From the IMG/VR virus record IMGVR_UViG_3300008267_001670, positions 1-25,973 of that record: a stretch of DNA of 25,973 bases; one strand, given 5' to 3'. Positions 1 through 25,973 of this stretch are shown one piece after another. Both the position numbers and the translations under genes were made by a program. Numbering within the stretch: position 1 is the stretch's first letter; every line of letters starts with the position of its first letter. Below the pieces are notes generated by a model. That model searched no databases. It was not told the DNA's origin and worked only from the letters and a program-made list of their open reading frames with translations. Source of the DNA: a virus.

Positions 1-17
1 TTATAAGCGTAAGTCAT
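1..17 (-). CDS. Start of a gene cut by the left window edge
   Basis: Leftward reading gives an ATG at 17-15 followed by codons for M-T-Y-A-Y before the window ends. The ATG overlaps the TGA of the preceding 48-aa ORF as ATGA, the same coupling used throughout this operon. A purine-rich AAGGAAG lies 11 bases upstream, a little far for an ideal ribosome binding site. In this position, right after terminase small subunit genes, phages often carry the large terminase, but five residues cannot identify it. Confidence 0.35.
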
Positions 18-160
18 TGATTTATATACTTCCTTACAGATCGCTTACAATATCGGTTTAACACGATGTCCATTATGTTAACCCAGATGTGGATAACTCC
101 GCTGTTTTTGCCTATTGCGTAGGCAACTTGCAGTTGTCCACAGGGCAGCGTGTACATCAT
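14..160 (-). CDS. Small hypothetical protein, 48 aa, coupled to terminase small subunit
   Basis: This ORF begins with ATGATG at 160, overlapping the TGA stop of the terminase small subunit gene (157-159) as ATGA. It ends in a TGA at 14-16 that overlaps the next ATG in the same way. The product starts M-M-Y-T-L-P-C-G and ends in a basic helix-like stretch rich in K, R and Y. No family is recognised. Stop-start overlaps at both ends favour a real translated gene. On the other hand, the same DNA holds a cluster of DnaA boxes, so the sequence could be constrained as an origin and the ORF be incidental. Confidence 0.45.
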   Translation of the reverse strand: MMYTLPCGQLQVAYAIGKNSGVIHIWVNIMDIVLNRYCKRSVRKYINQ

Positions 161-180
161 TGGCTTTTTTCTGTGGATAA
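88..180. other. Cluster of DnaA boxes, candidate replication origin
   Basis: Three DnaA-box sequences lie within 93 bases: TTATCCACA on the minus strand at 88-96 and again at 172-180, and the common variant TTGTCCACA on the plus strand at 134-142. The first two match the bacterial consensus at all nine bases. The adjoining stretch 1-80 is visibly A+T rich. One box lies in the tail of the terminase gene and two in the 48-aa ORF. A host DnaA-dependent phage origin is inferred. Confidence 0.5.
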
Positions 181-588
181 GTCATCAACGACCTCGACAT
201 GGCGCAGTGCCGCCATGCGTAGGTCTTGCACGTTGATGTTGATCTGCTGCGCCTTTTGTAAGCCATAAGTTTTCTGATCCCACCTCTCGGCGAGCCACTG
301 GCGCGTGCGGATGCGCTGGACATCGCGCTGCGCGTGATCGACATCCATGCCGTCTGCGATCTTTATCGTGTCACAGGCCATAAGATCGGCGGCACGCGTG
401 CGCGCGCGTGTAATCATAGCACTGTGATCGTTTTCCTCAATCCAATCGTCTAGCGCACGCTTGCCTATGCCCAGCTCAATGCAGATGTCGCCAATGCTTT
501 TCCCTGACTCAACCATGGCAAATATCATTTCCTCTGGCATATCGTTGAGAAATGCGACATCCTTTCTTCGCTTTGGTGTACCAGCCAT
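157..588 (-). CDS. Terminase small subunit (putative)
   Basis: The 143-aa product starts M-A-G-T-P-K-R-R-K-D and has a helix-turn-helix of the form S-I-G-D-I-C-I-E-L-G-I-G-K-R-A-L near residues 30-45. The second half contains R-T-R-Q-W-L-A-E-R-W-D-Q-K-T-Y-G, a pattern typical of DNA-binding small terminase subunits that present the packaging site to the large subunit. Start 588 is preferred: it follows the stop of a small coupled ORF by two bases and has GGGG upstream. An in-frame ATG at 642 would add 18 residues but has no ribosome binding site. Annotation as a small terminase rests on HTH plus this motif, without a similarity search. Confidence 0.72.
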   Translation of the reverse strand: MAGTPKRRKDVAFLNDMPEEMIFAMVESGKSIGDICIELGIGKRALDDWIEENDHSAMITRARTRAADLMACDTIKIADGMDVDHAQRDVQRIRTRQWLAERWDQKTYGLQKAQQININVQDLRMAALRHVEVVDDLSTEKSQ

Positions 589-590
589 GC

Positions 591-680
591 TTAACCCCGC
601 TTTAAAGCCATTTTGATGCGCTGGACTATGTCCAGTACCCATTCGCTGATAAATGCCGCCATGAGCTTAATTTGAGCCAT
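591..680 (-). CDS. Candidate 29-aa coupled peptide
   Basis: A 29-codon ORF starts at 680, inside the last codons of the preceding 227-aa gene (14-base overlap), with AAAGG 8 bases upstream of its ATG. It stops at 591, two bases before the terminase small subunit ATG. The peptide begins M-A-Q-I-K-L-M-A-A-F-I and ends R-I-K-M-A-L-K-R-G, reading as a hydrophobic or amphipathic helix with a basic end. It may be a leader that couples translation into the terminase gene, or a small membrane-binding peptide. No family recognised. Confidence 0.4.
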   Translation of the reverse strand: MAQIKLMAAFISEWVLDIVQRIKMALKRG

Positions 681-1350
681 CTCTGAACCTTTCTGCTTGC
701 TTAGAGTTGAACTTGTAATCCATGGTGTCATTGTCGCTGAAAGTAAGGTCATCGACAAAGTCATCAAACCCTGTTGCACCGCCAGGCTTGAATTCTGATG
801 TTGGTTTGAAACTGGTGAGCTGCGCCGTTGGAAACAGCGCCTTGATCTTGATCACCTCCTGCATCCGAGGATCGGCAAGCAGTGCTTCGATTTCCTGCAT
901 TGACCAAATGTGGTGGTTGGATATTTCTTGTCGGGACTTCTGTATGGCCACTGCCTCGTTGACTGTTCGCACAATGACCATAGTCTGGCCATTTTGCATT
1001 TCCCACTCAATCCTCGGTATGCCTGTCTCGGCTGGCTCGCAGCCATCATCTGTAGCCATCTGATCCAACGCGGCATACGCCCTGATCATTCCCGCCACGC
1101 TGGAATCAAACTTCACCTGATCTCTAGCCGCCATCGCTTGATGCAATCTTGTGTTCTGAGTCCAGAATTTCTCCCTCACCTCACTGTTTACCAAAGTACA
1201 CAGTCGGTTTTCTCCCCATTTCCTATCACTAGCGGCTTTGACCGACTCCAATTCCACCAACTTTGATTGAACGTGAATTGTCCAAGAGTCTGCCTTTGGA
1301 CTTGGTTGCTCTACCACTGGATGCTTGTTTGCTGTCTTCTTTGTCGCCAT
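667..1350 (-). CDS. Hypothetical phage protein, 227 aa
   Basis: No family is recognised. The N-terminus is Lys/Ser/Pro rich (M-A-T-K-K-T-A-N-K-H), the middle is a mixed helical region with a run of charged and hydrophobic residues, and the C-terminus is acidic (D-D-F-V-D-D-L-T-F-S-D-N-D). It lies between the primase-helicase and terminase small subunit genes, so a role in replication or packaging is possible but only by position. AGGGA stands 9 bases upstream of the ATG. The 144 bases before it hold the iteron-like spacer rather than another gene. Confidence 0.75.
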   Translation of the reverse strand: MATKKTANKHPVVEQPSPKADSWTIHVQSKLVELESVKAASDRKWGENRLCTLVNSEVREKFWTQNTRLHQAMAARDQVKFDSSVAGMIRAYAALDQMATDDGCEPAETGIPRIEWEMQNGQTMVIVRTVNEAVAIQKSRQEISNHHIWSMQEIEALLADPRMQEVIKIKALFPTAQLTSFKPTSEFKPGGATGFDDFVDDLTFSDNDTMDYKFNSKQAERFRDGSN

Positions 1351-1392
1351 TTCGTTTATCCCTATTTTGGTGCTACTTGGTCACATACAGTG

Positions 1393-1490
1393 GTAACAAA
1401 CCTCCGAGTCTTAGACTCTCGGTTTGTTACTTGTTACCTGTACGGAACAAACAAGTTACATTTGTTACCTGTTTGTTACTTGTTAACTGT
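1393..1490. repeat. Iteron-like repeats with a large hairpin
   Basis: The non-coding spacer 1351-1494 contains five direct copies of TTGTTAC or a one-base variant at 1423-1430, 1431-1437, 1461-1468, 1472-1479 and 1480-1487. An inverted copy lies at 1393-1400. A 19-base unit at 1423-1441 recurs at 1472-1490 with one mismatch. GTAACAAACC at 1393-1402 pairs perfectly with GGTTTGTTAC at 1421-1430, enclosing a second stem (GAGTC 1406-1410, GACTC 1414-1418). No U-tract follows on either strand, so it is not a terminator. The spacer lies directly downstream of the primase-helicase gene, as an origin or operator would. Confidence 0.6.
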
Positions 1491-1494
1491 CTAT

Positions 1495-3522
1495 TCATAC
1501 AGCATCAAAGTCTTCACTTTTACGCTGCAACCACACATATTGATCCCTAATATCTCCCTCGCCTGACTTCTGTAGATCGTCCCTGGCACGCTTCCACGCC
1601 ATCTTGAATGAGCTTTTATCCTCATCAGTACACCCCATCTTTGACCACAATTCCTGCCGCCACACCTCCAACTTGATGGCATGGCGTTGTAAACCATCGA
1701 TGTACTTTGGCGCTCCATGCTCTTTAACCATTCGCTCCAAGCATTGCATCGCCAGTCGCTGATTCTTACCGCCTCCCGCGTTACTCTTGCCTGCCCTTTT
1801 GGGTTGTTCGTTGACGGCTGAGTCGCTGGCCTGCACCGCCAAGCTACTTACCAATGGCCTGATCTGTACTTCGACCATCTCAAAGCCAAAGCGCTCGTTG
1901 TCGGCTCCATCCTTTTGCTTGCTGATAGTGATCACGCCCTTAAGCTGCTCGTCAAAGCGCAGTAGTTCAAGCTCTGTATCTACTGCGCCAAGCAGGGAAG
2001 AATGCCCGCGCAGTCCTTTGGCGGCGTCTTTGCCACTGTGATGCAGCACCATCAAGGCGCAGTTAAGGAATTCTTGGACCTTACCCATGGCCGTAATGAA
2101 TGCGCCCATGTCTTCGCTGGAGTTCTCATTGCCGCCGCCAAATGCTCTAGCCAATGTGTCCACTATGGCTAACTGAAACTCCATGCCTGTCTGCTCCACC
2201 AGCTGCACCACTGCCAACATCAGCGCGTTGAAGTCCTCGGCACTAGACCTCAGGTTTAACTGGTGCCTAACTATGTATATGGGTGCTCCATCTTCGGTTT
2301 GGTGGTGCAGCTTGCAAGCTTTGATGCGTGCGCCGATACCGCCAAAGCCCTCTCCTGCAAGGTACAGCACCGCGCCTGTCTGCTTAACTGGCCTGCCCAT
2401 CCAACTGCGCCCTGTGGCTATGGCCTCGGCAATGTCTAGGGCTATGAACGACTTGAAACTGCCTGGCGGTCCATAAAGCGCTGTAAATGATCCTTTAGGG
2501 ATAACCCCCTCTATCAGCCACTCAACTGGCTCGTCCTGTATCTCGTCCCAAGATTCAATCTTGATGGTCTTAGTTGGCTTTGGTGCTGGCGCTTCCTTTG
2601 GCGGGTCAGGCGCAAACTCTTTGGCAATGTCCTCTGCTGGTGGTTGCGGCACATCAATTGGCGCATTCGGTTGATAAGCCTGTAGTCTTTCGGGTATCGT
2701 TACATCATCCACGCTGATGATCTTTGGCGCTGCCTTGACCAGTGCCGCCAGCTCTGCCCTGCCGCCCCCTGCCTCGATGAACTCGTAGGCATCATCGCCC
2801 TGCTCTTGCAGTCCGAGGTCAACGACCTTGACTGCCTTGGCAATTGGCAAGATGGCCTCTGCTGCCTTGCGTGCGTAGGACCAGCCTGACAGATCGTTGT
2901 CCGGCAGGATGACTACATTTGCTCCAGCAAAGTATTCGGTGATGGCCTCCGGCCAATGCCCTGCGCCACTATGCGCTGTGGTTGCCGCCACGCCGAGAGA
3001 CATCAGCGCGTCCACCGCCTTCTCTCCCTCCGCGAGATAGATTATTCTTCCCGCCGTCTTCGCGTCCAGCAGCTCTGGCAGTTTGTAGGGGACGATCCTT
3101 GCGTCACTTAGCGTAGGGTAGCGCTTGCCGTCACTGTCAACTTTATAGAGCCTATAAGTCTTGCCAGACTCCCCTACGCGCAGCCGGTGCTTGACAAAGA
3201 CTGTGACGCGGTCCTCGTCTTGGTACTGCCACTCCTGCTGAAACTCCACTTTGGGTAATGGCTTGATGTTGGCTAATGGATCGGGGCGCTCTTCCAGTTC
3301 GGGTAGGAGCTGCATATCCCTGATGGTTTGAAATACTGACTCCTGTGTGCAGCCACCATGACAATGGAATAAAACCTTGCCCTCGTCATCTATGTGTACT
3401 GACAGTGATGGGTTTTTGTCTCCATTGCCTTTGCCGTGGGACGGCACTGGGCATGATGCCACCCATTGGCCGTTGGCTCTTTTCGCGTTGCCCAAGCTCT
3501 TGGCTATTTGTTCTGCTTGCAT
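1495..3522 (-). CDS. Replicative primase-helicase
   Basis: The 675-aa product combines priming and unwinding functions for phage DNA replication. Visible parts are a CHC2-like zinc finger at residues 24-58 (C-P-V-P-S-H, then H-C-H-G-G-C), a TOPRIM fold at about 158-230 (L-A-E-G-E-K and L-P-D-N-D), and a Pro-rich linker at about 285-318. A RepA/RecA-like ATPase follows, with Walker A G-P-P-G-S-F-K-S at 351-358, Walker B L-A-I-V-D-T at 451-456 and H-H-S-G-K-D near 494-499. Start 3522 is chosen over 3558 because AGAGG lies 5 bases upstream. It overlaps the end of the methyltransferase gene by 19 bases. The C-terminal 100 residues are basic and unassigned. Confidence 0.9.
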   Translation of the reverse strand: MQAEQIAKSLGNAKRANGQWVASCPVPSHGKGNGDKNPSLSVHIDDEGKVLFHCHGGCTQESVFQTIRDMQLLPELEERPDPLANIKPLPKVEFQQEWQYQDEDRVTVFVKHRLRVGESGKTYRLYKVDSDGKRYPTLSDARIVPYKLPELLDAKTAGRIIYLAEGEKAVDALMSLGVAATTAHSGAGHWPEAITEYFAGANVVILPDNDLSGWSYARKAAEAILPIAKAVKVVDLGLQEQGDDAYEFIEAGGGRAELAALVKAAPKIISVDDVTIPERLQAYQPNAPIDVPQPPAEDIAKEFAPDPPKEAPAPKPTKTIKIESWDEIQDEPVEWLIEGVIPKGSFTALYGPPGSFKSFIALDIAEAIATGRSWMGRPVKQTGAVLYLAGEGFGGIGARIKACKLHHQTEDGAPIYIVRHQLNLRSSAEDFNALMLAVVQLVEQTGMEFQLAIVDTLARAFGGGNENSSEDMGAFITAMGKVQEFLNCALMVLHHSGKDAAKGLRGHSSLLGAVDTELELLRFDEQLKGVITISKQKDGADNERFGFEMVEVQIRPLVSSLAVQASDSAVNEQPKRAGKSNAGGGKNQRLAMQCLERMVKEHGAPKYIDGLQRHAIKLEVWRQELWSKMGCTDEDKSSFKMAWKRARDDLQKSGEGDIRDQYVWLQRKSEDFDAV

Positions 3523-4898
3523 ATCGCCTCTACTTGTTCTATGCGTTGCCCTATCCACGCCATGACAGGCACTGCCATGCTGTTGCCCAATGCTTTGTAG
3601 CGCGGACCATCAGGTGTAGGTTTGTTTTTGCTTTTGATGTCGGTGTAGCTGTCGGGAAAGCCTTGGAGTCTCTCGCATTCAACAGGGGTCAAACGGCGCA
3701 CTGCCATTGCTTGCATGACTGTCGGACCAGTTTTACTTGAGGTGCTTCCAGCGGTACTCATGCAGGCCGCCACATCGCCTGTGATTGACAGGTTGTACAA
3801 GTCTGTACCTACTGCAACCGCCATCGGATTCTTTGCTTGCAGAGTTTGCGTCATGTCCACATCTGTTTGCGGGTTTGACATCTGACCGCTGAATGCAATG
3901 GGTTGCATCACGATAGGCTCATGCCCATGCGTTTCACGCCTAAGAGTGCCTGTCATGTCATGCTCAATATTCATCACGCTACCGCCTTGATCCATCAGGC
4001 AGATGGGTTGCACTATTGCTGGTGGATGAGCTCCTGCCGCTAATGGGTGGCATGGATCACCTGACTTTGGGTTGTTGCCGTTTTGCGGTGATGTTATTTG
4101 CGTTGTGTCAAACGGGATTGGTTGCGCCACCAAGTCAGTTGCGTCCTTGTAATCCCTTGCTTTCATTGCTGAAGCTGTTCCATCAACTGCGTATTCACCA
4201 AAAGCAACCATGCGGGCGGCAATTAAATTTTCCGAACCGCCACCAATATCCCCACCATGCGCCATCAGAGTTCCGACACCCTCGCTATACCCTCCAATGC
4301 TGCCTCGAGTGTAGGAGGTAACACCTTTCCCCTTTTCTCTGCTCGGCGCAGGATGCCCTTGCAGGCTGTGGCGCTCAAAAAGAACCGCCGCGGCAAGTCG
4401 CCAATCTCCAAGGTATCCGACAACGAACACACGGCGGCGTCGCTGTGCCACTCCGAAGTACTGAGCGTCAAGAACTCTGTAGGCGAACCCATACCCGAGT
4501 TCTCCCATCCCTCGAAGTAGTGAGGCAAAGTCGAGTCCTCGGTTACTGGATAGCACGCCAGGGACGTTCTCCCAGACCAACCATCGGGGGCTATATTGAC
4601 GAGCAATGGCAAGATAGGTAAGCATGAGGTTGCCACGCGGGTCATCCAGTCCTTTTCTGAGTCCTGCGACTGAGAATGACTGGCATGGTGTTCCTCCAAC
4701 GAGAACATCGACATCTGAGACATTTGTCCACTCCTTAAATTTCGTCATGTCGCCAAGGTTTGGCGTTGATGGGTAATGATGTGCAAGCACTTCTGATGGG
4801 AATCTTTCGATCTCCGAATACGCTACTGCTTCCCAACCAAGGGGATGCCATGCTACTGTTGCCGCCTCAATACCACTGCATAGTGAGAGATATTTCAT
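3504..4898 (-). CDS. DNA (cytosine-5-)-methyltransferase
   Basis: The 464-aa enzyme transfers a methyl group from S-adenosylmethionine to C5 of cytosine. All core motifs are visible: L-C-S-G-I-E (motif I, residue 6), P-C-Q-S-F-S-V-A-G with catalytic Cys72 (IV), E-N-V at 110 (VI), Q-R-R-R-R-V-F at 152 (VIII), R-R-L-T-P-V-E-C-E-R-L-Q-G-F-P-D at 401-416 (IX) and G-N-S-M-A-V-P-V at 438 (X). Residues 200-400, where target recognition is expected, are unusually repetitive. In phages such enzymes usually protect against host restriction. There is no ribosome binding site, and a terminator sits just upstream, so expression may depend on read-through. Confidence 0.93.
   Translation of the reverse strand: MKYLSLCSGIEAATVAWHPLGWEAVAYSEIERFPSEVLAHHYPSTPNLGDMTKFKEWTNVSDVDVLVGGTPCQSFSVAGLRKGLDDPRGNLMLTYLAIARQYSPRWLVWENVPGVLSSNRGLDFASLLRGMGELGYGFAYRVLDAQYFGVAQRRRRVFVVGYLGDWRLAAAVLFERHSLQGHPAPSREKGKGVTSYTRGSIGGYSEGVGTLMAHGGDIGGGSENLIAARMVAFGEYAVDGTASAMKARDYKDATDLVAQPIPFDTTQITSPQNGNNPKSGDPCHPLAAGAHPPAIVQPICLMDQGGSVMNIEHDMTGTLRRETHGHEPIVMQPIAFSGQMSNPQTDVDMTQTLQAKNPMAVAVGTDLYNLSITGDVAACMSTAGSTSSKTGPTVMQAMAVRRLTPVECERLQGFPDSYTDIKSKNKPTPDGPRYKALGNSMAVPVMAWIGQRIEQVEAICKQNK
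3699..4286 (-). repeat. Degenerate repeats in the methyltransferase recognition region
   Basis: Residues about 205-400 of the methyltransferase consist of five to six imperfect units of roughly 27-38 residues. Each has a T-(G)-T-L/A segment followed by a closing element such as L-V-A-Q-P-I-P-F, I-V-Q-P-I-C-L, I-V-M-Q-P-I-A-F or T-V-M-Q-A-M-A-V. The repeats are protein-level; the DNA has diverged. They occupy the space between motifs VIII and IX, where C5 methyltransferases carry the target recognition domain. Confidence 0.65.
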
Positions 4899-4916
4899 GT
4901 TGTATTTTTTTAGAGG

Positions 4917-4946
4917 AAAAAAAAGCCGAGGCTGTTACACCTCGGC
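4917..4946 (-). terminator. Intrinsic terminator between ssb-like gene and methyltransferase
   Basis: GCCGAGG at 4925-4931 and CCTCGGC at 4940-4946 form a perfect 7-bp stem with an 8-base loop. Reading leftward, the stem is followed at once by eight U residues (A-run 4917-4924). It lies 17 bases after the SSB-like stop codon and 18 bases before the methyltransferase ATG, in the same direction as both genes. It should cut off much of the early transcript before the methyltransferase. Confidence 0.85.
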
Positions 4947-4962
4947 ACTTACTTGCTTTCAG

Positions 4963-5565
4963 TTAAAACATTTCGTCATCTTCAATGGCGGCAGCCATCG
5001 CTGTCTTCACAGGCGCTGGCGCTGGTGCAGCAACAGTTTTTGGCGCAGGCGCTGGAGCCACCACTGCCTGTGCGACATACTCCTCATCGCTTTGACTCAT
5101 GCCAGCAGGCTTGTCAATCCAACTCACAATGTTGAAGTTGGGAATGCGCGTTGTGCCTTTGCCGATCTTCTCCAGCTTACTGCCGGTGTACTCAAGCACA
5201 GGCAACTTGCCTGCATTGGCGGCACGCTGTCCAGCGCATTCGGTGTAGAGCTTTTCCAGTCCCATGTTCGGACCAACACCACTTGACGACCACTCACAAG
5301 TCCCGATTTCTTTGTTGTAAAAGGTCACGATAAAGCCGCGCTTGTGGTCAGGTGTAGGCTGTGCGCCTTTCTTACCCAACTCTGAGTCGGGTTGCCAGTC
5401 GCGTATGCCGACACCAAGTTGGAGCCAGCCTGTCTGCACCGCATCGATGTCAAACACGATTTTCTTTAATTGAATTTCAGCGCCGAGGCTGTTTGTCCAA
5501 GCATTTGCTTGAGGTGAGAACCTGATGTAATTACCATTACCACCACCGGATGAGAGATTTAACAT
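4963..5565 (-). CDS. Single-stranded DNA-binding protein (putative)
   Basis: The 200-aa protein has a compact N-terminal domain of about 150 residues with alternating strands and several aromatic residues, compatible with an OB-like fold. An Ala/Pro-rich flexible linker (repeats of A-P-A-P) follows, then an acidic tail ending E-D-D-E-M-F. That layout, with an acidic tip closing on Phe, is the hallmark of SSB proteins, whose tails recruit replication and repair partners. The gene sits next to a Cas4-like nuclease and near RuvC and primase-helicase genes. I cannot name the family; the call rests on the tail and context. An intrinsic terminator follows the stop codon. Confidence 0.65.
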   Translation of the reverse strand: MLNLSSGGGNGNYIRFSPQANAWTNSLGAEIQLKKIVFDIDAVQTGWLQLGVGIRDWQPDSELGKKGAQPTPDHKRGFIVTFYNKEIGTCEWSSSGVGPNMGLEKLYTECAGQRAANAGKLPVLEYTGSKLEKIGKGTTRIPNFNIVSWIDKPAGMSQSDEEYVAQAVVAPAPAPKTVAAPAPAPVKTAMAAAIEDDEMF

Positions 5566-5600
5566 TTTGCGTTTTGCTTTCTAAAGTTACAGGGTTTGCA

Positions 5601-6728
5601 TTATTGACTCAAGCTGCGGTCTTTTGCCAGCGTGAGTCCACTTGATACCTTGGCCGTCAATGCGTCCAAGATAACTCTTTGTTCCTTTGGTAGCAGTTTC
5701 TCTGCCGCCGTAGGAGAAATCAATTCAGTTTCAAATATCTGTGAGTCTGTAAGTCCAGCGTCAGTTAATGCCTGACGCGCTACTTCTGAGTCAATCCATT
5801 TGCGGCTGGCGCGTTTGGGTTGTAGCTGCCAGCCTGGTATGACTGCACCGCCCTCCATCTGCTTAGTGGCGTGCTCTTTGACTGCTTCAATAAACTTTTC
5901 CACTAATGGCGCTTTGTCTAAGATGGCGGTGATCTGTTCCGGCGTGAGAGACAACATCACCTCTTTGATGTCATCTTTTGACATGACGCTGATGTCAGGT
6001 TGCGCCGCCACGATATCGAATTGCTCTTTTTGTGCGCTGCATATGTGCTTGGCTGGACACCACTGGCAGGCTGCCTCTGATGGCCTGTATGTAGGGTTGT
6101 CGCTGATGGCGTCATCAATGGCCGGAAGTAGGACCTGTGTCTCCCACACACCAAGCTCGTCAGCACTCATGCGGTGTATACGCTTCTCGCCGTGATGCGG
6201 CTGGATGATCTGAAACTCAATCTCTTTAGGCTGCAATATCTTCGAGGCCATGGCAGCCAGTGCGTATATTTTTAATTGCTCAGAGTCAGCATCTACATAG
6301 CCGCGGCCTGTCTTCAAGTCTGCGATGGTCAGCTTCTTTGTGATGTTTGAGAACCCAAGTACATCGGCTGTACCTTGCAGCAGCACATCATTGGTGTGGT
6401 AGAGCTTGACATCAGCCTCGACCCTGATGAATCCATCTTTGCCCACCTCATCTTGAATCGCCCATATTGCCTTGATGTGCTCCAAGGCAAAGTCGCAGTT
6501 CTCTTCAGTCATTGTGATGCCCTCGACCTCTTGGCCGACAAAGTCGATGGGGTCGGTGTCGAGCTGATAGCAAGTCTCGGCCAGCGCGTGAATGGCTGTG
6601 CCGATCTTGGCTGCATCTCCGCTTTCTTGGTAAGGCACTAAAGCACTTAGCTTGGCGCTGGCAGGGCAGGCGATCCAGCGTGACGCTGCACTTGGCCTGA
6701 GTCTTAGGGGTTGTCTTGATGTTGCCAT
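5601..6728 (-). CDS. PD-(D/E)XK nuclease, Cas4/RecB-like, with likely Fe-S cluster
   Basis: The 375-aa product has the RecB/Cas4 nuclease core: G-T-A-I-H-A-L-A-E at about 43-51 (motif with His), Q-G-T-A-D-V-L at 118-124 (Asp121), I-A-D-L-K-T-G at 135-141 (Asp137, Lys139) and E-Q-L-K-I-Y-A-L at 150-157 (motif QxxxY-like). Cys21 near the N-terminus plus Cys221, Cys224 and Cys230 (C-Q-W-C-P-A-K-H-I-C) match the four-cysteine Fe-S arrangement of Cas4 and AddB. It resembles the phage DUF2800 type. Start 6728 is chosen because an AAGAAAGAGA tract precedes it, while 6785 lacks any binding site. It overlaps the upstream gene by 25 bases. A role in recombination or DNA end processing is inferred. Confidence 0.85.
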   Translation of the reverse strand: MATSRQPLRLRPSAASRWIACPASAKLSALVPYQESGDAAKIGTAIHALAETCYQLDTDPIDFVGQEVEGITMTEENCDFALEHIKAIWAIQDEVGKDGFIRVEADVKLYHTNDVLLQGTADVLGFSNITKKLTIADLKTGRGYVDADSEQLKIYALAAMASKILQPKEIEFQIIQPHHGEKRIHRMSADELGVWETQVLLPAIDDAISDNPTYRPSEAACQWCPAKHICSAQKEQFDIVAAQPDISVMSKDDIKEVMLSLTPEQITAILDKAPLVEKFIEAVKEHATKQMEGGAVIPGWQLQPKRASRKWIDSEVARQALTDAGLTDSQIFETELISPTAAEKLLPKEQRVILDALTAKVSSGLTLAKDRSLSQ

Positions 6729-6934
6729 GAGTCTCTTTCTTGGTGTGAGCTGTTGATAAGTAATGTGTATGCGATCTGCCGGCATTCATTGCTGACTGCG
6801 TGACCTAAGTCTTCGGGGTCTAGTATTCTTTTGATGAAGACGATCTGCTGCTGATTGGCTCGGCGGGTTAACTCCAACTGATTTGCCAAGTAGATGATGT
6901 GCTCTCGCATGGTTTGGCGTTCTTTGTTATCCAT
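6704..6934 (-). CDS. Small helical protein, 76 aa
   Basis: The product starts M-D-N-K-E-R-Q-T-M-R-E-H-I and is predicted to be mostly helical, with a charged first half and no membrane segment. No family is recognised. The ATG at 6934 overlaps the end of the RuvC-like gene by 8 bases and has GGGG 8 bases upstream. Its stop lies 25 bases inside the nuclease gene. Upstream in-frame codons back to 7069 run through the RuvC coding region and are not favoured. Tight packing between two DNA-processing enzymes suggests a helper in the same pathway. Confidence 0.7.
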   Translation of the reverse strand: MDNKERQTMREHIIYLANQLELTRRANQQQIVFIKRILDPEDLGHAVSNECRQIAYTLLINSSHQERDSWQHQDNP

Positions 6935-7400
6935 GTTTAGAACCCCAATAAGCAATGAGTGAAGCGTCAGCTCTGCCGTCATCCTTGACGCGCTTGAATT
7001 GATCTTGATAGTCGGGGAATATCTCCATGGCGCGAGCGCGGCTGGCATCCTTGCCTTGCCCACGGCCAACTCCTTTCACCCAAGTGGCTGGAGCCACAAA
7101 GGTGACAGGCATCTTGAGCGCGGCCAATATGCCCTCAATCATTCCAAAGCTGCGCCCAAAGCTAAAGACGCTGGTGACGCCCTGGCCTGCCATGGCTGCC
7201 ACGCGCTCGCAGTAGACATGACAGTCTTCGCCTTGGCAGCTGTAGAGCAGCTCGGCCAGCTCGTTGGCGCTGACTTGGCGCTTGGCTTTGCCGTTGCGCT
7301 CCACAGTCATGGTGGGCATATCAACAACGCGCAGCGTGTCGCCGTAAAGCACCGCTACAGCGCCTGAAAGACCAGGATCAATACCTATGACGCGGCTCAT
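6927..7400 (-). CDS. RuvC-like Holliday junction resolvase
   Basis: The 157-aa protein has the RNase H-fold signature of RuvC: I-G-I-D-P-G-L-S-G-A at residues 5-14 (catalytic Asp8), a second acidic residue in C-E-R-V (Glu65), and D-D-G-R-A-D-A-S-L-I-A at 140-150 carrying the last acidic pair (Asp141 or Asp145). The length is close to bacterial RuvC. It would resolve branched replication or recombination intermediates before packaging. The start overlaps the stop of the upstream Cro-like gene as ATGA, so the two are translationally coupled. Confidence 0.9.
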   Translation of the reverse strand: MSRVIGIDPGLSGAVAVLYGDTLRVVDMPTMTVERNGKAKRQVSANELAELLYSCQGEDCHVYCERVAAMAGQGVTSVFSFGRSFGMIEGILAALKMPVTFVAPATWVKGVGRGQGKDASRARAMEIFPDYQDQFKRVKDDGRADASLIAYWGSKHG

Positions 7401-7654
7401 TTGACGGCGTCCTCCATGGCTTTGTTAAGCACTATGAGGCGAGCTGATACCAGCGCATCGGCAGCCTGATCCAAGCGCATTACGCTGCCGTATAGTGGCT
7501 CTGTGGTTCCTGACATCCAGCGGGATACCTGCGCTTGATCAATCTCGGCAACGCGGCATACGTCACTCATCTTGTAGCCGGCGGCCTCAACCTTGTGGCG
7601 AATTGCGGATAGTGCTTCTTGTGAAATCGTTTTCATGTGGAGTATGTTAACCAT
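7397..7654 (-). CDS. Cro/CI-like helix-turn-helix regulator
   Basis: The product is 85 aa from the ATG at 7654, or 79 aa from the ATG at 7636. It carries a helix-turn-helix near residues 27-50 (Y-K-M-S-D-V-C-R-V-A, then I-D-Q-A-Q-V-S-R-W-M-S-G) of the XRE/Cro type. It is the first gene of the leftward early operon and faces the divergent control region, so it probably binds the inverted repeats there. Neither start has a clear ribosome binding site. A possible promoter ends just before 7636, so this could be a leaderless message starting there. RuvC follows with an ATGA overlap. Confidence 0.8.
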   Translation of the reverse strand: MVNILHMKTISQEALSAIRHKVEAAGYKMSDVCRVAEIDQAQVSRWMSGTTEPLYGSVMRLDQAADALVSARLIVLNKAMEDAVK

Positions 7655-7673
7655 AAATTGTGAAGATGGTCAA
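7644..7673 (-). promoter_or_regulatory. Possible leftward early promoter
   Basis: Reading leftward, TTGACC (7673-7668) is followed after 18 bases by TAACAT (7649-7644), 5 of 6 and 4 of 6 matches to sigma-70 boxes. The expected start point falls about at 7637, against the ATG at 7636. It is the only reasonable promoter seen ahead of the early operon, but the -10 match is modest. Confidence 0.4.
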
Positions 7674-7682
7674 GTTTAAGGC

Positions 7683-7713
7683 AAAAAAAGGGGGTCAGCG
7701 CAAGCCAACCCCC
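7683..7713 (-). terminator. Strong leftward intrinsic terminator upstream of the Cro-like gene
   Basis: Reading leftward, GGGGGU pairs with ACCCCC (7708-7713 with 7690-7695). U-G and G-U wobble pairs and a GC clamp continue the stem to about 10 bp, closed by a UUGC loop and followed by C and seven U residues (A-run 7683-7689). On the plus strand the U-tract is missing and the two central pairs become mismatches, so it acts leftward only. It lies before, not after, a leftward gene, so it must stop transcripts coming from the right. Confidence 0.8.
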
Positions 7714-7740
7714 AAAAGGCAACTGACGGAAAACCCGCCG

Positions 7741-7758
7741 TTGTTGAGTTTACAACAA
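7741..7758. promoter_or_regulatory. Inverted repeat, candidate operator
   Basis: TTGTTG at 7741-7746 is mirrored by CAACAA at 7753-7758 around a 6-base spacer. Two shorter dyads follow toward the rightward promoter: TAGT-TG-ACTA at 7762-7771 and TGAC-GAATTA-GTCA at 7799-7812, the last overlapping the -35 box and spacer. Such sites would suit the Cro-like protein encoded leftward of them. Confidence 0.5.
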
Positions 7759-7796
7759 TAATAGTTGACTACTTTGTGAGGTCTAATAAATAGTTG

Positions 7797-7824
7797 TTGA
7801 CGAATTAGTCATGCGTGATATTAT
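7797..7824 (+). promoter_or_regulatory. Strong rightward sigma-70 promoter
   Basis: TTGACG (7797-7802) and TATTAT (7819-7824) are separated by 16 bases, each matching the sigma-70 consensus at 5 of 6 positions. Transcription should start near 7831, leaving a leader of about 30 bases with AAGGA before the ATG at 7861. This is the best promoter visible in the window and drives the small rightward genes. Confidence 0.75.
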
Positions 7825-7860
7825 CAAGTCCTCAATTAATTAACTCCAAGGAAAAACAAA

Positions 7861-8244
7861 ATGACAAACGCAACTTTTACCGCTTACGCCGCATCCGATC
7901 TCTTCAACGCTGGTTATGCCTGTGATGGTCATCCATTCATCGCCGAGTGCTTTTATGTTTTGATGGAAGATGCAGCTGGTCGCCGCTTTCGTCATAACGC
8001 AATTTTTAATGGCACTAAGCAAGTCGTTTGTGAAGACACTGGCGATGCTTGTTTTCCTGATTTGCGTGAAGAGGCATCAGCCAAAGCAGATCGTTTAGCA
8101 GCTCGCGTTAACGCCGCATTAGCCGCTGGCGCTAAGTTGGATGCCGATCTTTGGGAAGAAGTCGATCCAGCTTACGGCTCTGACGCTTATGTGGATCAAG
8201 GTACAGAGTTAAAGCGTGTTTTTGCAGAGAAAGCAGCAGGGTAA
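7861..8244 (+). CDS. Hypothetical early protein, 127 aa, first gene of accessory operon
   Basis: The family is not recognised. The protein is acidic and soluble, starts M-T-N-A-T-F-T-A-Y-A-A and contains three Cys residues in the first half. It has an Ala-rich helix near residues 85-105 and a V-D-P-A-Y-G-S-D-A-Y segment near the end. AAGGA lies 8 bases upstream of the ATG. As the first gene after the strongest promoter in the window it should be made early and in quantity, which fits a host-takeover or anti-defence factor; that role is inference from position only. Confidence 0.8.
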   Translation: MTNATFTAYAASDLFNAGYACDGHPFIAECFYVLMEDAAGRRFRHNAIFNGTKQVVCEDTGDACFPDLREEASAKADRLAARVNAALAAGAKLDADLWEEVDPAYGSDAYVDQGTELKRVFAEKAAG

Positions 8245-8253
8245 TCAACCACA

Positions 8254-8269
8254 GGGGGCGCAAGCCCCC
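8254..8269 (+). promoter_or_regulatory. GNRA-capped hairpin between first two accessory genes
   Basis: GGGGGC (8254-8259) and GCCCCC (8264-8269) form a perfect 6-bp G:C stem closed by a GCAA tetraloop. It stands 9 bases after the first gene stop and 6 bases before the AAGGAG of the next gene. Only CUUU follows, so it is at most a weak terminator. An mRNA-stability or processing element, or an attenuator that lowers expression of downstream genes, is more likely. Confidence 0.6.
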
Positions 8270-8286
8270 AACTTTAAGGAGACAAC

Positions 8287-8373
8287 ATGAAAGAATCAAT
8301 CCCCGACATTCTCACCGCCATTGCTATCGGCATTGGCTTTGCAGTCCTCTTAGCTTCATGGTGGGCAACATGA
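8287..8373 (+). CDS. 28-aa single-span membrane peptide
   Basis: A short ORF has an excellent ribosome binding site (AAGGAG, 5 bases before the ATG). The product is M-K-E-S-I-P-D-I-L-T followed by one hydrophobic helix of about 17 residues (A-I-A-I-G-I-G-F-A-V-L-L-A) and a W-W-A-T end. Its TGA overlaps the next ATG as ATGA. It is too short for most gene callers. A one-helix peptide in the inner membrane is the only prediction the sequence supports. Confidence 0.65.
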   Translation: MKESIPDILTAIAIGIGFAVLLASWWAT

Positions 8374-8582
8374 ACAACCCACTAGCATTCCCATCTATTG
8401 ATTACATCACCCAAGATGGCAAAGAAAATCCCAAGGGCATGACCTTGCGGGATTATTTTGCTGCAAAGGCTATGCAAGGGTTTTGTTCAGATTCAGATTG
8501 GAGACAACACATGATGCCAAGTGAAACCGCAAAAGCTGCATACCATCAAGCAGACGCAATGATGAAAGCGAGGGAAGAATGA
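8370..8582 (+). CDS. Small phage protein with an M-T-L-R-D-Y-F-A-A-K-A-M motif, 70 aa
   Basis: The product starts M-N-N-P-L-A-F-P-S and has G-M-T-L-R-D-Y-F-A-A-K-A-M-Q-G near residues 23-37. It ends in a helix of the form A-Y-H-Q-A-D-A-M-M-K-A-R. This pattern is familiar from many small phage and prophage proteins of unknown function. The start at 8370 overlaps the previous stop (ATGA) and is preferred to an ATG at 8358 in the same frame. Its own stop overlaps the following gene in the same way. Confidence 0.78.
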   Translation: MNNPLAFPSIDYITQDGKENPKGMTLRDYFAAKAMQGFCSDSDWRQHMMPSETAKAAYHQADAMMKAREE

Positions 8583-8833
8583 CTGACCTTCAAGACTTCT
8601 GCCAAGAACCGCGCAGCATGGCCGAGCTGGAGGATGGCGGCTTTGAGCGCGTCAAGGTCTACTCAGCCGTCAAGCGCGGTGACTTAAAGAATGTCAATGC
8701 CATAGACGCATGGGGACGCAAGCAGCGCGGTAAGGGTCTGTTTGTGTCTACCATTACACCGATACCCTACAACGCCACGCTGCTTGTCCATGCCTGGTCA
8801 ACCCCTCAACCCCAAGGAGATACTCATGTCTAA
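8579..8833 (+). CDS. Putative winged-helix protein, 84 aa
   Basis: The ATG overlaps the preceding TGA (ATGA). The N-terminal 50 residues read as helices followed by a strand pair: M-A-E-L-E-D-G-G-F then V-K-V-Y-S-A-V-K-R-G-D-L-K, then R-K-Q-R-G-K-G-L-F-V-S. That order resembles a small winged-helix domain in which a recognition helix is followed by a basic wing. The last 30 residues are Pro-rich and uncharged. DNA binding is a fold-level guess; no family is recognised. Confidence 0.65.
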   Translation: MTDLQDFCQEPRSMAELEDGGFERVKVYSAVKRGDLKNVNAIDAWGRKQRGKGLFVSTITPIPYNATLLVHAWSTPQPQGDTHV

Positions 8834-9095
8834 GAAGATGCAAGACGAGATAGATGCCGAGGTGCTGCGCTTCTCACCGCCCACAGACACGGCCATTGGC
8901 GTAATGACGCGCAACGAGATGGTGCAGCTCATCCGCAAGACACTGACCGCCGGCACTGTGCTGGGTTGGGCGCATGGCGAGACATTTCAACGTGAGCGTA
9001 TGCAACGCAAGATCGACCAGCTCGACTACGAAATGAAGTGCATCCAAGACCGCCTCAAGGACGCTGAGATGGAACTACTGGCGGCAGGCAAATGA
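8826..9095 (+). CDS. Coiled-coil protein, 89 aa
   Basis: AAGGAG lies just upstream of the ATG at 8826, which overlaps the previous gene by 8 bases. An upstream in-frame ATG at 8742 lies deep in that gene and is not favoured. The protein starts M-S-K-K-M-Q-D-E-I-D. From about residue 55 it forms a heptad-like coiled coil (R-M-Q-R-K-I-D-Q-L-D-Y-E-M then I-Q-D-R-L-K-D-A-E-M). It is probably soluble and self-associating. No family is recognised. Confidence 0.75.
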   Translation: MSKKMQDEIDAEVLRFSPPTDTAIGVMTRNEMVQLIRKTLTAGTVLGWAHGETFQRERMQRKIDQLDYEMKCIQDRLKDAEMELLAAGK

Positions 9096-9250
9096 CAAGC
9101 AATTGGCGTCCACCAGCAGGCACGACAGTGACGCTCCCAAGTGCCTTTGCCAAAGAGTTGAAATACGCTAAACCCACTGATGTGCAAGCCACTTGGCGGC
9201 GCTTTGGGTGGGTTCCACCAAGTGAGGCCAAACAATGGAAACCGCAATAA
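9092..9250 (+). CDS. Hypothetical basic protein, 52 aa
   Basis: The ATG overlaps the previous TGA as ATGA. The product starts M-T-S-N-W-R-P-P-A-G, is rich in Trp and basic residues, and contains W-R-R-F-G-W-V-P-P-S near the end. No membrane segment or recognised family. Stop-start coupling on both sides supports it as a real gene although it is short. Confidence 0.6.
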   Translation: MTSNWRPPAGTTVTLPSAFAKELKYAKPTDVQATWRRFGWVPPSEAKQWKPQ

Positions 9251-9342
9251 TCTTTTTCCTTATGTCCCTGTTTGCAATTGCTGTTGTGCTCAGCACAATA
9301 TTTGTTTTTGTGTGGGTGCTTTTAAATTTTGAGGTTGAATAA
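9235..9342 (+). CDS. 35-aa single-span membrane peptide
   Basis: The ORF starts at 9235, 16 bases inside the previous gene, with GAGG about 7 bases upstream. Almost the whole peptide is one hydrophobic helix (I-I-F-F-L-M-S-L-F-A-I-A-V-V-L at 5-19, continuing through F-V-F-V-W-V-L-L), ending N-F-E-V-E. The acidic C-terminus and lack of basic residues leave its orientation open. Its TAA shares a base with the next ATG (TAATG). It is the second one-helix peptide in this operon. Confidence 0.6.
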   Translation: METAIIFFLMSLFAIAVVLSTIFVFVWVLLNFEVE

Positions 9343-9512
9343 TGATTGAAGAAAAACCAGCGCCAAGACTTAGAAAAGAAATGACTAAGAATGGCAGAGG
9401 CGTAAGCGTTAAATTAACCGAGAGTGAATACAAAGAATGGGTCATTTTGGGCAAAGGTAAGTGGCTGAGATCATTCCTAAAAGACAGTAGATTTGCAAGG
9501 GGACAAGCATGA
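9342..9512 (+). CDS. Putative ribbon-helix-helix protein, 56 aa
   Basis: Starting in a TAATG overlap, this basic protein has G-V-S-V-K-L-T-E-S-E-Y-K-E-W near residues 20-33, followed by L-G-K-G-K-W-L-R-S-F-L-K. A strand-like V-x-V-K-L followed by two helices with a turn at G-K is the pattern of Arc/MetJ-type ribbon-helix-helix DNA-binding proteins, which act as dimers. It ends in an ATGA overlap with the next gene. It may regulate this operon or a host promoter; neither is shown by the sequence. Confidence 0.65.
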   Translation: MIEEKPAPRLRKEMTKNGRGVSVKLTESEYKEWVILGKGKWLRSFLKDSRFARGQA

Positions 9513-9727
9513 CCTTTAGAGAGACAACAATCAAATACATCAAGGATATTCTTAGACCAAAGACTATCTATGAAGTGATCTACGTCGAATTGCAAGAAGC
9601 ACACTTACGCAAACTGGAAGCAGAGACTGCCGCCGAATACGCTAATGCCGCCATGCACTACAACGAGGAAAGAATCCAAAGGCTTGAGCGCCGCCTGTTT
9701 GAGCACAAAAAAGAGATTGAGTTATAA
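9509..9727 (+). CDS. Coiled-coil protein, 72 aa
   Basis: The product starts M-T-F-R-E-T-T-I-K-Y-I and continues with R-P-K-T-I-Y-E-V-I-Y-V-E-L. A long helix follows, rich in Ala, Glu and Arg (L-E-A-E-T-A-A-E-Y-A-N-A-A), ending in charged heptads. This layout is common among short phage proteins of unknown function in accessory operons. GGGGA lies upstream of the ATGA overlap with the previous gene. Confidence 0.72.
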   Translation: MTFRETTIKYIKDILRPKTIYEVIYVELQEAHLRKLEAETAAEYANAAMHYNEERIQRLERRLFEHKKEIEL

Positions 9728-10096
9728 ATGAAGTCTGTCAGGCTGCCACGCATCATCAATCTGCTCCAGCGCGTTGGCTGTACAGCTCCAGAGGTGGCCG
9801 CCAAGGTGTATTGCAGTGAGAGGTCGGCTCAAGTACTGATCAACAAACTGCGCCAGCAAGGTGTTGTCCACATACAGGAATGGCGCAGATCAGGTAATGT
9901 GCTGGTGGCCGTATATAGGCATGGCATAGGCACTGACGCCGAAAAGCCAAAGCCTATGACATCACAGGAGAGGCTTAAGCGCTGGCGATCCAAAGAGTCC
10001 CTTGACGATCATGCTTTTCGCATGGCTAAGGAAAGAGCAAAGAAGTGGAAAATTAAGCGCGATCCGCTGGTGGCTGCGCTGTTTGGAGATAGATGA
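9728..10096 (+). CDS. Putative winged-helix DNA-binding protein, 122 aa
   Basis: The ATG follows the previous TAA directly. Residues 5-70 form a winged-helix pattern: L-P-R-I-I-N-L-L-Q-R, C-T-A-P-E-V-A-A-K-V-Y, R-S-A-Q-V-L-I-N-K-L-R-Q-Q-G, then paired strands V-V-H-I-Q-E-W and V-L-V-A-V-Y-R-H-G. The C-terminal third is strongly basic and helical (R-L-K-R-W-R-S-K, A-K-K-W-K-I-K-R). A transcription or DNA-binding role is likely. It could regulate the host or the switch to late genes. Confidence 0.75.
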   Translation: MKSVRLPRIINLLQRVGCTAPEVAAKVYCSERSAQVLINKLRQQGVVHIQEWRRSGNVLVAVYRHGIGTDAEKPKPMTSQERLKRWRSKESLDDHAFRMAKERAKKWKIKRDPLVAALFGDR

Positions 10097-10251
10097 TGGA
10101 TAAAGATTTTGTAGACATGGCTTTGGAAAAAGCTCAAATCATAGAGTTAAACCCATCAAATGATGAGTCATTTGAGTTGTGTCAACTCATCATTGGACTT
10201 GTTGATGTCATCAATAGGTTGGAATCTCTCCAGCAAGCATCTTCTTCATAA
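10093..10251 (+). CDS. Hypothetical acidic protein, 52 aa, overlapping the late operon end
   Basis: The start at 10093 overlaps the previous stop (ATGA); a second ATG at 10096 is also possible. The acidic helical product starts M-M-D-K-D-F-V-D-M-A-L-E-K-A and has Q-L-I-I-G-L-V-D-V-I-N-R-L near its end. It extends 41 bases into the 3' end of the converging late gene, so both strands code at 10211-10251. It also contains a 10-bp inverted repeat. Coupling supports it, but its shortness keeps confidence moderate. Confidence 0.5.
   Translation: MMDKDFVDMALEKAQIIELNPSNDESFELCQLIIGLVDVINRLESLQQASSS
10159..10194. repeat. 10-bp inverted repeat at the convergent operon junction
   Basis: AATGATGAGT at 10159-10168 is perfectly mirrored by ACTCATCATT at 10185-10194, with 16 bases between. 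It lies inside the 52-aa rightward ORF and 17 bases past the stop codon of the converging late gene. Neither side has a real U-tract, so it may pause both polymerases or stabilise the 3' ends of both transcripts rather than act as a classical terminator. Confidence 0.55.
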
Positions 10252-11497
10252 CTTCATCTGGCATTAGTCCAGTGATTCTGCTGGTTCTTTCAACTGCTTC
10301 ATTTATATTTTGAATCATTGGTTTGCCAGTAGCACCCTTTGCTCCAATCCATGCAACATCTTGTAAATTTACAGGCATTATTCCTTTGGATGCTGCGACA
10401 TCATTTAATACACTTTCAGCCAAACCATAAGTATTTGGATATGGTGCAAGTAGTCCACCTTGATATAGCTGGCTCATTTGTTCATCAATAGTTGGTCTAT
10501 CTCTGTAACCTAAAAAGTTAGCAGAAAAATTATGTCTTTTGGGATTTTGTACAGTTAAGCCTTGACCTTGATTGATCAGCTTGTCGTACAAAGACATATT
10601 CCCACTTGCAAATCTTCCACCTATTGGATGTGGAAAATCTACTGCTGAAGATGGTTGAGAAACACCTTTTTGACGCAAGAAATTTCCATATTGCCCCATC
10701 AAGAAATTTGCCTTTGGATCAGCTCCACCAGTAGTAGCTGCCATTGCATCTGCAAATCTCTCTTTAAATAACTGACGGCCTTTTTTGGGACCAAACTCTT
10801 TAACGAATTGATCCTCGTACTGCTTCATTGCGTACCAATTATGGGCAAGCGGATCATTTACTGCTTTTTCATATGCACCAGATAAATTTGCTCTTGCTTG
10901 TGGTGTATCGTAAATTGCTTGATATTTATCTATTGTTTGCTGTTTTGCAGGAATGACATCAGTCAATGTTCTACCTTGTAATGGGTAGTTTGTAGGATCA
11001 ACATAAGCACGTTGTGAAACATCAAAGAATGGTTGGTAATTTCCTTTTTCTATGTCCTTTTGTGCAGCATTGCGTGCTTTTTGAACTGCTTCAGCTTCAG
11101 CAGATAATTGTTTTGCAATGTATTCTTTACCTGTTTTAGGATCAACAGCAGGCAAACCAGGCGCAACTTCTGGATATCTCTCTGTCAATTTTTGAGGGTC
11201 ATATCCTAAGACTTTTGTTTTTGCCAATTTCACTACGCCAGCAGGAGCAAAGCCCATAGGACCATTCATAGTCATCTCTGTGAGCTGATCAAATGCGTCT
11301 TGATCTGTCACCTTCATGGGATTTTTCTTGTCGCCAAATGCTCGTTTATTCAAATCACGAAACTTGGCTTGTGACTCTTCAACTGATGTCAGACCAGACT
11401 GAAGCAGGCCGCCAAATCCTTGCATCTGCTGAGTCCTATTTGGGTCTTGCATATACCCAAGTAGATCGCCAAGCAGTCCTGTGAATTGAGTTGCCAT
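10211..11497 (-). CDS. Virion-associated protein, last gene of the late operon, 428 aa
   Basis: The N-terminus (M-A-T-Q-F-T-G-L-L-G-D-L-L-G) resembles that of the 580-aa protein upstream in the operon (N-F-A-G-L-L-G-D-I-F-G), which suggests a shared anchoring segment. The central part contains N-W-Y-A-M-K-Q-Y and G-R-Q-L-F-K-E-R-F-A-D-A-M-A-A-T-T-G-G-A-D, a conserved-looking segment I have seen in environmental phage proteins but cannot name securely. The gene is noticeably richer in A+T than its neighbours, a sign of separate origin. It starts three bases after the previous stop. An ejected or effector role is possible. Confidence 0.75.
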   Translation of the reverse strand: MATQFTGLLGDLLGYMQDPNRTQQMQGFGGLLQSGLTSVEESQAKFRDLNKRAFGDKKNPMKVTDQDAFDQLTEMTMNGPMGFAPAGVVKLAKTKVLGYDPQKLTERYPEVAPGLPAVDPKTGKEYIAKQLSAEAEAVQKARNAAQKDIEKGNYQPFFDVSQRAYVDPTNYPLQGRTLTDVIPAKQQTIDKYQAIYDTPQARANLSGAYEKAVNDPLAHNWYAMKQYEDQFVKEFGPKKGRQLFKERFADAMAATTGGADPKANFLMGQYGNFLRQKGVSQPSSAVDFPHPIGGRFASGNMSLYDKLINQGQGLTVQNPKRHNFSANFLGYRDRPTIDEQMSQLYQGGLLAPYPNTYGLAESVLNDVAASKGIMPVNLQDVAWIGAKGATGKPMIQNINEAVERTSRITGLMPDEVMKKMLAGEIPTY

Positions 11498-11500
11498 CTA

Positions 11501-13603
11501 TTACCTCGCTCTACGCATCTGAAGTGCGATGGGTTGAATCTGTTTGTAGTACGCCTCAATAGCATCGCTGGCTGCTGGATCAGCAGTAGCAATTGCTGAT
11601 AACTTGGCGATCTGAGTGGTCAGAGAATTTGGATTATTAATAACAGCTCGGCTGGTGTCTGACACCCATCTGATAAAGCGTGGACTCTCTAGAAGTCTTG
11701 CGGCCACATTACTTGATAAGACAAGACCAGTTAAAGCTCCTGCTCCACCAAGCAATGCTTGTGCTGCATCACCACCCATTCCACCAAAGCCTGCTCCAGT
11801 AGCACCTAACAAGGCTGATGTAACCATCTGAGCGCCGCCAGTATTTGAGACATTGACGGCCTTTCCAGCCTCACGCGCACCAGTGCTGATCTTCACCAAG
11901 TCATTGATGGCAGGAATGATATTGCGGTATCTCTCACCGCCAAACAGGACTTGCTTGGCGCTGTCGCTTAAGCCATTCCAGTTTGTCAAAAATGTATTGG
12001 CGTTGAATTCAAAACTGTCAGCACCTATGTCTGCGCCCTCTTTCGTTCCAGCTTTGGCATTTCCCAACTGCTGCCACACTGATGCCGCCAATGTGTCTCT
12101 CTCTTCCGGCTTGAAGTTACGCACCAATACTTGAAGTCTTCCCATGCCATCTTTTGTGCCTGCCATCGCATAGTTGACGGCATTCACATCAAGATTTTGA
12201 TCTGCAATCTTTTGCAGTGCAGGCAAATTGACTTCACGATTAAACCTGACATATCGATCATGCAATTTCAAAGAGCGCTCTGCAATAGGGCCTGATTGCT
12301 TTGCCGCCTGAAAAATGTCAGCACTCAATGCAGCATAAAGTCTCTTCAACTCTTTGGTGTTTGAATAGCCACTGATGTCAGGCCTTTCAATATCTTTGCC
12401 AATTTGAGTTCTTAGACGGCGCAATGCATCAAATGTCACGCCACCAAAGCCTGCATTTGCATCATCAACAACACCCATAGATCGCTGAATAACTGGACTC
12501 AGCATTGGTCCTAATGTTTTTGGACTTGTAGCAATTTCAGCATTTAATTGGTTGACCAATTGAGCTGTATTGTTTGCGGCAAATCTGTTGTTTGGCCCAA
12601 TGGTGTAGGCAACGACATCATCAATCTGTTCGCGTCTTACTGCAAATCTCTTTGCAGCAGCTTCGGCGCCTTTTTTAACAAACTCGCCAAGACCGCCTTT
12701 TTCTGTGAATGGTGGTGTAGGTATAACGCTTGGAGTTTTGCCAACTTGAGAAATATCTTCAGCAATATTTCTTGCAGCAGTCCCCATCTGCTCTTGCATC
12801 AATTCATACTTTGGTGCAATGACTTGAGCGCCGCCAGGTGTCTGCGCCAGTCCAGCCTCTAGGCGCTGAACAGCAGGACTTTGCGTAGCAACTCCAGCAG
12901 GCAACTTAATACCAAGTCTTGCCGCTGCTTGTGGTATGCCTTGGCGCAGTCCCATCAGTTGCTGTTGAATTGGAGACAAGAGATATGGAGAATACTGCTC
13001 CATGAGCTGGCCGCCACGCTGACCAACGGCATTCAACAAAATATCTTTTATGACGCCTGTAGCCTGCTCTGCACCGCCTCTAGTTTCTACAGTTGGGCCG
13101 CCATACTGCATACCCATCTCGTACAGCTTTTTGGCCGCAGCACCACCAAGTCCAGCGCCGCCAACCATTGCTGGCGGTCCAAATGGAAACATAAGAGCAG
13201 CACCAGTACCAGCGCCAACAAACTCTGAAATCTCAGGCAAAGCGCCGGCCACATCACCCATTGTTGGCAAAGGCACGCCAAAGAATACAGGATTCTTTTC
13301 ATTCATCAATGTTGTTCGTCCAGTTTTTGGATCGGTATAGATGAAGTTTTCTTTGTCGTATGGTTGCGCGTCAGGAAAGAATTGTTTGAGCGTTGCAAGT
13401 TTGTCTTGCATGGTAGTGGCAGAGCCAACAGCAGCTCTCACACCAAGTGGTGCGCCAGTAGTCATCTCAATCTGTTTTTCGCTTGGCGCTGGAATCTGTA
13501 AAGATCGAATGTAATCGGCAAGCGCCTGCGCCGCCTTGGTGTCACCAGCAGCGTCAGCAGCCTGCAAAGACTTATACAGATCATCAATTGTTGGGTCTGC
13601 CAT
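11501..13603 (-). CDS. Putative DNA ejection / internal virion protein, 700 aa
   Basis: The protein starts with D-L-Y-K-S-L-Q-A-A-D-A-A-G-D-T-K-A-A near residues 8-25, a helical element common at the N-termini of phage internal virion proteins. A Gly/Ala-rich hydrophobic stretch at about 128-160 and another near 605-640 could insert into membranes. The rest is a long helical protein. The start overlaps the previous stop by one base (TAATG). Order and size match the ejection proteins that P22-like phages release into the host envelope to let DNA through; the match is by architecture, not sequence identity. Confidence 0.65.
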   Translation of the reverse strand: MADPTIDDLYKSLQAADAAGDTKAAQALADYIRSLQIPAPSEKQIEMTTGAPLGVRAAVGSATTMQDKLATLKQFFPDAQPYDKENFIYTDPKTGRTTLMNEKNPVFFGVPLPTMGDVAGALPEISEFVGAGTGAALMFPFGPPAMVGGAGLGGAAAKKLYEMGMQYGGPTVETRGGAEQATGVIKDILLNAVGQRGGQLMEQYSPYLLSPIQQQLMGLRQGIPQAAARLGIKLPAGVATQSPAVQRLEAGLAQTPGGAQVIAPKYELMQEQMGTAARNIAEDISQVGKTPSVIPTPPFTEKGGLGEFVKKGAEAAAKRFAVRREQIDDVVAYTIGPNNRFAANNTAQLVNQLNAEIATSPKTLGPMLSPVIQRSMGVVDDANAGFGGVTFDALRRLRTQIGKDIERPDISGYSNTKELKRLYAALSADIFQAAKQSGPIAERSLKLHDRYVRFNREVNLPALQKIADQNLDVNAVNYAMAGTKDGMGRLQVLVRNFKPEERDTLAASVWQQLGNAKAGTKEGADIGADSFEFNANTFLTNWNGLSDSAKQVLFGGERYRNIIPAINDLVKISTGAREAGKAVNVSNTGGAQMVTSALLGATGAGFGGMGGDAAQALLGGAGALTGLVLSSNVAARLLESPRFIRWVSDTSRAVINNPNSLTTQIAKLSAIATADPAASDAIEAYYKQIQPIALQMRRAR

Positions 13604-15345
13604 TATTGATTCCTTGGTGGTGGGTATTTAAGCAAAATATCGTTAATCAAAGGCGGTGGAGGAGCCATAGGTGCAGGTCTTGCTACTGGAGCAGCAATTG
13701 AGAATGTACTTGGCAAATTCATAACTGGCTGACCAAACTGCAAATTCTTTCTTATGGTTTCTTCAATTGCTTTATTTCTCAATTCACCAATTTGGGAATA
13801 GAAAGCAGATGGACCGCCAAGCCCTTTGATGTATGTTGATAAAGCAGTTGGACTTCCAAGTTGAGCTTGAATCCTTGGCAAATCTTCTTTGTTCAAAACA
13901 CCAAGTTCAGCCGCAATCCTGATTTTTGTCAGCAAATCCTCATAAATAACTTCTTGAGCAGCACCCTGTGGACCCATGCCGCCAATCTGCATACCCTGAG
14001 TTCTGACCATGTTTTCCATCTTATTAAGAGCCGCAACAAAGTCAACGCCAGCATTGACTGCTTTTCTTGTTGCGCTAATCTCTTCTGGCCTTGGAGCCAT
14101 GGGCGTTGATTTAACGCCAGCAGGCAAAGGAACAGCAGTAGCACCCTCAGTTGGAGAAACAACAGGCGCAGGAGCTGGTGTAGGCGCTCTTGCGGTAACT
14201 GGTGCAGGAGCAGCTTGTCCAGTGCTAGGCACTACTGTCACTGGCTTAGTTACCGCTGGAATCTTTCCTTTAAATGTAGGTTGAGGAAATGATGCAGGCA
14301 ATGGAGATGGCTGCTTATACACAATCTTCAGTGATCCATCAGCTTGCATTTCCTCAGTTGGAATAGGCATATTTAAAGCACGAAACGCAAGTGCATATTG
14401 CACTGTATCTGTCTTGCCGTTGTTGATTGCATCTATAACAATATTGCTGGCATCGCCTTGTATTCCACCGCCAAAAATACCTGGCGCTGATGGCACAAGC
14501 GTTGCCTGTTTACTTGTTTTATTAACTTGCCATTTGCTAGAGCCATTTAGTCCATATGACTCAGCCTCAAGTCCTGTCACTACTTTAAATTCTTCTTTGG
14601 CAGCTTGAAGTGTAGAAACCTGACCAGTACGCAAATTCTGCTGATACTTTCCGGCAGGATCAAGTCCAAGTGCTGTTGCCTCACTTGGCGTCAATGTTGC
14701 AAAACTTTCATTTTTAAGACTCTCTTCAAATATCTTTGGAAGCATTGTTTTGGGATTCATTGCGGCCAACACTAACTGATCTGGCGTCAATGTGGAGAAA
14801 ATATCGGGTCTGCCTTTGGCTGTAGTAGTAACGCCTGGCAGTGTCTGCACCGCCATATCTTGTGGAATTGTTTGGCCAATTAGCGCATCACGCTGTGGGG
14901 TTGGACCTAAACCAAATTGTGAAACAGGCAATGCCGCTGCCTGCATTCCAGTTATAGGTTGATCAGGTGAAAGCAAAGATGCTGTAGGAGCTGCTCCTGT
15001 AGCCGCACCAGGTATGCGGCTCATAATGTATTGCTGCAATGCCTGTTCGCGTTTTGCCTCATCTAATTTCTGCTTTGCCAGCAACTGAGCCAAAGCCCCC
15101 TGCTGAGCCTGTGCATAGCCCTGCTGACCACCAGCGAGTCCAGCGCCAAGTATCTGCATGAAACTGCGCGGCACTGTGCTTGGTGCGCTGGCCTGTGACG
15201 CGGCAATGGCTGCTTGCAGCAGAGCCTGACGATTCATCTGACCAGTCTGCGCTGCCGTCAAATACTCTTCCAAGCCAGTAGCGCCGCCTCCACCGCCAAA
15301 GATGTCGCCAAGTAAGCCTGCAAAGTTTTGATCTGATGTAGCCAT
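13603..15345 (-). CDS. Putative ejection / internal virion protein, 580 aa
   Basis: The N-terminal 120 residues are a Gln/Ala-rich helix (A-I-A-A-S-Q-A-S-A, G-Y-A-Q-A-Q-Q-G-A-L-A-Q-L-L-A-K-Q-K) after a Gly-rich start. A Pro/Ala-rich flexible segment lies at about 355-405 (A-P-A-P-V-T-A-R-A-P-T-P-A-P-A-P). The C-terminus returns to helix and ends P-P-P-R-N-Q. AAGGGA precedes the ATG in an 18-base stretch shared with another late gene. Together with the 462- and 700-aa products it forms a three-gene block like P22 ejection genes. Confidence 0.62.
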   Translation of the reverse strand: MATSDQNFAGLLGDIFGGGGGATGLEEYLTAAQTGQMNRQALLQAAIAASQASAPSTVPRSFMQILGAGLAGGQQGYAQAQQGALAQLLAKQKLDEAKREQALQQYIMSRIPGAATGAAPTASLLSPDQPITGMQAAALPVSQFGLGPTPQRDALIGQTIPQDMAVQTLPGVTTTAKGRPDIFSTLTPDQLVLAAMNPKTMLPKIFEESLKNESFATLTPSEATALGLDPAGKYQQNLRTGQVSTLQAAKEEFKVVTGLEAESYGLNGSSKWQVNKTSKQATLVPSAPGIFGGGIQGDASNIVIDAINNGKTDTVQYALAFRALNMPIPTEEMQADGSLKIVYKQPSPLPASFPQPTFKGKIPAVTKPVTVVPSTGQAAPAPVTARAPTPAPAPVVSPTEGATAVPLPAGVKSTPMAPRPEEISATRKAVNAGVDFVAALNKMENMVRTQGMQIGGMGPQGAAQEVIYEDLLTKIRIAAELGVLNKEDLPRIQAQLGSPTALSTYIKGLGGPSAFYSQIGELRNKAIEETIRKNLQFGQPVMNLPSTFSIAAPVARPAPMAPPPPLINDILLKYPPPRNQ

Positions 15346-15348
15346 GAT

Positions 15349-16737
15349 TTATCCCTTACCTCCAAGGAGTGAGCCAATGTAGGCTCCAGTCAATCCACCC
15401 GACAACAAACTGCCTGCTTGACTTGTGTACAGAGGCTGTGTTGATGTCTGACCAACATTTGCAGGCTGAAGTCCCAACGCGCCGCCAGTAATAGCCAAAC
15501 GCTCAGTGCCAAGATTACGCAACGCATCAAGCCTTGCCTGCTCAAGCGCGGTGCGAGTAGTTCCGAGTCCCAATGAAGTCTGCAAGCCTGCAATGTCCAT
15601 GGGACGCGCTGCCAGTCCAAGGTTGGCGGCAGTATTGAATCCAGCAGATCGCAACTGTGCGCCAGTGGTGGCCGCTTGACGCAATGCAGCCTCGTTGGTC
15701 ATGCCTGAGACTACGCCTTGGCGTGAACCGCCAAACGCTCTAGCAGCAGTTGCCTGCGCCATGTTTGCTTGCTCTTGCATTTGGCGTGTACGCTCAATGT
15801 CGCCCAATGCACCCTGCACCACTTGCTCTTGGTATGGGTTGAAGAACCTTGCAATGTCAGCAGCGCCAAATGGTGTCATGCCGAGGTTGTAGAGCTGCTG
15901 CTCTGCGCCGGTGTACATAGCGCCAGGCTGTGCAATCTGACGCGCCTCTAAGCCAGCCGCTGTCGTCTTGGCACGCTCAAGGTTTTGCAGATACTCTGCC
16001 TTGATCTGTGGGTCAATGCTTGTGGTGGCAGTTTGTGATGTTGGCGCGTCATTGGCTCCAACTGCACCAGCTACTGCACCAAGCAGTGAGCCTGCAATGC
16101 TAGGGTTTGCTTTGGCAAAATCAAATATTGCCGAGCCAGCACTACCAAGACCGCTTAAAAAACTTGGAGCCGCACCTGTGAGGCTGTAGTTAGCCGCAGG
16201 CATTGATCCGATAGTGCTGCCAGCTGCCGATCCAAGACTTCCTAAAGCAGCACCAGCGCCAATGCCTGTACTTATTCCTGCAAGCGTTGAACCTATTCCT
16301 GCACCAATAGAGCCAGCCCCAGCAGAGCCAGCAGTCAATCCAAGACTACCGCCACCAGCACTAAGGCCAAGGCCGCTGCCGCCAGCAGTTAATCCTGTGC
16401 CTGCAACAGTACCAGCGCCAGCAGTTGTTGTCGCCGTACCAGCAGTTGTTGCCGCTGTTTCTGCACCTACAGGCAGACCTGGCAAGCCAACAGTAGCCGC
16501 AGTTACAGCGGCAACAGTAGCCCAACCGCCTGGCACTACTTCATTAACAGTGTCATCAACATCAGCCAAAACATCAGATACGCCGCCAACAACATCGCTA
16601 ACAGCACCGCCAATGGAGTCAACCACAGATGAGACACCACCTTGAGGCTTAATCTTTCTGTCGCCAATGTGTTTAAACGCATTGATGGGTAAGTCTGGAA
16701 TGCCAAGAATGGCAAAGTTACGATCATTGAATCTCAT
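15349..16737 (-). CDS. Putative virion / ejection protein with Gly-Ala-Thr-rich core, 462 aa
   Basis: After 40 ordinary residues there is a V/D-rich segment, then a low-complexity Gly/Ala/Thr/Ser region at about 80-230 that could be flexible or membrane-active. The C-terminal half has a helical block with F-N-P-Y-Q-E-Q-V-V and A-A-R-A-F-G-G-S-R-Q-G-V, a motif combination familiar from podophage virion proteins next to the tail genes. It ends in another Gly-rich hydrophobic segment. It starts inside the stop of the 120-aa gene (4-base overlap). Confidence 0.65.
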   Translation of the reverse strand: MRFNDRNFAILGIPDLPINAFKHIGDRKIKPQGGVSSVVDSIGGAVSDVVGGVSDVLADVDDTVNEVVPGGWATVAAVTAATVGLPGLPVGAETAATTAGTATTTAGAGTVAGTGLTAGGSGLGLSAGGGSLGLTAGSAGAGSIGAGIGSTLAGISTGIGAGAALGSLGSAAGSTIGSMPAANYSLTGAAPSFLSGLGSAGSAIFDFAKANPSIAGSLLGAVAGAVGANDAPTSQTATTSIDPQIKAEYLQNLERAKTTAAGLEARQIAQPGAMYTGAEQQLYNLGMTPFGAADIARFFNPYQEQVVQGALGDIERTRQMQEQANMAQATAARAFGGSRQGVVSGMTNEAALRQAATTGAQLRSAGFNTAANLGLAARPMDIAGLQTSLGLGTTRTALEQARLDALRNLGTERLAITGGALGLQPANVGQTSTQPLYTSQAGSLLSGGLTGAYIGSLLGGKG

Positions 16738-17096
16738 AGGTCAGCCTTCCAGTTGTATTGGGGTAAGTCAGAGGCAACAACATTTATCCCAACTCTCTTC
16801 AACAGATCAAGAATTTGTTGGTTGTCAGCTTTCCCATAAATGGTTTGAATGCCAAGAGCGATCCCTCTTTGTACAAAAGCAGTCAGTGCGGTAGCCAACG
16901 CCATCACACCATCTTGCGTAAACAGATGCACCTCTGCCGCCCCATCTCTTATCTTTGTCAGCATCAATACAGTATTACCCTCTTGCATCAAGACGGCCTT
17001 TTTCTGCTTAACAGCATTGTTGATTAAGCCCAAAGCCTTGGTTGCATCCACTCCTCTTTTCTGAGCGTCTGCCAATATGATTTCTGATGCTTTCAT
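16734..17096 (-). CDS. Conserved small late protein, 120 aa, possibly GNAT-like
   Basis: The protein starts M-K-A-S-E-I-I-L-A-D-A-Q-K-R-G. It alternates helices and strands (Q-E-G-N-T-V-L-M-L, A-E-V-H-L-F-T) and ends with I-Y-G-K-A-D-N-Q-Q-I-L-D-L-L-K-R-V-G and Q-Y-N-W. The strand-turn-helix finish resembles the end of a small acetyltransferase-type fold, but no acetyl-CoA loop is obvious. It sits between the gp10-like gene and the ejection genes, a position where podophages often carry such a protein. Function unknown. Confidence 0.7.
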   Translation of the reverse strand: MKASEIILADAQKRGVDATKALGLINNAVKQKKAVLMQEGNTVLMLTKIRDGAAEVHLFTQDGVMALATALTAFVQRGIALGIQTIYGKADNQQILDLLKRVGINVVASDLPQYNWKADL

Positions 17097-17134
17097 GTTT
17101 TACCTCTTATCTTGATTCTATTTCGCCGCCACGA

Positions 17135-18616
17135 TTAGCGCTTACCCATCGCAACGATATCCAACTTGGATACACCGACACGCCAGTCATCAAGCACTGC
17201 GCCGGTGTACTTCACTTTGACAAGTCGTCCAGAGAAACGCACATCAGTTGGCTGTGACGCTGAATATGGACCATGGCTTGACTCTGTGGATGTTGGATAC
17301 AGCCGAGACTTAAAGCTCACCACCACCTCACCCAAAGTTTGCTCATCAGGAATAACTTGGCGTACAGACATGATGTTGTCACCCTGTCCGATCTCCAATG
17401 GTCCAGACTCGGCGTATAAAACGCCTGAGTCATAGTCATAGCCCACCTCATGCTCATAGATAAAGCCGTCAGACGACACCATCAGTGGCTGCAAATAGAC
17501 ACCCCTGTCAACGCCTGCTGTACGCGACAAAGAGCCAATGTTCCAGTGGTTTTCGCGGTAGTTGTAGGTGACATAGGAGTCCACCTCGTTGCTGGCATTG
17601 GATGGGTAAAACCACCACACCTCACCATACTTTGAATTGTGTACGGCGTACACCTTAGAGGATTGGTTGTAGTTCAGATTCTGAAATACATAATCAGAGA
17701 CATCGCAAGGCAAGGGCTTGACATAGCCGTCAAATATCCAAAATCCTGATGTACTCATCCACAGCGCGGCTGTGTCAATGGCTGCTACGGCCTGCGCTGA
17801 AATCAAACCGCATCCACTTGCGGCCTTTTCAAATGAGTACACATATGGCAGGCCGACATATGTTGCAGTGTGTACATCAACATCAGTAAACAGCAAGTTG
17901 ATGCCGCGAACCTTTTTGCCAGCCTTTAATGCGCCAACTGTTTGCAGCTCAAAGTCACCCGCCTGACTGGTGGCTGATGGTGTCCAGTTTGTGTCAGATT
18001 CCTGATCGCACCACTTCACTAACCGAGGGTTGCTTGACGCACCCAAGGCAAAGATAAATCGCTCGGCAGTAGACATCACAGCCGCGCAGCCTGTTGGTGC
18101 ATTGGTGATAACTGCCGCAATAGTTGGCGTTGCAAAATCCAACTGCCACTCATAAATCTTGCCATCGGCACTTGAGCAGGCAATTAGATACTCGCCAAAA
18201 GTATCTAAGCTCCAAGTCGTTGCTGGCGTCACAGAGCCTGTATCTGGACGCGCCACGCCATAGGCATAGTACCCATAGAAGTTTGATCCATAGCCAGTGT
18301 TGACAGCGGCATCAGCAATGCCAACTGTAAAACTTGTTGGCGTAATGTCCTTTAGCGTGCCGGCGGCATTCATAATGAAGAGCTTTGAATGCGTGCCAGC
18401 GGCGATCCAGCGATTTGCACTGTTGTCGCGCCAAGTCAGCAGTCCTCGGCACTTGCCTGTCAACTGGCTGGCAGAGCGCTTGCGCCAGCCGCCAATGGGT
18501 CTGAGAGTGTTCTCATACCAGCGTACCAAGTTGGCGTCAAACCATCTGCCAGCAGACTGATACTCAGTGCCGTTGCGATATACGCCTGGTGGGATTTTGA
18601 GAGGTATGAGTGCCAT
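17135..18616 (-). CDS. Packaged-DNA stabilisation protein, P22 gp10-like
   Basis: The 493-aa protein opens with M-A-L-I-P-L-K-I-P-P-G-V-Y-R-N-G-T-E-Y-Q and R-W-F-D-A-N-L-V-R-W, then G-G-W-R-K. This is the characteristic start of P22 gp10-type tail hub proteins, which plug the portal after packaging and hold the tail. Repeated strand motifs with W and G (S-S-A-D-G-K-I-Y-E-W, S-T-S-G-F-W-I-F-D-G) suit a beta-propeller. The length is close to the family. It indicates a short-tailed phage. The ATG is at 18616, shortly after the preceding stop. Confidence 0.82.
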   Translation of the reverse strand: MALIPLKIPPGVYRNGTEYQSAGRWFDANLVRWYENTLRPIGGWRKRSASQLTGKCRGLLTWRDNSANRWIAAGTHSKLFIMNAAGTLKDITPTSFTVGIADAAVNTGYGSNFYGYYAYGVARPDTGSVTPATTWSLDTFGEYLIACSSADGKIYEWQLDFATPTIAAVITNAPTGCAAVMSTAERFIFALGASSNPRLVKWCDQESDTNWTPSATSQAGDFELQTVGALKAGKKVRGINLLFTDVDVHTATYVGLPYVYSFEKAASGCGLISAQAVAAIDTAALWMSTSGFWIFDGYVKPLPCDVSDYVFQNLNYNQSSKVYAVHNSKYGEVWWFYPSNASNEVDSYVTYNYRENHWNIGSLSRTAGVDRGVYLQPLMVSSDGFIYEHEVGYDYDSGVLYAESGPLEIGQGDNIMSVRQVIPDEQTLGEVVVSFKSRLYPTSTESSHGPYSASQPTDVRFSGRLVKVKYTGAVLDDWRVGVSKLDIVAMGKR

Positions 18617-18623
18617 GGCTTAA

Positions 18624-19289
18624 TTATGCGGTTTCTGTAGACAAATTGGACATGAATGAAAGTGTGGCGATCACTGATGGCACTGCCGGTCTGGTGGGTG
18701 TGCTGCTGGCTGCAAAGTGCTCAATGCTGACACCTACATCTGATGGCCGCCACATGATCTCGATGTAGTCATTGGCCGACAGACTGACAAAGAAGTTAAT
18801 CGCGGCAATTAAGTGAGAGGGGTCGCCAGTAGATTTCCTTGCTACAACGTGAAATCTGCTGTTTGAATTGGCGATGTTTGCGCCGTTCTTGCGAAACCAC
18901 ACATCCACATCTTGGCCGTCATTGGTGGTGTTCTTTAATTGAATGCTGAATTGGATATCGTAGATGCCAGCCTGCGCCACATTGAGTCTTGACGAATTCG
19001 ACAAGGTAACGCCATTGCTGAAGTCGGTGGTGTCAAGTGTGACGGCGTAGGCCGTTGTCGTATTGGCCGCCACTTGATCTGTGCTGTCTTGAAACGCCCC
19101 ATATGGGTTGTTGATGTACTTGCCACCACGCGGTCCGAGGATCGTTGCAAAGACTGCCGTTATCTTGTTGAAGTACACATTCAAGCCGCCGAATGATGTA
19201 CCAAAGAAGCCTTGGTCATAGGCAGGCGTAGGCGTGCCAAGGTTTGGCTGCGCCGGTGTAGTTATCTGCTGACCAAGATTGAGCGCCAA
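18624..19289 (-). CDS. Jelly-roll-like structural protein (C1q/TNF-type), TTG start, 221 aa
   Basis: Residues about 60-220 are a beta-sandwich pattern: G-A-F-Q-D-S-T, Y-A-V-T-L-D-T-T-D, a long strand after R-L-N-V-A-Q-A-G-I-Y-D-I-Q-F-S-I-Q-L, then D-V-W-F-R-K-N-G and I-E-I-M-W-R-P. This resembles C1q/TNF-like domains found in phage fibres and decoration proteins, often trimeric and able to bind host surfaces. The start codon is TTG, directly after the TAA of the peptidase gene, with GGTGG upstream. A receptor-binding or capsid-decoration role is inferred. Confidence 0.7.
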   Translation of the reverse strand: MALNLGQQITTPAQPNLGTPTPAYDQGFFGTSFGGLNVYFNKITAVFATILGPRGGKYINNPYGAFQDSTDQVAANTTTAYAVTLDTTDFSNGVTLSNSSRLNVAQAGIYDIQFSIQLKNTTNDGQDVDVWFRKNGANIANSNSRFHVVARKSTGDPSHLIAAINFFVSLSANDYIEIMWRPSDVGVSIEHFAASSTPTRPAVPSVIATLSFMSNLSTETA

Positions 19290-19733
19290 TTAAGCCACCA
19301 AGCCATTCAAGTAGGTTGTCTTGCCTGCTACTTTGGTGGCGGTCAGTGACTGCGATTTGAGGTTGGATGGTGAATATGAGCAATGCACCCACCCCGCATT
19401 TGGATCATCCCCGCCTGGCACCCAAAATTCTAATATCAATTGCGTGTATTTAAGATTGGCTTCAATCCACTCTGCCAGCTCGGGATTAGGTACGCCATCA
19501 ATCTCAAAATCGCAGGCTTGGCCCTTGCAATGATCTGAGGTGGCCGATCCTCCGGCTGCCTGATTCAAAGCACTACACCTGAACCCAGAGGATATTTTCA
19601 CTGGTTTGCCAAAGTGATCTCTGACAGGTTGCAGGATGTTTTCGCAATGATTTGGCGTGTTGTCAATGTCCATGCGTATAGCAGTCTCAGACTTAATTAG
19701 TTCCGAAAGTTTAAAATTTGCAGAGAGATTCAT
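19290..19733 (-). CDS. M15-type peptidase endolysin
   Basis: The 147-aa enzyme has the zinc-peptidase signature of the M15 family: I-S-S-G-F-R-C at 47-53, S-D-H-C-K-G-Q-A-C-D-F-E at 66-77 (zinc ligands His68 and Asp75), a Glu in I-L-E-F at about 102 and W-V-H-C-S at 115-119 (third ligand His117). Such enzymes cut peptide bonds in peptidoglycan to release phage. No signal peptide is visible, so it needs a holin to reach the wall. The start overlaps the Rz-like stop as ATGA. Confidence 0.9.
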   Translation of the reverse strand: MNLSANFKLSELIKSETAIRMDIDNTPNHCENILQPVRDHFGKPVKISSGFRCSALNQAAGGSATSDHCKGQACDFEIDGVPNPELAEWIEANLKYTQLILEFWVPGGDDPNAGWVHCSYSPSNLKSQSLTATKVAGKTTYLNGLVA

Positions 19734-20203
19734 TTCATGTTCCTTAAGGTTTCGTAGGTTTGGATGCAGGCGTTGAGCTTGCGGATGGCGGTGTCTCCTT
19801 CGGCTGTGATGGAGACAAGATCGTCAGCAGTCTTTCGGTCAAGTTCGGCTGATGCTTCTCCGCTGTTATTTCCAGCGGCAATGGAGGAATCACTGGTGGC
19901 TGATACGGCGCACTCGGCGGCCTTGACAGGGATGAACAGCCTGCGCTCGCCAGTAGCAATATCAGCACGCAACTTGTCTTCTTTAGCCTTTGCAACATTA
20001 TTCGCCTTTCGCAATGTTTGTCCATAAGTCTGCGCCACTTGCACCATCGCCTGCTCAGTCTCCCTCGCCTTGGCGTTCAGCGCTGCAATCTCAATCTGCT
20101 GGCGCGTGTACTCATCATGCTCACCCTTAAAGTATCCACCGCCAAATGATGACAGCACCGCCATGACGATGCCGAGGATTACCCAAGGATTGAACAGGCT
20201 CAT
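19730..20203 (-). CDS. Rz-like inner-membrane spanin
   Basis: The 157-aa protein has an N-terminal membrane anchor (W-V-I-L-G-I-V-M-A-V-L-S-S-F-G-G-G at 7-23) followed by a long periplasmic helix rich in Ala, Lys and Glu (residues 28-90). A domain with two Cys residues follows. This is typical of Rz proteins, and the embedded Rz1-like frame confirms the pairing. The ATG overlaps the stop of the holin-like gene (ATGA), and no ribosome binding site is present, so translation is probably coupled. Confidence 0.82.
   Translation of the reverse strand: MSLFNPWVILGIVMAVLSSFGGGYFKGEHDEYTRQQIEIAALNAKARETEQAMVQVAQTYGQTLRKANNVAKAKEDKLRADIATGERRLFIPVKAAECAVSATSDSSIAAGNNSGEASAELDRKTADDLVSITAEGDTAIRKLNACIQTYETLRNMK
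19744..19998 (-). CDS. Rz1-like outer-membrane spanin lipoprotein, embedded in the Rz gene
   Basis: In another frame within the Rz-like gene, an ATG at 19998 with AAAGG about 7 bases upstream encodes 84 aa. The start is basic (M-L-Q-R-L-K-K-T), followed by a hydrophobic signal segment and L-A-S-A-G-C with Cys21 as lipid attachment site. A Pro-rich mature part follows (R-P-P-S-A-P-Y-Q-P-P-V-I-P-P). This is the layout of Rz1, which links to Rz across the periplasm to fuse the two membranes during lysis. The residue three before Cys is Ser rather than the usual Leu, a mild deviation. Confidence 0.8.
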   Translation of the reverse strand: MLQRLKKTSCVLILLLASAGCSSLSRPPSAPYQPPVIPPLPLEITAEKHQPNLTERLLTILSPSQPKETPPSASSTPASKPTKP

Positions 20204-20520
20204 GGTGCAGGGGGGTCGTTATCAGTAGCTTCAGCCTTGGCGCTGGCGCTGGCTATTGCCTTGACACCAGACCGGCCAGCCACACCACCAAGCACCCCAG
20301 TGATGAAAACCATTATTGTTGAAATCTGCTGGGTGTACACCTTATCAATGGCCGCCATGCTGCCGTTCATCGGCTGCTGGACAAAGCTGACTGAGTAGAG
20401 AAACATACCCATTGAGGCCAGCAGAATGCTGACAAGCACAACAATGACAAATGCCCAAACTCGGACTTCGATCTCGTCAGCAGTTAATCGGTTGTTTGTT
20501 TTGTATCCAACTGTTGGCAT
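20200..20520 (-). CDS. Holin-like two-span membrane protein, 106 aa
   Basis: The product has two hydrophobic segments: W-A-F-V-I-V-V-L-V-S-I-L-L-A-S-M-G-M (about 23-40) and I-M-V-F-I-T-G-V-L-G-G-V-A-G (about 70-83). The tail is hydrophilic and rich in Ala and Asp. Position before the spanin and endolysin genes suggests the holin that times lysis. The start is either GTG at 20523 or ATG at 20520; both follow GAGGAG. The ATG shares a base with the lipoprotein stop (TGATG). Holins share little sequence, so the assignment is by topology and place. Confidence 0.62.
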   Translation of the reverse strand: MPTVGYKTNNRLTADEIEVRVWAFVIVVLVSILLASMGMFLYSVSFVQQPMNGSMAAIDKVYTQQISTIMVFITGVLGGVAGRSGVKAIASASAKAEATDNDPPAP

Positions 20521-20702
20521 CACTTCTTCTCCTCTGGTTTAACTAGCAACTCAGGACAAGTCCCTGCCGCTGTACAAATTGGTGGCTTGCATTCTGTCTT
20601 ACCCCAATTGTTTGGGTCTTGACACTCATATCTGTAACGATCATCGCAGCCAGTCAGCGCCACAAGCAGTACAGACAGAAACCAAATTTCATACACATTC
20701 AT
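20520..20702 (-). CDS. Cys-rich small lipoprotein, 60 aa
   Basis: A signal segment (W-F-L-S-V-L-L-V-A-L) leads to L-T-G-C with Cys19, a perfect lipobox. The mature part has D-D after Cys (an inner-membrane retention signal in E. coli-type sorting) and three further Cys residues within the next 33. The n-region (M-N-V-Y-E-I) has no basic residue, which is unusual. AAAGGA precedes the ATG. Phages use such lipoproteins for lysis control or superinfection exclusion; which applies here is open. Confidence 0.75.
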   Translation of the reverse strand: MNVYEIWFLSVLLVALTGCDDRYRYECQDPNNWGKTECKPPICTAAGTCPELLVKPEEKK

Positions 20703-20989
20703 TTGTCTTTATCCTTTCGCTGTTGAGCCTCAATGTCACGCCTAAGAGTTTCCATTTTTTTAATTTGAGTCTGAGCTTCTTTTTTTGTTTGAAGCACATC
20801 CATGTACAGCATTCCAAGAAGCGGGAGCAGCGTAACTACCAAAATTAAGGCCGCGATGTACCCCATAACTATTTCCCAATCCTGCTTAAGAGGCCGAGGA
20901 GTATCCATAGATACAGGAGGAAAAGAAAAGTCGCTAGTAGGTACGCTTGCCTTTCGTTTAGGAGTCGCTCCTTTTCCTTGCGTTGCCAT
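20699..20989 (-). CDS. Single-span membrane protein, 96 aa, overlapping gene upstream
   Basis: A basic N-terminal tail of about 38 residues (G-A-T-P-K-R-K) precedes one hydrophobic span, M-G-Y-I-A-A-L-I-L-V-V-T-L-L-P-L-L-G. A charged helix with heptad character follows to the end (K-D-K-D-K). The start at 20989 lies 121 bases inside the 223-aa gene in another frame. An internal ATG at 20908 would cut this to 40 bases but has no binding site. It couples to the lipoprotein gene by ATGA. A second holin, antiholin or lysis regulator is possible. Confidence 0.65.
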   Translation of the reverse strand: MATQGKGATPKRKASVPTSDFSFPPVSMDTPRPLKQDWEIVMGYIAALILVVTLLPLLGMLYMDVLQTKKEAQTQIKKMETLRRDIEAQQRKDKDK

Positions 20990-21540
20990 GATTCATCATC
21001 TCGCTTTTTCCTTGCTTTGTCTTGCTCTGCTTTAATGATGTCCCGCATCTGAAACGTCCGGCTGTACAAAGCACCCATCTCTTTAGGAGCGCCGTACACC
21101 ATCGCCTCTCTTATCTCCACTTCCAGCGCCGCCATCTGATCTTGCGCCATGATCCTGTGGAGCGCGGCCTCCATCAAATTTGCGTCAGGATCGTAGACAG
21201 TCTTACTCTTCTCTTCCTCTTCTCTCAAGTGCGCCGCTAACTGATCCTGCAAACGAAAAAAAGTAGACAGTTGAGTGACGATGTTGGACATCACCACGGC
21301 TTCGTCTACTGCTTCGTACTTTGCCTTTTTTCGCGTCTGCTGGACAGGCTGTTTGGCCGCTGGCTTTGAACCGAATAGCTTTGACCAAAATGATCTAACC
21401 TCGTTGGCAACACCAATAGCTTCTTCAACAGTGGACTTGACCTCCATGAAAGACTCTTTGGCCTGCTTATACAGAGCAACTCCCTCTGTGACAGCACTAA
21501 CGCAGGCTCTGGCGGCCAAGAGGATCGTGAGAGGGTCCAC
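20869..21540 (-). CDS. Tail-anchored helical membrane protein, 223 aa, GTG start
   Basis: The start is GTG (21540), four bases after the preceding stop, with GGGG upstream. The protein is helical and charged, with A-K-E-S-F-M-E-V-K-S-T-V-E-E-A near 27-41, a basic segment near 60-75, and long coiled-coil-like stretches. It ends in a hydrophobic span (L-L-A-T-F-L-F-L-L-Y-L-W-I-L-L-G-L-L), a tail anchor. No family is recognised with confidence. Its place at the head of the lysis block and its single C-terminal span make it a candidate for a membrane-associated lysis or envelope protein. Confidence 0.68.
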   Translation of the reverse strand: MDPLTILLAARACVSAVTEGVALYKQAKESFMEVKSTVEEAIGVANEVRSFWSKLFGSKPAAKQPVQQTRKKAKYEAVDEAVVMSNIVTQLSTFFRLQDQLAAHLREEEEKSKTVYDPDANLMEAALHRIMAQDQMAALEVEIREAMVYGAPKEMGALYSRTFQMRDIIKAEQDKARKKRDDESWQRKEKERLLNERQAYLLATFLFLLYLWILLGLLSRIGK

Positions 21541-21544
21541 ATCG

Positions 21545-21742
21545 TTACATCCCCAAAAGTTTCTTCACAATGTCGGCGGCCACGCCTGGTCCAAACAGGA
21601 TGGCGGCAATGACAATATAGAGCTGAATCTCAATCTTCTGCATCCTGCCCTTGCCACTCTCCAGCTTCTCTTCGATGGATTTATATCTCTCATCGCAGAT
21701 CGCTTGGTGGACGGCAAACTCCTTTTCTATGGAGTCGCTCAC
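21545..21742 (-). CDS. Small membrane protein, XhlA/holin-like, 65 aa, GTG start
   Basis: An N-terminal charged coiled-coil helix (about 5-36: [20 protein letters not shown]) is followed by one hydrophobic span ([14 protein letters not shown]) and K-K-L-L-G-M. This is the XhlA-type layout used by accessory holins. The start is GTG overlapping the previous TGA (GTGA), indicating coupled translation. Confidence 0.7.
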
Positions 21743-21894
21743 CCTGTCACCTCATCTGCTGGCTCTGGTGTGTTGCCTTCAGCAAGCCATGCTAGGTATT
21801 GCTGGTAGTCGGTGTTGTCGGGCGCAAAGGGTATGAATGCGCCGTCAGATAGACGTTGCACAGCGCCACCAAAAGGTAAAAGTTTGTATTGCAT
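21739..21894 (-). CDS. 51-aa tail-fibre-assembly-like protein
   Basis: A short ORF begins two bases after the tail fibre stop, with GGAG 8 bases before its ATG, and ends in a GTGA overlap with the next gene. It reads [10 protein letters not shown] and [20 protein letters not shown], then E-G-N-T-P-E-P-A-D. The pattern I-P-x-x-P-x-N-x-D-Y-x-x-Y-L-x-W-L-x-x-G-N is widely found in small proteins encoded just after phage tail fibres, often called fibre assembly proteins. Location and motif agree well. Confidence 0.75.
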
Positions 21895-21896
21895 GG

Positions 21897-23285
21897 TTAT
21901 AACTCCGCTGAAAGTTCAAGGTAATTAGGAATATAAAAAAAACCAGCCTGAGTTGTAAACGTGCTGCCACTTCTATAGACACGAGTTAGTTTTGTGGAGC
22001 CAGTATCAAATGCCGTTGGCGTTTGTGTATTTATGTCTCCAACACTTCCAACAATGTTAATAGTTCCATTTAAAGTACAAGTAGGGGCTGTGCGCTTTTC
22101 AACTTGCCACATTATATTTCCATACCAATCTGTTGTTCTTACAGCAACAGTGCCATAAACTCCAGTAGGCAATTTTTCATAGTATCTTTGTGCTAACTGC
22201 AACTCAGTCCCATAAGGTCTGTAATCAAAGCTCGTTGCTGTTGAGCCTTTTTCTAGCTGTACGCCTGTGAGATAGAAGGTAGACCCATTAGTTGATACTA
22301 AATTTGTTGTTCCTGATGCACCATAAACAGTTCCACCATTCCAAGCGTTTACTGCACCTTGAAAATTAGTTCCCAAACCTATATAAAAATTAACTCTAAT
22401 TCCAGCACCATTTGTTGTTAGCCAAGTACCAGTTATATCTCCAGCAATGGTTACTGTTTTATATTCAAATGTATTTGCAGAATTTACTGTGTAAGTAAAT
22501 GGATATACTCTTGTGTCGTTTTGATTTACTAAAACAGCACTATATGTTCCTGTTACAGAACTACGCACCCAAAAAGATACAGTTACAGTTTTTGCATTGG
22601 CAGTACCAAAGCCAAAATCGGCAATGTTATACCCTTCTATTGGTTGGGTTACTGCAAAATAATCTGCCGCACCAACGGTGTATGCAGAAGAAGAAGTAAT
22701 TAACAAAGAATTATTAAATCCAACAGGTGCAGTTGATGATTGTTGAACGGTAAACTTTGAAGATGCAGAAATTTCTGTTTTCCATCGGTCTAATGTATAA
22801 GCAAGGTTTGCAGGAGTAACACTAGCACCAGCGTTCCTTTGGTCAATCACCATTGCGCCATTTATGATGCGGTTCTTGAAGCCAAAGTTGCTGGAAGCAT
22901 TAAATACATCATAGCCATCAACTTTAGCTGTGATTTCGCCAGTGCCTTTTGCTACTAACTTAAAGCCAATATTTGTATCACCACCTGACGCTGTCAATGT
23001 TGGTGCGACACCAGTAGCAGCATTAGCCAAAGTCAACTCATTGACAGCAGACGTTGTTGCTGTGACTTTCAGCAGCTCGTTGCCGTTGGTGTCAATGACA
23101 TCGCCAACAATTTTTAGCTTCTTACCCGATCCAATGTTCAAGCCAACTGAAGTGCCAGTGCCGGCAGCCGCAAAGATTGCGTCAACCAAGTCTAGGTCAG
23201 TATTGACCTTGGTTCCCCAAGTGTCGGTTGAAGCGCCGACCTCTGGCTTTGTCAGTAATAAATTTGTTGTGGTGGTATCTGCCAT
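21897..23285 (-). CDS. Tail fibre / receptor-binding protein, 462 aa
   Basis: The N-terminal 135 residues look like a virion attachment part with [12 protein letters not shown] and repeated T-x-T-A strands (V-T-A-T-T-S-A). From residue 137 on, [17 protein letters not shown] starts a beta-rich domain with features of carbohydrate-binding sandwiches ([22 protein letters not shown]). It closes with [10 protein letters not shown], common in phage receptor-binding fibres. Start 23285 has AGGAG 8 bases upstream and is preferred to 23315. The distal part is markedly A+T rich. Confidence 0.8.
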
Positions 23286-23296
23286 GCTGAAAACTC

Positions 23297-23941
23297 CTAT
23301 GCGGCCTGTTGCCAAGTGATTGAATTGTCTGCTAAATCAGACCAACTTTCTGATGTGTCTGCAACTGGTGACCAGCTCTCTGATGTATCTGGAACAGCAC
23401 CCCAGCCATACCCAATGATGATGCCAGCAGCGCCAATAGACTGAACCCCAATTATCCCTATGGATATGACATTTGATGCAGTGCCAACATTGCCTGTACC
23501 CTCAACGCCAGTAATTGCTTGGAAAGTGATGACCTCTGATGGCATCGTTTCCACAGCACCAGTCGCAGCATTGCCGCTAACTGCTGTGGTGCTTGTCAAT
23601 CCAACAGTGCCAGCAGCAGCTGTAGACGCATTGCCTGTTAAATCAACGGCAGCAGACTGAGTGACGCTGCCAACTGCCAAGGTTGACGCATTGCCGGTGA
23701 TGGCATTGGTTGATTCTGTTAAAACCGATCCAACAGCACCAGTAGCTGCATTGCCTGTGATGGCAACAGATACAGTTAATCCAACTGTGCCTACATTGCC
23801 GGTGGCAATAGTGCCATCTTCTTGGATTGATCTGTCTGTTAATAGCGTGCCAACGGCACCAGTAGACGCATTGCCGCTGATAACGACATTGCCTATGCCA
23901 TACGCACCTAGACCATAGTAGCCAGAACCATATGCAGCCAT
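23297..23941 (-). CDS. Repeat-built structural protein, 214 aa
   Basis: A Gly/Tyr-rich start ([15 protein letters not shown]) is followed by about eight imperfect repeats of roughly 20 residues with the pattern [12 protein letters not shown]. Such regular Gly/Ala/Val/Thr units suit a beta-solenoid or fibrous shaft. The end holds a separate short duplication around D-T-S-E-S-W-S, followed by a third degenerate copy. It lies directly upstream of the tail fibre gene, so a tail spike base, fibre shaft or capsid decoration is possible. Confidence 0.7.
23470..23890 (-). repeat. Tandem coding repeats in the 214-aa protein
   Basis: The DNA shows recurring blocks around GCAGCATTGCC and close variants about every 60 bases, matching the T-G-N-A-S/A-T-G-A-V-G protein unit. 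Repeats of this size, still fairly similar in DNA, may expand or contract by slippage or recombination. Confidence 0.6.
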
Positions 23942-23954
23942 ACCGCTGCCCTAG

Positions 23955-24410
23955 TTAAGCCAGCCTGATCAGGCCAGTGCTTGCATCATTGGTAGGCATG
24001 GTCAGTGTGAATGTTCCAGCAGTCACTGTCTGACTGCCGAATGTATGCACGCTGACTGCCTTGTTTGACTGAGTGCTGTTGTAGATCAGGACCGCATCAA
24101 AGGCTGTAGCCAAGGTCACAGCAGAATAGCTAATGCTGGCGCTGGGGGTTACAAAGGCTGTAGTGCCACTGGTGCTTGGCGCAGTGCCAAAGGTCACTGT
24201 GACGCCGCCTGCCGTGTAGCCTGTGCCTGACACCTCGTTTGTTGCGCTGTAGGCTGTGGTGGCCGCATTGACAGTGGCAGATGCCAAGTACAAGGCAGCC
24301 TTGAAAGTGTCGGCGGCAGTTGAGCCGCGTGTGACGCCAACGCCAAAGTTATGGTGGCCGACAAGCAGCTCACCTTTGAAACTTGTACACATTGCTTGCG
24401 TATTGGCCAT
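23955..24410 (-). CDS. Small structural (decoration- or fibre-like) protein, 151 aa
   Basis: The product is a beta-rich protein dominated by Thr, Ala, Ser, Val and Gly (V-S-G-T-G-Y-T-A-G-G-V-T-V-T, F-T-L-T-M-P-T-N-D). It starts M-A-N-T-Q-A-M-C-T-S-F-K-G-E-L-L. It resembles small phage virion proteins, but I cannot assign a precise family. AAGGGA lies 7 bases upstream of the ATG within an 18-base stretch shared with the 580-aa gene. It sits between head-tail joining and tail genes. Confidence 0.68.
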   Translation of the reverse strand: MANTQAMCTSFKGELLVGHHNFGVGVTRGSTAADTFKAALYLASATVNAATTAYSATNEVSGTGYTAGGVTVTFGTAPSTSGTTAFVTPSASISYSAVTLATAFDAVLIYNSTQSNKAVSVHTFGSQTVTAGTFTLTMPTNDASTGLIRLA

Positions 24411-24420
24411 GATTTATCCC

Positions 24421-24609
24421 TTAAATTGTTTGACTGATGCCATCAGCAAAGACACCGCGCTTGAGCGCCATATGGACAGATCGATGAACCAACTCACCAG
24501 CAAGCCAATACTCTACCCAGCTTGTTGTCTCGGTATCGGTATCAATTGAACCCTCACGCTTTTCTAGCAATGAGTCGTCCATCTCGCCCTTGGTGGTGGT
24601 AATGATCAT
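24421..24609 (-). CDS. Conserved small late protein, 62 aa
   Basis: The product starts M-I-I-T-T-T-K-G-E-M-D-D-S-L-L-E-K-R and contains E-Y-W-L-A-G-E-L-V-H-R-S-V-H. It is small and acidic at the start, with no membrane span. The ATG overlaps the adaptor gene stop (ATGA). The combination and position right after the adaptor gene suggest a minor structural or assembly protein, but no family is recognised. Confidence 0.7.
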   Translation of the reverse strand: MIITTTKGEMDDSLLEKREGSIDTDTETTSWVEYWLAGELVHRSVHMALKRGVFADGISQTI

Positions 24610-25235
24610 CCAAATGTCCTTGCTCTAGCCAAGATCGCACCGCCTGATGTAGAACCACGATCATCTGCAATCTGCAACTGATCTAGTCCCGACTGGTACA
24701 GCGATGACCATACAGGTATTCTCGCATCATCCTGCAAGTATGGCGCAGCCTGTAAGAGTGAGCCATACAAGTAGACATCAGGCGCTTGAGTCAGCAGCCA
24801 GTTGGTGGTGTTTGTATTTGATAACTTAGCCAATTTTGCAAAGTAGACCAACTGAGCCTGGTATTCACCATCAGGAATTGGCAATAGTCTGAATTGACTT
24901 CCGACAATGGTGAAATACAGTGGCTTGCCGCTAGACAGATAAGTCGTGTTCGACAGCGAGTCCATTGCGTCAATGGTTTGAAATGACAAATTCGTAATTG
25001 GATTGGTGTTGAGCTTGATGGACTTAGTTTCTAAGAAGTCATCAGGCACAGTGCCATATTCAGCAGCAGCCGCAAATGTCGCATTTGCACGCACAATCAT
25101 TTGGCGTGTACGCAACTGGCGCTCAATTTGAGCCTCTGCCAAACTCACAAAGTCTGAAATGGCAGTCGCCAAGTCAGTGCGGTTTAGCCAGTCGCCAACC
25201 GAGGTCTTCAGCTCCGCATAAGTCGTGAGTGCCAT
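24606..25235 (-). CDS. Head-tail adaptor protein, P22 gp4-like
   Basis: The 209-aa protein begins M-A-L-T-T-Y-A-E-L-K-T-S-V-G-D-W-L-N-R. It has F-V-S-L-A-E-A-Q-I-E-R-Q-L-R-T-R, then V-P-D-D-F-L-E-T-K-S-I and L-Y-G-S-L-L-Q-A-A-P-Y-L. This is the pattern of phage adaptors that bind under the portal, first helix bundle then C-terminal extension. It would form the ring joining portal to the gp10-like hub encoded further down. The ATG shares a base with the preceding stop (TGATG). Confidence 0.78.
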   Translation of the reverse strand: MALTTYAELKTSVGDWLNRTDLATAISDFVSLAEAQIERQLRTRQMIVRANATFAAAAEYGTVPDDFLETKSIKLNTNPITNLSFQTIDAMDSLSNTTYLSSGKPLYFTIVGSQFRLLPIPDGEYQAQLVYFAKLAKLSNTNTTNWLLTQAPDVYLYGSLLQAAPYLQDDARIPVWSSLYQSGLDQLQIADDRGSTSGGAILARARTFG

Positions 25236-25891
25236 CAGGTAACCTTTTCAGTTTCTTGGATTTCACGCATCACCCAAGTGTGGTCATGCTTGAATTCAAA
25301 CATCCCAATGTGGCCTATTTCCTTGCTCACATCGTGATCTATCCATATCTTAAAGCCTGCATCTCTGGCTTTCTTACAAAAGAAAACATCCTCTCCAATG
25401 TAGCCGCGCTTGTCATGCCGCCATGGAGTCTCAAACCAAGGCTCTGACAAAGCCGCAAACACATTGGCCTTGATCAGCATCACACCCATACCAACTGAGC
25501 CAACTTCTTGCAGGCCAGTTGTTTCGGGCATTGTGTATACCAGCTCACGCTCGCCATTCTCTTTGTAAATCTGTGCAGTGGGTCCTGTAGGCATACGTCT
25601 GCGAGCGCAGTTGGTTGCCACAATGTCCAAGTCATGTTGCAGCAAACGCTCAATCATGTCCTGTGGAAACCGCATATCCGAATCAATAAAAAGCACATGG
25701 GTGCATTTTTCATGCATCGCGTCTAAGCACAATTCAGCTCGCTGGTTGGCAATAAGCGTCCCCTGTGATATTTTCAAGCTGACGGCATCATTGGTGTTCA
25801 ATGTGTGATACGCCACCATATTGACAAGATCATAGGTAAACATGGTGTGGACCATGTCACGCGCTGGCGTGCAGACTGCAATGTATTTCAT
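25235..25891 (-). CDS. GT-A (family 2-like) glycosyltransferase
   Basis: The 218-aa protein has the GT-A nucleotide-sugar fold signature: I-A-V-C-T-P-A-R at the first strand, T-L-I-A-N-Q-R-A near 45-52, V-L-F-I-D-S-D-M-R-F with the metal-binding D-x-D at 70-72, and G-E-D-V-F-F-C-K-K-A-R-D-A-G-F near 165-180. It probably moves a sugar to a virion protein or host surface glycan. It lacks membrane spans. The start overlaps the previous stop (ATGA), placing it in the head-assembly part of the late operon. Confidence 0.82.
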   Translation of the reverse strand: MKYIAVCTPARDMVHTMFTYDLVNMVAYHTLNTNDAVSLKISQGTLIANQRAELCLDAMHEKCTHVLFIDSDMRFPQDMIERLLQHDLDIVATNCARRRMPTGPTAQIYKENGERELVYTMPETTGLQEVGSVGMGVMLIKANVFAALSEPWFETPWRHDKRGYIGEDVFFCKKARDAGFKIWIDHDVSKEIGHIGMFEFKHDHTWVMREIQETEKVT

Positions 25892-25973
25892 ACTTTCCCA
25901 GGTCGTGTTCTAAAGAATTGATTGTCTGGATCGTTGAGCCATTTTTTCATGTACTCTTGATCATCGATCTTGC
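25888..25973 (-). CDS. C-terminal end of a gene cut by the right window edge
   Basis: The leftward frame ending in TGA at 25888-25890 encodes K-I-D-D-Q-E-Y-M-K-K-W-L-N-D-P-D-N-Q-F-F, then R-T-R-P-G-K-V. Its stop overlaps the glycosyltransferase ATG. Too little remains to identify it. By order it should be a head or portal-side late gene. Confidence 0.6.
   Translation of the reverse strand, partial: KIDDQEYMKKWLNDPDNQFFRTRPGKV

Follow-up and report, generated by a model that had tools for sequence, protein, structure and literature searches.

The locus examined here raises the question of what function is served by a short non-coding spacer that lies directly behind the primase-helicase gene of an environmental phage. 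The fragment is an IMG/VR record of 25,973 bases, the whole of which is referred to below as the window. Its minus strand encodes, in the order of transcription, a primase-helicase, a 227-aa protein and the small terminase subunit (terS), with a 144-bp spacer separating the first two genes (Table 1). A preliminary description of this DNA had interpreted the spacer as an iteron-type origin of replication. The analysis strongly supported this reading, and it is considered very probable that the spacer is the replication origin and that its initiator is the product of the primase-helicase gene immediately upstream, whose C-terminal domain apparently reads the iterons.

Several direct copies of a short site were found adjoining the putative initiator gene, as is required of an iteron-type origin, and the array and its hairpin occupied DNA in which no gene was detected, as had been stated. 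Of the five direct TTGTTAC copies originally claimed, four were exact and the fifth read TTGTTAA, while the single inverted copy was located as proposed. The longer unit said to recur with one mismatch was measured as 20 nt (1422-1441 and 1471-1490). In none of 60 simulated 26-kb sequences did any 7-mer reach five copies within 100 bp, and among 3000 simulated 144-bp sequences with the first-order composition of the spacer the maximum was four copies of the same 7-mer, never five. The GC content of the spacer was 38%, against about 49% in the surrounding kilobases, with no separate A+T tract evident in the window. The spacer contained no DnaA boxes, and GC skew presented no clear turning point. 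The earlier judgement that transcription termination was unlikely could be upheld, since no U-tract followed the array on the transcribed (minus) strand; the sole terminator-like match, a weak 5-bp one on the plus strand, was discarded.

Table 1. Coordinates of the features discussed (positions in the window)
Feature	Position	Strand	Basis or remark
Three DnaA boxes	88..180 (88-96; 134-142, one mismatch; 172-180)	-; +; -	downstream of terS
Terminase small subunit gene (terS)	157..642	-	
227-aa gene, just past the putative origin	667..1350	-	iteron class not followed
Putative replication origin (non-coding spacer)	1351..1494	-	no gene; architecture kept in 132/132 spanning relatives, 63 distinct spacers
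Possible third, outermost stem, TACAG/CTGTA	1386..1442 (1386-1390/1438-1442)	-	RNA fold
Nested hairpin	1393..1430 (outer stem 1393-1402/1421-1430; inner stem 1406-1410/1414-1418; loop 1411-1413)	-	
Inverted iteron GTAACAA, left arm of hairpin outer stem	1393..1399	+	
Iteron GTAACAA (TTGTTAC on plus strand), also right arm of hairpin outer stem	1424..1430	-	
Iteron GTAACAA	1431..1437	-	
Degenerate inverted iteron GGAACAA	1444..1450	+	sequence; present in most GTAACA-type relatives
Iteron GTAACAA	1462..1468	-	
Iteron GTAACAA	1473..1479	-	
Degenerate iteron TTAACAA	1480..1486	-	sequence; GTAACAA in close relatives L003 and L025
Primase-helicase gene, putative initiator	1495..3558	-	AAA_25/RepA-type helicase core, residues 336-512
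C-terminal domain, putative iteron reader (residues ~578-687)	1498..1827	-	co-segregation with iteron class; AF2 model

Relatives were gathered by using the helicase and the 227-aa protein as scan queries, which yielded 132 loci spanning the spacer and corresponding to 63 distinct spacers, some loci being overlapping views of one contig. In all 132, a tandem array of heptamers preceded a hairpin in which one iteron and its inverted copy made up the outer arms. Relatives keeping the gene order and lacking the repeats, which would have refuted the origin reading, were not seen among them. In the suggested check for matching repeats in related phages, repeats were present near the primase gene in all 132, but their letters differed. 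Instead of being conserved, the iteron letters switched in concert in all copies within a phage, and at least eight iteron sequences were recognized (GTAACA, GTTACA, GGGAACA, GCGACAA, GGAGACA, ATCAGAA, ATCGGAA and GTTACGT). The classes were assigned manually from k-mer counts, and recombining phages are non-independent samples. Six relatives (L010, L029, L037, L041, L042 and L053) displayed spacers of ~250 bp with an A+T-rich middle and, at the distal end, another iteron block in inverted orientation, resembling two-block origins. A genome scan for a prophage or host returned eight candidate stretches, none of which was confirmed.

The 10-bp perfect stem enclosing a second stem, also reported at first inspection, was present, with a DNA fold of -12.9 kcal/mol (z -4.2) and an RNA fold of z -4.05. 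Across 35 distinct hairpins, 90% of the outer-stem positions were Watson-Crick over 10 pairs, compared with 64% (maximum 69%) with shuffled partners and 28-40% in slid registers, and both-side changes occurred in nine of the ten pairs. These pairs were counted on an ungapped register, since the MAFFT alignment of the hairpins misplaced a gap in the ATC classes. As the iterons switch together, pairing in the iteron part of the stem is expected anyway, and it is the linker between iteron and tip, which also changed pairwise (AAACC/GGTTT, AAATC/GATTT, ATTTC/GAAAT), that independently supports pairing or a dyad. Arms equivalent to the possible outermost stem were matched by eye in other classes (GCATGG/CCATGC, CACAA/TTGTG, TCCAG/CTGGA). 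The tip of the hairpin was near-invariant among relatives (GAGAGTCT..GACTC, with rare single changes), which makes it uninformative on pairing and suggests a common function. Of 13 long contigs, 11 contained the exact tip once, and the two others (those of L057 and L015) had a tip that differed by one letter. In a pattern scan of IMG/VR, a tip with an outer iteron dyad was, among the matches listed, always beside the helicase/227-aa locus; the other tip matches listed looked like chance or unrelated hairpins. It was also observed, at 1403-1424 and in relatives, that the letters next in the stem are repeated on the right side of the internal loop (GGAGG, GATGA, GTAGT), which would allow two alternative pairing registers for the upper stem in almost all classes.

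The iteron class co-segregated, almost perfectly, with only the last ~110 residues of the primase-helicase. When the comparison was restricted to helicase pairs more than 80% identical over residues 1-560, the difference between same-class and different-class identity did not exceed 0.032 in helicase windows up to residue 570, nor 0.027 in the 227-aa protein, but it rose to 0.28-0.44 in the windows covering residues 571-675. The association had sharp limits, breaking off at residue ~570 on one side and ahead of the next gene on the other, and four further neighbours besides TerS did not track the iteron class. The same picture emerged from class changes counted on maximum-likelihood trees and compared with shuffled labels. 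On the tree of the helicase body, 28 changes were required, which is near random (shuffled mean 32.6, minimum 28); 110-aa segments of the body required 25-30 and the 227-aa protein 28 (shuffles across body and 227-aa trees: means 31-33, minima 27-28). Residues 578-687 required only eight, the lowest possible number being seven (shuffles: mean 32, minimum 25). At the level of single pairs, the window and L046 shared 97.4% of the helicase body but 25.5% of the C-terminal domain, with iterons GTAACA versus ATCAGAA, and the window and L014 (GTTACA) shared 98.0% and 67.9%, respectively. One helix of this domain bears class-specific letters; this putative recognition helix always read FKT[AV]W[HS]RAK in GTTACA phages and FK[MV][AT]W[KGS]R in GTAACA phages.

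The helicase core resembles RSF1010 RepA (1g8y, E 1.6e-7). Ahead of it, CHC2 zinc-ribbon and Toprim signals were weak and below cut-off, which, together with the PHROG matches of the protein to primase, points to a putative primase part. The AF2 model of the C-terminal domain predicted a helix-strand-strand-helix-helix-strand-strand order, which is winged-helix-like, with moderate confidence (mean pLDDT 69, core 71-84). Foldseek with this model returned no PDB match at E <= 0.001 and only weak winged-helix-like matches, the origin-binding domain of P4 being absent from the best 50, and the sequence of the domain had no credible match in PDB and Pfam. Given a moderate model and weak structural matches, a winged-helix fold is likely, not proven.

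Among named phages, the layout was most clearly shared by Roseobacter phages, in which helicase identity was about 30-32%. CRP-821 and CRP-831 carry GTATAA iterons and CRP-811 and CRP-823 carry CTACAA iterons, and the hairpin tip was ACCCTTTAGGGTTT in all four. CRP-821 and CRP-823, which share one host strain (FZCC0197), are 98% identical in the helicase body and 73.5% in the last part, with different iterons, whereas CRP-821 and CRP-831 are 90.7% identical in the body and 99.3% in the last part, with identical iterons. Judging from these sequences, the pair CRP-821/CRP-823 is an independent natural swap of tail domain and iterons. Neither iterons nor direct repeats nor a replication origin are mentioned in the published roseophage paper. 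Most of 58 distinct marine loci presented the same layout, with about 17 additional iterons and, in many loci, the hairpin tips CCTTTAGG or CCTATAGG. In this diverged set, 21 class changes were required on the body and 18 on the C-terminal domain (minimum 17); since the marine iteron class largely follows phylogeny, these phages back the architecture more than the swapping. Six marine loci (L281, L283-L285, L288 and L291) harbored 12-14 iteron copies in 330 bp (ATGTGAAAA, GTATGAAA, TGTAGAAA).

A similar type of arrangement was found in the Rhizobium phages 16-3 (L263:4041-4400) and RHph_X2_25 (L266:3518-3900), in which many GCGTGACA iterons and a long hairpin with a TTTA loop lie behind a primase/AAA_25 gene, the 16-3 homologue being a Prim-Pol with AAA_25. 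The GCGTGACA array and hairpin are likely the origins of these phages. The distant homologue MW202711 (35% identity) showed no obvious iterons behind repA, indicating that the architecture is not universal among phages with AAA_25 helicases. A large C5 cytosine methyltransferase gene (3504-4898) lies directly upstream of the helicase gene in the window; MW202711 and RHph_X2_25 likewise have a cytosine methyltransferase close to repA and to the helicase gene, respectively, and in 16-3 a DNA methylase is found in that place.

The covariation of iterons and C-terminal domain suits any function that uses this domain, including an operator or attenuator in which the iterons, through the domain, or a hairpin in the transcript would control the 227-aa gene and the terminase without any origin. 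The array does lie ahead of the next, codirectional gene, the hairpin would be present in the same-strand RNA, where its predicted fold is also stable, and the few G-U-like pairs in the outer stem were counted on the same side. Nevertheless, the spacer contained no promoter-like site and had no Rfam match, the reader domain is part of a primase-helicase whose own gene precedes the array instead of following it. Operator and origin are not mutually exclusive, and regulation in place of replication is regarded as improbable. It is less likely still that the association reflects linkage alone, that is, that a recombination hotspot extending from the helicase body to the hairpin tip swaps neutral DNA and the domain does not read the repeats. 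Linkage could account for part of the association, since domain and iterons are adjacent, and the block that is exchanged is bordered by conserved sequence; however, neutral swaps would not keep the copies and the inverted copy alike within phages and different between them, the recognition-helix letters track the iteron within otherwise diverse domains, and the same pattern recurs in a distant marine family. A packaging (cos/pac) site read by the small terminase encoded two genes on can be practically set aside, for even though terS is nearby and packaging sites of phages can contain repeats, the 227-aa gene intervenes and TerS identity does not follow the class (0.777 for same versus 0.745 for different class), which the last helicase domain does instead.

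For the preferred reading, an initiator-iteron origin, a sequence of events can be proposed, in which direct binding, origin activity, the order of events and the primer site are all inferred, no binding or replication data being available. The C-terminal domain of ~110 residues, probably a winged helix, would bind the heptamer iterons, and this binding would load the RepA-like hexameric helicase onto the A+T-richer spacer. Upon melting, the dyad would extrude as a hairpin, on which the primase part would lay the first primer; a role of the hairpin as melting or priming site is likely. The C-terminal domain and the iterons would constitute one specificity cassette, whose exchange would leave the helicase body, hairpin tip and adjacent genes in place.

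The DnaA cluster previously noticed at the left end of the window proved real, with three boxes, ~1.2 kb from the spacer, that were kept at fixed spacing in 25 of 25 relatives displayed regardless of iteron class. Because switching of the iterons leaves the cluster unchanged, the two are separate elements, and host DnaA may act at the cluster; the region is a candidate for a second, constant origin or a regulatory element. Conserved beside the boxes were TTAACATAAT..GTGTTAAA and TGTAAG/CTTAC motifs. The 227-aa gene adjoins the putative origin in all relatives, and its product was assigned to neither a Pfam nor a PHROG family and was unmatched in named phages.

The origins of uncultured environmental phages are seldom identified, and here a putative origin, its initiator and the reading domain could be named from sequence alone. 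About twenty matched pairs of domain and iteron, several of them on near-identical bodies, constitute a natural data set on how the DNA specificity of an initiator changes. The repeated switching, as analysed here, points to selection for private origins, possibly imposed by co-infection, satellites or origin-targeting nucleases; such selection has been shown experimentally for PLE and its phage ICP1. CRP-821 and CRP-823, both grown on one host strain, render this testable now. A broader conjecture, which is put forward only tentatively and may well fail, is that these phages fall into dozens of compatibility types for replication, with a C-terminal domain and an iteron set matched in each, and that the cassettes are traded among phages sharing a host because a rival, satellite or defence nuclease with the same iterons can steal or attack the origin. 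If true, one could read from this natural series of types a code by which a winged-helix initiator recognizes DNA.

Modular origins of initiator and iterons are already known. In lambdoid phages, a type-specific O initiator and its iterons are exchanged as a module, as proposed here, but in lambda the O gene itself contains the iterons, and its product is neither helicase nor primase. The iterons of plasmid RSF1010 are longer than the heptamers found here. Its oriV combines a RepA-type hexameric helicase, as in the present phages, with iterons and with hairpins that are primase start sites (PMC4234260). These functions are distributed in RSF1010 among three separate proteins, RepA, RepB' and RepC; a division into a separate RepC iteron binder and a separate RepB' primase does not hold for the window, where the helicase is fused to a primase-like part and the 227-aa protein ignores the iteron class. 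Ectopic copies of the origin block phage lambda (PMC4488673).

In the P4 alpha protein, primase, helicase and an origin-binding winged helix are united in one polypeptide acting on origin repeats (PMC4234260), which the winged-helix domain proposed here would parallel. The present helicase is, however, of the RepA/AAA_25 type and did not meet the criterion for SF3, no sequence match to a solved origin-binding domain was obtained, and a compact array with a hairpin lies directly behind the gene. This last feature recalls pRN1 and phage BIP-1, in which an extended stem-loop is situated immediately 3′ of the primase-helicase gene, its stem letters varying while the fold is kept, as in the relatives described above; the stem-loop is required in pRN1 (PMC4234260). 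Those systems employ an archaeo-eukaryotic primase and an SF3 helicase, have no iterons, and no specific binding has been found (PMC4234260), whereas here the iterons form the arms of the stem and the protein shows neither of those two enzymes. In Gordonia phage initiators, exchange of a winged-helix domain has been noted, without iterons (PMC10684548). No report was found in the open-access literature of the combination of an exchangeable reader domain, iterons and a hairpin behind the primase-helicase gene, and a one-protein initiator with iterons and hairpin behind its own gene, as inferred here, would be a new form of modular origin.

The closest parallel in behaviour is PLE, the satellite of Vibrio cholerae, in which the DNA-binding domain of the RepA initiator covaries with the iterons of the origin while the rest is conserved, replication requires the cognate pair, and the modules have been swapped experimentally (PMC8263062). 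The reader in PLE is a RepA_N domain, for which no Pfam match was obtained in the primase-helicase, and it acts on three semi-palindromic iterons of ~30 bp, with two types described (PMC8263062). In the phages analysed here, the corresponding elements are the C-terminal domain of a primase-helicase and heptamers combined with a hairpin, in at least eight types in one group and ~17 in another.
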